A stretch of DNA of 64,000 bases from Hyaloscypha bicolor E (Eukaryota; Ascomycota; Leotiomycetes; Helotiales; Hyaloscyphaceae): contig NW_020194560.1 of assembly GCF_002865645.1 (NCBI RefSeq), forward strand, positions 992,001-1,056,000. The letters are read 5' to 3'. The notes beneath the pieces were generated by a model. It saw only the letters and a list, made by a program, of their open reading frames with translations. It had not been told where the DNA came from and did no database searches. Position 1 is the stretch's first letter. Each line of letters begins with the position of its first letter. The translations under genes were made by a program, and so were the position numbers. Positions 1 through 64,000 of the stretch are shown here, in pieces.

Positions 1-1531
1 TAATATTCCGGTATAGCCTTAATCTAATTCTTATAAATAGGAGAGATATGATAAATAATTTTTTTTCTTTTAATATTATTAGAAATATAATAGTTCTTAT
101 ATATATTTATATATTATTTCAAAAATATAGAAATATTATTTCCCTAAAACTATAATACTTTAGGAGCTTTTATAAATAACAGATTTAAATCCGGTATTAG
201 TATATATTTATTCTTAGCTATATTAATTTTAATAATTTCTTCTATAATTAATTATAAAGTTTCTATATCTAAAACTTTTACTAATAAGATTCCTAAAGAA
301 CTAACTTCCTATTTAAGTATATTTTTTAATTTAAGAACCGGAATTAGAAAGAAACTAGTTAATAATAATAGATATAGTTAAGGTTCGAGTTTTAGTATTA
401 ATAGTAATAAGATAATAGCTTTTCTAGTCTTATTTCTATTATTTATATTTTTTTTCCTATTTCTTTAGCTTAATACCTATAATATTTTCTCTTAATTTTA
501 CTAAACTAGATATATCTATTAATACTATTAAAAGTAATAATAAAAATAATAAATATAATTTTACTAATTTTTCTGACTTTTCTGAATTCTTTTTTCTTTT
601 TCTATTTAGTATCTATTTCTTTTTCTAGAAGCTTCTCTAGTTTATTTATATAATTTCTTATTTCTAATTTCTTTTTAATTCTTATTTCTAATTCTAATTT
701 ACTATTTTATTTAAATTTGAGAATATTTCCTTTTTTAGATATTTTTTTCGGATTTAGAAATAAGCTTTATTACTAAGATTAGAGCTATTTTAATTCCGGC
801 TTTTATTATAACTAAAAATAATATATAAATTAATAATATAACTTTATTTCCAAATACTAAAGTCTAATTCTAACTAAGATCTAACTTATATTATCTTAAT
901 ATAATATTTCTTATTTTATTTCCTCTATTTCTTTTCCTTTTATAATTAGCCTTTATTTCTACTACTTCTATATATTATACTAGTAATTATATCTTATAAC
1001 TAACCCGTATCCAAGTTACTAGATATATTAGAAATTAATATAAGATACTAAGATTAATATTTATATATTCTTAATATTTTGGCCTTAGGCTTAAGGTATT
1101 ATAATAGCCCTTTTCTCTCCTAACTTACTAAACTAATAATCCGCCTTATAAATATTTCTTAGAACTTTATAAAAGTATTACCTTAATTATAAAGTTTTTA
1201 TTCTTCTTATATTACTTACTATAAAATATATAAGAGGGAAACTATAATAAGACAAAAACCTATATAAAGTATACTAGAGTATAAAACGTAACTTAATAGT
1301 AAAATAATAAATTAAAAATATAAATAATAAAGTATAAATAGTATATAGTATATAAAAGCTTAATTAATTAAATACTTATAAAGGATTATTCTCTAAGTCT
1401 ATAGAAAAACCAGCTTTCTTATATGATTTCCGCAAGTTATATATAAAAGGCTATAGCCTTTATTATATAACCTAAACCTTAAAACCGCTAAAACAATGTA
1501 ATTTTCGATAAGTACGGCCTGCCGTACTATA
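1..1531 (-). mobile_element. Ty3/gypsy-like retrotransposon, 5' end, RIP-degraded, runs off the window
   Basis: Read on the minus strand, this stretch starts with a 303-bp LTR (1229-1531) and continues into the internal region towards base 1. It is the inverted counterpart of 20680-22210: for example the AGGAGAGATATGATAAATAA block near 40-60 is the reverse complement of sequence near 22150-22180. It stops at the window edge before the pol relic. CpA is almost absent and TpA very common, as expected after RIP. No open frame survives. Assignment to gypsy rests on the more complete copy at 20680-34034, where reverse-transcriptase, RNase H and integrase relics can be read. Confidence 0.8.
1229..1531 (-). 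repeat. 303-bp LTR of the gypsy-like element (left-edge copy)
   Basis: The LTR matches those at 20680-20982 and 33732-34034 in length and sequence. All three carry the block around GCGGTTTTAAGGTTTAGG and the block AAGCTAGTTTTTCTATAGAC or its RIP variants. Unmutated ends were probably TGTAGTACGG...CCTACA; here they read TATAGTACGG...CTTATA on the minus strand. Confidence 0.8.
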
Positions 1532-2110
1532 CTATATAAGTAAGAACCTTTTATATAGTCCTAGATATAATCTTATAACCCCTTTTCTTTACTTTCTTTA
1601 TAATTATAATATAAGAAAAGCCTCTTATAATAGAATTTTAGAGAATAACTTTTAAAATATATTTAATTACCTTAGAGGAAATTATAAGTTAATTAGATCT
1701 TAATATATTAAGTATATATAAGATCTCTAAAAATATATTATTATTCTCTATTTATCTATACTTCCTAGCTATAGCTATAAGTTAATAAATAGCTAATCTG
1801 AATACTTCTATAACTTCCCTAATTTGTTCCAAAAACTTCTTGTTCTTAAATATATAAATAGCCTTAATTCTGGTAATAGTAAAGTGCTTTTTGGGCCTAA
1901 GAGTAGTAAGTATAAAAGCAGTTAATAAAGCGGGTAATAGAAGGGCTGGTTTAGCTAAATTATTATTTGAATTATCCGAATCTAATAATAAATTATACTA
2001 TATATCCTCTTTATTTTCGGTATACTCGTTAGAGTATTTATTATCTGAGGAATTAGGAGGAAAGGAGAGCTCTAATTAGCTATCTAATAAATCAAGAAAA
2101 TTAAATAAAC
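1532..2110. other. AT-rich RIP-degraded sequence, no gene
   Basis: AT-rich sequence of unknown origin between the LTR and the repeat arm at 2111. The 62-codon open frame at 1891-2079 has simple composition and no recognisable domain. I regard it as chance. Confidence 0.6.
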
Positions 2111-2483
2111 CTCCAAAAGTAGCTATAATAATAGCTAAAGTAAAGTAAAAGATATTAAGTGTTTTTCTAATTAATTAGAATTAGAATTCAGAACAAAGTA
2201 TATATAGAGAGGTATATATTAGGGCTAATTACCCCTCCTTGACTCGCTACTAATTAGTAGACTCGCCTATATTTATAGGCATTTGGGGGCATTCAATACC
2301 TATTAAGCTATATAAGCCTATATTAAGCCTTCAGGGCACTTTTAGTAAGCTTATAGGGGCTTACAAGGGACTATAACTAGCTATAGGGAGACTAAAGTAA
2401 GACCTTACAGGGCATTTAGTAGCCTTTATAAAATAATGCCCTGTATTCCCGATACTTTATACTATTGTCTTCGTATATCTTTT
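2111..2483 (-). repeat. Repeat arm X, inverted relative to 8976-9310; end resembles a MITE terminus
   Basis: The reverse complement of this stretch aligns with 8976-9310 over about 330 bp. Most differences are C/T or G/A, so arm Y is a more heavily RIPed copy. Read inward from 2483, the terminus (TACGAAGACAATAGTATAAA, then a GGGAATACAGGGCATT block) resembles the inverted ends of the element at 61418-61865 (TACGAAGATCACGGCATAAA). This looks like one end of a transposon family also present at 61.4 kb. The far end of the element was not found. Confidence 0.6.
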
Positions 2484-2547
2484 AATATATAAGGTAGTGT
2501 GTCCACGTTTAATAAAAGAAGATGGCGCGGGCTGAGTGAGAAAGTAA

Positions 2548-2856
2548 TTGAGAGATAAACAAGTAACTATCAGACGCTCTATAGCTCTTCTTTTGCTCAA
2601 ACGAACGAGGAATCCTCAACTATTAAATGCCCGTCGCCGTCTAATAATACTTAAAACAGAGATTAAAAATAAGGCCTCCTCTCCTGCCTTATCCAACATA
2701 AATACTTGTATAAAGAAAGAGGCTTGGGTTGGAAACAGGGGTAGACGAGCACGCTCTAAGGCAGTGTTGGCTATAATAGCTGCAAGGCAGAATTTGGCAG
2801 AGATGCAGAACCCTGTGCGGAGGGTCTACACCGGAGAGGATGTTTCTTCTATTTGA
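2548..2856 (+). CDS. Unrecognised 102-codon open frame inside repeat sequence
   Basis: Open frame of 102 codons in a stretch of normal base composition (2484-2966) between repeat arm X and the DNA transposon. The product is basic, rich in Arg/Lys/Ala, with a possible helical C-terminal half, and ends in YTGEDVSSI. I recognise no domain. The first codon is TTG, so the true start is unknown. It stops exactly where the direct repeat beginning TTGACAATACGG starts (2853). It is most likely a fragment of a transposon gene rather than a cellular gene. Confidence 0.2.
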   Translation: MRDKQVTIRRSIALLLLKRTRNPQLLNARRRLIILKTEIKNKASSPALSNINTCIKKEAWVGNRGRRARSKAVLAIIAARQNLAEMQNPVRRVYTGEDVSSI

Positions 2857-2966
2857 CAATACGGTGGCCAGATTCCTCCAAACTTAAGATGCACTCAAAA
2901 ACCCATTAATATGATCACTTGGCCACCTGCTTACTGGCTGTAGATTGAACGCGTGACCCTGCCTTG
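2853..2966 (+). repeat. Direct-repeat unit, copy 1 (interrupted by the DNA transposon)
   Basis: Begins TTGACAATACGGTGGCCAGA. Related units begin at 8213 and 8706. The rest of this unit continues after the transposon at 8148. The transposon therefore landed inside one unit of a pre-existing direct-repeat array. Confidence 0.6.
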
Positions 2967-3272
2967 TACGGGCTCCTTTAAGGACGATGCTGCAACTATA
3001 ATTTTTTTTCGCAAAATCAAAATTACGATATTTTAAAAATGTGCTATTATTAATAGTCTAGCTAATTTCTATGGTAGAATACAATTAAAACAGTCGATCT
3101 ATATGGTGTTTTATCGCATTCCATGGTAGGAATGCAATAGGGTAGGAAAAATCAATAAAATGCACGTGATATGCCCCCTGGCCTACTAGCCATCTGGCAC
3201 ACTTCGTTCATACTTTTGTTCCTACGTTATTATTTCTAATACTATTGATCTATTATCATTAAACTCTTTATA

Positions 3273-5468
3273 ATGGGTCGTTTCAAGATTAATATTATGT
3301 GCTATTAAGCCCATATTCTTTGTTTAATTGAGCAGCAGCTGTCACATGAGACTATTGTGGAGAGGTTAAAGCATGACTTTGACGTTGATATTTCCCTGAG
3401 AACGCTACGCAGTAGGCTTTCCGAATGGAAAACGCCCTCTAAACGTTCGATATTTGATCCTTCGCCGCAGGTGAAGGGTCTTATCGCCTGGTTCTTTTGT
3501 GATATCCATATGACTAATGCCAATATACTTACCAACCTCCGGAGCTTAGGATATGACATTCCTAATCTATGACTATTACAATAAGCTCGCCGGGCTATGG
3601 GCCTTTGACGTCGAATGCTTAATTCGCAAGTTAAGCTAGAAAAGGAGCAACTTCGCCATATCCTCAAGCAACACACAGTGGATAAAGGCCCACAAGGCAA
3701 TACTAGAAGTTATGGCTGCCGGCTTCTATATACTTATCTTAACTCCCTAGGGGATGGCCAGAAGTTTTCTAGGAATAGAATAGCTTCTGTAATGCAGGAA
3801 ATTGATCCAGAAAGTATATAACGTTGCTCGGAAGAGATGAAGGCAGCTAGGGAGGAATATAATATTCATGGGCCGAACTTTGTTTGGTCTATCGATAGCT
3901 ATTGCAAGGTAAGTACAGCATATACTTAACTTCAAAAATCATTATCTCAATAACTACTAATCCGTTTACTTAGCTACGATTTTGTGGGATTGAGATATAT
4001 GCTGGTATTGATGCCTACTCACGGTTCGTACCTTGGATTTATATTGGAATCTCAAATGGTTATGCTATAAGTAGTAATATTTCCTAATTCGGTATGAATA
4101 CATCCCCTTGAAAATGCCAAAATTCACTTAGTCGTGATTCCGGCTATATAATTCTGTAGTATTATAGAGAACTAGTTATTTGAAAAACCCTTAATTTAGG
4201 CGATAAACCCCCTGAATCTCCACACCACATTCTCCTTTAGGCTAATTAATATTATACTAATATACACTTACTTATACCACTTTCCAGGTTACTATCCTAG
4301 TGCAATACCTTGACTTGGTAGACGAAATGGAGGTTATTCCGCTCCATATTCGATCGGATAGAGGATGCGAAACACCCATAATTACTAATGCCCATTATAT
4401 CCTCTATAAAGCGACGTGCCAAACAAGGGGTATTAATCCATATCAGTTCTCAGATCTCTATTAGTTCGGGACTAGTACAGCTAATTAACGAATTGAGGCA
4501 TGGTGGGGGCAAGTTGCGAAGGTAATTTATCTATACTAATCCCATATAGACTTATTTAATTAGCTAATATTATATAGGGCATGCTAAATAAATAAAAGAT
4601 ATTTTTCAAGTAACTACGCTCTCAAAGGCTTTACTCCCGCAAACTTCTCCCTGACTATATCGCTATGCTTTTCGTCTATTTACCTATTATACGGGAGCAA
4701 ACTAAGGAGTTCGTCCGGGTTTGGAATATCCATTTAATTAGGAAACAGCCTAATCGTCCACATATCGTCCCTGGTCAACCATTCCAGAACTACATGTTTT
4801 CAGAGCAGATAGGGGTCAGGGACTACGGGATTCCTATTAATATCGATAAACTGAACGAGCTACGTGAAGGATATGCTAGCTATAATAAAGACGCATATTT
4901 ACCGGAGGTTACACTTGAGTGGTGTGAGCAAGAGCTTAAGAATGCCGGCTTTATACTCCCAATTACGGAGTCTACACGTGACTCGAATAGGGATCTGAAC
5001 CACCTGAGTACGTATATATATCTAAGGGAGTCAATTAGCGACCACCTAATTAATACGAAGAATACTTGTCCAAAGCTAGGGCTTTTATTAATACCTAAGG
5101 GTATATATAATTGGAATCCATTACCAGAGGTAGCTGTGGGACTAGAAGAGGCAAGGCTAAAGGATTATAATAATCAAGATAGCATTTAGTTCATTAATAA
5201 AGGGAGAGACGCTAGCTATAGAGATAAAGATCTCACCTATATTGGCTCTGACGATGAAGCGGAGGTTGAAGATAATGCGGAGGATACTAGATTTACTATA
5301 GATAGTATTACTTTTAATAGGGCAAATGGCAATTGGGTCATAAATAGTCAAGAGTATAGACAGTTTATGGATAATGGATACGTATCTGAGCCTGAAGCAG
5401 AGGAGGAGGATAATCTAGAAATTCCTCCTGTAAATATTAGTCGGTTTACCCGGCCTCAGAGAGGCTAA
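3273..5468 (+). pseudogene. rve/DDE integrase-type transposase, RIP-inactivated
   Basis: From the ATG at 3273 one frame runs through with premature TAA/TGA codons at 3306, 3570, 3582, 3606 and 3819. All can come from CAA or CGA by C-to-T change, and no frameshift is needed. An N-terminal helix-turn-helix-like segment (EQQLSHETIVERLKHDF) is followed by a DDE core: WSID (first Asp) and IYAGIDAYSRFVPW, then IRSDRGCETP (second Asp), then FGTSTANQRIEAWWGQV (catalytic Glu). Probable introns are 3909-3973, 4059-4287 and 4522-4577, placed so that the core motifs join. The acidic C-terminus ends RPQRG. The same element carries a second gene downstream. Transposase identity is firm; activity is excluded by the stops. 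Confidence 0.8.
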
Positions 5469-6232
5469 ACAGGGACATATTAATATATATCCTAAAGAAA
5501 GAACTAGCTAAAAACATTAATTTTTGGTAAAGCAATTAATTACAGAAGCTAATAGTAATCTGCTTAATTAGTTAAATTCACATAGTTACAGGTGGTTTAA
5601 TGTCAAAAGGTCACATGATTTACCTCGTCAGAAAATCGACCCTTGCCCCTTTATTTTCCACACCCCCTATAATTATTTTATTAACTTGTTATTTTAGTAG
5701 TAAGGAGTCCATAGTATAGATCAAATTCTCCGTTAATACTAGCTCTATTAAATTAATAGTTCTTGAGAACTTTTGAAGTGATTACAAGACATATTTAGTG
5801 AAAATGTCTCTTTTTATATGGAATTTAGTTTCCCCCCCTTAATTTCTATAGCCCCTTACTTAATATTCTATAGCCCCTAGTATAGGAAACCATAGTTTAT
5901 ATAGGAATAATGCTAGGGATAAATAAAATATGTCCGAATTTAACTTGTGCTAAGGGGCATCCCTTGTAGTCCTTCCATTTACTCCTTTTTATATATTAGT
6001 AATACGCCACTATTAATAACCTCCAAAATAAGTCTCTAATACATAAATTCCCTAGGGAAAAAGTTATAGGGGCATGGGCTAAAGGGTTAAAATAATATTA
6101 ATATATTATAGTTCTATCCTGCTACTTGACTTCACACCACCATTTACTAAACTATAGATTTATTAGCTATACCCTCCTTCTAATATTTAATTATAAATCA
6201 GATCCTTATTATATTATCCCCAAACGTTTTCA
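5469..6232. other. Spacer between the two transposon genes
   Basis: AT-rich spacer inside the DNA transposon. I see no open frame or repeat of note. It presumably holds the transposase 3' end and the promoter of the second gene. Confidence 0.5.
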
Positions 6233-7977
6233 ATGGATAATCTTAATCTATGGAACTCTTGTTTTGTACGGGAGGCACCACACCCCCCCTCTATGGTAAA
6301 GTGTCCATTATGTGGTGCGATTAACCCAGCTACTCCTTCTCCTGCTCCTATTACTCCTACTTCAGCTACACCGACTATTGCATTAGATGGTATACCATTT
6401 TCTAGTCAAACTCAACTTCAGAATACTACCGCCCAGCTATTAAGAGACCAAGGGGTCAATATCTCAGCTAATTCCTATCCTTTTTACTACCCCCCGGGCA
6501 TGGATCTCTCAGAGGAGGTCCTTGAATCAGAAGCACGTGAGAGGAGACAGCAGGCTAAGCTCGAGCGTTTAGAGCGATTACGTGGTAATTTCTATCAGGA
6601 AGCTCAGGGCGAAAGTGCGTATCTATCTATTTAACTCCTATATTAATACTAATTTTATTAGGTTCAGCCCTTAAAAGGGGTAAAGCCCTTGGTTCCCTTA
6701 CTCTCGGCCAGGGGGCACGTGTAAGGGCTTTTAGTAAGGGTAAATCGCCGATCCCTCCTGCTCCTATTATCGAAAAACGATATAAGGTCCTTATTTCTAT
6801 TATACTACGTATATATGAAATAGAAGAACTAGAGAGTAGCTTTACTGGGAGGAGTATACCTGTTTTAATCACAAAGAAGTTCCTTAGCTTAGAAGAGTAT
6901 CGGGAGGCTCAAAATATTCAAATTGAGCTATAGATAGTAGAATAGTTTAATACGTACGTAAAGCTTATTTATAGAAATACATACCTCTTTGCTAATATGG
7001 TACTTTATTATAGTCAAGAACTATTATATAAGGAGTTCGCTATGTATTTAGCCAAGGCTTTTTTATCGTCAATTCCGTTACTTGAAGACTGGGAGCTTAA
7101 TTAATGGATCACGATCTTGGAACGCGCAAATAGGGTGTCTTTTGCTACTAAAGTAAGCTATTGTTTATTAGTATCCTAATATAATTAGTACTAATATAAT
7201 CAGGTATGGCCAAAGGACAAAAACAAGAGGATCGACCATGTGACTAATCTAATATATGGAGCTGAAAATACTATTAACGGCTTATTATCCTACTTTAGCT
7301 AATTAAATAAGAGAACGCCAAAGCATATTTATCTTGTATTTAATTAAGATATTAATAAAATTCAGGCAAGAGACGACGAGATTCAGGATGAGCGTGAAAG
7401 AAGGGATAGAGAGATGCCTTACCTCCTAGATTTTAGCCCCCTATTAGGAGACTCTCCCGATACCACCCCTAACGTAGTATCTATATCTACAGTTATATCT
7501 ACGGCATCTTCTTTACCTGCTTCGACTCCTAATTAACAGATCGAAGCTATATGGGAGAAGGTTGCTCCTTTAAAGAATTGGTCAGGTAACGACCTGAATT
7601 CTGACGATTTTAATTCAGACGACGATATGCCTACGCTAGAAGCTAGAATTACGGTTTCTCCTGCTCCTGCTCCTACTCCTGATCCTACTCCTGCTCCTGC
7701 TCCTGCTCCTGCTTCTATACCTAGTAAGTTAATAGATTTAAATATACTAGTAGATCTGACGTTTTTACTAGCGTTCGCTCCCGCTCCCGCTCCACCCACT
7801 CAACGTCCTCTAAAGTCTATATTAAAGAGGAAGCGGGAGGTAATTATATCAAGCGATAACGACGATAATTCAGATCTTGACGATAGAGAGAAGGAATTAC
7901 CAGGGGATGGTGATTATAGGCCGGGGAATAGGCGTAGGGATAATCGGGGGCAGTTCAAAAAAGCGAGAACAGAGTAA
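6233..7977 (+). pseudogene. Second gene of the DNA transposon, unknown function, RIP-inactivated
   Basis: Two well-preserved open stretches (6233-6634 and 7627-7977) are linked by sequence in which short coding-like runs are broken by TAG/TAA codons that would read CAG/CAA before RIP. The N-terminal part has a CPLCGA motif (one CxxC pair), a Pro/Thr/Ser-rich linker and a charged helix (EARERRQQAKLERLERL). The C-terminal part has an Ala-Pro repeat from (CCTGCT)n near 7660-7720, a basic patch LKSILKRKR, an acidic run and a basic tail NRRRDNRGQFKKAR. An intron near 7155-7200 is plausible. I recognise no family. Position and orientation suggest an accessory protein carried with the transposase. 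Confidence 0.55.
7663..7721 (+). repeat. Hexanucleotide microsatellite encoding Ala-Pro
   Basis: Near-perfect GCTCCT/ACTCCT hexamers, coding for alternating Ala/Thr/Asp-Pro within the second transposon gene. A shorter GCTCCC version lies near 7781-7795. Confidence 0.7.
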
Positions 7978-8147
7978 TACTACTGGATACATTTGACTAT
8001 GATACATGGGAGTTGCGTATTTGGCCATAATTAGGTGTGTTTTCCATATAAAATGTGGCCATTAAATAAATCGCGATTCATCGTAATTTTGATTTTGCGA
8101 AAAAAATTATAGTTGCAGCATCGTCGCTAAATCAGCCCGTAGCCTTG

Positions 8148-8785
8148 CCCTGTAAACCAAAAACCAACAGCATTTTTATTCCTAGCAGACTAAAAAAAGA
8201 TATTCCTTTTACTTGACAACACCAGTGGCCAGATTCCTTTTAGTTTAAAGTATACTCTGAAACCTTAATACGATAGCTCGGGCATCTTCCCACTGGCTAT
8301 AGATAGAACGTGTTGAACGAGCTAAATAAAGAAGCTAGGGTCACGTGCTTGCAATGTAAACCAAGTAAAACGTACTGAATTGACTGCTGTTCTACAGTGG
8401 TAAGTAGCCCGTATATATAGCCCTGAACCCCCTAAATCACATGCACTAAACCCCTATGCCAGCTAAACCGATTCCAGCTATACAGGGCATTCCGGCTATA
8501 CAGGGTATTCCGGCCGGACAGGGTATTAAGCTAGTGCACAGCCCCATGGCGTTCGGTTCCAAGGCTTACTAAGCCTATTAGGGGTCTCAGGCCCCTAATT
8601 TCAACAGAACGCGTAGCCTTACCTCACCTCGTGAGCCAACAACCAACAACCAACAACCAACAACGCTTTTATTCTTAGCAGACCAAAAAAAGACATTTCA
8701 TCTCCTTGACAATACGGTAGCCAGATTCCTCCCAACTGAAGATGCACTTTAAAGCCCGCTAATACTACATCTCGGCCATTGTAGA
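8148..8785 (+). repeat. Direct-repeat array (units beginning TTGACAA...GGCCAGATTCC)
   Basis: Two further units start at 8213 and 8706. Each is preceded by a purine-rich run (AGCAGAC(C/T)AAAAAAAGA) and a run of CCAA-type repeats; four CAACCAA heptamers lie near 8635-8664. The 8213 unit is longer because of extra sequence at about 8340-8600. No open frame. The interruption at 2966/8148 by the DNA transposon shows the array is older than that insertion. Confidence 0.55.
8472..8525 (+). repeat. Three tandem 18-bp units
   Basis: Three copies of an 18-bp unit of the type TTCCGGCTATACAGGGTA, the first and third carrying substitutions. The sequence is GC-richer than its surroundings and non-coding. 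Confidence 0.7.
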
Positions 8786-8975
8786 ACAATTACATAAACG
8801 ACTATATTGGTTTTTAAGCCACCTTGACTTTTATACAAGAACCCCCTTTTTTTAATTTATAGCTTAATTACTTTATAAACGGCAGTCATTACCCGAATCT
8901 TCCATTATTATATCGAGTTCAAATCTTGTAAAAATAAAGCTATTTCTTTTAATAATAATAATCTATAAAATATAA

Positions 8976-9310
8976 TATATAAAGATAATAATATAAAGTA
9001 TTAGAAATACAAGGCATTGTTTTATAAAGGCTATTAAATGCCTTATAAAGTCTTATTTTAATCTTCTTATAACTAGCTCTAGTATTTTATAAGCCTTTAT
9101 AAGCTTATTAAAAGTGTTCTAATAGCTTAATAAATACTAAATGCCCCTAAATACTTATAAATATAAGCGAGCTTACTAATTAGTAAGAAATAATTAGCTT
9201 TAATATATATTTTCTTATATATACTTCGTTTTGCATTCTAATTCTAATTAATTAGAAAAGTACTTTATATTTTTTGCTTTACTTTAATTATTATTAAAAC
9301 TAGTTTTAAA
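8976..9310 (+). repeat. Repeat arm Y, RIPed inverted copy of arm X
   Basis: Aligns with the reverse complement of 2111-2483, and nearly all differences are RIP-type transitions; for example GGGAATACAGGGCAT in X is AGAAATACAAGGCAT here. The termini of X and Y face each other across 6.5 kb. AT-rich sequence without genes continues to about 9600. Confidence 0.6.
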
Positions 9311-9788
9311 AAGATATTAATAAAAATTTGTTTTAAAATTTATAATATATTATAACTTAACTCTAATAAATTAAATAAGTACTTTATAATAATATAGAAT
9401 TAAGCTTAAATAAGCCAAAATATTTTACTTAATATTAAAATAAAAAATTAGTATTTAATAATATATTTTTAAGAAGATTTGATCTTTATAAAGCTTTTAA
9501 AATGCTATATTACTAAATTAATAACTAAGCTAAAGAAAGAAAGAAAATTTTCAAACTAAATGCAGTAATAGTTTTCGTTAATAAGATTCATTCTTCGCCT
9601 CAAATTATGCTCTTCTGTGTCAGCCGCCAGGCATTCGAAACCATTCTCAAATCCGTTCATGGATTAGCCTCCCTCTATACAATAGTAAGGTGGGGATTAA
9701 ATTGGAACTCCGCCTTGATTATCCTCATCCTCAGAAGTGCTTACTTCAACATCTTCGTTTAGTTCTCGCAAGCTCAGTATTGATTGTT

Positions 9789-11374
9789 CTAGATTGGATG
9801 TTTAGTGATGTTATAGAGTGATGGAATGGAGGATAAAATACCGAGATCACCTGGGTACGCAACTGGAGGTGTGTCTGTCTCGCCCAATCGCATTGATTCT
9901 AATGTCGTTGTTATTCCAGTTGTAGAATCGGTGTGGTATGGCAATCGCATGTTGTGACTCTTTATCTCAGAAAACAAGTCCTTACGGACTAAGTCGATCA
10001 TCCGCAATAGAATTCTTTCCTGTACCTGCAATAAACGGAAAGCTCCAGGTTCCCGAATATAGACATCAGGGGGACGCCAAGCAACATAGACTTTGTTGTG
10101 ACTAGCCGGAATTGCGTAATGGCTTGGGTGGTGGGTGATATACATGTGGCATAAATAGCATGCTGGCTTGCTGCAGCCAATGTATTTCTCGCCCTGGCCC
10201 AGAAAGTTGCAAGAATTTCGTTCGAAATGATCGATAAGGAGCAATTCGGCGTGAACTCTCGTCTTAGTAGCTCGTTCACGTTGCAGAAAGCTGTCTATTT
10301 CCTTTTCTTCCGGAGACACGAGCGACCTGAGCCGTTCCATGAACTCGGCTTTCTTTGAAGAATCCGAAAACATACGATGAACAGTGCGCTCTATCGTTGC
10401 TTCCTTCTTGCCTCGGAAGGGAAGTTGTTGTGGTACTGACGAGCGTACTGTTTTCACAGTAAATCCCTGAGCAAAGTCTTGCGCAAGCTTTGTTGCCGCT
10501 TCGGTTAGTGTCTTTGAGGACTTGAGAGGCTTCCCAAGTTTGCCGAGTAGTTTATAAAGCCGTTCAAATGTTTCGTGCCGTGTCCGCCCTTGCCCAGCAA
10601 ACATGCTAACAGTCTTCAAGTACTGAGTGTGTCTAATGTCATAGCAAGCTTTGGATAAGTCGAAGAGACTTGGTCCTGTACATCCTCCAGTGTCATCGCC
10701 AAAGTATTTCCTGAGCCACTGTTGCAAGTTGTTAACCTCGAGTGCACTCCTGTCTCTGTCCGTAGCTCCTGCCAAGCTTTAGCGAAATAATGACAACACA
10801 CCCTGGCAATGCTAAACTTACCGTTGCCCCTAACGTAGCCTGTCATGAGTTCATGGCAAGGAAGAATGCATGATTTGATAATCTCTGCACGGTACGCATT
10901 GAGTCTTGGAGCTTGAAAATCGACAATCATAGATGCAAGCCTTTGGGTTGCCAGTGAAGCTTCCTGGTGTAAGTCCTCCATACTGTCTTTCTCGACAACT
11001 CGATACACGCATGCCAAAACCCCCTTCAAGAAAGTGACGACCCCCTCTTCAACATCGGCGTTAGCGCAGAGCCAGACTACAACACCCTGGGGGGTCTTCT
11101 CTAGAGCGGCTGCAGCGACGTGGTCAGGCCCCTTTCGGTAGGCACAGATGTAGGCGATGGCGTTTGTGAAAGACCGTCGGAGCTGGATATGATTTGATTC
11201 TGGATCATCGGAGATTATCTCGGATTTGATTCTTTCCCCCCGTATCGGACTAAGGGCGTGAAGGAGTAATAGTGGTTCGTAAAACCTCCTAGTTACCTTA
11301 TGCCGTATCGGAGAAATACCTAACGGTCTTGGCATTGCCAGATTGCTTTCCTGCTGATCGATAGCCGGTGGCAT
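9789..11374 (-). CDS. Cytidine-deaminase-fold protein (OTT_1508-like deaminase type), 510 aa
   Basis: Two exons, 11374-10822 and 10768-9789, are joined by a 53-bp intron with a GTAAGT donor, a CGCTAAAGC branch region and a GGCAG acceptor. This resolves two overlapping frames into one intact protein of 510 residues. The C-terminal half carries a zinc-dependent deaminase signature: RVHAELLLIDHF (His357, Glu359), then GCSKPACYLC (Cys388, Cys391). The HAE plus PxCxxC arrangement with this spacing is what I associate with the fungal OTT_1508-like deaminase domain (Pfam PF14441). The first 300 residues are alpha-helical in character and unrecognised. There is no signal peptide or membrane segment, so it is probably cytosolic or nuclear. 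Substrate is unknown; this superfamily includes nucleic-acid and nucleotide deaminases. It is transcribed divergently from the Dicer-like gene, 722 bp away. Confidence 0.75.
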
Positions 11375-12096
11375 GAGCTGGATTCATTGGATGCACAGCT
11401 GTTCGGTCAGTAACCTTGTCGCTGATCTAAAAATTAAAAATTGCAGTATCTCACCTTCAGATGCGTTCCGTCTCTACCTTTTGCACAGTATATAGTCTTT
11501 TCACTCTGTTCGGCGGCTGCAATGAACACTCATATTAAGGCAATAAGTTTGGTATTGGGTTGACATTCTGATGCGAGACCCAGGTTTACCCACCCATACG
11601 ATCGAGCATCACCCCCTTAAACCCCGCAATACCAATAACAATGAGAGAATCGAGAAGAAGCAAACCGAATTCTGAGGGCGCCAGTCGGCCTCCAGTGGGC
11701 CTCAAAAGTGAGGCTGTCTAACGAGTTTTCATCCAATTAAGGTCGAGTAGCTTACAATTTCCTAAGACCTATAAGAGGCTTCTGCGAGTGAGGCGAACTT
11801 CATTGGTGTCAATTTCTGCATAGCTATCCTTATGTAGTTCGTGCTCCATAATGATTCGCGAGGCTGTGTTGATGAGTGAGCATTTTCGTGAACCAGATCT
11901 AAGATTAGAAATTTAGGTTGAATTTTTGGATTCGGAATGTGTTCCTAATTTTCCAGCCCCATTTAATAGGAATTTTATGTCATCTTGACCAGCGATCTCT
12001 TTTGGAGAGTGTTTTCGATTAATGATTCTGATTATCAAGAAGTTTATACTTCTTATTAGTTTGTTTACACACCTTATAGACGAAACTATCCGAAAG
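11375..12096. promoter_or_regulatory. Shared divergent promoter region of the deaminase and Dicer-like genes
   Basis: 722 bp between two start codons facing away from each other. Composition is normal with no RIP signature and no convincing gene. The sequence must hold both promoters, which allows co-regulation. I see no specific operator. Confidence 0.5.
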
Positions 12097-15000
12097 ATGG
12101 CCACGCTGGGACTACTTGCAGAGACAAATATACGCCCCCGGGCTTATCAGTTAGAGATGTTGGAAGAAAGTCTTAAAGGAAACATCATCGTTGCTGTCAG
12201 TGAAGCCATGGGCTCGAAGAGATGAGTGTTGACGAATTAACAGATGGACACCGGAAGTGGGAAGACTCAAATGTAGGTCTAACTCTGGTGAAAGGACACA
12301 ACATAACTAATTTCAATTGCCATGGTAGAGCCGTACTACGCATTTCTGCAGAACTTGAAATCTGTCACGCTTCACAGGTTATCTATATCTGCCCATCTGC
12401 ACTCACTACTGCTACTGATAATTACTAGATAATATGGTTCTTGGCTCCAACCGTTTCACTTTGCGAACAACAATACAGCGTCCTCTCTCTTCACCTACCA
12501 ACGGTAGGAATAAGGCTATTGTTGGGTCGTGACAATGTCGACCGATGGAGCTCGCAGCATATCTGGGATACTGCACTCTCTGGAGCGCGGATAGTAGTAT
12601 CTACGCATGCAGTTTTGGCTGATGCGTTAAGTCATGGATTCGTAGTCATGGCAAAGTTGGCACTCTTGATATTTGATGAAGGTGAGCATCCTTCTTGCTT
12701 TCCAACTCGGTTAATCATATGACCCGACAGCGCACCACTGTGTCGGTAACCATCCCGCCAACAAGATTATGAAGGGATACTATCACCACCGGGGGGCAGA
12801 GTTGGGTTTAAATTCCAGACCCAAGATTCTAGGCTTGACTGCCAGCCCCATTGTAAGGTCAAAACCGAAAGATCTTCGGTAGGTTGAACTCCACGCGCTG
12901 AGTTTTCCTTCGATGTATAATCTATGGTATTCACTAACTTATTGCACCAAAGAGTCATCGAGGTTAATTTGGATTCAGTCACCAAGACTCCTCGCATCAA
13001 CCGACAGGAGTTGACCCGGCATGTCCACGTTCCTGAGCTGGTCGAAATTGTCTACTCTGAAGATTGTCTTAGCTCCAAAACAAGGTCTTCTATATTGGAA
13101 TTGCTACTCGACCGTGTCCAAGACGCCGAAAACCAATGGTCGAAGTACAAACTTTGTCTCCTATCAGCAGAAGAAATCGCCGGGCTCTCTACAAGCTCTC
13201 TGAGAGTGCGAAATTGGAGCACTTCCGCACAAGAACAGCTAAAGAGGTTCTCTGCTCGGTCTCGATATATTCAACAAGAACTTGGAGCCTGGGCTTCTGA
13301 CTACTATATTACCGCCACAATCTCTCGGGCAACATCATGTATGCATTCACAACAAAATGCACGCCTCGACTGGAAAGATGAAGAAAGGATCCACATCCTC
13401 AATACGCTAGGGCAAATTCGAGTTGCCGAGTCCCTAAACCCTCCGTCACTCCAAAAGATCTCAAATAAATGTGACTCTCTCTTTCAATTCTTGAAAAGTG
13501 CTTATAAAAAGGATTTCCGTGGCCTTATATTTGTCAAGCAGCGAGTGACTGCCATTGCACTTTGCCAACTTCTCTCACAACACCCCGAAACGAAGGATCT
13601 CTTCAGCAGCGGTACATTCGTAGGTACCTCGACAAATCAAAGTAGAAAAACGGAATTGGCCGATCTCCTGGATCAGAAATGCCAGAAGGAAGTACTAAAG
13701 AACTTTCGTGAAGGCAGCAAAAATATTATCATCGCCACCAGCGCCCTCGAGGAGGGCATTGACGTATCAGCATGCAATGTAGTCATCTGTTTCAACAAGC
13801 CGCCAAATTTGAAGTCGTTCATTCAAAGGCGGGGCAGAGCAAGACATGAGAAGTCTACATTCATGATCTTGCTATCTTTGGGTGATAATGCAGATCTGGG
13901 AGCAGCCTGGGAGAGAATGGAGTCTAAGATGGTTGAGGAGTATATGAGAGAGTCACGACAGTTAGATGATGAAGAGGGCAGACTTCTTGATGAGATCGAG
14001 GACGACTCTATGACTTTGAGAGTTGAATCGACTGGGTTGGTAAAAATTCACAAAGGCCTCTTACATGGCTAACTTCCCCAGGGCGAGACTCACTCTAGAC
14101 GATGCTGTAGGACATTTACACCATTTCTGTGCAACATTGCCTGTCTATCGCTACGCTCATAGCCGCCCAACATTCACCTACCAAACGGAATTGACAGGTC
14201 GCATCCGGGGATTTGTGACACTTCCAAACTCAGTTCATCCCTCGGTTCGTCAAGCATCATCGCTCCGTAGCTGGCAAAAGGAGAATATGGCAGCCAAAGA
14301 TGCAGCATTGCAAGCCTATGTGGCACTGTACAAAGCTGGTTTATTGAATGATAATCTATTGCCATTGATGCCAGGAGATGTGTTCGAAGAGACGAAATCC
14401 GCAGAAGATTTATCTTCCATGGTTAAGATTCAACAACAACACAATCCGTGGCTTGACATAGCCAAGAAAAGCGCTACTACCAAAAAAAGATACCTCAATC
14501 CCGTCAAGGTTCGGGTCGCAAGCGAAGTGGTCCTTTCGACAAAGCTCACCCTTCCGACCCAAATATGTTCACTGCCGTGGTCTCCATTGCCAGAGCAAGG
14601 GATCCGGTGCGAAATTTGCATCGATGACTCAGAAGAGATTACAGATCCGGACAATTTTCATCTTGGTTCATGTCAAGCCAGCACAAGATCAATGTTACGG
14701 CAAGTCCACGGCACTCGTATCACTGTCTGCCACAATGGTTTCTTAGTCCAATTCACACCGCCGATAACACAAGATGAGCTTAGAGCATGGATTCGGCAAT
14801 CTTCGACTGAAAATTTCGAAGTGCCCCGTGATGCTGGTCTAGAACGCCACCCCGGGGCACGTTCAACGGTGCCTCTCGTCACCATCCCTATATCTCAGAA
14901 ATCAGAAGTGACAAGCGCCACAAAATGGCTACACAATCCCAATCGATTCGCTAAATTTGCGCCACACATAATTCATTGTCTAGAAACCCTATTGTTGGGT

Positions 15001-16410
15001 GAGGAAATGGTGGACAGACTCCACCTCAACGTACACTTACGAAGAGTAGACCTGGTTGCACAAGCCCTCTGCTTGCCCTCTGCCAATGCTCTGTCAAACA
15101 ATACTCGTCTTGCCTTTCTCGGCGATACCGTATTGGATTTTCTTGTCACGAGCAAACTATTTGCTGCACATGCCACTTGGCACGAGGGGTATCTTTCTGC
15201 TAAGAGAAAGTTAATCATCTCAAACGCACATATATCAAAAATGGCTCTGCAAACCGGACTAGATAAGTTCATCATTACTAAGTCTTGTCAGAAAAGGTCT
15301 TCGGAATCTCCAAAAAGCCCAGACATCTATTTTGATGATATTGGAAGAACAAGATACCTTTCAAGGACGGCAATAGCGAATGTTGTTCAGGCTATAATCG
15401 GCACTGCGTATCTACAAGGGAAGCTCAAAACAGCTCTCCAGTGTGCCCAGGTCTTCACACCAGAGCTCTTAGAACATCCTGCGGATTGTTCTCTAAGGAT
15501 GGCCTGCGGTCGACGAGAGTCGGCTGGAGTCCCTCATTTTGGGCCATTGGAAAAGTTGTTAGGATACAAGTTCCACAACACCTCAATCTTGACAGAAGCA
15601 ATGACACATCCTTCGTGTGAACAAGACCTGACAACCTATTCATATGGAAGATTAGCAGTCCTTGGCAGCAGTGTTCTGAGTATGACTATTGTTCAATCTT
15701 TATATCCCGGGACCGAAATGATTTCAAGCAACCAGCAACAACTTCTCCGGGCCGCTACCATCAACAAGGGGTTTTTGGCTTTTATCTGTATCGACACTTC
15801 TTTAGATCTGGATTTTTACGATATCCAGGAATCTGGCCCAAGTCGATTTTGTGAAGTACGGCGCCAAAAAAAAAACCCTTTATGGAGTTTTATGAGGCTT
15901 GGTCACTTTGAAATCGCGCCCGACAGAGCGGAATTCCTCCAAAAGCATACCGAAACCTGTCAAGGCATTCGACTTACACTAGCCTCGGGTATGACCTACC
16001 CTTGGCAAGACCTTGCAAATCTGGAGGCCAACGCATATTTCTCCGACATCGTGCGAAGCTTATTTGGCGCGGTGTATGCTGACAGCAATGGAGATGTACT
16101 CCAATGTTCTCTGCTCGCTGAGAAACTCAAAATACTCCCTATTATGCGTCGATTATTGCACGATAATGTGGACGTCATGCACCCAAAAAACCGGTTGGGG
16201 GAAATGGTTGGCGATCTGAGCGTAACTTACAGAACAGATTCAACACCAGCAAACAATTATCGTTGCACAGTTCGAGTAAACGGAAAACAAATTGGAGACC
16301 CTCAAACAGCCCCTTGTAAACAAGGAGCTACGATCAGAGCCGCAGAGCAAGCTCTTAGGATTCTAAGGAGTAACCTGGAGACTTCACCTATTAGTTCTTA
16401 CATGGAATAG
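12097..16410 (+). CDS. dcl2: Dicer-like protein (DCL2 type), 1329 aa, with degenerate RNase III active sites
   Basis: Seven exons (12097-12195, 12244-12272, 12329-12377, 12429-12681, 12731-12878, 12953-14035, 14082-16410) join in one intact frame. Domain order: DEAD helicase with Walker A DTGSGKT (35-41), DEAH (142-145) and GLTASP; helicase C with QRRGRAR (484-490); Dicer dimerisation domain ([18 protein letters not shown]); RNase IIIa; RNase IIIb; C-terminal dsRBD (NRLGEMV...AAEQALRIL). No PAZ seen. The canonical E-D-D-E metal-binding set reads Ala898, Asp902, Asn987, Gln990 in IIIa and Ala1079, Ser1083, Asp1209, Arg1212 in IIIb, so six of eight acids are gone. Family role: dsRNA cleavage in antiviral RNA silencing. 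Here I infer dsRNA binding or ATP-driven sensing without cleavage. The ATG at 12097 was chosen over 12022 because homology-like sequence starts there. No RIP signature. Confidence 0.88.
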
Positions 16411-16479
16411 ACGAAAAAGAAAGCTTACCAGGTAGTTAAACACCCTTGGTTTATGCGATTTTTTCTACATTGTATTACG

Positions 16480-17210
16480 AAAAGGAGCAAATTTTAGTGG
16501 GCTCGAGTGATTTGATATGCTTGACTTGAATAAAGGGTTTTTTGCTATTTAGTAAACTTAACATAGTTGCTTATTTTGCGAGTAGCTAGGTTATAAGTAA
16601 TAACTAATATAAAGATATATTAAGTAAAAAGCAAGTAAGAAAAAAAATATTTATACTTATATATAATATTTTAATTTATATTTTACTTGAATATATATTT
16701 ATATATAATAAGAGAACCTTATAATAATATAAATTAAAGATAAAAGCTCTATTATAAGGCAATTATTATTAAATTACTACTAAATAAAATAGAAAGATTA
16801 AGATTTGTATTATAATTATTTATTATTGGAATTAAATACTAAAGGCTTTAAAAATTATATAAGCTATAATAGTAATTATTATTATAAAGCCAAATATTAA
16901 AATTACTAATATATTTGAAATCTTAATTAAATAAGTATTTATAATACTTATTTTAAAGATTCTAAAGCTTAGTATTTTTAAAGTAATATTTTTTTATAAA
17001 AAAATACCTTAATTAATAATTCTAAAAATATAAGATTAACTTAAGATATAATTAAATATAATTAATTAATAAATGTAAGACTTTAATTGTTTAGAAAATA
17101 ATATATTTTAAGAAAAAACTCAGGACAGTACTAGTAAGTAGTTAATATAGAGTAAAAGTCGAGGGGTTAGCAAAATCAGAAGTTTTATTTAAGTTAGTTA
17201 TAAATAGTAC
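16480..17210. other. RIP-degraded AT-rich patch, no gene
   Basis: AT-rich tract with almost no CpA, immediately downstream of the Dicer-like gene. It is a short repeat remnant whose family I cannot name; it shares the base signature of the large islands. No inverted ends were noticed. Confidence 0.6.
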
Positions 17211-18040
17211 TATAGCAGACTAATTAGAAGAGCCACAAGTCTGGCCCATAGTGGGAATATCTAGAGCTGTCAAGAGCAAAGAACCTTCGGCTCTGCCTCT
17301 GTCGCTGAGTCTGCCACCGCTTGTGCAATCACATCGGCTCCTCTCCTCCCTTCCGTCGGCGTTTGCAACCGCATGTCTCTATCACGATTATTGAATCGAC
17401 CTAAGGATTTCAAAGTCTCGGGCTCTGCATATCGCCATTGTCGCTCATCAACAGATTTCAAACACTACACTGCCATTGCATCTACTAGGCCGATAAAAGT
17501 TCTGAGACTCTACACATTGATATTGGCATCAGTGCTCCCCATCAAAGGATACCCGCATTTGGGGCTGTATATTGCCATTGCCGCCAGCAGGCCGATTCAA
17601 GTATGTTGGACTGTTTGTTTGAGATCAACCGACCAAAGGCCTTTTCCTCTTGCCTTTGACTCTGCGTCTACCTACACTGATCACAGCATCACTCCTTTCT
17701 GGCGTTTCAGGAGATAGCATAGCACATCGTGATTGGGGTCAGTGAACTAATCACGAACCCCCCTGTCTTTGCTTGGGTATGCTCATCATCTCCCCTTGTC
17801 GGCTCTGGTAATGGCGCAACCTTGCGGGTTCGACTCCTGCCCTTGCCGGTTTCCAAGCTGGCTGGAAGCAGCCCTACTTGCACGCCCCGGGTTACGAAGT
17901 AAGATATGATCCCAAGACTTGGGGATGACGCGAGTCCAATCCCCCAAGCCTTTAAGCAGAACCCGAACACACACGAAGCAGTGCCTATATGTCTATGGAA
18001 TTAGTGCACCATGCCCTTCACTACTCCTTCCTCTAGACCA
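17211..18040. other. Gene-free stretch with a weak ~100-bp direct repeat
   Basis: Normal base composition. Two stretches starting near 17471 and 17573 share TGCCATTGC...AGGCCGAT, suggesting a decayed direct repeat about 102 bp long. No open frame has a recognisable domain. Confidence 0.4.
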
Positions 18041-18047
18041 ACCCCAC

Positions 18048-19302
18048 TCAGACAAATTTAAACCTATTCATCGGCATCGCGTCTAACTCCCCAGATTCAG
18101 CCAGCTCCCCGTTCATCACGCCCGGGATAAACGCCTCGCCCTTGAGCTTAAATACATAGACCTTACTCCCCTCGGGAGCATTATCAGGAATCGTGGCTGA
18201 CGTGATCAACGGCCGGCTGTGGTACCACAAAATAATCACCACATCCCACTGCTGCGTCGACGCCGGCACAAGACCCATCAGGGTGCGGTTAGACGTCGTT
18301 ATCAGCTGTCGGAACTTGGTGCGGGCATCCATGGCGCGATGGGCCTCGGCAACCTTGTGGTACGTGTGCTCAACGGGGTTGCTGATGGCTGCGTCGAAAT
18401 AGCTCTCGACGGGCTGGAAGGTGAAGTAGGACGAGAGCGGCTTGCCGGCGATGGGGAGGTTGCGGTTTCCTTGGAGGAAGTCCCAGTTTCGCTTGTACAG
18501 AAAGCCGTCGTTGCGTGGACATGATTCTTGGGTTTGTCAGTTGACGAGTCTATCCAAGTTCAGATCTAAGATGAGTTGGGATAGATGGACCCGGGAACGA
18601 GTCCAGCAGGCGGCTGAAACCCGACGGCACCTTCTTGCCGTGCGTGCCTGTCCCCCCGACAAACGCCGACCAGATCTGGTCTGGAATCGCTTGTACGGCC
18701 GGCTCTGAGTTGGGATAGGAGTAATAGTCTGGAACCTCCCTTGCGGCTGACCAGTCGGGATGGAAGCGCAGCAGCACTACACCCGCCTTGAATTACGGTC
18801 CAAGGAAAGAGGACATATCCGACGCGCTCAACGCACCGAGCCCGTCGACCGTGTCGATGACCCAGCCGGAGCAAATCATGTTGTCGCCCTCAAACTGGGG
18901 GAAAAGCGTGAGGTCTTCTCTCTGAGGCTCCCGGCTTGGGTTTCTACTTTGCAACCAACCGGCTCAGCCTTCCCCGGTCTTTCCTCTCAGGTTGCTGCTG
19001 AGCCTGAGGCCGATGATTACTCGGCATCGAGCTCGGCGGGATGCCAATGTACTCCTCTGGCCGTTCCACGTTCATCTCCTCGTCGAAGCGCACCAAGGGT
19101 AGTCCCGTCGGCTCAGCGCTCTCGCCGGGGAGCAGTTGTAGGGGGCCGAGATCAACCACGCGCATCATATCTTACTCTCTGTAGGGTGTCCATCCTCGAT
19201 GCGCTTCTGGATCTGGATGAGACGGATGGAGAGGGGCCCGTCGTCGGGGAGGGCGTATTTGTATTCGCAGTCGGCGACCGAGTATTCCCTGTCGTCGGCC
19301 AT
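18048..19302 (-). pseudogene. HET-domain-related protein, degenerate relic
   Basis: On the minus strand from the ATG at 19302 there are coding-like segments in different frames. The first (YKYALPDDGPLSIRLIQIQK) resembles the N-terminus of fungal heterokaryon-incompatibility (HET) proteins. A middle stretch contains RVVDLGPLQLLPGES. A later one contains ICSGWVIDTVDG, and a last one (about 18332-18048) ends with VYVFKLKGEAFIPGVMNGEL, like the C-terminal motif of HET proteins. The central HET core is missing from this short span and frames change several times with in-frame stops (for example near 19168 and 18550), so I call it a relic. An alternative is a multi-exon gene whose introns I failed to place. 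It lies between two RIP tracts. Confidence 0.45.
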
Positions 19303-20146
19303 TATCTGTACTTGTATACTTTCTTTCTTGGTTTTTGGTTGATGTGGTGGATTGGGGGGCGGGGGTGGCGGGTGATGGGTGGTGGGTGATGGGTTTTGCG
19401 AAAGATGTATTATGATTGAAATGGTTCCTGGTGTTGCAAAGGGGTTGGAACCGAGTGTGATGCAGAAACTTCGGTGCATTGCCAAGCACTATTGAAACAA
19501 TTAGTCCCGTAGAACACAGTGCAGGAAGCTCACTGGTAGCGAAGATGCAGTCCGGGAGAGTGGCGCTTTCAGCCGCAGATCACCTGCCCTGCATCTTGAG
19601 TGTCTGTTGGGCTTGGCTGGCGCCAACTGCGCATACCCGGCAGCATTGTCATATGGCAGTGATTTGCCAGGTACACATCGGAAATATGTCCTACAAGAGC
19701 GGCAATGTAAGGTATGACGAGGTGGAAGACAAAGCACGGGTTCGAAACGAGTGGGAAAGGTACGAGATATAATCCTCTGGAACGAATGAGTAAAGAGGGG
19801 TCATGCCTCTGGGGTGTGACTGTGTTGACTATTGAACCGGGGATGGAAGGAGGAATGCCAAACTTGCACTGGAATAGCTACATTCCTTTGGCACGATTTG
19901 TTTGTACCTTAGACTGCAAGCCCCCAGTTGCCATGGAGGAGTGATTGAATGAAGACAACCTGTCCTGGGGCATGAGAGTACTCTTGACTGGTGAGCTGTC
20001 AAAACGTTTGTAAGAAGTGAGGATAAACGAATATTCGACAAATATTAAACAAGAACGTGATCTAAGATCTTCTAATGGGGATGCTTCTGGTTACTAACTT
20101 TAATAAGTTGGTTAAGAAGAGTTTGGTGAGGTTGTTATTGTGAGGG
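19303..20146. other. Gene-free stretch before the large island
   Basis: Normal composition. Several short open frames on both strands overlap without family resemblance. I see no gene, RNA or repeat. Confidence 0.5.
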
Positions 20147-20147
20147 A

Positions 20148-20153
20148 TGTTTG
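20148..20153. repeat. Target-site duplication, left (TGTTTG)
   Basis: TGTTTG directly precedes the left inverted repeat and recurs directly after the right one (45047-45052). If one base of each inverted-repeat end is counted as target, the direct repeat is 8 bp (ATGTTTGT, 20147-20154 and 45046-45053). Confidence 0.7.
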
Positions 20154-20283
20154 TACGGAAAGCGATAAGGATCAAGTGATTAAGCGATTTTCGAATCCGG
20201 TTTTCAATGTCTGATTTATGGCACGTATACACTCTACCAAAAATCGCCTGTAACCAAAATACCGCATTCTGTATACGTAACTA
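20154..20283 (+). repeat. Left 130-bp terminal inverted repeat
   Basis: Pairs with 44917-45046. The few mismatches are partly RIP transitions on this side: GCACGTATACACTC here against GCACATGTGCACCC in the reverse complement of the right copy. Confidence 0.8.
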
Positions 20284-20679
20284 CATCTAACTTAAGTTCC
20301 TTTATTACTACCTATTATAAGACTCATATATATAATTAAATTATATTTCTAAGTATAAATAATTTATAATATAATTAACTATAATACTTCTGAATTATTT
20401 TTATAAGATTATACTAGCCTTATACTATTACTTATATATTTCTTTATTTCTTCTTTTTATTCTTATTAATATATAATTAGCTTTATATATATAAAATATA
20501 TATAAAAGAACGGAATTATATTAGATTAGAGAATTAGTTATAAATAATATATTTGAAATAACTAGTTAGTAAAAGACATATCTAAAACTAGTAAAAATAA
20601 GTTAAGATATATAAAATTATTAGTTTATAAGAAATATATCCGAAACTAGTAATACTAAATAAGGATATATTTAGAGTAG
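20284..20679 (+). repeat. AT-rich segment with degenerate repeats of about 60-75 bp
   Basis: Repeats of the type ATATCTAAAACTAGTA...AATAAG occur near 20560-20670. The same pattern resumes after the gypsy element at 34040-34150, so the gypsy element inserted into this older array. Confidence 0.5.
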
Positions 20680-20982
20680 TATAATATAGCAGGCTATACT
20701 TGTCGAAAATCGTATTGTTTTAGCGGTTTTGAGATTTAGGTTATATAGTAAAGGCTATGGCCTTTTATATATAACTTGCGGAAATTATATAAGAAAGCTA
20801 GTTTTTCTATAGACTTAGAGAATAATTCTTTATAAGTATTTAATTAATTAAGCTTTCATATACTATATACTATTTATACTTTATTATTTATACTTTTAAT
20901 TTATTATTTTACTATTAAGTTACGTTTTATACTCTAGTATACTTTATATAAGTTTTTGTCTTATTATAGTTTCTCTTTTATA
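20680..20982 (+). repeat. 5' LTR of the gypsy-like element
   Basis: 303 bp, starting TATAATATAGCAGGC and ending TTTTATA. It is the RIPed form of TGTAGTACGGCAGGC...CCTACA. Confidence 0.82.
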
Positions 20983-23900
20983 TATTTTATAGTAAGTAAT
21001 ATAGGAAGAATAGAAACTTTATAGTTAAGGTAATACTCTTATAAAGTTCTAAGAAATATTTATAAGGCGGATTATTAGCTTAGTAAGTTAGAAGAGAAAA
21101 GGGCTATTATAATACCTTAAGCCTAAGACTAAAATATTAAGGATATATAAGTATTAATCTTAGTATCTTATATTAATTTCCGATATATCTAGTAATTTAG
21201 ATATAGATTAGTTATAAGATATAATTACTAGTATAGTATATAGGAATAATAGAAATAGAGGCTAATTATAAAAGAAAAAGAAATAGAGGAAATAAAATAA
21301 GAAATATTATACTAAGATAATATAAGTTAGACCTTAGTTAGAATTAGACTTTAGTATTTAGAAATAAAGTTATATTATTAATTTATATATTATTTTTAGT
21401 TATAATAAAAGCTGGAATTAAAATAGCTTTAATTTTAGTAATAAAGCTTATTTCTAAATCCGAAAAAAATACCCAAAAGAGAAAATATCTTTAAATTTAA
21501 GTAAAATAGTAAACTAGAATTAGAAATAAGAATTAAAAAGAAATCAGAAATAAGAAATTATATAAATAAACTAGAGAAGCTTTTAAAAAAAGAAATAAAT
21601 ACTAAGTAAAGAAAGAAAAGAGAATTTAGAAAAGTTAGAAAAATTAGTAAAATTATATTTATTATTTTTATTATTACTTTTAATAATATTAATAAATATA
21701 TCTAGTTTAGTAAAATTAAGGAAAAATACTATAGGTATTAAGCTAAAGAAATAGAAAAGAGAATATAAATAATAGAAATAAGACTAGAAAAGCTACTATT
21801 TTATTATTATTAATACTAAAACTCAAACCTTAATTATATTTATTATTATTAACTGGTTTTTTTCTAATTCCGGTTTCTAAACCAAAAAATATATTTAAAT
21901 AAGAAGTTAGTTTTTTAAGAATCTTATTAGTAGAAGTCTTAGATATAAAAACTTTATAATTAATTATAAAAGAAATTATTAAGATTAATATAGCTAAGAA
22001 TAAGTATATATTAGTACCAGGTTTAAACCTACTATTTATAAGAGCTTCTAAAATATTATAGTTTTAGGAAAGTAATATCTTTATATTCTTAAAATAGTAT
22101 ATAAATATATATAAGAATTATTATATTCCCGATAATACTAAAAAAAGAGAATTATTTATTATATCTCTCCTATTTATAAGAATTAGATTAAGGCTATATT
22201 AGAATATTATACTAATAATCCGGGAAATTACTAGGAAACCAAGTTCTTTAAAGCCTTACTAAAGAAATTCCGAGAATATAACTGGGAAATATTTAAAATT
22301 ACCTATAACTTTCTTAATTAGATTATTATATAAGCCCAGAATAAAAGAATCTTATCTAAGTCTTATATTAATATATTTAATAAAGTATTAAAAGAATTAC
22401 TAAAAAGAAAAGAAATAAATAAAATTACTTAGTATCGGGAATTTATAAGGAAATTATTTATTTTAATAAAAGATTATATTTTTAAGAATATAAACTTTAA
22501 GCCTATAAATATTTCTATTTATAAATATAATAAGATATATAAGAAGATAATAATATCCTATTAATATAAAAAGAAAAAATATTATTTTAATATTATTAAT
22601 AATCCAGATATATTTAGACTTAAATAAGAATACTTAAATATAGTAATTTATAATATAGTTCTTAAACTAGAAAATAATTATTTCTTACTAGTTTCTTCTA
22701 TTATATTTCCTAAAGCTATTATAAATATAAATAAGAGAAAAACCTAGCCTATAGCTAATTATATAAAATTTACTAAAAGTAATAAACCTAAGAAAAATAA
22801 TATTAACTAGCTAATAAAAAGTTTAGAAAAACTATTTATTACTATTATAACTTAAGAGAACTTATAGAAATAATTTAATATAGCTATTATTATAATTTAA
22901 AAGAATATCTATAGCCTACTTATATAGCCTAGCTAACTATAATAAGTATAATAGTATTAATAGCCTAGTAAGTATAATTCGAGTTTTTGGAAAAAATATA
23001 CTAGAAGTTATAATAAAGGTTATAAAAAATATTATAGTAGCTATAGTAGTTAAGCTAGAATAGGTAAAGAGTCTAGATAATTATATTCTAGAAAAAGTTA
23101 GTTTTAAATATAGTCGGAAAATATTATTTAAGTTAATATAGCCTATAGTATAGACCTAGAACTAAAAGAATAAATTTACTATAAATACTATAATAGAAAT
23201 AAGAATAATAATATTAATCTAGAATATATTTATATCTCTTGGTTCTATTATTTACTAATAAAAGAACTTATAAACTATAAATATATTTACTAATTTAATA
23301 AAAAATAGTATAAAGAACTATTTAAGCCTAAATAAGAAAGTATTTCCTTTTTCCTTACTAGTAAGTACTAGTAGTTTAACTAAATTATTTCCTAAGTTTA
23401 AGGAAAAGAATTTAACTATAACTTAAATACTTAACCCAAAAATATCTAGAAATTAATAAGAGATATCTAGTTTACTAGATAAGAAAAAGAAAAGGGAACT
23501 AGCTAACCGGGATCTATATATAAAAGTAAGTAAGTTATATCTAGGGAATCTAAATAGCCGCTTTGCCTTAGAGGAAATTATATTAGAATTACTAATACTT
23601 TAGATTCTAGAATTAATAAATAATATTAAGATTTAGTTATAAATAGTATTTCTATTAATACTATAACGGGTTTCTTATTAAAGAAAAAGGGAAAAGAGAT
23701 AGAAATAGTTAAAGAGGTTTTCCGAAAACGAGCCAGAATAGAAAAGAAGCTATTTTATATAAGAGGCTAAAAGAATATTATTTTAAGAAATAATAAATAA
23801 AGAAATAGTCTAGCTAAGAATATAGATATTAATATTTCTGGAAATAAATAGGATAAATTAGAGACCTAATATACTCTTAACTATAATAAGTATAAAATTC

Positions 23901-25659
23901 CTAAAATTAATAATATTCTAATAAGATTATTAAAGAAAGTAACTATTCTATTTCTAAAGATTTAGAAAGAAATAAGAATATTTATTAATACCTTAAAAAT
24001 ACTAGATCTAGCTACTATATTTTAGAACTAATAAATTAAGGATAATACTTCCTATTTTATTATTTTATAAATAGAAAATACTATTATATTAAGTATAATT
24101 AGATATATTAGAAGATCTATAAAACTAGTAGCTATAGCTTATATAATAAATAGAATATTTAAAAAATTAGAAATACTAGCTTAAATATCTAATACTAATA
24201 GAATTATTCGATTTGAAAATAATAGTATTAATATTCAAATATTACTAGCTTATAAATATATTATACGAGCTCTATATCTCTGGTTTATATTTCAAGAACC
24301 TTAAGAAAGTATTAAATATAAAGAAATAATTAATACTAGAGCTAAAATTAATATTCTCTTTAAAAAGATCTCTAGAAATATTAGTAAAATAGTATATAAT
24401 ACTATAGATTATTAAATATTTATTATTACTAGGACAGAATTTGGATTTATAGAAATAGTAAAGTTTAAAACTAAGATTATAAATAGAATAGAATATAAAA
24501 ATATATTTTTCCTAATTAAAGGAATTCTAAAGATCCTACTTAATTAACTATTTTTAGTAAAGATAAAAATAAATATTATATATAAAAGTAATGGTTTATA
24601 GAATAGAAGATTTACTAATTCTAAAGATAACTAGAATACTTATATTATTATAATTATTTTACTTTTAAAAAATACCGGGAAATAGAAAAAAGTAATAGTT
24701 TAAGAATACTAAGTTCCTAAAATTAAGGAATTAAGTAATATAAAACAAGAAACTAAAGATAAAAAAGAAAAATAGAATCTGGTATTATAACTAGTAATAA
24801 TATTAGAAGAAATAGAAAGATACCGGAATTTCCTATAGATTCTTTTATTTTGGGTTTAGGAATTTAGGAAATTAATAATATTTTTAGAGAAACTAAAATA
24901 AAAAAGGTTCTAATTAAAATATTATTAAGAATAATTCCGGAATTAATAGAAAAAGAAGTAAAAAGAATATTAAATAAAGATATTTCTAAAAAAGAGATAA
25001 AATAATATCTTCTAATAATAAAGAAATATATTCTTGAAACTAAAAAATATTAAACTTAAGACTAGAAAGAATTCTGGAATATATAGAAGCTTAAGGAAAA
25101 TATATTAAAATACTAGATAAAAAGGTATTTTCTATATCTAACTAGAAAGGAACTAAATAAGAAAGTTATAAATTTCGGAGATTAGATAAAAAGAGTACTA
25201 GAGAAAATAGCTATAGCTTTTAAAGAAAAAAATAATAATTATAGTCTATTTCTAGTTATAGAAATATATAAAATAAAAAATAAGAAGATTTAACTAGTAA
25301 ATACTAATAATAGAACTAGAAAAGGCCCTAGTAAATATCCGGACTAGTTTAAAAGATTTAAAGCTAGAGAATACTTATAGAAATATACTAGGAAATATAA
25401 GAATTATTTTTTATTAAGAATATTAGCTATTTTAAGAGGTTTATAACTTACTTTGGAATATTTTAAATAATTAGATATTAGTAACTGGCTTTAAGAAAAA
25501 TAATTAGCTATATTTCAAGAATTAATAATTAATTAAAAAGATATAATTATATTTAATTAGAAAGAAATAGAAAAAGTCTATAAAAATATTAGTTTATTTA
25601 TTCTAATTAAAACTATTAAATATAAAGCCTAGTAAGAAAAGAATTTCCTATATTCCAAA

Positions 25660-28600
25660 ACTCTAGTATTAGTAATAGTAAAAATATTATTAAAATATCT
25701 AGATTATAGAATCCTTAAGAAATATAATAAACCTTATTAAAATCTATAGTTTTTAGTTATAAAAAAGATTATTAGGACTTATAGATTAATTAATACTATT
25801 ATAAAAATGAATTTAGTAATTCTATAAAATACTAACTTATTCCTGTTTATTAATGAGATCTTAGAGGAATTTACTAAATATATTTATATTTTTCTAATTA
25901 ATTTCTTTTCTGGATATAAATAACTTATACTAGATATTTATAATAGAAATTTAACTATATTTATAATATCTTTAGAGCTATTAAGAATAATTATATTATC
26001 TTAGGAAGTTACTAATTCTATTATATAATTTATATAAATTATTATAACTATTCTAAAGAATCTGTTTCCTAAAATTGCTATACTATTTATTAATAATATT
26101 AGAATTAAAAGACCTTATATAGACTATAATAAATAGCTTATTTTACCTAGAATTCGGTATTTTATATTTAAAGACTTTTAAAATCTAGATATAACCCTAA
26201 ATAGAATTAAATAAACCGGAGCTAGTACTAAAGAAAAATTATAGTTCTATTATAATAATATAGTTATTATTAGCTTTATTTATAAAGTATTTAGAAGAAG
26301 TTCTTTAAACTTAGAAATTACTAAGATCTTAAAATAAAAGTATTATAATAGTATAATTAAAGAGAAAATATTTATTAGAATTATTATTTACTATTATATT
26401 TGGATTAAAGGCTTTATAATTATTACTAAATCTATTTACTATTTAATAAGAAAGGATATAATATAGAACTAGGATAATAAATAAAAGCAAGCTATATTAA
26501 TTCTTTAGAAAAAGCTTACTATTATTCTAATATTTTATAAGTTATACTATAATCTATTAGAAGGTTAGAAAATAATTATATTAGTAATAGATATTAGCCT
26601 GGATAAATAGGGCAGAACTTTTAGTTAATATAATAATAAAGAAAAAAAGAAAGTTATATAATATAAGTCTGAAATCTGGAATAATATTAAATAGAAATAT
26701 AATATTACTAAAAGAAAATACTAAGGGCTAATAAAGTATTTATAGAAAGTTTAATTCTAGCTATATAGAGTTTACTTTATCCTTAAACTAAATACTAATA
26801 TACTTGTTATATAGCTAAATAAAGTAGTTATAAATCTTTCTAAAGTTCTAATTATTTACTAGCTAGTATAAATTTAGTTATTTGATTTTAAAGTTAAGTA
26901 TATTAAAGAAACCAAGTATATTACTACTAATAAATTATTAAAATGTCTATAATAAGAAAGTAATACCGAAAATAATAAGAATATTAATAAATAATTAGTA
27001 ATAAAGCTTAATATTATTAGAATAGTACTTATTAGATAGAAAATTTGAATAAAGGAAATAGTTCCGGTTTAGTTATATAATATTATTTTAAGAAATTAGA
27101 TTTCCAAAACCTTTACTAGATATTTAGATAATAGTATTTAGTTACTAGAGATTAATAATTAAAGCCTTACTATATCTAGAAGCAAATTAGTAATATTAAA
27201 AAATAATAAAATCCGGAAGTTATATAATAAAGGCTATAATCTTTTATATATAATTACTAGTAAAATAGTAAATAATAATACTAACTTATATACTTTATTT
27301 AATAATCTAATTATTTTATTAGATTTCTTAAATAATAGCTATTCCGAATAATACTAGAATATTATATAATATCTTATAATATTTTCTAGACTAGAAGAAA
27401 TATCTAGAGCCGAATTTCGAAAATTAAATAAAAAAGCTTTAAATTATAGTATAAGAAATTAATTACTCTAGAAAGTTATATCTAAAATATATCTGCCTTA
27501 ACTTATTATTAATAATTAAAAATAAAGAGAAATTATTATTAAAGAACTATATAATAGGATTAGATATACTAGAAAAGAAAGTACTTTTTATTTAGTAGCT
27601 AGCTATTATTATTAGAAAGATTACTATAACTATATATAAAAATATATTAATATAAAAGTAAAAAAAGATAAAAAGAAGCTTTATATCTAATAAAAACTAT
27701 ATTTCTTTTCTATTATCTTAGGATTAATATAGTTAAACTACTAGACTATAAAAAATATAACTTATTAGTTATTACTAGAGATAACTTCTTAGGATAGGTT
27801 AAAGCTAGATCTTTAAAAAACCTAACTAGTAAAAAAATAGCTAAGTTTATTTAAAAAGAAATCATTTATAAATATAGTTTATTTAGATAGCTTAAAGTAA
27901 ATAGTAAATCGGAATTTAAAGAAGTAATAATTCAGGAACTTAATAAACTAGGAATTAATAAAATTATTATTTTGGCCTATAATTTCAAGAGAAATAATAT
28001 AATTAAAAGAAGATATTAACTAATTATTTAAATACTTATTATATTTATAATAGATAGAAAGAAGCCTTAAATAGATTTACTATTATATATTTTATTTACT
28101 AACCGAGTAACTATATATAGACTAACTAGATTTTTTTTTTTTTATATAGTCTATAGTAGAGAAATAGTATTACCTATAGAAATATGCTTTCTAACCTGGA
28201 AAATACTTAAATAGAATAAAGTTTATAATAAAGAAATATTTCTAGAAATATATATAAAGCAAATATAAATAAGAGATAAAGATATTAAAGAAGCCAGAAT
28301 AAAAAAGAATAGAAGATATTAAAAGAGAAAGAAATAATTTAATACTATCTACTAGATTTATTTAAAGCCTATTTCCGAAAAGGATCTAGTTCTTATATAT
28401 AATATTAAATTAATAAATTAAGATAAATTAAAGAATATAAAGCTATTATATTACTAGTTTAGCTTATATAAAATAAGATATATAGATTAACTAAAAGAAT
28501 ACTATATACTAGAAGAACTTAATAGTATTATATTTTAAAAAATATATACCGGGAATTAATTTAAGTAATTTATTAAAAGAGATAGATTCTAGTATTTTTC

Positions 28601-28800
28601 TAAAAATAAAATTAAAAATAAGTATATATCTATAAATAAATATTTTAAAACAGATATAAAACTAGAAAGAGAAGTAATTATAAAGTACTATAAGCAAAAT
28701 AGTATTTAGGAGATTAAGAAAGCTACTAGTATTATTATATATATTCTAGAATTACTAGAATTAGAAAAAGTAAAATATATCTCTTTTATAAAAAATTAAA
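25660..28800 (+). pseudogene. gypsy pol relic: reverse transcriptase, RNase H, integrase
   Basis: Reading TAG/TAA as former CAG/CAA, short runs match Ty3-type pol in order. Reverse transcriptase: near 25.73 kb KYNKPY, FLVIKK and TYRLINTIIKMN, later INFFSGYK and FPKIAILFINNI. RNase H: near 26.58 kb VIDI (DAS-type motif), YKSEIWNN and YRVYFILKLNTN. Integrase: a core near 27.7-28.2 kb and a C-terminal segment near 28.5 kb (EELNSIIF...YTGN). The frame is riddled with stops from C-to-T change. The protease and gag boundaries upstream cannot be read with confidence. Confidence 0.7.
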
Positions 28801-31206
28801 AAAAAGTATCTAATAATAGGAGTTTTTCTTAACCTGAAATAAAACTTATTACTTTTAATTCTTTATATATCTTTTATTTTTTTCTTCTAACTAATATTTA
28901 TAACTTTTAGAAAATATTATTATTAGACTATTATTCTAGAAATTAAATAAACTTTATTATTACTTATTTCTTACTATTATCTAATTATTACTATTAGATA
29001 GTATTCTTAATATATAAAATTCTATTACTAGAGCTTGGGAATTAAATATAAAAGATTTCTTTTAGTATAAAAATAAATAAAAAGTTAAAAAATTATTTTA
29101 TAAACTCTTAATTCTAAACTATAATAATAGATAATAACTATATTTGAAATTAGAAAAAGAAGAAAAGAAAAAAAGAGGTCTTTTATATATATTTTACTAA
29201 ATTAGAAATCTTTTAAAGGCTTTATTTGCCTTTTTAACTAGTTATTCTTATGGCTTATACTAGTCTAAAGCTTAATTATAATAATTATAAATCTTAACTT
29301 TAACTTAAATTACTATTATAAGTTTCCTTATAATATCTAAATAAACTTCCTAATTAGAAGTTATATATAAATAGAATAGCTAAACTAGAAGTCCTATAAA
29401 AGAAAAGGGAAACCTTATTAAATCTAATAATTATTTCTAAAAGTACTTAATAATATATAATTCTGGGAATCTATTAGATATTAGATAAACTAGATCTGTT
29501 TATTTAAAGCCTATCTTATATTAGAAAACCCACTTTCTTTTTAATATAACTATAACTACTCTTAAAACTCATACTAAGGCTTAGTTAGTATATTATATAT
29601 TTCTACTTTTATATAAAGAGAACTTCTCCTATATAGAACCTATTCCCTAATTAAGATACTATTTTATTACTAGAAACTAATTATTTCTTTAAAAAGCTAG
29701 TATAATTTACTAATTCTTACTATTAATCTATTTCTTATTATTAAATATTATCTAAATAATTCCTATATCCTTAATACTAATTCGAAATACCTAATTTTTC
29801 TATATTCTATATTAACTTTAATATTAATTATTCCAAACTTAATAATAATATTATAAACCCTATTTATATTATCTTATAGTTCTCTTTTCTATATACTCTA
29901 ATATCTTTAGTATTACCTTTATTAATATAGATATTATTTTAAAATCCTAAATAACTAAATAGTTTTATACTATTTAAAGTCGACTCTAATAAGTACTAAA
30001 CAAATATAATTAGCTTTTAGAAGAGATATAAATTAATTTTAGAAAAAGTAATACCTTATTCTAAGTTATTTCTTAATCCTATTATTCTAATTTCTTTTCT
30101 ATTAATATTTACTTTATATTTTCTCTAATATTTTTAATATATTTATATATCTTATCTTTTATATATTTCCTATATTATTTCTCTTCTTTTATACTATTTT
30201 TTGAATTAATAGAGATATCTCTAAATAAATAGAAAGTCGGGATATACCTATATTATAAAATTTTCATTATTTCCTTTTATATTCTAATACTTCAAATACT
30301 ATTACTATATCTATATTTCTATTATATTACTTTCTTATTTCCCTATTATTACTATTTAGTTTAATCTGCCTTAATTATTTCCTTAATTATATTTTCTTAG
30401 GTATATATATTTATATTTTTTTCTATAATAGAAGCCTAATTCTATATTTTATTTTTTATAATTATTTCTAATTTATAACTATATTACCTTAAATATACCT
30501 AATTATTATATCTACTTTCCCTATTATATATACTACTATTTCAGCTTTATTTTCTTACTAGGAAGAAAGAAAAACTCGAATATATATAATATATTTATAT
30601 AATCTAAAACTATTTCAATTTACTTTTTATTTTGGAATATATTTAAAAAAGAAATTCTTGTAATTTTAAGAACCTTTAACTCTATAACCTATAATTATTA
30701 TACTAATAATACCTTTATAATCTATTAAAAATAATAAAATAGTCGAAGAATAGATTTCTTAAGTTAGTAAAATATAATAGCTAGTTCTTATAAGCTATAG
30801 TATTATTAAAAGCCTATAAATTAATAGTATTAAAGTTTAGAGTATTAAAAGAGCTTGGGTAGTTATAGAAGGTCTACTAATACTAGAAAAGATAGCTATA
30901 ATTATCGAATTTAATATAAATATCCTAAATAAGCTAAATAATATATATAATAAACTCTTAAAATAGGAAACCTTTATTAGAAATGAAACTGGACTAGAAT
31001 TAACTAAGAAAAAGCTAAAGAACTATTAAGCTAATAATAGGGAATTCGAGAATATTATTAAAGGCATTTCCAAAAGCAGATAAGAAAAGCTTAATAAAAT
31101 TAAGACTATAATAAATAGTTTTAATACTAAGGGTTAGAATAGAATTATATTATATAATAAAGCTTTTGGCTAATATATTAATAATATCTATAATAATCTT
31201 AATAAG

Positions 31207-31452
31207 TGTAACGGCTGGTGTCACATGGTTGATACAGACGTAGTTTTAGCCAAAGGGGTTGGTTTCAGCTAAGGTTCCAAGCTATGGTTCAAACCAAGCT
31301 CGCTTCCAAAGCTCGGCGTTTCAGTGGTCTTGGCCATACCTACTTATCCACTGCCACACCTCACTCCTTCTCTCCTTAGCTTTAGATTCTGTAGGACATT
31401 GGAAATCATTGATCTTTGAGCATTGTTCCATTGCTTTGTTCCTGCCGTTACA
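31207..31452 (+). mobile_element. Unmutated 246-bp solo LTR
   Basis: Starts TGTAACGGCTGG and ends CTGCCGTTACA, so 5'-TG/CA-3' ends lie in a 9-bp perfect inverted repeat (TGTAACGGC/GCCGTTACA). It is flanked by the 5-bp direct repeat ATAAG (31202-31206 and 31453-31457). Base composition is normal and CpA is plentiful, in sharp contrast to the RIPed gypsy sequence around it. It has no internal gene; an open frame of 65 codons crosses its end by chance. LTR size, ends and duplication fit a retrotransposon solo LTR left by recombination. Confidence 0.85.
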
Positions 31453-32449
31453 ATAAGAATATTTATAAGAAATTATACTTTCTCTTTAAGATAAAAACTT
31501 TAATATATAAAGCTATTTAGTTAATTAATAAAGCTATTTTGAAATATATTAAAAATAAGAAATATTAGAATATTAATATATTTACTAAATCAGATATTAC
31601 TAAAATATTCAAGTATACTAAAGCTATTTCGGAATATAGAGAATTAGAGTTTAAACTACTATTAGCTAATAACCTTAAAACTAAATAGTATACTTTTAAT
31701 ACTTCCGGAATCCTAATTAAGGGAGTTTATAATAATAAGCCTTTTTCTGCTTTCCGAAATAAGCCTAAAGAATAGGCCTTTATTATAATTTTAGCTTTAA
31801 TTTAACCGGATTTAGCTAAGAAAAATAGAGCTAATTTAGTAGAGCCTAATAAGAAAACTACTAATAAAGCTAGTAGAACTAGTATAACTAGATAAGAAGA
31901 ACCTAGTAAGAATAGAAAATAAACTGAGCCTAAAACTCCTAATAGATAATAGAGATCTGAGTACTAGACTAAATATAAGATTAATAAACTAGAGGAAAGT
32001 AAGAAAGAATTCTCTATTCTAAAAGAAAAAATACTATCTAAAAAAACTCTTATAATTATATCTAGAACTAAAAAGCAGAAAACTAAAAGTATTAAATCCG
32101 AAGAACTTAATAAAGGTATCTAGTATATCTATAAAATACTAGCTAAATAGAAGTTAATACTTACTTAATAGAATAAATATATCTTTAAAGAGGTATATAG
32201 TAGTATTATAAGACCTATCTATAAATAAGAATACTATAGGATTAATAATGAATTCTTTAAAGCTCCCTATATAGTATATACTTAGTAACTTACTAATACT
32301 TTTTCTATTAATATATAAGAGATTAAAAATATTCTAAAGCTAGTTACTAAGATCTATAAAGTTACTAAAGGCAAAAAGCATATTTCTATTACTTGAATAA
32401 ATAAGAAGATATAAGATTTCTTTTTTAAGAATTAGGAAATTAAAAAATA

Positions 32450-33710
32450 TAAATATAAATATTATATTTCCGATTAATTCCGCCCTAATCTATAGCTCTA
32501 ATTCAATACTATAGTCCCTATTCCTGAGTCTAGTACTACTAATCTGGGTACTAATAGCTATATTTATAAGAAGAATTATCTAAAGTAAATTAAGAAGCTT
32601 GGTATTTAAGAGCTCTTAATAGAAGAAATAAAGATACTATAGTTCTATTTCTGAAAAGATAATATATTAATATATAAAAATCTTAATAATAGCTATTTTA
32701 TTTTAGCCTTTTAACTTTTAATAATAGATCTATTAATATAATTCGGATTTTATAAGATATTAAGTAAGTATTCTATCTATCTAATTATTTACTCTTAGCT
32801 AGTCTAATACCTTATTTCTAGAAATATTAATTATAATTAGTATAAAGGTAATACTAAAGATCTGGCTATTACTAAAGCTTTAAATAGCAAATTCTACTTT
32901 AATAAAAAGTATTAGAATATTAGCTATATTTTCCTTACGGATTATAAGAAGGCTATTACCTTTAGTAAGAAATTCTTTAAAAATATTAATTACTCTTCTA
33001 TTTCTAATAAATTTAAGCCGGAAGTAGCTAAAGAAATAGGCAAGTATTTACTAAAGATAGCAGGAGGAAAGACTCTAAATATAATCTATTTAACTAGATA
33101 AATAAATACCTTTAGCTAGGTAATCTATAAGTCTGGAATTATAGGAAAGTATTAATTCTCGGATAATATATAAGTCAAAAAATAGCTTAATAATAATTTA
33201 CTATTTAATAGGCCTTTTACTATAGTTTCTATAAGTCTAGTTACTATTAAGAATAAAATATACAAAAATAGAATTTCCTATAAGATTATTAAAGCCTCTT
33301 ATCTAGAGCTTTCCTCTCCTATTAAAGATTAATTTAAGAATATAATAAATAATACGAAATTTAAAAGAACTATCTATTTAGAATATATTAGTATAATTTA
33401 TAATATAATTTGCTATAATAAGCCTCCTTAATACCCTATAGTAAAGGCGGAAATTAAGTAATAGTTAAAGGCGGATATTAATTAATATAGAGAACTATAT
33501 TGGATTTAATATAAGAATATAGCTAAGCGGATTCGGATTGCCTTTAAGTATGTTCGGGAATATGAAATAAGACTATTTAAGAGTAATAAGTCTTATTTTA
33601 GGTATATAGAAGAGAAGTTAGATTAACTAATAAAGGAAGATCCTAAATATTTTATTATTTCGGACTCTAAATAGGATTTTTTTATTATTTTTAGTATTTA
33701 GGAAACAAGT
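32450..33710 (+). pseudogene. Coding-like relic between pol and the 3' LTR, unidentified
   Basis: One frame stays coding-like for over 1 kb if TAG/TAA are read as former CAG/CAA, with runs such as VPIPESSTTNLGTNSYIYKK and YRELYQIQYKNIAKRIRIAF. It may extend upstream past the solo LTR to about 30.75 kb. It sits on the pol strand, where some gypsy elements carry an extra gene. I recognise no family. It could instead be a separate nested element. Confidence 0.4.
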
Positions 33711-33731
33711 ATAAATAAATAGGAGATTGGA

Positions 33732-34034
33732 TATAGTATAGCAGGCTATATTTATTAAAAATTATATTATTTTAGCGGTTTTAAGGTTTAGGTTATATAG
33801 TAAAGGCTATGGCCTTTTATATATAACTTATAGAAATCATATAAGAAAGCTAGTTTTTCTATAGACTTAAAGAATAATTCTTTATAAGTATTTAATTAAT
33901 TGAGCTTTTATATACTATATACTATTTATACTTTACTATTTATACTTTTAATTTATTATTTTACTATTAAATTACGTTTTATATTCTGGTATACTTTATA
34001 TAGGTTTTTGTCTTATTATAGTTTCTCTCCTATA
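33732..34034 (+). repeat. 3' LTR of the gypsy-like element
   Basis: 303 bp, TATAGTATAGCAGGC...CTCCTATA. It differs from the 5' LTR mostly by RIP-type transitions. Confidence 0.82.
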
Positions 34035-35492
34035 GTAGCCGGCTAATAAGAGATATATCTAAAACTAGTAGTAATAAATAAGAATATATATAGAATTACT
34101 AGTTAGTAAAAAATATATCTGAAACTAGTAATAATAAATAAAAATATATTATAAAATAACTCGATATAGATTTATATCTAAAATAGAAATAAATAGTTCC
34201 TTTAATTCTTTAATATAGAGGAGTTTTCCTACTATATTCTTATTTCCTAAATTATTATTATTATTTTCTTTTATTTCTATTTTTAATCTAATTTTTTTAA
34301 AATTAGTTTTATTTAAAACTTTATATATTATAATATTATAGCCTATTATAAAAAGTACTAAAAGCAGAAAGATATTAGCCCTTTTTATAGCTATTATAGT
34401 ATTATCTTTTCTTTTTTAAGCCCGATTAAATTTACTTTAGAAAAGAAGTATTTATAAAAGGCTTATAAGCTAAAGTCAAAGCCTTTTATTTCTTATTCTT
34501 TCAAGAATAATAAGAGAAATAATAATAATAATAGTATTAAAGAAATAAATATTAGAAATTAATATACTTATTAGGCCAAGTTCTAAAAAGATAAGGAAAA
34601 GAAAAAGAAAAAGGAAAAAAAGAAGTAAATAAGGAAAAAGAGAAAAAGTTTCTAAAGAACTATTACTAGAAATATTCTTTATAGTATATAGGAAAATAAC
34701 CTTGCCTCTATTAGGAAAAAAAAAGAAATCGAAGCTTTAGGGAAAAACTTTAATTAAGGCTTATAATTAGTAAAAGTTAAAAGTAAAGAAAAATAATAAA
34801 AGAAAGTATAATAAAAAAGAGCTAACTAGTAAATATAGCTATAATTCTACTAATAAGCCTTTACTAATAGGCTTATTAATAATTATCTATTACTATATTA
34901 GCTATCCTAGAAAGCTATTTAAATAGACTATTTCTTTAAAACTATTATTTTTTCTTGACTCTTATAAGATATTTATAAGACTTAGTAGCTAAATACTTAA
35001 TTATTTTCTAGAATCTAATATCTAGAAAAATATTAGAAGAGCTAAATATTATAAACTTAATCTTAAGAATTAAAGCCTAATTATAGGCTATCTTATTAGT
35101 AGAATTACTTACTCTAAAGTTCTAGACTTCTCGGTTTTATTTAGAGAAAATTATATTTTTAAATAATTTCTTAAATATATAAAGAAAATATATTCTAGTA
35201 TAAATTATTAAAAGCCCAAACTTTACTTTCTTATTCTTATTAAAAAAAAGTAGCCTCTATAAGATTATTAATTATATAAAAAACTAATAATTAATTTAAT
35301 AATAATCTCTAATACTAATAACTTATTAAAAACCCTTAATACTAATAACTCTAATAGTAATATAATTAGAAATAATTATATATCTAAAAAGAAATAATAT
35401 TAATATTAAAGTACTAGTAAATAACTTAATATTATTTATTAAGAGAACTATAAGAGATCTAAGTCTTTATATATTCTAGCTAGTAAATTTAC

Positions 35493-35611
35493 CTTAGTTA
35501 CTAAAACTCTAGTTAGTAAGCCTACTTTATCCGGTAAGCCTACTCTAGTTATTAAGTTTACTCTAGTTACTAAGCCTATTCTAGTTACTAAGCCTACTCT
35601 AGCCAGTAATT
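35493..35611 (+). repeat. 18-bp tandem repeats, coding-like
   Basis: Six to seven degenerate copies of TAGTTACTAAGCCTACTC. In frame they read as repeats of the type LVTKPT, followed by a Lys/Asn-rich stretch. This is likely a low-complexity linker of a transposon gene. Confidence 0.6.
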
Positions 35612-37109
35612 TCAAGAAGCCCTTTAATAAGATATTTAATAAATAATATAAGTAGCTAAAAGAGTTTATAATAAAAAGTTATATTAATAAGTATTAATAT
35701 ATATTAAAAAAGAGGCTAGTAGATCTTAAAAAAGAAAAGAAGTAATTTGAGGTACGAAAATAGAACTTTAAAAAGGAAAGAAATATAATAATTAAAGAAA
35801 GTATTACTTATATAAATAGGCTTAATAAGAGAATATAGCTTTTAAAAGCTATAAGAAAGAAATTTAAAATTAAAAAATAAAGTCTTACTAAAATTTATAT
35901 AAAGAATCTTAAAAAGTTAAATATAAAGATTTTTTTTTTCTTTTAGAAAATTCTTAAGATAAGGTAATTAAAAAAAAATTATTTATAAGTTTAAAGTATC
36001 TTAATAATTTTATAAAAAAAGATTTAGAAATTATAGACTTATAAGAAAAGATAAGGCTTATAATAGAGGCTTTTTAATAAAGTCTTAATTATATAACACG
36101 AAATAAGAAAGGATTTAGTAAGCTAGTTATTTAATAAAATAAAAATGAAAGCTTAATATTTATTATATAAGGAGCCTTTTAGGTAATTATATAAGAGATC
36201 CAGGATAAAGGCTCTAGATTTCTCGAGATAACTAGGCCTAATATTAATAAAAGCTCTTTATAGTTTATTAAAAATAAGGGAAAAATATATAAGTAATAAA
36301 AAACTAACTAAATTTCCTAATATTATTAAATTAGTTATATTAAGAATCTTATTACTTTAGTAACTAATTAAATTAGAAATATAAAAAGTAATATTTACTT
36401 ATTTCTAATTAACTAATTTCTAGTTAATTTTAAGAATCTAGAAATTATATAATTATATATTTTTCTCTTCTAGCTATATAATATCTCAAAAAATAGATAT
36501 TATATATCTGCTATAATAAAGGGCTTTATTATTAACCTAATTAGATAAGATATAATACTAGCTATTTATATAGCTATTTTATAAGTAATTTAAATAAGCT
36601 TTAATATTCTCGGATTTCTATATATAACCTAGTCTATAAACTAAAATAGTTCTATATCTAGTAATATTATAATTTAATTTTTAATATAAAAATAATTACC
36701 TTATTTTAATATATTTAAATATATTAGGTTTAGTTTTTTTAATAATATTATTATTAAATTATTATTTCCTAAAAATACTAAATAATACTTTTCCCTAAAA
36801 AATATATATCTTTAATAAATAGTAAAAGTAAATATGGAATTTAATAATATAATTATCTTATACTAGTATTTTTCTTTTTTTTTTATAAAAATATAACTTT
36901 ATTTTATTTTTATTTTAAAACTTTTATTTTTCTTTTATATTTTTTTAATTTTATTATTAATACTAAGAGCTAGTATTTTATTATCCTTTACTAATATCTT
37001 TATTAATACCTCTATTAATACTAAGAACTAGTATCTAATTACCTATAATCTTTTTTTTCTTTTTCAAATTCCTTTTTCTTTAACTTTTTTTTTTAGACTT
37101 CTTTTTCTT

Positions 37110-37240
37110 TAATTTCTTCTTTTTTAAATTTCTTCTTTTTTAAATTTCTTCTTTTTTAAATTTCTTCTTTTTTAAATTTCTTCTTTTTTAAATTTCTTCT
37201 TTTTTAAATTTCTTCTTTTTTAAATTTCTTCTTTTTTAAA
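37110..37240. repeat. 16-bp tandem array AAATTTCTTCTTTTTT, about 8 copies
   Basis: Nearly identical 16-bp units back to back with no spacers. It is the expansion of a polypyrimidine stretch; on the minus strand the unit is Lys/Glu-rich. It is not a CRISPR array, since it has no unique spacers. Confidence 0.8.
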
Positions 37241-40200
37241 CTTCTCATTTTTTAATTCCTTTATTAATAATACTAAAAGCTAGTACCTAATTACTATTTC
37301 CAGATTACTTTTATCCGAAACTTTTATATTATAAGTCTTTAACTTACTTATTTCTTAAAAAGCTGAATTTTAGATTTCTTTTTTCTTTTTCTAATATCTT
37401 TTATATCTTTAGGCCCTTTAGAAATATTTTCTCTCAAACTTCTAAAAAAAGACTAACTTTTATTTAAATTTCTCTAAACTTTAATACCTTCTTTTCTTTT
37501 CTAATATCTTTTTTCTTTCTTTAATACTTATAAAAGTTTTCGGGCTATTACTAAGTATCTTTATTTTTTATCTTAGAATATATACTAACTTATTCTTATA
37601 AGAAATAGCCTTTCTCTCTCTAATCTTAACTTCTTTAATATATACTTCTTATTTTTAGGCTATTTAGATATTTCCCTATTTTCTTTTATAAAATATATAT
37701 TAACTTATTTTTTAGTTTCTTTTATCTTATTTTCCTTACCTTACTTTCTCTTTAATATTACTATATATATACCTAGTTAGTACTAGTTCTTATAACCTAT
37801 AATTAGGCTTTCTATTTATTAAATATCCGAATATTTTATTTTATTTTTACTTTATATATTTTATTTTATATATTTTACTTTTCTTTTATTATAAATTAGA
37901 ACTCAAATAGTATTTATTTTAAATACTTATACTCTCGGGTATATAAGACTTTTATAAATCTTTTGGGATTATAAACTAGCCTATTTTAGTTCGGGGAAGC
38001 TTTCTTAAAAGTATTTCAGGAATTATAATATTTATTATAACTCTTTCTAAAAATTAATATAATATAAGTAATTCTAATTTATTCTTTCTCTATAAAGCAA
38101 ACCGCTATCCTAAATTCATATAAAAGTTCTAATTATCTCTCGAATTAAAGTATAAGTACTTTTTATTTCTATTAAATTAGATATAAAAAATAGTAAATAT
38201 TTTTAGGCTAGATTATAATACTAGTTAAGTACTAAGATTTCTTATATCTTATAAGATATTATTTATAGTTCTAGATATATTATATTTAATAGGGCTTTTA
38301 TATCTAATTACCTTATATTATAGTAAAATATATAGTATTATAATTAGAAAAGTTCTATTTTATAATCTTATTTATTATTTATAGATTTTCTAGCTAATAA
38401 ATCTTAGCTAATAGCTAAGAAACTTATTAGCTACTTTATCTAAAACCTCTAGAAGCAAGAAGTTATTTTAATAAAAACTTAATATTAAAAATAAGTTTAA
38501 CTAATTAATTTAAATAAGGAGTTTGTAATAAAAGTCTTTATATATAAATAATTTTATATAATAAATTCAAGTTCCTATCTCTAATTATATAAATAAGCTA
38601 TATAAGAAACTTTTTCTAGCTTATTAAAGTAGTTCCTATTTCTAGTTATATGAATTATAATATAAAATAAACTTAAAATTTTCTAGCTTATTAGAGCTTA
38701 AGTTATTTTTAGAAAAATTAGTAAGCTTTTCTAAATAAACTTATTAAGGCCTTAGTTTTTAATAATATTAGTTTAGCCTTTTTACTTTTTTCTTAAATAA
38801 TAGTTCGGCTTTTAGGAATTATATATAAATATTAATGAAATAAATATAGAAATATATTATATATATTTTTTAAATAAATTAGAATAAAATTTATAGAATT
38901 CCCGTAATATTTATATTAAATTTATAATACTAGCTAGTAAAAACTTTAATAACCTTAATAAAACTTGAATTATAAGCCTAGTTCTTAGATTTCTCGCTTA
39001 ATTTCAAGATTAAGTAGTTTATAATAAATTACTTATTATAAAATATATTATACTTTTTTCCTAAAAAGTATTAGGTATTAGTAATAGTTCAGATATTCTA
39101 AAGCCCTTAAGACTTTTTATAAGTTTCCGGCTTTAGGGTATTTTTATAGCTAGCTAATTCTATAAAGTTATATAATTATATAATTCCTTATACTAATTTA
39201 AAGGAATTATATCTTTATATATAGCTATAATATTACCTTTAAAAAGCTTAATATAAATAAACTTTTATAGCCTAAATATTAGTTATTAAATAAGTTATCT
39301 AAGATTCCCTTATTCTCTAAATTCCTTAAATTATTCTTATATTATTTCTTATTATTTATAAAAATCTTATTATTAAGATTATTTTCTTTAATATTTCCTA
39401 GTTCTTAATTTGCTATAATTATATTTTCTAGTCTTTATTTCGCTTTTTAAACTGCCTCTAATTACTTATTTCTCTTATAAGAAAGCTTAATATTAAATAA
39501 AAGCTTTCTAATTCTTTTCTTATAAAATTTAAGGATATAATAAAGGAATTAATATACCCTAATATAGTCTTAATCTAGTCCTATTTTAAGCTTATTTATA
39601 GAATATATAATACTAGTATTTTTAAGAAAAGTTATATAAAGCTCTTTAATTTTAGGGATTTAATATATTATATAATTATATCTTATAATTTTTTCTTTAA
39701 GTTTAGAAAGTAATTACTTAATTATTTTTATTAGAGAAATACTATAATAATAAACTTTCTAGTAATAATTATATAGCTTTTCTAGAACTTTAGGTTAGAG
39801 ATAATTAGCTCTTATTTACTAAGAATAGATTAGACTAATATTATAAAAAAGAATAAAGTTATTAATTTATTAGTAAAGAATATTTATATAAATAAATTAA
39901 ATAATAATTAGGTTATAGTAAAACTTTCTATTAAAAATACTTATATTATAAAAAGATTTAAAGAACTATTTCTAGATTTCTATAAGCTTATTAGCTAAGG
40001 TATTTTATTATATTTTAATATACTAATTCTTTATTAAGGGCCTATAAGTAAAGGCCCTTTTCTATAATAAATTATAATTCTTTACTAATTACTAGAGCTC
40101 GACTTATATAATTATTATAAGTAATATCTCCTAGCCTTTATTAGCTTATTACTTTTTTGAAAAATAGTCTTATTTCTTAATATAAAAGAAATAGAACTTT

Positions 40201-43200
40201 AGAATAATAATCTATATATAATTTAATATATTAATAAAAATACTAATTATTATTTAAAAATATATATTAATAATATTATAGATCTGGAAGCTATAATAAG
40301 ATAACTTATTATATCTATTTATAAACTAATATTAATCTGGCCTTTTTATAATAAATCTTCTATATTTCTAATTTTTATATTTATTTTATATTTTTATTTC
40401 TACTTTATTTAATATTCTAAATATTTACTATATCTTTTTATAAAATATAAATTTACTAGTATTTTTTTAGACCTAATAATATATTCTCTTATAACTATAC
40501 CGGATTAATTAATTACTTTTTAGTTTCTTGAAAATAAATTCTTTAGCTTTTTTAAAGATATTAATATACTCGGTATTAAATTAATTTTATTTTAGCTAAA
40601 GCTTATAATAATAGCGAATTATTTTTAGAATATATATATTAAGCCTAGAATAATTGAGTTTATAATTAAAGATCTAAAGTATATATTTAGATAAATAGTT
40701 CTAATACTAGAAATAATATATTATCTTAACTAGTTTCTTATTATAGAGATATCTCTTAAGCTTGACTTATTATTAATCTAAAGAGAATTTAGTATTTTAT
40801 TATTATAGTTAGGTAATATAGCTAGTTTTACTAATATTAAATTCTTCTAATTATAAGATATATCTAATATTCTAAAAAAAAATTTCTTAAATATAATAAA
40901 GTTCTTTAATTTAAGTTTAATACCGTTTGTATAATTAAGAATTAATTCTATTAATTATAAGGTTTCTACTAATTTTACCTATTTCCCTAAAAATAGATAA
41001 GGTATACTAATAAGTAAATTTTAGTAAAATACAAGTTATTTATATAGAATTACTATATAAATTAATTTCTACGGATCTATATAGTACTATAAAGGTACTT
41101 AATTGAATTAATTATTAATAGATAATAATATATAGCTCTTAGTCTTATAAAAGTATATTAACTTAGCTATCTAATACCTATATTACTACTCTATAATACA
41201 TTTCTCCTCTTATTAGTCCTTGATTCTCCTTATTATTATATATATAGTAATTCCCTATTAATAAGTACTTATTAATGCTTTACCTTCTCCTAAATAAGGA
41301 ATTAAGCCCTTTCTATAATATATAGCCTAGTATTTCCCTTGAGAATTATTCTATAATATATAAGTATATATCGATTTCCTTTCTTAATCTTATATCTAGC
41401 CTTATAAGCCTCCTCTACTCTTCTTTTATTTAGCTTTTCTCTCTTAAGAACTCTATCTAAAACCATAATATTTAGGGCCTTATTTTATTTATTTATAATA
41501 CGAGTAATACTTGGTATAAGGGTAATTATATCTTTAATTATAGACGAGATTTAATAGTTAATATAATTACTATATAATTAAATTATAACTAGTAATTTAT
41601 CTAGTATTTTATAGTTTTCTAGTCTATCTCTTAATTAGATAAAAGAAATTCAGGCTCGGGAGTTCTGAATTAATTAGGATTAAAGGCCCTGAAATATAAT
41701 ACTTCTATTTTCTCTATTTTATTAAGGATAATTAATAGATTAAATAGCTATAGCCCCGCTTTTACCTAAGTATATTAAATTATATTCTTCTTTTTCATAT
41801 AAATAGAGATCTCGTTATAAGTATTAAGGAAATTGTTTTTTATATAAAGAGCCCTACTATATTAAATTTATTTTATAAGAATATTTTAATAGTATTACTT
41901 TATAGGCTAGAAGAAACCCATATTATATAATTAAAGCAAGTATATAGAATAAGGAATTAGCTTGAATAGAAGGATCTTATAGTCCTAGTAATAATTAATA
42001 AACTTATAAATAAGATAGGAACTATAGTTATCTATTACTAGTATTCTTTATTTCCTATTATACTTAATCCTATAGTATATCTTCTTTCTAGAACGAGTTA
42101 CTAATTCAAAGTATTCTAGCTAATTAATAGCTAATTAGTTATTTATAAACCCAGTACTAGTCTCTATATTTATTATAAAAAGAATATTATTATTAATATT
42201 ATTATTAAACTTATATTTCAAAAGAATAAGGCCAGGAAATATAAGTATTATAAGTACTATATTACTAGTAGTATTTATAGCCTCTAAACCAGTTATTAAT
42301 TCTCTTATATCTAGATTAGATATATAAACTATAGTAATATTAGGAAACGTAAAGATAATATATTCTTTTAAAGATCTAATCTATTATCTCGTCTTATTGA
42401 AATTCTAGTAATTCTCTAGCTTAATCTCATACTTATTTCTTGTTTTTTTAAATCTCCAAAAGTATTTATAAATCTCCTTAATTTTATAAGTTACTTTCTA
42501 TTTAGTAGCTAGGGATTTTGATTTCTTCTTCTTTAGGAAATCTGGATTTCGTTTTATCTATTATATTAACTAAGGCTTTAATATAGGCTTCTTTTTTATA
42601 ATATAATAAATACTATTAGCTATTACTTTAATATAGTATCTCTCTGAGGGATCTCCTGTAATAATATACTACTTATAATATTACCTTAAAAATTAGTTCT
42701 CCTCTTCTATAAGCTTCTTATTCTGCCTCTTCTTTATTTGGTTTATAGGTCTTCTATAGGAGCGGGTAATTAAAAGATTATAATTAATATAATAGTATTT
42801 TATAGCTTATAGAAAGGTATTAATTTGACTTATATAAATAGCTTTAATAGCTTATTATAATTGTTTCTTAATACCTATAGAAGAAATAGGCATTTTGAAT
42901 TAAATCTATTATAGAGAAATGAGTTAAAGTTACTTTATAGTAATAATTCAGGCAATTCCTATATAAATAACTTGTATTTTACTAAAATTTGCTTTTGGGT
43001 ATATCTTATTTATTTTTAGGGAAATAAGTAAAATTAGTAGAAATCTCGTAATTAGCTCTTATAATATAATATAGTTTATAAGTTATAATAATAATAATTT
43101 GAAATAAAAAATAAAAAATAAAAGAAAATATATAATTCTTTAAATATTAGTTTATATTAGTATAAATATTTTACTTTTATATAGAAATAGCTTTATAATT

Positions 43201-44916
43201 TAGGGTTCTAAATATAGTCTTGTTTTTATATTATATTATCTAGATATATTATATCTAGATTATTAAATAATACTAATATTTTTATTCTTATATATAAAGA
43301 AAGCTTATTTTTAGTATTATATAACTATATAATTCCCTAAATCCGAGATACTAATATAAAATTTAGAGAAAATAACTTACTATTTATATAATTTTAAAGT
43401 TATTTAGGCTTTTTAATTTAATCTTATACTTTTTAGGCCTAACTAGGAACTCTTTATTTATATTCTAGTATTATACTAGTAGTAAAGCTATAACTATAGC
43501 TTATCTAACTTACCTATTTAGTTCCGGAATTATATCTTATAATTCCCTATTATAAAAGTAGTATTAGTATAATAAATACTATTATTTATAAAATTAATTC
43601 TATTTTCTAATTAGTTTATTAATTTTAATTTTATTTCTATTTGCGAATTTATTATTACTTTATAAGATAAAGAACTTGGAAAAATTAATTCGATTTCCTG
43701 AATTATTTATAAATTCGTTCTTTTATATTTTTTAGGCCTTTATAATATAAAAATAACTCTGAATTTATAATTACTTTTCGGGAAAAGAATATTATAAAAA
43801 GGCCTTCTTTTTCTTCTAATTAAGCCTCTTTTTCTTAACTATAATATTATACTTAATCTCTTTTTTATTTCTTTTTTTCTTTTTTTAAATATTATTTAAG
43901 CTTTTTTTCTTATTATAAAGTAAATATAATTCTTTATTATATTATTAAAAAAGTTCTTAAAAGAAGAAAAAAGACATAATATATATAATATTAATAATAT
44001 TAATAACCTATATTTATTTAGTAAAAATAAGTAATATAATATAGCTCGAGTATAAAGGCTTTAAGCCTCAAGAAATTATAAAGAAATAGTAAGTTATATT
44101 TTTCCTATATAAAAGGCTAGAATATAATACTAATTAAATATTAGAATAATAATTTATTAAATCTATTAAACTTTCTCTTTTTCTCAAATACCTTATAATC
44201 TTTTCTTATTATTACTAATAAATAGTTTTATCTCGAGCTTTTTAATGTTTCTAATAAGATAATACAAGTTATAAAAAATATTTATAAAATACTAGAAATT
44301 TAAGATATAAAGTTTTATTTTAGAAAAAAGCTAGTTAACTTAAATAATTCAAAGATTATAGTAAACCTAGAGGCAGTATATAATTAAACTCAAGGCTATT
44401 TAGTATTTATATCTTATATTAATTATATGAAAAAGAACTCTAAAGGCCTATAATAGAAATATATATCTTATATTACCTTAATATAATACTAAAAGATCTA
44501 GCTTCTCTCAAATTAGCCTCTATAAAACCTTAACTTTTAAAACTATAAATATTCTCGAAATGAAGTAATAAAGTAAAGAGACTAATAAAGAGAAAGGAAG
44601 AAAGAAAGAAAGAGGATAAAAATAAGAATAAAGAAAATAATAGAGATAGAGATATTTCGAGTATTATAGGAGATAATAGTAAGGATAATAATAGTAAGGA
44701 AGATATATTTTATAATCTATAAAATCTACTATATAAATTATATAAGTTAAAAACAGATTAATAATAATTAAAAAAGAAAAGTAGAGATAGGAGTAAAAAT
44801 AAAGAAAGTACTAGAGATATTATAATAAAGATAAATACAAATATTAGTATATTTAGTAACTGCAAATAGCTTTATTTTGGCTACCTTTATATAAGTTATA
44901 TATACGAGTATAATAG

Positions 44917-45046
44917 TGGTTGCGCCCGCAGAATACGGTATTTTGGTTACAGGCGATTTTTGGTAGGGTGCACATGTGCCACAAATCAGATATTGAAAAC
45001 CGGATTCGAAAATCGCTTGATCACTTGATCCTTACGGCTTTCCGTA
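44917..45046 (-). repeat. Right 130-bp terminal inverted repeat
   Basis: Ends ...GCTTTCCGTA, complementary to the left repeat at 20154, followed by TGTTTG. It is less RIPed than the left copy. It ends 106 bp before the RTG2-like start codon. Confidence 0.8.
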
Positions 45047-45152
45047 TGTTTGTCATGTTTGCACGTGGGGCAAATCGCGGAGCAACTTTTTTCCAGCTTC
45101 AACTCCCTCCTCTTCACTGCAGCCCCATCGCTCTCGATCGATATATCACAAC

Positions 45153-46929
45153 ATGGCGGAAACAATGGAGTCCGTTATAACAATCCACAATTTCAGCGCG
45201 AAAATGTCCACATTTGACCCCAATCACATTGAGAACCATCTCTACGGCCTCGTTGACATGGGAAGGTATTCCCCCATGCCTGCGTGTTCTCGAACCTCCC
45301 GCTCTAATGCACCCAAGTAACGGCATCCGCTTCTCGATATCTGACCTCTCCCCTCCCCGAAGCCGTCTGCTGCACTGCGTCTATCGCGAAAGAGCTGGCA
45401 TTTCCCTCTATGATGCACTGCATGAATCCATGCCAGGCTCGCTGCCCTTCCACTTCTCGAAGCATACCATCACACAAGTTGCAGACACGCTGGGGAGATT
45501 CAAGGGCATATGTGATAGCTACGGGGTACACAAAGATCATATTAGTGTCTTTGCCACGGAGGCTATGCGGACGGCAAACAACAGAGACGAGATGCTGCGG
45601 GCCATCAAAACATCAAGCGGGCTGACAGTTGACATCTTGAATCCTGGCATGGAAAGTCTGTTCGGAGCAATGGGTGCTAGAAGTGGGTTCACACAAGTAA
45701 ACGGGCTATTCATGGACCTTGGAGGCGGCAGCGTACAAATGACATACGTCAACTCGGCCGCCGGAGCTGGCTACGATGTGTTAGCGGCTGAGGCTGCGAG
45801 AAGCATGCCATTTGGAGCTGCTAAGCTCACGGCTGCTTTAAGCACGCAAGACACCGCTCAAGCTGCCAAGACGGAGCTCAGGAGCAGCATGAAGGATACT
45901 TTTGAAGGTCTGAAGGACAAATTTACGCTACTGAAGGAGCAGGAGAATGACGACGGTGTGACGATATACTTCTGTGGTGGAGGCTTCCGTGGATATGGAA
46001 GCATGCTCATGCATACTGATCCAATTCAACCATATCCCATACCAGCAATAGGCGGCTACGTTGTACCCGGATACAGGTTCGTCAAGTGGAGGGAGATGCT
46101 ACATGCGAACAATTATGAGGAGGGGAAGATCTATGGGATGTCGAAACGAAGGAGGGAACAATTTCCCGCGATTGTGACCGTCGTCCAGTCTTTGGTTGAA
46201 GCCATTCCAAAGATCAAAGAAGTCGTTTTCTGCAGTGGCGGGAATCGAGAAGGTGTTCTGTTCATGAAGCTCCCACCAGAAATCCGAGAGTCAAGTCCAC
46301 TTCCTCTACTTCCTGCGGGATCTCCGAACCAGAAGAAGGAAGTCGTCGATTCCATTGCCGCGTGTATCACTTCCGCATTGCCAAAAGATTATCCTGCGAT
46401 CTTCTCAGCAGAACTACTCAATTACGTCGCAAAGAATATCTGGCAGAACATGGGTGATCCTGATGATGCCAACTCAGCCAAAGCTCTTCATAACCCCATC
46501 TCTGGCCAACTGGCTGGCCTCCCCGGGATGACACACCAAATTAGAGGCACTCTGGCTCTGACAATGTGCGCTCGCTGGGGAATGGCGCCAGGCCCGGCCG
46601 ACAAGAAACTGTATGAGAATCTCCAAGCTTTGATAGGACCAGAGATGTGCTGGTGGTGCGACTACATTGGCACCGTGGCGGGGCTTCTGGCTACCTTGAC
46701 CCCTGCCTTCCCTTCAAGCGAGAATGCTCTAGGCAAAATGGTGAAGTTTGAGACTTGGACGGGTCATGGTTTGGGGAAGAAGGGCCATAAAGTTGGCATT
46801 AGGTTGAAGATTTTCTTGAGTGAACATGCGCGCCGTGGTATTCGTGCTGGTGATTTAGAAGGAATGTTTGGGAGAGTGGGCAAAGGATTGCCTCTGGAGT
46901 GGAAGGTTGAGGCTGAGGTTGAGAACTGA
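45153..46929 (+). CDS. RTG2: Ppx/GppA-family protein, RTG2-like retrograde regulator, 574 aa
   Basis: Exons 45153-45265 and 45318-46929, with a 52-bp intron that joins VDMG to SNGIRFS and restores the phosphate-binding motif of the actin-like ATPase fold. The N-terminal domain continues with EAMRTANNRDE and the second nucleotide motif DLGGGSVQM (about residues 180-190). A helical C-terminal domain follows, as in fungal Ppx/GppA proteins. Family members hydrolyse polyphosphate or (p)ppGpp, or in yeast Rtg2 signal mitochondrial dysfunction. Fungal proteins of this length are normally called Rtg2-like. Intact, with no odd residues noted. Its upstream region now lies against the 24.9-kb composite element. 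Confidence 0.85.
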
Positions 46930-47073
46930 ATGATCGCGATTTGCATAACATTGATACCCTAGATACGGATTCATGAATACACGCCTCTCATTGGCTCTTA
47001 ATTCTTTCACGCTGCACCCATTTGCCAGGGAGGATGATCAAAGCACATCGATTATTACTTTATTCAACATTAT

Positions 47074-48998
47074 CTAGTTCGAATACGTAACACTATACGC
47101 CTTGAAGTAAGAAGCATCGCCAGCAATCTGCACATTCCCACTGCCATCAACAGTAACGTACTTCCCATTCTCCTTCTTCAACGCATACCCTTCGCCCGCC
47201 AAAAATTCAACAGTGTAAATCTCCGCCCCACTCGCACTATTAATCAGCCCCGTATGCGCCCCAATATATCTCCCATCCCTGGCACTACTGATCGTAAACT
47301 CACTTCCCGCGGTAGCCAACGCGTGCACCACCCATCTCTGCGCCAAATCACTATGCGCACTCGACGCCTTAGTCGCGGTAAAATCCCTCGCCGGTTTCCC
47401 GGCATTCGTAAGAGCATACCCTCCAAACTCGAAAACGATGTATCGACCCTCGGTCAACGCGCCCCTCATCTCCTTGAAACCCGGCTCACTGAAACTGCCC
47501 ACCTTATCGGGTGCAACCTGAGAGGCATACGGCACTTGCGGTCTCGTGACAGCGTACAGAGACTCGCAGTAACTGCTCCCGTCGTACACACCGTCCGCAG
47601 TCATATGCGGCACCGGAGCATCTGGTAAGTCCGGAATCGAGAAATCCGGATTTGCGAAATCGAAAGCGTTGAGTAGAGGAGACATGTTGTTCCGTCTCCA
47701 CGGCACCATTTGATTGGTAACTACGTTCTTTCCCTTAGCAGCAAGCCAGTTCTCAATAAACAGGATCTGAGAGTTGTGGTCCGCGTGCTCGGTGAAGACG
47801 TGTCCGCCTCTCGTCCAAGGAGACACGATGTAAAACGGTAATCTGAACCCAGGCCCAGAATAGGTATACCCTGCGAGGTTATACGGGTCGTTGAGCCATT
47901 CCCCTGCGGTGCCGGACGGGGAGTGGAAGGGCGTAACGTGGTCGCCCCATCCGCCTGTCTCGTCGTAGGAGATGATGAGCGCGGTCTTGGCGTAGCCTGC
48001 CCCTTGAGTGACAGCGTCGACGATCTTCTTTTGCAGCCAGGCGCCATCGCGCGGTGAGTAGGGCGGATGCTCGGACAGCTCGGCGGGGCCAATGATGTAT
48101 GAGATTGCAGGGAGCGTCCCGTTCTTTGCTTGAGCGTAGAAATCATCGAGACTCTGTCCTACCATGCCCTTTGTGCTGAGCGGGGACCCTGTCAACGCTT
48201 CTTGGAACTGCCCAAACCAGGCTAAGGGGTTGTCGTCAAAGTTATCGGCGTCTTGGTAGATGGACCAAGAGACGCCGGCATCTTGGTAGAACTCGGCGGT
48301 GGTTTTCCAGGTCAAGGGGTAGCAGTTAAAATCGTTGGCTTCGCAACCTGGAGTCTCGTTGTTATCGATATATGGGTATCCGCCTTCGGATTTTGTTTGG
48401 GGAGAACCGGGGACATTGATGCTGCCAGAGGCCCAGGTCACGCGGTTGGGGTTCGTGGATGCGATGACGGATTCTTGGTACATGTCTCCGATGGTCCAGG
48501 CATCAGCGATGGAATATTGAACTGGGATATCGCTTCGTTTGAAGTGGCCCCAAGACCAGGGGGTGTTGTTAGTTGCCCAGTGATTGTTTAGGCCGCCGTT
48601 CAGAGCAGCGTGGTTGTCCTCCCAGCCATTATTGCCGGCTACCATGCATTGGGTTGCATTGAGAAAACTTCCTCCCTCGTAGTTGAGGTACCATGGCAAA
48701 AGGTAAGATGTGTTTGTTGTGAGAGCTGAGTTGGCAGCTTGCTGCCACACTGGCTTGCCGTCTGAATTGACTTGGACATTGGGGTCAGAGAAGCCACGGA
48801 CACCAGCCATTGAGCCGAAGTAGTGGTCGAAGGCTCGATTTTCTAATAGCCGTTAGAGATGATAACGGGGCGAGGACTAGGGGACAGACCTTGCATGAAG
48901 AGGACGACATGCTCGATATCTGCAATAGACCCAGCCAACGCTGGAGAGAGGAGGGGGATCATAGCCGCGACGGCGGGAAGAGTTTTGAGGACTGCCAT
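47074..48998 (-). CDS. Secreted phospholipase C-type phosphoesterase, 625 aa
   Basis: Exons 48998-48890 and 48842-47074, with a 47-bp intron that joins LFMQE to NRAFDHYFGSM. The N-terminus MAVLKTLPAVAAMIPLLSPALAGS is a signal peptide. Family PF04185 landmarks follow: IEHVVLFMQENRAFDHYFG, SYDETGGWGDHVTPFHSP and TEHADHNSQILFIENWL, which supply metal and nucleophile residues. The C-terminal ~170 residues form an additional beta-rich region. Known members are phosphatidylcholine-hydrolysing phospholipases C or acid phosphatases. I infer extracellular phospholipid or phosphate-ester hydrolysis. Convergent with the RTG2-like gene, with 144 bp between stops. Intact. Confidence 0.88.
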
Positions 48999-49889
48999 CG
49001 TAACGACTGATCAGTACTTTCCAGCAGACACATCGTATACATGATACCTGGACGTGAGAGATATATGCTTCAAAGCAGCCACGGTCTTACAGCTGGAAAC
49101 TGAAGGTGGGGTTCGTCGGCTTGCATAGCCCCTTGCCTACAATAAATACAAAAAGGGGCCCATGGACCTGCGTTCACTGTTGAACAGGGCTCGGGAGATT
49201 GACCAAGCGTTTGGCGTTTTGCGAGGACGTGGCCGCCTTCTTTGTCCTTTCCGAGTAGCTGCTGGCACCAAGGGAAGAAAGACCCGCTACAAAACGCTAC
49301 AAAACGGTTTGTTGCTCCACACCAGTTAATGAGAGAGAGATCGTTCAAGGTCAGCACGTTGCCTGCTCCGCGGTATTCAGGCGATGATCATGATCACCTT
49401 TTAGCAGCTCGCCCCGAGGTTAAGCAGCAGGCACGGGAGAATCCTTTCATAACGAGATGTCCAATGGCTGCTCCGCGTTCTTGCCCGTGCAATTCAGGAA
49501 CCAACTCCGAATCCTGGATCCCCGCACTCGCAGGAATCCACCTGGATGCGTACGCCGTACAAGAACTTATACGGAGTACGGGATGGCAAGCAGAAATACC
49601 TTTAATGAGAAAGCTGCTCGCTCACATCGACCTGCCAATCTGAGTCCACCTGCAGCACAGATCACCCACGTGTTCCGGGAGGAAGCCCTAGGCTCGGAGG
49701 ATCGGCGAGCAGAGGTCAGATGAGCAAGAGCAACAGCCCAATGCCCATCCAGGAACGATATCGCGATCACAACTTCGTGAACATCCAGGTCGCTCTCACG
49801 TGAGCAGTGTCGAAACAAATATGAGATGGGTTGATGCAGAGGGAGGAAGGTGGTGATAGCGACGCGATTGGGAACAAGCGACAAGGATC
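48999..49889. promoter_or_regulatory. Divergent intergenic region between the phosphoesterase and multicopper oxidase genes
   Basis: 891 bp of normal composition that must contain both promoters. Overlapping open frames on both strands (for example 49242-49643) show no family resemblance. No specific site identified. Confidence 0.45.
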
Positions 49890-52011
49890 ATGGAAACCGG
49901 ACGGAACTCGCGAAGAGGCGTTTCGCCAGCCATCGGAACCACGACCGAGAACGGTGAAGCCCTTGGACTTCTGAGTGAGGAAGAGGAAGGGGAGGAAGGA
50001 GAAGATGAAGAACAATCCATCGACTTGAACGTTAGAAACCAGAAGGCCAGTGCAGATCACAGCAGATGGCTTCGACCTCTCGGCATCGCGCTCTCGGCGC
50101 TGCTTTTCATTACAATAGCAGGAACATCGTCTTCGACCCTGTATCAATCATTCCGGCACTCCTCCAACTCTGATGATTCTCACCAGGCCTTCAATGCAGA
50201 TGCCAGCCACGATGAAATGCTTGGAATCCGTCTGCACCCCCAAGACCACATGTCCCGCCCTCCCACCACGCTCACTCATCACTGGAATATCACAGCTGGC
50301 TATCGCTCTCCAGATGGTGTCAGGAAAAAGGTCTATCTCGTCAATGATCTCTTCCCAGGCCCTACAATTGAATGTCGATCTGGAGACAGGTTGGTCATAC
50401 ACGTGACGAACAGTCTTGATTCAAGGGAGGGGGTTTCGATTCATTGGCATGGGCTAGGGATGCGAAATGCGATAAATATGGATGGCGCAGTCGGGTTCAC
50501 TCAATGTGCCATTGCTACAGACAAAACCTTCGTTTACGATTTTGTGGTTGACCTGGAGCAAGCGGGCACATTTTGGTGGCATGCACATTCACAGGTGGAG
50601 AGAGGAGATGGGATGTATGGTGGACTGGTGGTGCATAAGCCAGTTGATTTTAAATCCGAGGGGAAGGGGCCTGGATACAAAGACGAGGTGTTGTTTCTGG
50701 TTGGTGATTGGTATCATCGAAGTGCTGAGGAGGTCCTTGGATGGTACACAAGCGTCAGGGGCTTCGGAAACGAGGTTAGAATTTATCTGTTCTATCTCCT
50801 ACGGGAAGATGAAGCTAACTTCCGCCCAGCCTGTCCCAGACTCAATGTTAATCAACGGACGTGGGACATTCGATTGCTCAATGGCCGCCCCAGCTCGACC
50901 AGTCGAATGCGTTAACATCGGAAGGAATCAATTTCCCGGACTGCTCACGCCGGATTTGATGAATACTACAACAAGGTTGAGACTTGTCAACGTTGGGTAG
51001 CTCTCCCGACCCCTCTATACCGACGCATATTGACATCGATTTTAGTTCTCTGGCGGGTTTTACAATCCAAATTTCGTCTGCGAAGTTGACACCACTTACC
51101 GTGGATAGTGGCTTTTCCATCACGGGAGCTGCGCCAGACTCAGTTGGAATTATATACCCTGGCGAGCGGGTAGATCTGCTCTTAACATGGGACGATACTT
51201 CTCCGGCAACTTCCCCGCGTTTGCATATTTCTCTCGATCCTGAGCATGTTCTTCCCCTCCCAAGCTTCGAAAACAGCAGCTAACGAGCCAACCTAGAAAT
51301 TTCAAGTACACCAACTCGGCCCTTCGGCCAAACCAGTCTTTCCCCATGTTCCCCGTCTCATCAAACATACCAACACCCCCACCATCTCCTGCCTCAATGA
51401 TTCGAAATCACTTCGACCTCTCTTCCGCAACCTCACGCCACCCCATTTCCCTCCCAGAAGCCGCCCAACAAACCATCCTCCTCTATACCAAAACGCAAAA
51501 ACTATCGATCTCCGCCAACCACCCACAGGGATTTATGAACCGCACCTCCTGGAGCCCGCAATCCGCCCCACTTCTCTCGCTCCCCCGCTCAGCTTGGGAC
51601 GAGAATCAACTTATCCCCTACATCCCCTCTGATGCGTGGGTTGATATCGTAATCAATAACTTAGATGATGGCTCCCATCCTTTTCATTTACATGGGTACT
51701 CATTTTATGTTCTCGCCTCTCATCGTTCGGAAAATGGTTGGGGAAGCTACAACCCGTACTCTACCAGTGGAGCGAGTTCCATCGCGCCTGTGATGAATTT
51801 GAGGAACCCTGTGAAGAAAGACACAGTCAGTGTGCCAAGGAGAGGATACGTGGTTATACGACTCAAGGCGGACAATGAAGGGATTTGGATGTTACATTGC
51901 CATGTGCTGTTTCATCAGGGGAGCGGCATGGCGATGGGGATTCACGTTGGAGGGGATGAAAGGCACGCAGGGGTTGATTTGGGTGCGAGAGAATTCTGCG
52001 AATCAGCGTAG
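49890..52011 (+). CDS. Membrane-anchored multicopper oxidase (laccase/ferroxidase family), 652 aa
   Basis: Four exons: 49890-50774, 50830-50996, 51046-51247 and 51307-52011; the third intron is the least certain. All four copper-binding motifs are present: SIHWHG (His185, His187), FWWHAHSQ, HPFHLHGYSF (from His542) and MLHCHVLFHQGSGM with the axial Met of the type 1 site. The N-terminus is odd for a laccase: about 60 cytosolic residues with an acidic run EEEEGEEGEDEE, then a transmembrane segment LGIALSALLFITIAG (about 64-78), so a type II anchored ectoenzyme is predicted. It could act as ferroxidase, laccase or part of secondary metabolism. It is the same strand as the decayed monooxygenase downstream. 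Confidence 0.85.
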
Positions 52012-53049
52012 ACTTTGCCTTGGGAGTCATGAGGTAGACATCTGGAGCCTGAATATGGAGCTACAACATTCCAAACAGAGACGAACGCGGAGCTCAACGA
52101 ATCTATTTTCTCTATATCCAATTCTTAGATAAACTCCAGCCACCAAAAACTCAAACCTTAGGGCATGACTCCAATATGGCGGGCTACCTCCAGCGGCGAG
52201 GCAAAGGCCTAGGTCGCGGATGCAAGCCAGGTTGGACACTATTCAACCACCAAAGCACAGCTGCCGCGCTCTTGTAGGGTCCGGTGGAGATCTTGTGGTT
52301 TCCTCCAAAGATAGCGGAGCTTTGTTGGTCCTGGGAAGACTATTGTTTGGGTATGAAGAAGGAGGAGATAGGAGACGAATGGAGTTTTGGGACGATTTTA
52401 TGGGCCAGCTTTTAGACCGGAAACTGGACGGAGTATGTTGAATGAATAATCTTGCGGGTATCTAAAGTCTCGAGCATAGCTGAGAATCCCTAAATACAGA
52501 ACAGTGAGTCGTCGATTCAAGTCATCCTAGTTGGAAGAATCATAGACCTGATATTTGCCGACTTGGAGATGTCTAAGGTCAGAGATCAATCGAGCGCTGA
52601 CAAGTTAAGATCAAATAATTCCAATGTTGATTTTGGATACAGTTTCCGGCAAGTTGAAGTCAAATTTCTGATAATTCATAGGTTCTCACGAAGTGTCAAT
52701 GTTGTCACGAGGTAAACTAGCGGGCTACAGCCCCTAGTCTTTAGCGAGGCATCCTCGACGACGAGGTTTCATGGATCATTTAACAGCGTAGTCCTATCAG
52801 TATAGCGCCACATCGCTATTAGACGCACGATCAAACATATATTTCTTCCCCTTGACAGATAGGAATATCATGGCAAGTTATCCCACTAGAAGTAGGGCAA
52901 TGTAAACTCCGAAACTCCGGTGAGAGCCCGGTTGGTGCCTTATGTGAAGTACGAAGCGTCTCTTGCAGCCGGCATAAGCTTGCATAAAGGTAAGATAGAC
53001 TAACCGAGGAGAAATAGAATAGATTTACTTTTCCTTCTGCAGCTCAGAA
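52012..53049. other. Intergenic, no gene seen
   Basis: About 1 kb of normal composition between the multicopper oxidase and the monooxygenase relic. Short open frames only. Confidence 0.5.
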
Positions 53050-54869
53050 GTAGCACCCAAGCGCGTAGTATTCATTGGGGCTGGCTGAGCAGGGCATGTG
53101 GCTGTGAGAGGTCTGAATCTCCACTTCGCCCTTTTCCTGTCCTCAATACTTAATATTCCGACGCAAATACCTGGAATTCGACCCTAATATCGGACTCGCC
53201 ATCTTCGAGTCTAACCGCAAACTCGGCGGCGTTTGAAACGAAGACCGATGCTTCCCCGGTTTCCTGGCCGGCGGTCATACAGATTTCTTCGACTTCTCCG
53301 TCTTCTCCATGCGCGATAGGATGGGTTTGAAAACTGGACTGATTTCCCCGGATCCAAAGTCTATAAATATCTCACCATTAACCCAAAGAAATTTTCGCTG
53401 CTGGAGAGACTTAAACTGGAGACTAGGGTCTAGAAAGTCACCAGGAATGCAGATGATCAGGCGTGGGATGTTGAGACAGAGGGTTCAGGCCAGGTTGTGA
53501 CTTGTGACATATTGATTGCCGCCTCAGGGTTGAATTCGCAACGGGCATGGACATTGACTGGAAGGGTTTTTGAGGGCTGGCTATTCATTGTAAAGACATC
53601 AGCCTCCATTACTCAGAACTCGCAGGAGAGAAGATAAATCGCGTCACGCTCTACTGTGGCGGCAAGTTCACAGTAGGTTCAATTACCTTCTGCATCGTGG
53701 AGGACAAGAAAGAAGATTGAGTGATTCGCGAAAAGGGGAATGGGCCTGGCGTTATGGGAGGAGTAAAGACTTTGGACGACCATGTTCGTGCGGCACGACC
53801 AGCTCGGAAATTCTGGGCCGTTCTGACGCCGCCATATTCTGAACCGAGTGTTTTTGGTATCGATTTCTTCATAGTGAGAAGAGTCGATTGGGCAATTGGA
53901 TCTTCCAAAGGGCATGGAGGAAAGACAGCTCGGTGCCATTTCCGATGGAGCCGTATAAAACGGGCGGCGAAAACACGAAGGAGCTAGTGCCGGAAACTCA
54001 GAAGTATTTCCCCCCACGCCCCTTTCTGGACATAGATAAAATGACTATTCTCAATAGTCTACTATTCTTCACTACAGGTATCTCGCTCAACCACGGCAAA
54101 GATACATTCCTCAAAGAACTCCACTCAAGATACCTCATCCCAGACTCCCAGTCCATCGCGCAAGCACCACCTCACTTTCCGGGTTAACCACCGCCCTCCC
54201 AAACAGTGAGTGTTTCCCTTGCAATACCGCGATCTTTACCGAAGACTGGGACTTTGAACTAAAATTCTTCCACCCTCCGACTGCCCTCCAAGTTCGAACA
54301 ACCGCACCACTACCGAAGAAACCCCCGAAACGGATGTCCACTGAGCGGAGCTTCAAGCAGAAGCTGAGAAAGAAGTCTTCGGGAAGTTTCCTGTATTGAA
54401 GAATCTTCCCACTTCCCGCCCTCAATAGGTGGATTACATTCCCTTCCGTCTCTATCGCCATATGCTACCGTCTTCCCAGGTCGAGAAGAACGATCGCTCC
54501 CTCATTTTCACCGGGTTTGTGACGAGTGTGCCGACAACCATCTACGCCGAAGTGGGTGCGCTGTGGGAAATTTCTTGGATAGAGAATATGCTTGATATGA
54601 ATAACGCGAAAGAGGAGATGAACTACGATATCGCTAAGGTTAACTTTTGATGCGAGAGGAGGTACTTGGCTCGAGGTCCAACTCGGCGGATTGCGAGCGC
54701 CGAGATCCAGCACGCTACAGGCATGTTGATAAGATATATCTGGCTAAGGATCAACAGAAAGGGAAATCGGTTCAGTGAGTATTTTGTTCCGACGAGGAGT
54801 CGGGTTTATAGAGGGATTATGAAGTGGATGGTTGAGAAGACCGGGAAGGTGGGAAGAGTTTTGAGATGA
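53050..54869 (+). pseudogene. Flavin-dependent monooxygenase (FMO-like), decayed
   Basis: Near 53075 a nucleotide-binding motif reads VVFIGAG-stop-AG, a TGA replacing the residue after GAG. Further FMO-like pieces follow in changing frames: LAIFESNRKLGG, PGFLAGGHTDFFDFSVFSM, VTCDILIAASGLNS, LHYSELAGEKINRVTLY and, at the end, ARGPTRRIASAEIQ. Stops and frame changes are spread over the whole length, so it is a pseudogene and not a single sequencing error. The changes do not look RIP-specific. It lies between the multicopper oxidase and the MFS transporter, and may once have been an oxidative step of a small cluster. Confidence 0.75.
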
Positions 54870-54971
54870 GAGAGGTGCTAAATTACAAGGTATCTAAACT
54901 CCGCCCATGCAATTTAGTTATTCTATTTCCCGTGACCGCCGTACAAAATCCCTATCCTCAAGTGGGGCCAT

Positions 54972-56398
54972 TCAAACTTTTCCGAAAATGCCCTTGCCAG
55001 TTGTGTATTTCGTCAAGAAGCACGTAATTCCGCCTGCCAACACCACGACCCCACTGAACGTTGCCACTTCGTGGAAACTATGGTAATGTGTCTGAAAGGC
55101 TCCGTCAATTGGTGGTCCAACGAGCGCCGCAATCGACACAGTCGCCATTCCCATGCCCATATATGTTCCAATCTCTCTGGGATCCTTCGGTACTTGTGCC
55201 AAGACTACTGACATCCCAGACACAATCGCACCTGAGCAGAATCCGTATAAAGCCGAAAAGACGATGATGGAGGCATTGCTGTTTAACCATTGCATGCAGA
55301 GAAGAAGAATGCCAGAGCTGAGTGCTGCAGCACTGAATGCATTGTACCTCCCGAGCTTGTCCCCCAGTACGCCGGGAATCACTCTTCCAAAGAACGAAGC
55401 CGCGTTCAGAATAGCGATGATGTACGAAGCTAGATCGGTGCCCATTCCATTCGCCACTGCAAAAGTCGGCAGGTAGAAAAATGGCAGGAACATACCAAGC
55501 ATCATCAGAGCGGTCGAACCCACGACGCCAAGGAACTGAGGGTTCTTGAACGCCTCAGGGAGAAAGAATGTTCCATTCCTCGGCGGCAGTCGTGCTTTGA
55601 TGGCAGCGCATGCAGGGCCGATAAGAGCAAGCATGATGAAGCCGGAGATTCTGACAGACCAGCCGAAACTCAGACTTGGGTTGTAGAGCATCTTCCCCAG
55701 AGCGATTGGCCATACGACTCCACCCAAAGATGATCCGGCCACAGCGAGACCCATTGCTGCTCCTCGTTTCTTGTTGAAGTATTGGCCAGTTGCTGCCATG
55801 GCGGGAGCCATGGTCATGCCCATTGAGATTCCGCCGAGAATCCCCTGTGAGAGGAGGAATTGATAGTACTCGGTGCAGAGGCTGGTCATCATTACGGAGA
55901 ATATGTAAGCGGTTGCTGCTGGCCATATAACCTATAAATCAAGTAAGGGTCAGGGATTGTCCGGCAATATGTATTAGAGGGAAGAGAAAAATACCCTGGC
56001 ACCGTATCTATCAAATAGGGGACCGCCGCCAAGACTTCCACCGAAAAGGAAAAATGATTGGAGGGACCCAATCCAGGAAATTGCTGAAGGAGTCTCATGC
56101 CTCAGTTGATGGGTTTGGTAATATTCTTGAAATACACTGGCTCCAGTTAGACCTGCAAAAGAAGTGGCCAGAGCTTTGTCCAGCGTGAAGGGGGAACGCA
56201 CCCGAAAGTATTAACATAACCAAACGTTGAAAACAATATCCCAGAGCAGCCAATTGCTACAGACCAAGCCCTGAAACCGCCTTCTGGAAATTCTTGTGAC
56301 CCGCCTTGAGGACAGCGGGTTTTCTCATCGGATTGTCCTTCAATCGAAGCCTCAATGTCGCTTTCTCGCGGCACCTCGGGTTTCTTTTCTTCCACCAT
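54972..56398 (-). CDS. MFS transporter, monocarboxylate/MCH-type, 432 aa
   Basis: Exons 56398-56202, 56136-55995 and 55931-54972 (introns of 65 and 63 bp) give an intact protein. The cytosolic N-terminus (about 42 residues) is followed by PEGGFRAWSVAIGC, the typical start of helix 1 in fungal monocarboxylate-transporter-like MFS proteins, then about 12 hydrophobic segments. Loop motifs include PLFDRYGAR between helices 2 and 3 and GVLGDKLGRYNAF in the second half. The ATG at 56398 is chosen; the frame is open to 56425 only through a TTG. Fungal relatives carry monocarboxylates, riboflavin or secondary metabolites; the substrate here is unknown. Divergent from the Zn2Cys6 regulator, which may control it. 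Confidence 0.85.
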
Positions 56399-57042
56399 CT
56401 TTTTGTCAGGTTTGATATTACACAATCATGGAGAATTGAAAGGAGGAAAGGTATTTGACGAGGATCTGTACAAGAACGGCGAGGAATGAATGTAGAACAT
56501 GAAGGCGCGACATTGGAATATATGCACTCTGTACATGCGCAGCTCATAGGGTGGTTAAATTGAATTAGCCGGTATCTCCGAATATACCGATTCTCAAAAT
56601 CGGCCTATTCTTTAGCGATGATCTTGCAGTTTCGTAAGCCTGTAACAATGTTCCTCCGCCAAATGACCCACAAGGGATGAGTCAACCGCGTCAAGAGGTT
56701 CTGTAAGGCTGGAGATGGGCCTCCATGGGCGTTTCATCCTTGTTGTTGTGGTCCGCAGATCTTGATCCTTGAGGTTGAGAGTGGTGGACGTGCCGGACTT
56801 AAACTCGCCTGTTCTTACGCCTTCCCCTTTTCGCACGCCCTCTCGGCCTTCGCCCCTTCAAAAGACGCGAGACCCCAATACAACCTCAACTCCTGTCCAC
56901 CGTCGGGGAATTCGTCTGTACCATAACAATATCCCCGCCCAGCCTCACGATTCATAACCCCTTTCCTGGAACGGGCTTGACTGGCCAAACGGGAGAAATC
57001 TCGGCCCCGCCTCCGGTGTAGCCCCGTCCGATCCGATGCGAC
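56399..57042. promoter_or_regulatory. Divergent promoter region between transporter and regulator
   Basis: 644 bp between the two start codons. Likely contains both promoters. CCG/CGG triplets suitable for a Zn2Cys6 protein are present, but no convincing palindrome stood out. Confidence 0.4.
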
Positions 57043-59413
57043 ATGTCCGAACCTCCAGGCTCAACAGCACCACCGCGAAAACGACGCAGACCAGCACTGT
57101 CTTGCGAACAATGTCGGCGCCGAAAGATCAAATGTGATAGGGCCTATCCATGTGGTCAGTGTTTGCAGTCCAAAACCGCCTCTTGCAGCTACAGTCCAGA
57201 CACTGTTCAAACGCTTCGTCACGTGAGCGAAACAGGTCCAGCCTGCCCTCAAACAGTTTTTCAATCCTTAGCGGGTATCCCAACCCGACGGCGAGATATC
57301 CCAGGAGACTCAAGTGCACATGCGTCTTCAGCTGGAGTATCGCCGAATGCCATTTCGCACTCTGAGGCCACCCACTCCAGCTCATGGACATCCCTAAGTG
57401 CTCATGCATATGATGACGAGCCGCCTGACCCTAAAACACTCCTTCTGCGCCTCGAGAAGGTTGAGAAGAAATTGGCGAGCTCGGGTTCCCAACCCTATTT
57501 CCCCACATGCGAGTCATATAATCCGAGCCCATTTTCCAAAGGACTTCGTGGTACGGTATCGAAAACTCGATTCTTTGGCCCAACTCATTGGATGCACTCT
57601 TATGGAGTAGTAAGACATCTCTTTCTTGCCACATAAACAGATGAGCTAACATTTATAGTTCGACAAAGTAGCCCCGATGCGTATGGATGGAGATGATCCG
57701 AGTCCTACCTTCAGTCACGACCTAGAGGCATCCGCAATTGGTCGCCACATCGTCCAATTGACAGAAAAATGCAAGTCGCTAGCAAGAACTGTCAAGTCTG
57801 TCCCCTACACACAATGGCTTGCCAATCCGAACTTCAGAGGGGCCGTTCCTTCGAGGGCGGTGGCGGATATCTTAGTAGACCTTTACTTCAGAACCTCCGA
57901 ATCCGTCTATCGAATTCTTCATATCCCCTCGTTTCGGCAGGAATACGAACTGTATTGGCAGAACCCCAATGCTGCAAGTCCTACTTTTATCCTTAAACTT
58001 CTACTTGCTATGTCGATAGGGACCCTTCTTTACCAGGGTCGAGACGCTACGCATTGGCGAAGTGAAGCAATGAAGTGGATATTTGCAGCACAGGCCTGGC
58101 TGTCGTCGCCGTTCGAAAAAGCTAGGTTGCATACGTCGGCCATTCAATTGCAATGCCTTTTACTTCTAGCTCGCCAGGATCATTCAGTTGCCGGTGACCT
58201 CGTCTGGATTTCAGCTGGATCTCTTCTTCGAACTGCGTTGCAGATGGGTTACCATAGGGACCCAAAGGTTCTCCCGAAAATGTCAGCTCTGCAAGCAGAA
58301 ACACGTAGGAGGTTATGGGCTACAATCTTGGAGATCAATCTTCAGTCCGCGCTTGACTCGGGCATGCCTTTGCTTCTCTCTATCGACGACTTTGATACGG
58401 AGCCTCCAGCCAACATTGACGATGCCGACATGAGCGAAAGCACAGTTGGCCCAGTAATCGCGAAGCCAAGTACTATTTTTACCCAGACTTCCATCCAAAT
58501 TGCGCTCCTCAAATCATTTCCACTTCGCCTAGAGGTCGTTCGATTTGCAAACAATCTCCGGGGTGAACCGTCGTACGATGACGTTCTTCGCGTCGGGTCC
58601 TCCCTGTCGAAAGCGCTCAAGGAAAACACTTCCTTTATTTCCAGAGTTAATCAATCACGAGAACCGTCAGCGAGAGTTTCACAGCTTCAGCAAAACTTAT
58701 TCGATCTCTCTATTAGACGTTTCCTATTGCTAGTCCACCGCCCTTTTGCCGCCAAGGGACTAAAGGATCCCCATTATTACTTCTCGCGGAAAATGTGTCT
58801 GGAAACCGCCGTCACGATGCTAAAATACCCTTGTTCGGATTATCCACCCCCAGGAATGGTCAGTGACGGTACGCGGGACGATTATGCTCAACTCAAAACG
58901 ATAAGTGGTGGCTTCTTCAAAAGCATAATGGTTCACGTCTCAATGGTAATCTTCTCAGAACTTTGGTCCCAAATTGAAGAAGATATCACATTCTCTGAGC
59001 AGGGAAAAGCCAGTCGAGAACATCTCAAGCAATGCCTGCGAGAAGTCACCACTTTATCCGCCAATCGAATCGCCGAGGTTGAGAACAATATCAAAGGGAA
59101 TTTGTTCATGTCCCTCCTTATGGCTCAAATTGACGCTATGGAGGAAGGAATTGATCCCGGGGCAAGCGCCTTAGATACCGCTACGAAGAGTGCAGACATG
59201 TGCTATGACTTGTTAGTTGCGAGATATTCGAACATGAATGACTCAATACCTCCAGTGGACAATGGCAATGGCACGAATGATACAATGGGATTTTGTGGTG
59301 GGCAAGATTTCAGCATGGACTTTGCGATGCAGGACTGGACATTGGACCCGGAGAGTAATCAGGAGACTTGGTTCAAGTCGGGATTTGAAGATGGCGCCTG
59401 GTGGCACTGCTGA
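57043..59413 (+). CDS. Zn2Cys6 fungal transcription factor, 773 aa
   Basis: Exons 57043-57609 and 57659-59413 (49-bp intron joining SYGV to FDKVAPM). The N-terminal binuclear zinc cluster has Cys21, Cys24, Cys31, Cys37, Cys40 and Cys48 in SCEQCRRRKIKCDRAYPCGQC, preceded by a basic stretch RKRRR. A short coiled coil follows (LLRLEKVEKKLASS). The middle is a fungal-specific transcription factor domain (PF04082-like), with VDLYFRTSESVYRILHIPSF and LLRTALQMGYHRDPKV. The acidic, Asn/Asp-rich C-terminus may be the activation region. Nuclear. Its position suggests it regulates the adjacent transporter and perhaps the multicopper oxidase and lost monooxygenase. Confidence 0.9.
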
Positions 59414-59584
59414 GCATGAAGTCGAAGAACACTGTTGCTGTACAATATTGTTTTCATGGAAGAGGAACGTTCTCACCTCAGTCATGAATAATTAAACCCT
59501 TCACTATGCCTCACTGTTCTGCGCAAGTAATTCCTCCTCTCCCTTTCCGCCCCCTTAGAATCCGCTTCTAATCTCTGCAAAAGC

Positions 59585-59875
59585 ATGAATGCCTGGAGCA
59601 AATCCATAGACGGGGACTCCTCCGGCATCCGCTTTTTCGGCGCATATCAGGAACGAGCCTTTACCCGTGCCCTAGACCTCGAGTTTGAGGCCGCACCTCT
59701 CCTTGGCACAAACAGAAGCAGGAGATATGCCATTGTGGTTGAGAATGGTAAGGTGAATAGTGTGGATGTTGAGCCAGACGATATTATTGTCAGTGTCAGT
59801 ACTGCGGGTAAAGTGTTGGGTTGGATGAGAGAGAGGGACAAGGGAATGGAAATAGTGGTGTTCATTGAGCTATGA
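59585..59875 (+). pseudogene. Peroxiredoxin (PRX5/Redoxin family) C-terminal fragment
   Basis: The frame of 96 codons contains MNAWSKSIDGD, ALDLEFEAAPLLG, RSRRYAIVVENGKV and a VEPDD...STAGKVLG ending, the pattern of the last half of fungal PRX5-type peroxiredoxins. The N-terminal half with the peroxidatic Cys is absent: only 171 bp separate this frame from the stop of the transcription factor. It also runs on about 17 residues past the usual end. Either a truncated relic, or an upstream exon lies where I cannot see it. Confidence 0.5.
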
Positions 59876-60472
59876 TTATTTAATTATTCTAGCCTAAATT
59901 GAGCAAATTGAGCTCTAGACGGCTAAGGCAGACATTGGGCTTGTGTTGGTTATGGATCTTGTTCTGGACCTGGGTGCCTCCACTTGTTAGTCTGGTCTAA
60001 CTTCTCTAGCTCAAAAGCTAAAATTAGTTTTGTTCCCTGATTAAGTCCTTGGTTTTCTCGTAGTCTCGGCTTTATGCCAAGAGATTAATAGATTTCTTGC
60101 ACCATGTTCAGAAAATGTAATGAAGCCTTAGAGAAGCTATATTTTGCGACTTGTACATGAATTTGGAAGTCTTTTCGAAATCCAACGCTTGGGTTTTCCC
60201 TTATCCATCCTAGCAAGAATTCCACATGACATCATAAACACTGTTCTTGTGATCAAGGTTGGCAATCGCCAGATTCAACATGTCCGTGGTCAGAATATCT
60301 CCCAAATCATGCCATCGCGTCACAGTGGTAAGATTTGCGCTTGGTGTTCTACAAGGCGCCTGCCACTTTCGAGTGATTTCACTAGAACAGAACGCCGAAA
60401 AAGTTCCATTATACGGACCCTTCAGTTCAAATTGGTCGGCATCTTGAGGAGATATTAGGACACGATACTGAT
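59876..60472. other. Intergenic, no gene seen
   Basis: Normal composition. Overlapping short frames on both strands near 60144-60458 show no family resemblance. Confidence 0.45.
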
Positions 60473-60905
60473 TCAGATTCCACTGTGAAACACTATTTTG
60501 CTAGTGTCGGGCAACCAAGGCCCAAAGAACGAAAATGCATCAAAAGCATCGCTGGCACCCAGGGTAATATTTCCATCGAACTCGGGATCGTGGACGTAAA
60601 ATGGACAATTGGGTGGACAGGTAACTTGAAGGACCAATTCGTAGCCGCTGTTTTCAAAAAAATCCCTAGGAAGAGTCCGTGTAGGCATGGAAGTTGCTGC
60701 AATCAATGGATAGAGGATTTCCATTATTTATGAAAGCGATGCTCGTAGCAACGGGAAAGCAACCGTTCCCATCGGAATTCAGTGCCTGGAGTGAAATACC
60801 AGCTGGAGGAAGCAAAAAGTTTGAGGGGATTACTTCATGTAAAGCTGCACATATTGATGAGATGAATACCAGAAAAGTCGTGAAGATAGCGATAGTTGAA
60901 GCCAT
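60473..60905 (-). pseudogene. Small secreted protein, frame interrupted (weakly DUF4360-like)
   Basis: Starts at 60905 with MASTIAIFTTFLVFISSICA, a good signal peptide. It continues LQALNSDGNGCFPVATSIAF and DCSNFHAYTD, reminiscent of the Gly-x-Gly-Cys start of fungal DUF4360 secreted proteins. The frame stops at 60666. The following frame (60724-60473) carries NSGYELVLQVTCPPNC and then a plausible beta-rich tail. No canonical intron joins the two by eye, and a T7 run at the junction could cause slippage. So either a one-base frameshift in the genome or a sequence error. The family is a weak guess. Confidence 0.4.
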
Positions 60906-61417
60906 ATTGAAGTACAGTACGAAGCTTATTGGTTGCGAGAATTAGTGAGCAAGTGTTGCAGTTTGTTCCACGAGTCCACGGCATCTTGTCGTATTTATGC
61001 TTGGTATACTCTTGTACACGCCGAGGGCCAACAGCAGATTTCTTTTCACATACTAAACTGTTATTTTATTCTTCATCCCGATTTTGAGGCCGAAATTGTG
61101 TAAAGTCATCCCAACACGGTGTGATGGTAATGATGAGTAGCACACCGGTGTGGCCCGCATATTCCCACCGAATCCTGAACAAATCAGTGCAGCAGTTATC
61201 CAACCCGAGCTTTGTGAGTGGTCTCATAGGTCGTATGAGCCGTGGTAATGGTGAGATGTTTCAAATTAGGGCCACACGACAACCAGGCAAACCCCAAAGT
61301 CCTCAGCTAAAACCTAAAACAATCACAACATCACTACCTTCTGGCACCACTTCTCCATTGAACGTTCATCGGCTGTTGTGAAACTTCTGGACATGGTAAT
61401 AATCTGTAATTCCTTGT

Positions 61418-61865
61418 CTACGAAGATCACGGCATAAAGTGACGGGATTACGGGGCATTTGGACCCTTGGCACCCCTCAGGACACAATTTAGTGGCTTGA
61501 GCGCGCTGTAAGGCCCTATAACTCCAGGCCATATGCCCTAAGCAGATCTCAAGAGGCGCTGTGAGACATTCGCAAGGTATGAGAAGTTCTCAGGGGTAAA
61601 TAGCGCTGCTGGCAGAGCAATAATAGCGCTTGGACGCTAAATGGGTAGTTACTATAGGGCTCTTTAGCGAGGTGTTCTTTATAAGTACAGGGGATGAGCC
61701 CTAAAAGGGTGTGGTACCCCTAGCTCCCGCTTTCTAGCGAGCTTTTATGGCAATGGCCTAGAATTATAGGGTAATTTAGTGACCGAGTACACTAAAAAAG
61801 ACACCGAAGTGCTGTAAAGCACAAATGCCCTGTAATCCCGTCACTTTATGCCGTGATCTTCGTAG
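61418..61865. mobile_element. 448-bp MITE-like element with ~45-bp inverted ends
   Basis: The left end CTACGAAGATCACGGCATAA, continuing to GGGCATTTG, is matched in inverted orientation at 61820-61865 with very few mismatches. There is no coding frame inside; the interior has further short inverted repeats around TAGCG. The right end reads ...CGTAGTG, so CACTA-like termini are conceivable, but the left end does not match CACTA and I find no clear target duplication. The ends resemble those of repeat arms X and Y at 2.4 and 9.0 kb. Normal base composition, no RIP. Confidence 0.7.
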
Positions 61866-61961
61866 TGGGAGAACAAGTAAGATTACTTCGTGCAGGCCAT
61901 TGAACCACAAATCAATTTCCCCTCACCTAATTCGCCTTCAAGATTTGTCTTTGTCACAAAC

Positions 61962-63106
61962 TCAATTTTCGAATTTCAAGCCACTCTCCATTCTAACTGC
62001 CCCATAAATACCAGCAATATCTCCTTTAGCACCAGCATACTTCTCAACCATTTCCATGTGCATTGAAGCAACCTTGAATGCACCCAATTGGATGCTAGAC
62101 TGCTGAGTGAGTTCTGCAACATGCTCGACAGCAGTTCTAGCCGTTCCGATTGCTATAACCGGCTTTGCTATTTAGCTTGATTGAATGAATGATGCCGCCG
62201 CAAAATTTTACTTACCTCTCGAAAATAGCTTCCAGACATCATTCGATTGGAGTACACCGAGAAAGGGCCACCGAACACTGCGTTGATAACTTTGTGTAGA
62301 CTTTCTGCAGGTAGCCCGCTCTTCTCAGCAAGCACGTGGGCCTCTGAGACACTTTCAATCATTTGAACGACCATCACAGTGCCGACAATCTTTGCATGAG
62401 AAGCACTTCCTGGTGATTGCCCACTCAAGTCGACGATGGATCTACCTATGCTGGGACAACCTGAGCACACGAACCCGTGAATATGTGTTTACTGGTGTGC
62501 TGTCAACTCACATTCCCACAACATACGGCACGACTTTCTGAACAGACTCCGCAGCGCCTGCCGGTATACAAGTTAACATGGCGCGATTCGCCATGCCTGG
62601 TTCTCCAAATACTAATCTCCCGTGAATAGTGAGCAACTACGCTCTCGATTTAAATATTAAGGGGCAGCTTCTTACCTGGCATGGCAACAAACTCCCCTCC
62701 AGAATCAACTACTCTTCGTGCAAGATCATTCGTTGCTTCAATGGCCATAGTCGAACATTCCACGAATAACTTCCCCTTGATGTCTTCCTTGAGGATTATC
62801 TCGAATGTCTCAAATACGGCATCTTGATCCGCAAGACAAGACCACACAATGTCTGACATGGAGACTGCATCCTTGATGGTCTCAGCGACAACTGAGTTCC
62901 CAATCTGTGCACTATGCTCATAGGCACGACTTGAGGTTCGGTTCCATAGAATGAGCGATTTCTCGAGCTTGCCGTTAAGTACCAGGTTCTTGCTTATTGG
63001 CTGTATGTGCAAAGTTGAGTCAGCCCATGTTGAGTATCTCAAGACTGAGGAGGGAACTTACTTTTCCCAAAGCACCCATTCCCAGGAAAGCCAGCTGCGG
63101 CGCCAT
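61962..63106 (-). CDS. NAD-dependent 3-hydroxyisobutyrate dehydrogenase-family enzyme, 301 aa
   Basis: Five exons: 63106-63062, 63000-62676, 62611-62512, 62450-62216 and 62162-61962; introns are 53-64 bp and all canonical. The start MAPQLAFLGMGALGKPISKNL is the Rossmann fold with GxGxxG. Next come ILWNRTSSRA (NADP/NAD-binding loop), VECSTMAIEATNDLARRV (substrate-binding region) and VFGEPGMANRA. In the all-helical C-terminal domain, GSASHAKIVGT contains the Lys expected to be catalytic. It ends IYGAVRMESGLKFEN. The family oxidises 3-hydroxyacids or reduces glyoxylate and succinic semialdehyde; the substrate is unknown here. The length is right for the family. The protein is intact although it needs four splices. 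Confidence 0.85.
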
Positions 63107-63339
63107 TTTTGGGGTTTGAGTCATGAGTAGATTTGAGTTTGTGAGTTAGTGGAGAGTGTCTCAAGCGGGCAGATTTGATAAAAACGACAAATCTTGTCAC
63201 AAATTCGAGATTCAAATGCAATGAAGGTGACCAGCTGTGGGGTGAAAATGGGGAATCTGAATAATTGAAGCAAGTTAGTGGCACATGCTTTAAGAAATAA
63301 GCAACTTGTCAACCTGTTGCCTTGACTAGATCAGTGTGG

Positions 63340-63480
63340 GTTCCGATAAATTATTATCCATAATTACCGATCAGTAATCGTACTGCGCAATCAATGGATA
63401 ACTGATGATTATCAATAATTAACGATTATCGACTAATTAGCACAATTATCTATCGATCAGTTATCGAACCTATCGGAGCC
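63340..63480. promoter_or_regulatory. Cluster of GATA/TATC motifs upstream of the dehydrogenase
   Basis: Roughly ten GATA or TATC cores in about 140 bp, several paired as short palindromes such as CCGATAAATTATTATCC and GGATAACTGATGATTATC. It lies 230-375 bp upstream of the dehydrogenase start codon. Fungal GATA factors (nitrogen, iron, light) bind such sites; which one acts here, if any, is not known. Confidence 0.4.
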
Positions 63481-63873
63481 CACACTTGACTACATTGTGA
63501 CACTAATATCTCACATGCAGTCAGCTTATGAAACCAAGTTTTGTTTGGCAGGTTCGCTTCAAGAGCTATAATCAGCAAGCATGACAAAGCACAAACCCAT
63601 AGCCACTTTACAAATTACTTTCATGGAATAACAATACGTTACTTCCCTCAAAACCGAACAATAACGCAGAAAAGGATGTTTCAGTTTCGAGGTAATACCT
63701 AATAGCAGTCATGCACACGTAAGCGGTAACAATATTTCAAGCTAACCAAACGCAATTTTCCGAATTTAAAAGGAAGAAGACAAGGAGTGTAAATTTGTCA
63801 TTTATTTAGTTCACCGCCATCGGCGGATATTTTTCTCTTGACCATATTCAATATGAATCGGAGTTGACATGAA

Positions 63874-64000
63874 TTATTTCGATGTTGCATCTTTCTTCTC
63901 TTCCTCATTCTTCAAACCTGTCAAGTCAGGCGGCTCGAAGTTATCCTTCTCAATATTTATCCATGACTCCAACCAGATGAAGTATACTGAAACGCTCCCT
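63874..64000 (-). CDS. 3' end of an unidentified gene, cut by the window edge
   Basis: On the minus strand one frame is open from the window edge to a TAA at 63876-63874. It encodes a hydrophobic/aromatic start (SVSVYFIWLESWI) followed by a polar tail with EPPDLTG and KNEEEKKDATSK. This looks like the last membrane segment and cytosolic tail of a membrane protein, but the piece is too short to name. Confidence 0.4.
   Translation of the reverse strand, partial: GSVSVYFIWLESWINIEKDNFEPPDLTGLKNEEEKKDATSK

What the first reader, a model, noticed from the sequence alone, without database searches (positions are those of the whole stretch)
12097..16410. A complete Dicer-like protein whose two RNase III active sites are both degenerate
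All exons splice into one open frame with intact helicase motifs (DTGSGKT, DEAH, GLTASP, QRRGRAR), dimerisation domain and dsRBD. Yet the RNase III signature RLEFLGD reads RLAFLGD in IIIa and RLAVLGS in IIIb. The second metal motif (DxxE) reads NVVQ and DIVR. Six of eight catalytic acids are lost (positions 898, 987, 990, 1079, 1083, 1212). Only D902 and D1209 remain. The substitutions include transversions (for example Glu to Gln as CAG), so RIP does not explain them, and the frame has stayed open. This suggests selection for a non-cleaving Dicer: a dsRNA sensor or ATPase, a competitor of active Dicers, or a scaffold.
Basis: partly seen in the sequence, partly recalled or inferred. Interest (0 to 1): 0.88.

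Follow-up and report, generated by a model that had tools for sequence, protein, structure and literature searches.

The report
Catalytically dead fungal Dicer lineage
This fungal gene encodes a complete Dicer-like protein whose two RNA-cutting sites are both broken, and close relatives in other fungi carry matching damage while keeping the rest of the protein intact, so it looks like a retained RNA-binding protein rather than a dying gene.

Summary
Seven exons (12097-16410) splice into a 1329-residue DCL2-type Dicer with intact helicase motifs. Both RNase III metal sites are ruined: ADNQ (IIIa) and ASDR (IIIb) instead of EDDE/EDDE. The same genome holds a DCL2 and a DCL1 with complete sites, plus Argonaute and RdRP loci.

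It is not a one-off. Of 305 aligned proteins, 26 (this one included) are degenerate, 267 have all eight acids, 11 are truncated and one has a single D-to-N. In a 62-row tree built without the catalytic columns, the 26 form one clade (100/99). A recent origin from helotialean active DCL2 is rejected (AU p 2e-108). IIIb was lost at the base; IIIa was lost by two different routes. Orthologues in Hyaloscypha finlandica, H. variabilis and Phialocephala subalpina are 81-86% identical over the C-terminal half. Relative constraint has moved from nuclease to helicase.

Best reading: a retained, non-dicing dsRNA-binding Dicer-helicase. Its job (sensor or cofactor, competitor, scaffold) is not shown. No DNA of relatives was reachable, so dN/dS could not be computed. 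D987N may be tolerated by itself, since Drosha IIIa chains show N there. My searches of open-access papers turned up no description of this lineage.

The parts
12097..16410 (+). Degenerate DCL2-type Dicer gene: 7 exons (12097-12195, 12244-12272, 12329-12377, 12429-12681, 12731-12878, 12953-14035, 14082-16410), 1329 aa
   Evidence: one open frame, GT-AG introns; N-terminus and splicing agree with annotated P0003
12244..12272 (+). Exon 2, helicase motif I (MDTGSGKT)
12832..12849 (+). Helicase motif III GLTASP (motif II DEAH lies across the intron before it, exons 4/5)
13824..13844 (+). Helicase motif VI QRRGRAR; Helicase_C domain matched in exon 6
   Evidence: (PF00271, E 9.5e-17)
14104..14367 (+). 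Dicer dimerisation domain
   Evidence: PF03368, E 9.1e-25
15106..15420 (+). RNase IIIa domain with quartet A898, D902, N987, Q990
   Evidence: (PF00636)
15112..15114 (+). A898 codon GCC (E40 position, IIIa)
15379..15390 (+). N987 (AAT) to Q990 (CAG): D107 and E110 positions, IIIa
15547..16095 (+). RNase IIIb domain (my boundaries, residues 1043-1225) with quartet A1079, S1083, D1209, R1212
   Evidence: (PF00636 match 15649-16086, E 8.6e-6)
15655..15669 (+). A1079 (GCA) to S1083 (AGC): E40 and D44 positions, IIIb
16045..16056 (+). D1209 (GAC) to R1212 (CGA): D107 (kept) and E110 (lost) positions, IIIb
16168..16380 (+). C-terminal dsRBD-like fold (helix, three strands, helix in the model; no Pfam dsRBD match reported)

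Best explanation
The gene is a member of an old, retained lineage of DCL2-like Dicers that lost dsRNA cleavage but kept the fold and the helicase. Most likely it loads on dsRNA (for example mycoviral or RdRP-made) through the helicase, dimerisation domain, nuclease fold and dsRBD. It would use ATP to move along or clamp the duplex and, without cutting it, help or signal to the active DCL2/DCL1-Argonaute-RdRP pathway in the same cell: a Dicer-derived counterpart of RIG-I/DRH-1-type helicases. Shown here: the anatomy, the loss of the acids, the single clade, conservation, and co-existence with Dicers that have complete sites. Inferred from Aquifex, Drosha and human Dicer work on the same positions: no cleavage, dsRNA binding kept. 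Inferred only: ATP use and the sensor/cofactor role.
Against: No expression, binding, ATPase or cleavage data. No DNA of orthologues, hence no dN/dS. One active pair (own DCL2 against Stipitochalara, P0218) has a ratio of 1.38, next to the degenerate range. The helicase comparison rests on four full-length degenerate proteins and on pairs that share sequences. 20 of 30 canonical-conserved sites that switched in this clade are themselves variable in it. Basal relatives keep three of four IIIa acids (ADDE), so some of the lineage may still nick. Slow divergence could partly reflect transfer between species: the path to H. variabilis (0.239) is no shorter than to P. subalpina (0.226). Nothing ties the protein to a signalling output.
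Confidence: 0.47

Rival explanations
1. Competitor or decoy: the dead Dicer occupies dsRNA and damps siRNA production by DCL1/DCL2, protecting some transcripts or limiting RNAi.
For: A fold that binds but does not cut would do this by default; the lost positions match Aquifex variants that bind RNA without cleaving (PMC8138440 passage). Dicers with complete sites are present in the same genome.
Against: Strong helicase conservation suggests more than passive blocking; no data on abundance.
Confidence: 0.2
2. Pseudoenzyme partner: it pairs with or stabilises an active Dicer or another RNAi protein, as the non-catalytic RNase III proteins KREPB6-8 do for their endonucleases in trypanosome editing complexes.
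For: Precedent in PMC9508840 (passages); the RNase III folds are kept in the model.
Against: In a Dicer the two RNase III domains pair within one chain (established knowledge), so there is no obvious free dimer face; no partner known.
Confidence: 0.15
3. Decaying gene: constraint was lost and the acids are drifting.
For: RNase III domains change faster relative to the helicase than in 7 of 8 active DCL2 pairs; 20 of 30 switched sites are variable; the gene lies beside AT-rich, RIP-like DNA.
Against: The 13 clade-1 proteins are open over the stretches held (some are partial ORFs, P0125 only 513 aa) although about 1.03 changes per site accumulated; about 46 nonsense changes would be expected without constraint (from; biased, because ORFs were what could be found). 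Canonical conserved sites stay conserved. Slower, not faster, than the active DCL2 of the same two genomes. The loss is shared by 26 proteins in one clade.
Confidence: 0.06
4. Altered nuclease: residual or re-shaped metal binding lets it nick one strand or cut other RNA; Mucor R3B2, whose RNase III signature is not canonical, still needs that domain for its function.
For: D902 and D1209 remain; position 906 is D in all 13 clade-1 proteins where active DCL2 has K; basal relatives keep D44, D107 and E110 in IIIa. R3B2: passages of PMC4395119.
Against: E110 is lost in both domains of the window protein; each RNase III domain needs its own acids (established knowledge); no new acids are seen in the aligned motifs. 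Geometry could not be measured.
Confidence: 0.1

Closest known systems
Fungal Dicer-like protein 2 (DCL2), Pezizomycotina
   Same: Domain order, helicase motifs, Dicer dimerisation domain, two RNase III folds; listed DCL2s with complete sites are about 29-36% identical in the C-terminal half
   Different: All eight catalytic acids present in 267 of 268 readable proteins outside the clade; the 35 sampled fall outside the degenerate clade (100/99)
Mucor R3B2 (RNase III-like protein of a Dicer-independent pathway)
   Same: Fungal RNAi protein without a canonical RNase III signature (PMC4395119 passages)
   Different: R3B2 has one RNase III-like domain and two dsRBDs, no helicase is described in the passages seen; its RNase III-like domain is needed for function
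Trypanosome KREPB6-8 non-catalytic RNase III partners
   Same: RNase III folds lacking key catalytic residues, retained for complex assembly (PMC9508840 passages)
   Different: RNase III motif plus zinc finger, no Dicer-type helicase (recalled); pair with a separate active subunit
RIG-I-like / DRH-1 dsRNA-sensing helicases (recalled)
   Same: Dicer-type helicase used for dsRNA sensing without dicing
   Different: No tandem RNase III domains (recalled); kinship beyond the helicase was not tested

Membership tests
Dicer family (architecture) | SF2 helicase with intact motifs | tested here: met
   Motifs; Helicase_C (exons 1-5 were not scanned with Pfam)
Dicer family (architecture) | Dicer dimerisation domain and tandem RNase III folds | tested here: met
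Dicer family (architecture) | PAZ-type 3'-end pocket | tested here: inconclusive
   No Pfam PAZ match; the model aligns through the region with mammalian Dicer, pocket not examined
Catalytically active Dicer (DCL1/DCL2 enzyme) | E-D-D-E metal quartet in both RNase III domains | tested here: not met
   ADNQ and ASDR
Catalytically active Dicer (DCL1/DCL2 enzyme) | Cuts dsRNA into small RNAs | not testable with these tools
   Needs purified protein or small-RNA data
Helotialean active DCL2 clade | Groups with helotialean active DCL2 | tested here: not met
   (AU p 2.3e-108, the group being named after the tree was seen)
RIG-I-like sensor (by function) | dsRNA-stimulated ATPase and a downstream response | not testable with these tools
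   Only motif conservation is known

The most novel reading that the evidence does not exclude
The lineage is a dedicated fungal dsRNA receptor made from a Dicer: a helotialean pseudo-Dicer that senses dsRNA by its ATPase and triggers or tunes antiviral RNAi without cutting, evolved once by loss of IIIb and completed by two separate losses of IIIa.
Probability: 0.28. Interest if true: 0.88.

Novelty: new variant of a known kind. Interest (0 to 1): 0.72.

Why it matters
A full-length Dicer in which both nuclease sites were lost long ago and the rest was kept separates the two jobs of Dicer (recognising dsRNA and cutting it) in a natural protein. It would make directly testable whether a fungal Dicer helicase has a role in antiviral sensing or RNAi control apart from dicing. 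It also warns that 'Dicer-like protein' counts in fungi, including annotated genes such as the P. subalpina one, contain proteins that probably do not dice.

Tried and rejected
Recent duplication of the genome's own DCL2: rejected by the AU test and by 33-35% identity to it. RIP as the cause: rejected for five of six sites, and the losses are shared with other species. Misalignment of the motifs: rejected by alignment to solved Dicer and Drosha and by 267 relatives with intact acids in the same columns. Frame error or wrong splicing: unlikely, given agreement with annotated P0003. The deaminase neighbour as a functional partner: weak, since that family matches at 16 places in the genome. Species name: protein identities point to a Hyaloscypha-like helotialean; from memory the 82 Mb size fits H. 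bicolor, but the paper search (listing only) did not verify it. Absence of active DCL2 in other Hyaloscypha: none is named among the 120 best matches, but only about a quarter of proteins bear names, so this is inconclusive. A dsRNA-sensor literature search and an Aquifex search gave listings; of the papers in them only PMC8138440 was looked into further.

Literature on this lineage: listings (the 20 best of 34, 678, 1,699, 283 and 35 papers), none found, and passages of PMC12663654 (in its main text 'catalytic' 4 times, 'inactive', 'degenerate', 'hyaloscypha' and 'phialocephala' 0) showed no report of it; subscription papers are not covered.

Full report
WHAT IS THERE. The window lies in an 82.0 Mb genome of 76 contigs (G000:C26:992001-1056000). 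Exons at 12097-16410 splice through six GT-AG introns into one frame of 1329 residues. It carries helicase motifs [18 protein letters not shown] and QRRGRAR, Helicase_C and Dicer dimerisation domains, and RNase III domains. Of the six lost acids only D987N could come from a pure RIP-type change. The last intron (14036-14081) has a weak donor and is read through in frame in some relatives (P0007 and several metagenome ORFs); here it is 46 nt and must be spliced, as in annotated P0003 and P0008.

THE REST OF THE GENOME. A PF00636 search finds RNase III domains at four loci. They are this gene, C58 (DCL1-like; only its 533-aa RNase III part was aligned, octet EDDE/EDDE), C3 (DCL2, 1447 aa as spliced here, EDDE/EDDE) and C46 (one RNase III domain, not studied further). 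Piwi domains match at four loci and RdRP domains at six; several of these matches contain stop codons, which may be introns or damage. RNAi machinery is therefore present, and two other Dicers have complete sites.

A LINEAGE, NOT A SINGLE LOSS. Three protein searches (the best 120 listed of 185, 200 and 621 over threshold) gave 303 proteins. With the window protein and the own DCL2, 305 were aligned. 267 have all eight acids, 11 are truncated or gapped at the sites, one (P0173) has a single D-to-N, and 26 are degenerate. A tree of 62 rows was built without the eight catalytic columns: all 26 degenerate, 35 of the 279 others chosen by hand, and the own DCL1 as outgroup. It puts the 26 on one side of a branch, 100/99. 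The outgroup branch is very long (4.87), so the exact root is unsure. Holding the 26 together with ten helotialean active DCL2s is rejected, p-AU 2.3e-108 (the group was named after the tree was seen). This is an old paralogue and not a recent copy.

ORDER OF LOSS. IIIb E40 is Ala in 26 of 26 and IIIb E110 is Gln or Arg in 26 of 26, so IIIb died at or before the base of the clade (parsimony). IIIa was lost by two routes: E40 to Ala or Ser in 23 proteins, and D44 and D107 to Ser in the other 3 (P0019, P0020, P0124). At the clade's base the count leaves the IIIa state open; the intact acids of the active DCL2s outside make two separate losses the simplest reading. The IIIa D107N (14 of 26) and E110 changes (8 of 26) came later. 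Basal members with ADDE in IIIa keep three of four acids, and their inactivity is less sure than the window's.

SELECTION. (a) Inside the 13-protein clade around the window, sites conserved in active DCL2 and kept are variable at 20 of 97, against 331 of 608 other sites (Fisher p 3e-10); conserved sites that switched are variable at 20 of 30. (b) The clade tree length is 1.03 changes per site and nonsense/missense 0.054-0.062; over some 770 sites about 46 nonsense changes would be expected without constraint, and none is seen, though ORF-based discovery biases this and some rows are partial. (c) Between this genome and P. subalpina the degenerate protein is separated by 0.226, the active DCL2 by 0.939. 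This means constraint, or transfer. Against a simple vertical story, the path to H. variabilis (0.239) is no shorter than to P. subalpina. (d) The ratio of RNase III to helicase differences is 1.40-1.69 in 6 of 6 degenerate pairs and 0.63-0.91 in 7 of 8 hand-chosen active pairs; the eighth (own DCL2 and P0218) has 1.38. Over four rows each the shift has z = 3.7; that active set includes P0218. Relative constraint has moved from the nuclease to the helicase.

MECHANISM. The substituted positions are the metal ligands. [quoted passage not shown] Foldseek also lists Aquifex D44N, E110K and E110Q crystal forms with dsRNA or its product. Human DICER1 E1705, D1709, D1810 and E1813 are metal-binding cancer hotspots (PMC6695490, passages). 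So non-cleavage with retained dsRNA binding is the expected state; I put non-cleavage by the window protein at about 0.9. The helicase bias favours an ATP-using sensor or cofactor over a passive decoy, but this is inference.

KNOWN OR NEW. Non-catalytic RNase III proteins are known (trypanosome KREPB6-8, PMC9508840 passages; Mucor R3B2 lacks a canonical signature, PMC4395119 passages). A 2025 survey of fungal Dicers (PMC12663654, passages only) deals with domain architecture and mentions two or three paralogues in some species; in its main text 'inactive' and 'degenerate' do not occur. The listings, and (no hits), showed no report of a full-length Dicer lineage with both sites lost. I rate it a new variant of a known kind.

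LIMITS.

Noticed in passing
window 9789-10778, minus strand: An open frame with an OTT_1508-like deaminase domain (PF14441) points away from the Dicer gene, 1.3 kb upstream of its start; an overlapping frame at 10616-11383 without a Pfam match may belong to it. The family matches at 16 places in the genome, so the pairing may be accidental.
   Followed up: partly
window 20001-45000 and 1-10000: The gene sits in an island of 44-47% GC (10-16 kb); 20-45 kb has 16-28% GC and 1-10 kb has 17-39% GC, as expected of RIP-mutated repeats.
   Followed up: no
P0219 (metagenome protein): The own active DCL2 has a 99% identical partial match (57% covered, 15 members) in a metagenome, while the degenerate Dicer's best listed match is 88%: possible presence/absence variation between strains, or mere sampling.
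   Followed up: no
one search list: No Hyaloscypha-named active DCL2 appears among the 120 best matches of the own DCL2; the best named match is Stipitochalara longipes at 69%.
   Followed up: no
window 15136-15138 (residue 906): The IIIa residue that is K in active DCL2 is D in all 13 clade-1 proteins, as in IIIb; four residues beyond D902, so probably one helix turn on. Its meaning is unknown.
   Followed up: partly
G000:C34:388794-389560 (minus): Of four Argonaute (Piwi) loci this one has the most stop codons inside its matches (five and two) and may be broken or RIP-mutated; two other loci have one stop each, which may be introns.
   Followed up: no
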